A stretch of 10,210 nucleotides of DNA. Origin: Candidatus Methylomirabilota bacterium. Lineage in GTDB: Bacteria; Methylomirabilota; Methylomirabilia; Methylomirabilales; Methylomirabilaceae. Position numbers and translations under genes: made by a program. Shown piece by piece: positions 1-10,210 of the stretch. The DNA is taken from the NCBI GenBank assembly GCA_016200385.1, contig JACQEV010000222.1, forward strand, positions 1 to 10,210, read 5' to 3'. Under the pieces are notes generated by a model, which was not told where the DNA came from, did no database searches, and saw only the letters and a list, made by a program, of their open reading frames with translations. Numbering within the stretch: position 1 is the stretch's first letter; each line of letters begins with the position of its first letter.

Positions 1-35
1 ACCTTCTGAAACACGGCGGTCAGCTTGATCTGCAT
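1..35 (-). CDS. Start of a HicB-like antitoxin/HicB-domain protein (partial, runs off window)
   Basis: An ATG at 33-35 opens a frame reading MQIKLTAVFQK before the window ends. A GAGGAG ribosome binding site sits about 4 nt upstream (the plus strand reads CTCCTC at 38-43). This N-terminus resembles small HicB-family antitoxins, which often begin with a hydrophobic first beta strand of the partial RNase H-like fold ('MQIKLTAVFxKVPEGY...'). In such loci HicB usually pairs with a HicA mRNA interferase toxin. No hicA is visible upstream of this gene, so any partner would lie beyond the window. Only 11 codons are visible, so the family call rests on resemblance recalled from memory; a solitary HicB-like protein is equally possible. 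Confidence 0.45.
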   Translation of the reverse strand, partial: MQIKLTAVFQK

Positions 36-360
36 CGCTCCTCTCTCCAATCGCCTCAGCGTAACGGCAGCCGCGTTCGCATTCCAGCGGTCGCTGCCCG
101 CCTAAATATTAGGTCTACTGCTCCGCTTCCTGCAATCTATTTCGTAAGGTCACTCCAACCCTAGAAACCAAACAACATCGGCAATTTTCGACGCCTCGCA
201 AAACTGCAACAAGCCTCCTCGTATCGCTAAATATTGCGGAGCTCGCAGTCTATCCCGATATCAGCCCGAAATATATTCAGGCCAACAACCCATCGTCAGA
301 GGCGATCCGGAAGGCCGTAGACTCCACGTCCGCCTCGAAGATGAGCGAGGGGAGAGGTCC
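36..360. other. Intergenic region without recognisable gene
   Basis: This 325-bp stretch is richer in A+T than its surroundings. No frame on either strand has a start codon plus ribosome binding site and a recognisable protein. The only patterned elements I see are a short inverted repeat CCTAA-ATA-TTAGG at 101-113 and a second copy of its core, CTAAATATT, at 227-235. Either could be an operator for the HicB-like gene downstream on the minus strand, but nothing shows this. I could not identify a convincing -35/-10 pair. Confidence 0.5.
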
Positions 361-510
361 TTATTTCTTCCCGATGTACTTCTCCGGCGCCTGCTCGAAG
401 GCCCGCTTGCACATTAGCGCACAGAAATAGTAGGTCGTCCCCTGATACACGGCGGTGGCCGCCGCCCGCTTCTCATCCACCATCATCCCGCACACCAGAT
501 CTTTCGACAT
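361..510 (-). CDS. Small YHS-domain protein (49 aa)
   Basis: The frame starts with ATG at 508-510, preceded by GGAGG with 6-nt spacing, and ends with TAA at 361-363. The product is almost exactly one YHS domain. It opens MSKDLVCGMMVDEKRAA, equivalent to the family's 'DPVCGM.v', has an aromatic core YYFCALMCKRAF, and ends PEKYIGKK. Cysteines are at residues 7, 30 and 34 (CxxxC in the second half). YHS domains occur in copper and heavy-metal ATPases, in metal-responsive proteins and as stand-alone small proteins; binding of metal through the cysteines is the usual proposal. There is no signal peptide, so it should be cytoplasmic. It follows the proposed selenoprotein gene on the same strand after 79 bp holding a palindromic repeat, so co-transcription is uncertain. 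The gene is short enough to be missed by length-filtered annotation. Confidence 0.85.
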   Translation of the reverse strand: MSKDLVCGMMVDEKRAAATAVYQGTTYYFCALMCKRAFEQAPEKYIGKK

Positions 511-534
511 CACGTGCCTCCGTGTCCACCTTCA

Positions 535-583
535 CCCTCACTTCGCTCCTCCCTCCCGATGGGGAAGAGGATACAGGTGAGGG
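535..583. repeat. GC-rich nested palindrome (REP-like intergenic repeat)
   Basis: Outer arms CCCTCAC (535-541) and GTGAGGG (577-583) are perfectly complementary. Inner arms CCTC (548-551) and GAGG (567-570) also pair. An apical CCC/GGG stem closes a GAT loop at 558-560, with a two-base mismatch below it. This matches the widespread class of intergenic repeats whose antisense reading gives spurious peptides such as 'SPHLYPLPHREG'. It lies between the selenoprotein stop and the YHS start. It could stabilise the 3' end of the upstream mRNA or attenuate read-through, but there is no U-tract, so it is not a standard intrinsic terminator. Confidence 0.7.
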
Positions 584-589
584 GATCCA

Positions 590-1045
590 CTACCACGGCT
601 GAGACCTGGCGTACTTGCGATCAATGGCCGCCTTGATCTCCGGAATTTTCTTCCCCTGCTTGTACATGGCATACGCCTCCAGCGTAATGTCCTGGCACAT
701 GTCTCACCCAAAGGCGTGCCGGTCCACATAGCAATCGAGGTTGTTCTGATGGCCGTTTCCCTTGAAGCAGCCGCAGTAGCAGGACATCTGTTCGATGAGC
801 TGGGGGACTTGTTTCGCGATTTGGTACGCTCTCGCCGTTTTGCCTTCAAACAGCGCGGGCGAGACCGTCCTGGGACGGGGACGCCTCGGGATCGCGTGAA
901 GGATGCGAGCCTCGGGTTCCGCAGCGCCCAGCGCTGAGCGCTGCCCGCCGATCATCCCGAGCAGGACCCCGACCAGGCCCCCTCCGAGAACCCGGATAAA
1001 CTGTCGCCGCTCCGCTTGTGACACGGATTCGTCCTGTCTGTTCAC
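590..1045 (-). CDS. Tat-exported CYCGC-motif protein, probable selenoprotein (Sec at in-frame TGA 704-706)
   Basis: The frame begins with GTG at 1043-1045, preceded by AGGAGG with 7-nt spacing. It meets TGA at 704-706 and then stays open for 37 codons to TAG at 590-592. Reading TGA as selenocysteine gives 151 residues. Residues 11-40 look like a Tat signal (ERRQFIRV, then a Gly/Leu/Val-rich stretch, then SALGAA). The mature part holds SCYCGCFKGNGH (Cys 89, 91, 93), Cys105 in NLDCYVDRHAFG, then U114-D-M-C117 and an amphipathic tail (LEAYAMYKQGKKIPEIKAAI). From memory, PCYCGC-motif proteins have Cys-x-x-Cys at the equivalent place, so Sec would replace the first Cys. A SECIS-like hairpin follows the TGA. 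The role is unknown; a thiol/selenol redox or metal-binding role outside the cytoplasm is inference. The alternative is a nonsense mutation giving a 113-aa remnant, but the intact tail argues against that. Confidence 0.82.
670..689 (-). promoter_or_regulatory. Bacterial SECIS-like stem-loop just after the in-frame TGA
   Basis: On the minus-strand RNA, nucleotides 15-34 after the UGA fold as follows: CA pairs with UG, one U at nucleotide 17 (plus position 687) is bulged, UACGC (682-686) pairs with GCGUA (672-676), and the apical loop is UGGAG (677-681). Known bacterial SECIS elements have a short upper stem, a bulged U on the 5' side and a G in the first two loop positions. In E. coli fdhF, as I recall it, the bulged U and loop lie at about nucleotides 14 and 19-23 after UGA. 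The arrangement here matches that with a shift of about one codon. The fold was derived by eye, not by an energy calculation. Confidence 0.65.
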
Positions 1046-1127
1046 CGGCCTTCCTCCTGTGGCAAGTCATTGAGAACTGTGTGCATGGTTCTTACTAACC
1101 ACGTGATCAAATGCCATTACCCCGAAG

Positions 1128-1169
1128 GTCCCCCCTCACCCGCACCCCCCCACTTGGGGGCGAGGGGAC
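1128..1169. repeat. GC-rich palindromic repeat downstream of prfB
   Basis: Outer arms GTCCCC (1128-1133) and GGGGAC (1164-1169) are complementary, and an inner CCCCC/GGGGG stem (1147-1151 with 1156-1160) closes an ACTT loop. The composition and layout (CCCCTCACC ... GGGG ... GAGGGGA) resemble the element at 535-583, so both probably belong to one dispersed intergenic repeat family. On the minus strand it begins 17 nt after the prfB stop codon and may protect or partly terminate the long operon transcript. No U-tract follows. Confidence 0.6.
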
Positions 1170-1186
1170 TAAGGATGGTTCAGGTC

Positions 1187-2303
1187 TCACTTCGCTACCC
1201 CGGTCGAAGTCTTCCCCTTCAAGAGAAACGCATCAATGAACGGCTCAATGTCTCCGTCCAGCACCTTCTCCACATTGCCGGTTTCCAGGCCGGTCCGGTG
1301 GTCCTTCACAAGCTGGTAGGGGGCAAGGACGTATGAGCGGATCTGGCTGCCCCATGCGATATCCTTCTTTTCGCCTTCGAGCTTGGCCATCTCCTTGTCT
1401 TGCTCTCGCCGATAGTGGTCATACAGCCGGGAGCGCAGGACCTTCATCGCCATGCCCCGGTTCTTGTGCTGCGAGCGCTCATTCTGGCAGGAGACGACGA
1501 TGCCCGTGGGCAGGTGGGTGATTCGCACCGCCGAGTCGGTGACGTTGACATGCTGTCCACCCGCGCCGCTGGAACGGAAGGTATCGATCCGGAGATCTTT
1601 CTCGTCGATGGCGACTTCTATCTCCTCATCGATCTCGGGGTAGACGAAGACCGACGCAAAGGAGGTATGACGGCGGTGGCTGGCGTCGAACGGCGAGATC
1701 CGAACAAGGCGGTGGACCCCCATCTCGGCTTTTAGTCGCCCATAGGCGTATGCGCCTGTCACGGTGACCGTGGCGCTCTTGATCCCGGCCTCTTCGGCAG
1801 CAAGCAGGTCGATCACTTCGGCACGATAGCCCCTGGCTTCCGCCCAGCGCATGTACATCCGCAACAGCATCTGCGCCCAGTCCTGCGACTCGGTGCCGCC
1901 CGCGCCGGGGTTGATGGAGAGGATGGCGTTGCCCCTGTCATATTCTCCAGCCAGCACCGTCGTCAGCTCGAGCTCCGCAAGCTGTCCCTCCAGCTTCTGA
2001 AGCGAGCTCTCCATCTCTGCGAGGGCCTGCTGGTCCTCTTCTTCTCGCAGGAGCTCGAGGAGGACCTGGAGATCCTCGATCTCGCGTCCCAGGGTCTCCG
2101 GTTGATCAACGACTTCCTTCAGCGCGCGTTGCTCCTTCAAAATATCCTTCGCGCGAGAAGGATCTGCCCAGAACTCCTGCGCGTGGAGTAGCTCGTCGAT
2201 CGCGTTCAGGCGCGCCCGCTTCCCCCCCAGGTCAAAGAAAGACCCGAAGGCCGTCCAGCTTGTCCTTTACGCCCTCGAGCCTGCGCGCGAAGTCAGCGAT
2301 CAT
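1187..2303 (-). CDS. prfB: Peptide chain release factor 2, expressed by +1 programmed frameshift
   Basis: RF2 recognises UGA and UAA stop codons and triggers peptide release on the ribosome. The gene starts with ATG at 2301-2303, with AAAGGAGG 5 nt upstream. Frame 0 encodes 23 residues ending RVFL, then meets TGA at 2232-2234 inside CTTTGAC. A +1 shift continues DLGGKRARLNAIDELL and so on to TGA at 1187-1189. The shifted product is 371 residues (E. coli has 365). The stop-recognition tripeptide SPF falls at about 203-205 and the catalytic GGQ (SSGAGGQHVNV) at about 248-250, almost the E. coli positions. Upstream GNAILSINPGAGGTESQDW is also typical RF2. The ATG overlaps the lnt stop (ATGA), so translation is probably coupled. 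The frameshift lets RF2 level control its own synthesis. Gene callers often report only the 3' part, from about 2140. Confidence 0.97.
2228..2249 (-). promoter_or_regulatory. prfB +1 frameshift site
   Basis: The minus strand reads CGG GTC TTT CTT TGA C. CTT TGA C is identical to the slip site known from E. coli prfB, where peptidyl-tRNA on CUU slips to UUU when RF2 is scarce and GAC is read next. The stimulatory Shine-Dalgarno-like element that precedes CUU by 3 nt in E. coli (AGGGGG) is here only CGGGTC, so pairing with 16S rRNA would be weak. Frame 0 before the site and frame +1 after it both encode plausible RF2 N-terminal sequence, which excludes a random sequencing slip. Confidence 0.9.
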
Positions 2304-3919
2304 CGTATCCTCCTTTGGGAAATGGGAGCCGGCGCCGATGAGATCCGACCGGCACTCCAGGCCCGCCTTGCCATGAACACTGCCACCACGAATGCCACGC
2401 ACAACCAGGCGAAGAGATCACCGTGACTGGTATAAAAGGTCTCACCCTGCTCCAGGCGAATCCGACCCGAGATCACAGCGGGGACGAATAGTCCGGAGAC
2501 TTCCAGGATCCGGCCAGTGGGATCAATGATCGCGGAAATGCCGGTGTTGGCCGCCCGAATCAGGTAGCGGTGGTTCTCGGCAGCCCGAAGGGCCGCCATG
2601 GCCAGATGCTGCGCCGGGGCGGCCGACCGGCCGAACCAGGCGTCGTTGGTGATATTGACCAGGAAGTCGGCCCCGTCCTTCACGTAGCGTCGCACTTGAT
2701 CCGGAAAGATCGCCTCGTAGCAGATGGTGGCTCCGAAGCGACCACGCGGGAGATGAAAGATCGTGTAGGTCCGGCCTGGCTCGAAATCGCCGATCCCGTA
2801 CGCCAGCTTGTGCACGAAAAAGAGAATCGATTTCAGGGGAACGTACTCTCCAAAGGGAACCATGTGGATCTTGTCATACTTGCCAAGCAGCTCACGCTGA
2901 GGAGAGATCAGGAAGGCGCTATTGTGGTAGCGGTCACCCCCGCCGCTTTGCGCCCCTGGCTCGACGTCCGGGCTCCCCACGAGCAGGTAGCTCCCGGTCT
3001 CGGCAGCGATATCGGCAACGCGGCCGCGTAGCGTCGGCTCGTACCGGAGGAAGAAGGGCACGGCGGTCTCGGGCCAGACGATGAGGCCCGGCGCCCCCGT
3101 TGCCGCGTCTAGGCTGAGGCGCCGATAGAGGTCGATGGTCGCCGCCTGCATCGCTGGATCCCACTTCAGGGCTTGATCGATGTTCCCTTGCACGAGGGTG
3201 ACTCCCAGTCCCTGCTCTTCACCGGCACGTGCTGGAGACGGTGAAAGGAGCCTCGGAGACCAGACAAGAGCCAGGGCAAGCACGCCGGTGAGGAGCATGG
3301 TCCGAAGACGGTCTCCAGCCGTGGCAGCCAGTTGCGCCAGCGCGATGTTGACGAGGATCACCAGGAACGACAGACCGTACACGCCTGTGACTGAGGCAAT
3401 GGGCAAGAGCGTGTTGCTCCGGTACTGAGTGTACCCCAGCAAGGCCCAGGGGAACCCGGTCAACGCGTAGCTGCGGAGGTATTCCAGGGCAACCCATAAC
3501 GCCGCGGGGGCCAGAAGGCCGATTGGCCACGCGGCGGCCCCGATCAGCGAGAGGCCATAGCAGAACAGGCCAAAATAGAGCCCGAGATATGCCGACAACG
3601 CCAGGAGGACAAGAGCGCTGACGGAGAACGACATGCCCCCATACGTCGTCATCGTTCGCGTCACCCACGAGATGCTCAAGAGATAGAACAGCAATCCCGC
3701 GAGACTTCCCCACCAGAAGGCCCGAGCCGGGGGCTCGCCGCGAATGACCACAAGGAGCGGAACTAGGGCAACAAATGCCAGCCCTCCTATATCTGCGGTT
3801 GGGAATGCGAGAGCAAGGAGTCCCGCTGAGACGGTCGCCAGCAGGGCTGGCCTGAGACCCCGAAGGACTCCGGTTCGCCAGCCGCTCACCGAGGCCTGGC
3901 TGAAAGGAATCACACCCAT
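2300..3919 (-). CDS. lnt: Apolipoprotein N-acyltransferase
   Basis: Lnt is an inner-membrane enzyme that N-acylates the diacylglyceryl-cysteine of lipoproteins, using phospholipid as acyl donor, before Lol-dependent sorting. From the ATG at 3917-3919 the protein has 539 residues, close to the usual 510-540. The N-terminal part is strongly hydrophobic with several membrane segments. It is followed by the periplasmic nitrilase-fold domain carrying the catalytic triad: Glu284 (IVWPETAVPF), Lys350 (KYDKIHMVPFGEYVP) and Cys400 (GATICYEAIF). NITNDAWFG follows, and a last membrane segment lies near the C-terminus. An upstream in-frame start near 4054 is open but lies deep within cdsA and adds a non-hydrophobic Arg/Gly/Pro-rich stretch, so I reject it. 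The gene overlaps cdsA by 10 bp and prfB by the ATGA. No strong ribosome binding site is seen (GGCGGG directly precedes the ATG), so translation is probably coupled to cdsA. Confidence 0.95.
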   Translation of the reverse strand: MGVIPFSQASVSGWRTGVLRGLRPALLATVSAGLLALAFPTADIGGLAFVALVPLLVVIRGEPPARAFWWGSLAGLLFYLLSISWVTRTMTTYGGMSFSVSALVLLALSAYLGLYFGLFCYGLSLIGAAAWPIGLLAPAALWVALEYLRSYALTGFPWALLGYTQYRSNTLLPIASVTGVYGLSFLVILVNIALAQLAATAGDRLRTMLLTGVLALALVWSPRLLSPSPARAGEEQGLGVTLVQGNIDQALKWDPAMQAATIDLYRRLSLDAATGAPGLIVWPETAVPFFLRYEPTLRGRVADIAAETGSYLLVGSPDVEPGAQSGGGDRYHNSAFLISPQRELLGKYDKIHMVPFGEYVPLKSILFFVHKLAYGIGDFEPGRTYTIFHLPRGRFGATICYEAIFPDQVRRYVKDGADFLVNITNDAWFGRSAAPAQHLAMAALRAAENHRYLIRAANTGISAIIDPTGRILEVSGLFVPAVISGRIRLEQGETFYTSHGDLFAWLCVAFVVAVFMARRAWSAGRISSAPAPISQRRIR

Positions 3920-4755
3920 CCCGCCAATACCGCGACGTACAGGGACGGTGCGGAGAATAGGAGGCTGTCCACTCGGTCCAGTAACCCCCCGTGGCCCGGG
4001 ATCACCGTACCGGCGTCCTTCACCCCGAAACTGCGCTTCAGCATCGATTCGCACAGATCACCCACCTGGCCCATCACGCCCAAACCCAATCCAAGAAATA
4101 TACTCTGAGCGATACCGAGGCTCTCCCAGAATAAGAGCTTGGCCAGGCAGGAGGCGAGGACGGAACAGAGGAGTCCGCCCACACCGCCCTCTACGGTCTT
4201 ATGTGGGCTGATGGAGGGGCAGAGTAACCTTCTTCCCAACGTCCTGCCCACGTAAAATGCGCCGATATCGCCTGCCCAGGTGACCGATGCCAGGTAGAAT
4301 ATGTATGTCCTGCCAGGGACCATGGCCCGCAGTGCCGAGGGAAAGCTCAATAGCCCTGCAACGTAGATCATCCCCAGCAGCGTGATTGCCGCTCGCGGAG
4401 CGGCCTCTTTCAGATCGTTGCTTCCCAAAAGCAGGCTGGTCAGCAGGAGGCCGACCACGCCTGCCAACGCCGAAGCCAACCACGGCGCGGACGCCCCGAA
4501 GAACAGGAGGCAGGCAAGCGCCAATCCTCCCACCATCCCGAAAGATCTCAGCGGATGCAACCCACTGGCCTGGGCCATCGTGTAGAACTCGTAGAGCCCA
4601 ACAAGGATTGCGAGACTGACAAGCAAGAAGAATTGAAAGGGGGTTCCAAACTGAACCAGGAGGACAAAGGGTGGGAGGAAGGCGGCGGCGCTGAGGACCC
4701 TCTTTACATGCATGTACCGATCTCGAACGGCCGTGCTCGCCCTCCGAATCGCCAC
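3910..4755 (-). CDS. cdsA: Phosphatidate cytidylyltransferase (CDP-diacylglycerol synthase)
   Basis: CdsA converts phosphatidate and CTP to CDP-diacylglycerol, the precursor of all phospholipids, in the inner membrane. The 281-residue protein is made mostly of hydrophobic membrane segments. It carries the CdsA signature at residues 237-263, KRSFGVKDAGTVIPGHGG followed by LLDRVD, and the upstream motif GDIGAFYVGR (162-171) with SISPHKTVEG (181-190). The start is taken at GTG (4753-4755), because a TAG lies in frame only three codons upstream; AGGG is the nearest Shine-Dalgarno-like sequence. An internal ATG at 4711-4713 (MHVKRVLSAAAF) is the alternative start. The region just before the start can form a CCGCC/GGCGG hairpin. 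cdsA commonly follows uppS, but uppS is missing here. Confidence 0.95.
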   Translation of the reverse strand: MAIRRASTAVRDRYMHVKRVLSAAAFLPPFVLLVQFGTPFQFFLLVSLAILVGLYEFYTMAQASGLHPLRSFGMVGGLALACLLFFGASAPWLASALAGVVGLLLTSLLLGSNDLKEAAPRAAITLLGMIYVAGLLSFPSALRAMVPGRTYIFYLASVTWAGDIGAFYVGRTLGRRLLCPSISPHKTVEGGVGGLLCSVLASCLAKLLFWESLGIAQSIFLGLGLGVMGQVGDLCESMLKRSFGVKDAGTVIPGHGGLLDRVDSLLFSAPSLYVAVLAGWV

Positions 4756-4756
4756 T

Positions 4757-4772
4757 CCGCCCTAACAGGCGG
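4757..4772 (-). promoter_or_regulatory. Small hairpin covering the cdsA ribosome binding region
   Basis: On the minus strand CCGCC (4768-4772), a TGTTAG loop and GGCGG (4757-4761) form a five-pair GC stem ending one base before the GTG start of cdsA. The 3' arm includes most of the AGGGCGG that would serve as ribosome binding site. It could lower cdsA translation or make it depend on ribosomes arriving from frr. This is structure seen in sequence with an inferred role. Confidence 0.35.
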
Positions 4773-4846
4773 CAGCGTCAAAGCAGTCTTGGTGCTCGAA
4801 CGTGTGTTGCCCGCCACGTGGGTGGACCCGGCCCGACGGTCAGGCC

Positions 4847-5404
4847 CTAAAACTCCATGATCTCCTTTTCCTTCTTGGCCAGCAGCCCATCGATCTCAGT
4901 GATCAATCGATTGGTCAGATTCTGGACGATCTCCAATCCCTTTTTGACATCGTCCTCCGAGGCCTCCTTGTCCCGCTCCTTCCGCTTCAGCCACTCGTTG
5001 GAATCCCGGCGAGCATTGCGGATCGCTATCCGGCCCTCCTCGGCGATCTTTCTGACCACCTTCACCAGCTCTTTCCGGCGCTCTTCGGTCAGGGTTGGGA
5101 TCGGAATCCGGATGACCTTGCCGTCATTGGCCGGGGTGACGCCGAGATCCGACTTGAGGATCGCCCGTTCGATGGCAGCAAGCAACGAGGCGTCCCACGG
5201 CTGGACGGTGATCAGCCGTGCTTCGGGCACTGCAATGGTTGCGACCTGGTTGACGGGAACGGCGGAGCCGTAGGCCTCGACCATGAGACCATCGAGCAGC
5301 GTCAAAGAAGCCCGTCCGGTGCGGACGCCGTTAAATCCCTTGAGGGTCGCCTCGATGGCCTTCCGCATCTCCTTTTCACACTTGGCCTGAATCTCCTTGA
5401 GCAC
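4847..5404 (-). CDS. frr: Ribosome recycling factor
   Basis: RRF, with EF-G, splits post-termination ribosomes into subunits in the cytoplasm. The 185-residue product has the standard family length. Hallmarks in order are an N-terminal helix (MLKEIQAKCEKEMRKAIEA), the conserved VRTGRASLTLLDG, the hinge and beta-domain region (PVNQVATIAVPEARLITVQPWD), then IPIPTLTEERRKELVK and a long charged C-terminal helical domain. It starts with GTG at 5402-5404, 3 nt after the pyrH stop; GGGAGA at the end of pyrH supplies the ribosome binding site. The pyrH-frr order is the common bacterial arrangement. It ends with TAG at 4847-4849. Confidence 0.97.
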   Translation of the reverse strand: MLKEIQAKCEKEMRKAIEATLKGFNGVRTGRASLTLLDGLMVEAYGSAVPVNQVATIAVPEARLITVQPWDASLLAAIERAILKSDLGVTPANDGKVIRIPIPTLTEERRKELVKVVRKIAEEGRIAIRNARRDSNEWLKRKERDKEASEDDVKKGLEIVQNLTNRLITEIDGLLAKKEKEIMEF

Positions 5405-5407
5405 GGC

Positions 5408-6166
<759 letters not shown>

Positions 6167-6793
6167 CTATCCAGGAGGGGCTGGCCGCTCCAGCCCCTCG
6201 CCTAACTGATAGCGGCAGAAGCGTCGAAGGACGACGTTCTCCCCGACCTTCGCGATGACTTCCTTGATCCGCTCCTCGAGCTTGATCTCGTGATCTTTGA
6301 TGAAGGGCTGCTCCAGGAGGCACATCTCACTGAAGAATTTTTCCAGCCGCCCCTGGACGATCTGTTCGATCACTTTCTCGGGCTTGCCGGACGTGCTTAC
6401 CTGGGCCAGGAGAATCGCCCGCTCTTTCTCGAGGAGTGCTTTCGGCACATCCTCCCGGCTGACATACAAGTGGTTCGCGGCCGCCACCTGCATCGCCACA
6501 TCCTTTGCGAGCGACTTAAACTCGTCGGTCCTGGCGACGAAGTCCGTCTCGCAGTTCAGCTCCAAGAGCACCCCGATTTTCCCACCGGCATGAATATAGG
6601 AGACGATCAGGCCCTCGGAGGCGATCCGCCCCATCTTCTTGGAAGCCGAGGCCAGCCCCTTCTCGCGAAGCACGGTGATGGCCCTCTCCATATCTCCACC
6701 TGCCTCGGCCAGAGCGACCTTGCATTCCATGAAACCCACTCCCGTCCTCTCGCGCAAGTCTCTCACCAACGTCGCTGGAATCGTCACTGACAT
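6167..6793 (-). CDS. tsf: Translation elongation factor Ts (short form)
   Basis: EF-Ts is the guanine nucleotide exchange factor that regenerates EF-Tu-GTP. The 208-residue product carries the N-terminal UBA-like domain (residues 1-55, with LRERTGVGFMECKVALAEA) and the core contact motif ELNCETDFVARTDEF (Asp84-Phe85, equivalent to E. coli Asp80-Phe81). It then ends after one core subdomain. It is shorter than the roughly 283-residue E. coli protein and resembles the roughly 200-residue Thermus-type form. ATG at 6791-6793 is preceded by GAGG with 6-nt spacing. It follows rpsB by 45 bp, the near-universal rpsB-tsf pair, and ends with TAG. Confidence 0.97.
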   Translation of the reverse strand: MSVTIPATLVRDLRERTGVGFMECKVALAEAGGDMERAITVLREKGLASASKKMGRIASEGLIVSYIHAGGKIGVLLELNCETDFVARTDEFKSLAKDVAMQVAAANHLYVSREDVPKALLEKERAILLAQVSTSGKPEKVIEQIVQGRLEKFFSEMCLLEQPFIKDHEIKLEERIKEVIAKVGENVVLRRFCRYQLGEGLERPAPPG

Positions 6794-6838
6794 CTTTGTC
6801 CTCTTCCCTTGTTTTGGTTTCTTTGTGTTCGTGGCATT

Positions 6839-7630
6839 TCAGGCCTGCTGCAGGAGCTCCAGTGGCGGTTCGACCGCGGCCTCCCCCTCTTCTGGGGAGG
6901 AAGCAACGCCGGCCTCAGCAGCGGCCGCGTCCTCGGCGGCTTTGAGCCGCATCGCGCGCCCCTCCATGATGGCGTCGGCCATTCGTGAGGCCATGAGTCG
7001 AATGGCTCGAATGGCGTCATCATTGCCAGGGATCGGATAATCGACCTCCTCGGGATCACAGTTCGTGTCCACGACCGCTATCAGTGGAATCCCGAGGCGC
7101 CTGGCCTCACGGACAGCGATCCGCTCCTTCTTGGTGTCGATCACGAAGATCGCGCCGGGCAATCGGTCCATGCCCTTGATCCCCTGCAGTGCGCGCTCAA
7201 GCTTCTCTCTTTCCCGATGGAGCTTCATTCCTTCCTTTTTCGTGAGTCGCTCGAGTTCGCCCTTCGCCTCGACCTCTTCTATCTGGCGAAGCCGGTTCAC
7301 GCTCTTGCGGATGGTCTGGAAATTCGTGAGGGTTCCCCCAAGCCAGCGGTGGCTCACGAAGAACTGCTCACAGCGCTTCGCCTCTTCCTCGATGACGGGG
7401 GCAGCCTGTTTCTTCGTTCCGACGAACACGATCGGTAGACCATCTGCGGCTATTTGTGTAATGAATTCAGCAGCTTCCTGAAATTTCCTCAAGGTCTTTT
7501 GAAGGTCGATAATGTAGATGCCGTTCCGTTCCCCGAAGAGATACTTCTTCATCTTTGGGTTCCAGCGCTTCGTTTGATGTCCGAAGTGGACACCTGCTTC
7601 CAGCAACTCCTTAATGGTGATCATCGCCAC
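6839..7630 (-). CDS. rpsB: 30S ribosomal protein S2
   Basis: S2 is a late-assembling small-subunit protein that helps recruit S1. The 263-residue product shows the S2 hallmarks: [20 protein letters not shown] near the start, [55 protein letters not shown] and [30 protein letters not shown] read as successive segments. The C-terminus is a non-conserved Ala/Glu-rich tail. The start is taken as GTG (7628-7630), which has GGAGGAG 4 nt upstream and yields [10 protein letters not shown], the usual S2 N-terminus; the ATG two codons later is spaced too far from that site. It is first in the operon, behind a promoter and structured leader. Confidence 0.97.
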
Positions 7631-7645
7631 GTTGCTCCTCCGTTC

Positions 7646-7716
7646 GGCTGGCCCTTCGGCGCAGCCTTGTGGTTGTATCCTCCGCCCCCCTCAACCTCCC
7701 TGCGAAGCCCTCGCAG
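7646..7716 (-). promoter_or_regulatory. Structured 5' leader of rpsB (hairpins), possible autoregulatory element
   Basis: Between the predicted promoter and the rpsB start, the minus-strand RNA holds two clear hairpins. One is CTGCGA-GGGCT-TCGCAG (7700-7716, six perfect pairs). The other is GGCTG-C-GCC-GAAG-GGC-CAGCC (7646-7666, eight pairs with one bulged C), ending 4 nt before the GGAGGAG site. Leaders that let S2 repress its own operon are known for rpsB in other bacteria, but I cannot match this to a described structure, so a regulatory role is inferred from position and folding only. Confidence 0.4.
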
Positions 7717-7784
7717 ACGAATTGTCACGCGGGCACCCTCCCAGGGATCAGGGAGCGTGTGAGATTAATAACAACTGATCTATA

Positions 7785-7814
7785 TCTATAACACGTCCGC
7801 AGAGATGAGGACAA
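7785..7814 (-). promoter_or_regulatory. Predicted sigma-70-type promoter of the rpsB operon
   Basis: On the minus strand TTGTCC (7809-7814) is followed after 17-18 nt by TTATAGAT (TATAGA at 7785-7790), a fair -35/-10 pair in an AT-rich patch that stands out from its GC-rich surroundings. It lies about 155 bp before rpsB and after the argJ stop, which gives the translation operon its own start. It was assigned by eye. Confidence 0.55.
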
Positions 7815-7869
7815 GGGAAAACCGGATGGAACTCATATTGGCACGTCATGCCTTGCGTTCGCCAACGAG

Positions 7870-7904
7870 ATTGCCTCGGCCCCGATGTGTCTGGGCCTCG
7901 CAAT
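7870..7904. repeat. Dispersed inverted repeat of the 'ATTGCGAG...GCAAT' type
   Basis: The plus strand reads ATTGC-CTC-GGCCC, a loop, then GGGCC-TC-GCAAT: two five-pair arms on each side of an imperfect internal loop, flanked by CGAG and GACA. The sequence resembles the widespread bacterial intergenic repeat 'TGTCATTGCGAGCGAAGCGAAGCAATCTC'. It lies 24 bp after the argJ stop and may mark the end of the argCJ transcript. It has no U-tract. Copies elsewhere in the genome are expected but cannot be seen here. Confidence 0.6.
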
Positions 7905-7927
7905 GACACGTCGCGCAACGCGAGGTG

Positions 7928-9145
7928 TCAACTGCGGTATCCAGCATTGATTCTCACGTATTCTTCGCTCAGATCGCTGGTCAGGATGGCCGCCTCCCCT
8001 CCTCCTCCGTGCAAGTCTATCGTCAGGGTGAACTCGGGTCGCCGCATTCGTACCCCTGCCCGTCGCTCCTTCTCCTCTCCCAGACCGATGCCTCTCCGGA
8101 CCACGGCAATCCCGTCTAGGAGAATGTCCACGTGGGCGGGGTCGAACCGAACCCCAGAGCCGCCAAGGGCAGCCATGATCCGCCCCCAGTTGCAATCCTC
8201 GCCGAAGAACGCCGTCTTGACGAGTGGGGAGTTGGCCACAGCCGTCGCCGCGAGTCTCGCATCGTTGGCCGTTCTCGATCCCCTGACCGCCACCCGGATG
8301 AGTTTTGTTGCCCCCTCTCCGTCCTTCGCAATCAGCCGCGCGAGGCCGGAGAGGACCCGGTGGAGCGCCTCTTCAAAGACGGCCAGGTTGCTGGTGCCGG
8401 CTCTAAGGGGCGGCGCGCCTGCGCCTCCATTTGCAAACAGCAGGACGGTGTCGTTGGTGCTCATGCAGCCATCCACGGTGATGGCGTTGAAGGTGTGCCT
8501 GACGGCTGGCCGCAGCGTCCGGCGGAGCAGTGCGGCTGGGACAGCGGCGTCTGTCCCGACAAAACAGAGCATTGTGGCGAGATTCGGCGCGATCATTCCG
8601 GAACCCTTCGCCATCCCCCCGATCACCACTCGCTTGCCCTCCAGTTCAAAGCTGACGGCGGCCTCCTTTGGATAGGTGTCAGTGGTCATAATGGCCTGCG
8701 CCGACGCCTTGCCACCCTTCGGGGAGAGGACCCTGAAGGCCTCCGGAATACCCGTGAGGACCTTGGAGATGGGAAGCCGTCTCCCGATCACCCCTGTGGA
8801 GGCGACGAAGACCTCGCTGGCGGGACGACCGATGAGGCGGGCGAGCCGATCCCGCATGGCCTCGGCGTCCCGCGCTCCTTGAGGTCCGGTGCACGCATTC
8901 GCATTGCCACTGTTGGCGACGGCGGCGGAGAATCTGCCAGCCTTCAGTTGCCGCTCGCAGAGCAGGACGGGCGCGGCCTTGACCCGATTAACAGTCGTGA
9001 CCCCGGCTACGGTGGCGGGCCGATCCGACACGACAAGGGCAAGATCGAGCTTGGCCTTCTTGATGCCGCAGAAGACACCGGAGGCCCTGATAGCCTTGGC
9101 GGCGGTGATGCCGCCCGGGATGTCGCGAATCGTTGGATGTTTCAC
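7928..9145 (-). CDS. argJ: Glutamate N-acetyltransferase (ornithine acetyltransferase)
   Basis: ArgJ transfers the acetyl group from N-acetylornithine to glutamate, making the arginine pathway cyclic; some members also use acetyl-CoA. The 405-residue product has family length. Motifs include VANSGNANACTG, VASTGVIGRRLP (oxyanion-hole Ser116-Thr117), MTTDTYPKEA (153-162), and KGSGMIAPNLATML, in which autocleavage between Ala190 and Thr191 creates the alpha and beta chains and frees Thr191 as nucleophile. The C-terminus YVRINAGYRS is typical. The start is GTG (9143-9145), 22 bp after the argC stop. No Shine-Dalgarno sequence is visible, so coupling to argC translation is likely. I cannot tell from sequence whether the enzyme is mono- or bifunctional. 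Confidence 0.97.
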   Translation of the reverse strand: MKHPTIRDIPGGITAAKAIRASGVFCGIKKAKLDLALVVSDRPATVAGVTTVNRVKAAPVLLCERQLKAGRFSAAVANSGNANACTGPQGARDAEAMRDRLARLIGRPASEVFVASTGVIGRRLPISKVLTGIPEAFRVLSPKGGKASAQAIMTTDTYPKEAAVSFELEGKRVVIGGMAKGSGMIAPNLATMLCFVGTDAAVPAALLRRTLRPAVRHTFNAITVDGCMSTNDTVLLFANGGAGAPPLRAGTSNLAVFEEALHRVLSGLARLIAKDGEGATKLIRVAVRGSRTANDARLAATAVANSPLVKTAFFGEDCNWGRIMAALGGSGVRFDPAHVDILLDGIAVVRRGIGLGEEKERRAGVRMRRPEFTLTIDLHGGGGEAAILTSDLSEEYVRINAGYRS

Positions 9146-9167
9146 AGAGGCGACGGGAAGGATCGGT

Positions 9168-10210
9168 TCAGGGGAAGACCGCGGGGGCCTGGAGCCCGGT
9201 CCGTTCGTCGAGGCCCGACATCACGTTCATGGCCTGGATCGCCTGTCCCGAGGCGCCCTTCACCAGATTGTCGATGGCGACCACGACGATGCAGCGACGG
9301 GTCCTACTCTCCACGGCCAGACCGATGTCGCAATAGTTGGAACCGGCAACATGCTTGGTCTCCGGATACCGACCATGCCCCAGGACCCTGACGAACGGCT
9401 CATGCTCATACCAATCCCGGTAGATGGCGAGAAGCTCGTCCTCCGGCTTGGTGGCCACAAGGGTGGCGGTGGTCGTGGTCAGGATCCCCCGAACGGCTGA
9501 CGCCAGGTGCGGGGTGAACGTCACCAGCACCTCGCGACCGAGCCAGCGGCTGAGCTCCTGCTCGATCTCTGGAGTGTGGCGGTGGCAGGCCACATTATAG
9601 GCCTTGAAGTTTCCTTGAAGCTCGGAGAAGTGCAGCGGAAGTTCCGGTTTTCGCCCGGCGCCTGAGGAGCCCGAAATGGCGTCGATAACAATGGAGTCGG
9701 GGTCGATCAGCTCTCGTTTCACCAACGGGAGGAGCCCGAGCAGGGCCGCCGTTGGGTAGCAGCCAGGCACCGCCGCCAGGCGGGCCCCGGCGAGCTGCCG
9801 ACGGTAGAGCTCTGGGAGAGCGTAGATCGCCTCCCGCAGCAGTTCGGGCGCCACGTGATCGACGCCATACCACTGGCGATAGAGATCGGGATCACGAAGG
9901 CGAAAGTCGGCGCTCAGATCGATCACCTTCCTGCCCAAGGGGAGCAACTCGGCTGCTGCGGCCATGGCGGTTTTGTGCGGCAGCGCCAAGAAGACCACGT
10001 CGGAGTCCTTCGCCACTTCTTGCGGGTCGTACTTCCTGCACGTCAGGTCGAGCAGGCCGGAAAGGCTCGGGAAGACGTCTCCGATCGGCAAGTCTGCATA
10101 ACTCTCCGAAGTCAGCGCGGTGATCTCCACATCCGGGTGGTTGAGGAGATGGCGGATCAGCTCCACGCCGGTATACCCGCTGGCGCCGACCACCGCCGCC
10201 AGGATCTTCT
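9168..10210 (-). CDS. argC: N-acetyl-gamma-glutamyl-phosphate reductase (5' end outside window)
   Basis: ArgC reduces N-acetylglutamyl phosphate to the semialdehyde with NADPH, the third step of arginine synthesis. The visible frame reads KILAAVVGASGYTGVELIRH from the window edge, so the true start lies a few codons upstream, beyond 10210. The GTG at 10191-10193 lies inside the first beta strand of the Rossmann fold and is not the start. The GASGYTG dinucleotide-binding loop, FLALPHKTAMAA, IDLSADFRLRD, the catalytic cysteine in AAVPGCYPTAA (codon at 9759-9761), AISGSSGAGRKP and CHRHTPEIEQEL all match type-1 ArgC. About 347 residues are visible, near full length. It ends with TGA 22 bp before argJ. 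Confidence 0.96.
   Translation of the reverse strand, partial: KILAAVVGASGYTGVELIRHLLNHPDVEITALTSESYADLPIGDVFPSLSGLLDLTCRKYDPQEVAKDSDVVFLALPHKTAMAAAAELLPLGRKVIDLSADFRLRDPDLYRQWYGVDHVAPELLREAIYALPELYRRQLAGARLAAVPGCYPTAALLGLLPLVKRELIDPDSIVIDAISGSSGAGRKPELPLHFSELQGNFKAYNVACHRHTPEIEQELSRWLGREVLVTFTPHLASAVRGILTTTTATLVATKPEDELLAIYRDWYEHEPFVRVLGHGRYPETKHVAGSNYCDIGLAVESRTRRCIVVVAIDNLVKGASGQAIQAMNVMSGLDERTGLQAPAVFP

Follow-up and report, generated by a model that had tools for sequence, protein, structure and literature searches.

The CYCXC (OS_HP4) family is already on record among predicted selenoproteins. In one review (PMC9312934), "Hypothetical protein OS_HP4", with a UxxC motif, appears among the predicted families, with a citation to Zhang and Gladyshev 2007. 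A second review (PMC13188914) gives it as the CYCXC family protein (OS_HP4), with PF13798 and a UxxC motif, and cites the same 2007 paper; it also mentions one Methylomirabilota genome predicted to carry 63 selenoprotein genes. A profile model, NF041379 ("CYCXC family (seleno)protein"), exists for the family. Our searches of open-licence PubMed Central papers for PCYCGC, CYCXC, OS_HP4, PF13798 or NF041379 returned no functional study, and searches of the same collection for a link between a selenoprotein and CcmH returned no relevant study.

Here we examine a locus that belongs to this family with high confidence. It lies in a stretch of 10,210 nucleotides (the window) from a Candidatus Methylomirabilota bacterium (assembly GCA_016200385.1, contig JACQEV010000222.1, positions 1 to 10,210). 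Its features are as follows.

361..510, minus strand: gene for a 49-residue YHS-domain protein, downstream of the selenoprotein gene (PF04945, 51.4 bits, cut-off 30.3)
590..1045, minus strand: predicted selenoprotein gene of the CYCXC (OS_HP4) / PCYCGC family (translation with TGA as Sec; PF13798; NF041379)
672..686, minus strand: candidate bacterial SECIS hairpin core UACGC-UGGAG-GCGUA (fold, position, codon conservation)
704..706, minus strand: UGA codon 114, putative Sec, position 1 of U-x-x-C (TGA in relatives, Cys in plasmid homologues)
767..781, minus strand: CYCGC motif, C89, C91 and C93 (residues invariant in 18 chosen family members)
956..1045, minus strand: predicted N-terminal export signal, with the twin-arginine-like motif ERRQFIRVLGGG and a hydrophobic stretch (translation, motif scan)
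1053..1058, minus strand: ribosome binding site AGGAGG, 7 nt before the GTG (sequence)

Translation gives the frame that an earlier note on this DNA had described at 590..1045, and places it on the minus strand, which that note had left unstated. A GTG start (1045-1043) is followed by 113 codons, the TGA, 37 further codons and a TAG stop (592-590), for a product of 151 residues counting Sec114. The good ribosome binding site claimed for the gene is the AGGAGG listed above, and the five further Cys residues are C89, C91, C93, C105 and C117. Export by Tat had also been proposed. The motif ERRQFIRVLGGG does stand ahead of a hydrophobic stretch, and the twin-arginine motif scan picked up all 11 loci of the window's genus and 21 of 46 loci overall; this is agreement at the level of the motif, and export itself is a prediction.

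Family membership is clear from both profile models. The window protein matches NF041379 over residues 58-145 at 124.4 bits (cut-off 90) and PF13798 (PCYCGC) at 52.9 bits (gathering cut-off 25), and it carries CYCGC at residues 89-93 and then U114-x-x-C117. With NF041379/OS_HP4 it shares the U-x-x-C given in the two reviews, and no difference was seen in the domain; the window copy carries a Tat-like signal and is without the ATPase gene that stands upstream elsewhere in its genus. The earlier note did not recall this as an established selenoprotein family. It was right on the biology and wrong on novelty, because the NF041379 model and the two reviews (PMC9312934 and PMC13188914) already cover the family, and a novel selenoprotein family is ruled out on the same grounds.

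The central question is whether UGA 114 is read as selenocysteine. The open frame beyond it does not speak to this, as 167 of the 423 stop codons counted over all six reading frames of the window have at least 37 open codons after them, and an open tail of this length is therefore at chance level. To that extent the sequence is compatible with an ordinary stop, with a 113-residue protein and a tail that is fortuitous or decayed. We take the TGA as Sec because homology shows a conserved site and a conserved tail, and not because the tail is open.

Relatives retain both the codon and what follows it. All six tblastn-confirmed relatives from species genomes, namely five Methylomirabilota loci (two of which share an assembly) and a single Desulfobacterales locus, have TGA in this position, followed by conserved sequence. 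The scan of 84,980 species genomes picks up close relatives only and gives a very thin sample of the family beyond Methylomirabilota. When the family model was run on 99 genomes, counting the window's own, 70 gave matches and 35 gave matches above cut-off. Among the 83 matches listed, 81 have one TGA, one has two and one has none; the sole match without TGA is a 26-position piece that ends ahead of the site. We read 50 places, comprising the 30 best (window included), 19 weaker ones and one in genome G005. All 49 other than the window have TGA at U-x-x-C and conserved sequence after it, and three of these seem to be identical records to three of the six tblastn-confirmed relatives.

Homologues on plasmids supply the complementary observation. 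A set of 40 such records was found, and among eight picked by hand and fetched, seven have Cys at the site and keep the CxxC; the eighth, from Thermomicrobium roseum, has TGA there. The window protein has CxCxC, H99, C105 and a CxxC-type motif at Sec114 in common with PF13798 (lipo)proteins of Bacilli and with the Burkholderiaceae plasmid copper-island proteins; the seven read have Cys where it has Sec. Across 18 members hand-picked to span the groups, C89, C91, C93, H99, C105, Sec/Cys114, C117 and I137 are invariant. Position 114 in the homologues read is thus TGA or Cys, and the sequence beyond it is conserved, which is what the earlier note had suggested looking for. Its proposal of a PCYCGC-family selenoprotein with U-x-x-C holds up on the PF13798 match and on these counts (TGA in 6 of 6 and 49 of 49, Cys in 7 of 8).

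These data bear directly on two alternatives. An ordinary stop is very improbable, since TGA and tail are conserved in the homologues read and Cys takes the position in seven of the eight fetched plasmid homologues. That TGA is a general sense codon in this genome, or that the gene is a pseudogene, is less probable still. We found nothing in favour of it; against it, TGA occurs at a single site in many genomes, Desulfobacterales included, the counterpart of the codon in plasmid homologues is Cys, and the gene is present in 70 of 99 genomes. We set aside ordinary stop, pseudogene and general TGA recoding on the basis of this conservation and the Sec/Cys pair.

The genome also holds most of the machinery for selenocysteine insertion, a further point against an ordinary stop. 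The selB match is above cut-off (383.5 bits, cut-off 242.25), selA is split across two contig ends, and selD is above cut-off with an in-frame TGA of its own (L050, G000:C210:9680-10606), which makes SelD a probable selenoprotein in its own right. In this assembly, which is 81% complete, a search that scored 150 of 293 first-look candidates found no selC, and a follow-up using a relative's tRNA-Sec, run without a positive control, found nothing either. The missing selC is the other point on the side of an ordinary stop. In the window's genus, 13 of 15 genomes gave a tRNA-Sec match above cut-off, and all 10 of these loci that were scanned with ARAGORN received a tRNA-SeC call. The earlier note had proposed looking for the four sel genes and had counted a lack of selC against its own reading. 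That search turned up selA, selB and selD, and the one absence holds only for an 81% complete assembly from a genus in which 13 of 15 genomes have a match.

A candidate SECIS hairpin lies just 3' of the UGA, to judge from position and synonymous conservation. A short stem that begins about 17 nt after the UGA carries an apical loop at a distance of 22 nt from that codon. At codons +5 to +11, the identical codon is used in 100% of comparable cases against 62% elsewhere; this ratio (1.00 versus 0.62) is the top of 46 seven-codon windows, for a stretch that was picked after viewing the alignment of 12 sequences, those of the window's genus and the one from Desulfobacterales. Corresponding values are 0.88 versus 0.73 for group A Sec genes, where one other window is slightly higher (0.90), and 0.87 versus 0.66 for group B Sec genes. 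Such synonymous conservation 3' of the UGA likewise argues against an ordinary stop.

Folding energy gave a mixed result. The window's 71-nt fold is not lower in energy than dinucleotide shuffles (z -0.91), and its group does no better against synonymous shuffles (mean z -0.34, 10 sequences). Group A lies far below synonymous shuffles (mean z -2.27, 11 distinct sequences) and group B moderately below (mean z -1.15, 20 sequences); upstream control windows range from -0.57 to -0.08, and no consistent effect against synonymous shuffles is seen in seven Cys homologues. Codon conservation is thus the informative SECIS test here, folding energy being not significant for the window or its group. A search of window positions 1-2400 against Rfam found no SECIS. 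It returned three matches (E 0.66 to 5.5), all eukaryotic or viral families under their gathering scores, which we took as chance.

Taken together, TGA codon 114 very probably inserts selenocysteine into a small protein predicted to be exported, as judged from sequence comparison, and we are highly confident of the gene's identity as a selenoprotein of the CYCXC / OS_HP4 family.

The weaker matches point to a second Sec-encoding subfamily within PF13798. Its members mostly have DITRDVM or a near variant after U-x-x-C (L074-L092, L071). The 19 weaker places score 41.6 to 65.8 bits against NF041379, below the cut-off of 90, and three Sec members of the DITRDVM type, T. roseum included, score 57 to 62 bits with TGA counted as a residue. 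The earlier note had expected standard annotation to truncate the protein and lose the tail. This is borne out in one relative, the T. roseum plasmid record, whose annotated CDS ends exactly at the TGA. Separately, the Caballeronia plasmid copy (L067, around 5799-6119) has an in-frame stop ahead of its annotated start; intact relatives exist.

Gene neighbourhoods offer a lead on function. A P-type ATPase gene lies directly upstream in 10 of the 11 genus loci whose upstream sequence was examined. All 10 of these ATPases have a CPC motif and at least one MxCxxC motif, and one that was scanned has HMA and YHS domains and falls in the copper subfamily TIGR01511 (636 bits, cut-off 397). On the other side, a YHS match follows the selenoprotein gene in all 13 genus loci examined. 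Near the Desulfobacterales locus lie genes for a multicopper oxidase and an HMA protein. Heavy-metal genes surround six of the eight fetched plasmid homologues and are lacking around two, as a raw count. Several of the six islands are plainly copper islands, with multicopper oxidase, CopC, CopD, CueR and a four-helix copper protein, and plasmid homologues also sit among RND pump genes. Group A neighbours recurrently include cytochrome c and ethylbenzene-dehydrogenase-type families (50 of 84 neighbour ORFs scanned).

Other loci weigh against a copper function. The window is the one genus locus without the ATPase and has prfB upstream instead, and its genome contains only distant matches to the genus ATPase (best 67 bits). 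Outside the genus, any of 22 bait proteins was found near 7 of 34 loci, in a search that used single sequences as baits and can miss distant relatives. Group B is instead followed, at 11 of 20 loci (L114-L119, L124, L126, L130-L132), by a thiamine-diphosphate enzyme cluster, of which one member was scanned.

The upstream gene in the window (1187-2303, minus strand) looks, from its sequence, like prfB (RF2). It opens with a 23-codon first frame that ends CTT TGA C, with the TGA at 2232-2234, and continues in the +1 frame. The combination of CTT TGA C and a frame change is the usual RF2 frameshift site. A gene for a UGA-reading release factor thus presumably adjoins a UGA-recoding gene; a prfB bait found no counterpart at the other 47 loci searched. 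At the contig end (window 1-35, minus strand), a frame starting MQIKLTAVFQK, read by eye, runs off the contig and is reminiscent of HicB antitoxins.

A structure model of moderate quality, built from 7 sequences (mean pLDDT 68.8; residues 1-60 poor, 61-150 mostly better), was used alongside sequence searches. A PDB search by sequence found nothing relevant. CcmH was picked for comparison because a fold search suggested it, and with CcmH (PF03918; PDB 2hl7), a thiol protein that acts in cytochrome c maturation, the protein has in common a small, here predicted, helical exported domain and a CxxC. In an hhalign comparison, 52 sequences of the family against 30 CcmH segments taken from related genomes scored 19.2 (P 0.0011, probability 8%); the alignment, which has one gap of 15 columns and one of 13, pairs U/CxxC with the CcmH CxxC. 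Controls reached at most 5.8 for 11 shuffled or reversed sets and at most 8.9 for 49 real proteins (22 single sequences and 27 small alignments). Against CcmH, the Sec members (46) taken by themselves scored 16.1 and the Cys members (6) 11.9.

This fold and profile similarity is suggestive. There are also differences from CcmH. There is no significant sequence match, as none of the 18 chosen members matched PF03918 at E up to 10; no CxCxC block occurs in the 30 CcmH segments read; and between CxxC and the last helix the two differ in spacing by 13 columns. A separate CcmH (PF03918) is present in 54 of 60 related genomes, and none was found in the window's own 81% complete assembly. The resemblance of the CYCXC protein to CcmH is weak, and we do not class the protein as CcmH.

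These observations can be assembled into what we hold to be the most likely working model. On the sequence evidence, UGA codon 114 is very probably read as Sec with help from the putative SECIS hairpin about 17 nt downstream. The Tat-like signal would then carry the folded protein across the membrane. Its mature domain is predicted by the structure model to be a small helical unit, and would present two redox or metal motifs, CxCxC (with His99 and Cys105) and U-x-x-C at a helix start. The selenol/thiol pair may exchange disulfides, or may hold and pass on Cu(I), and would thereby serve to build or protect copper or cytochrome c sites of the cell envelope. Both the neighbours and the shape of the protein hint that it deals with copper or cytochrome sites on the outer side of the cell membrane. 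The functional step alone, disulfide exchange or Cu(I) transfer for these sites, is a tentative proposal that we put a little short of an even prospect.

Two more specific versions of this step can be weighed. In one, the protein is mainly a carrier or store of Cu(I) or another soft metal, and Sec and Cys are metal ligands and not a redox pair. Seven invariant possible ligands (C89, C91, C93, H99, C105, Sec/Cys114 and C117, among the 18 chosen members) fit this, as do the genes for a copper-type ATPase and a YHS protein that neighbour it in the genus, and the position of plasmid homologues amid genes for multicopper oxidase, RND pump, CopC and CopD. Beyond the genus, however, most Sec loci are without a metal bait (7 of 34 with any), and Sec is rarely retained for metal binding alone. 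We regard a metal carrier as possible and rather doubtful. In the other version, the protein performs CcmH-like selenol-disulfide exchange for the assembly of c-type cytochromes or metal sites, fed by DsbD/CcdA/TlpA-type partners; this is quite possible, if still somewhat short of probable. A broader proposal would make PCYCGC/CYCXC a distant CcmH-like envelope thiol protein, with Cys as its attacking residue except in Methylomirabilota and Desulfobacterales, where this is Sec. The protein would cooperate with copper exporters, YHS proteins and DsbD/TlpA-type reductases in loading or protecting the sites of copper and cytochrome c. We consider that scheme unlikely as a whole.

The gene itself is one more member of an already listed selenoprotein family. 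What the analysis adds is the pairing of Sec with Cys between this family and plasmid copper-island proteins, a second Sec-encoding PF13798 subfamily that falls below the NCBIfam cut-off and in which one relative's CDS stops at the UGA, and a functional lead for a family that the sources call hypothetical or of unknown function. The tie to copper handling or cytochrome assembly, together with the weak resemblance to CcmH, may be new. If the CcmH-like reading were true, a selenoprotein family labelled "hypothetical" ever since 2007 would gain a function.
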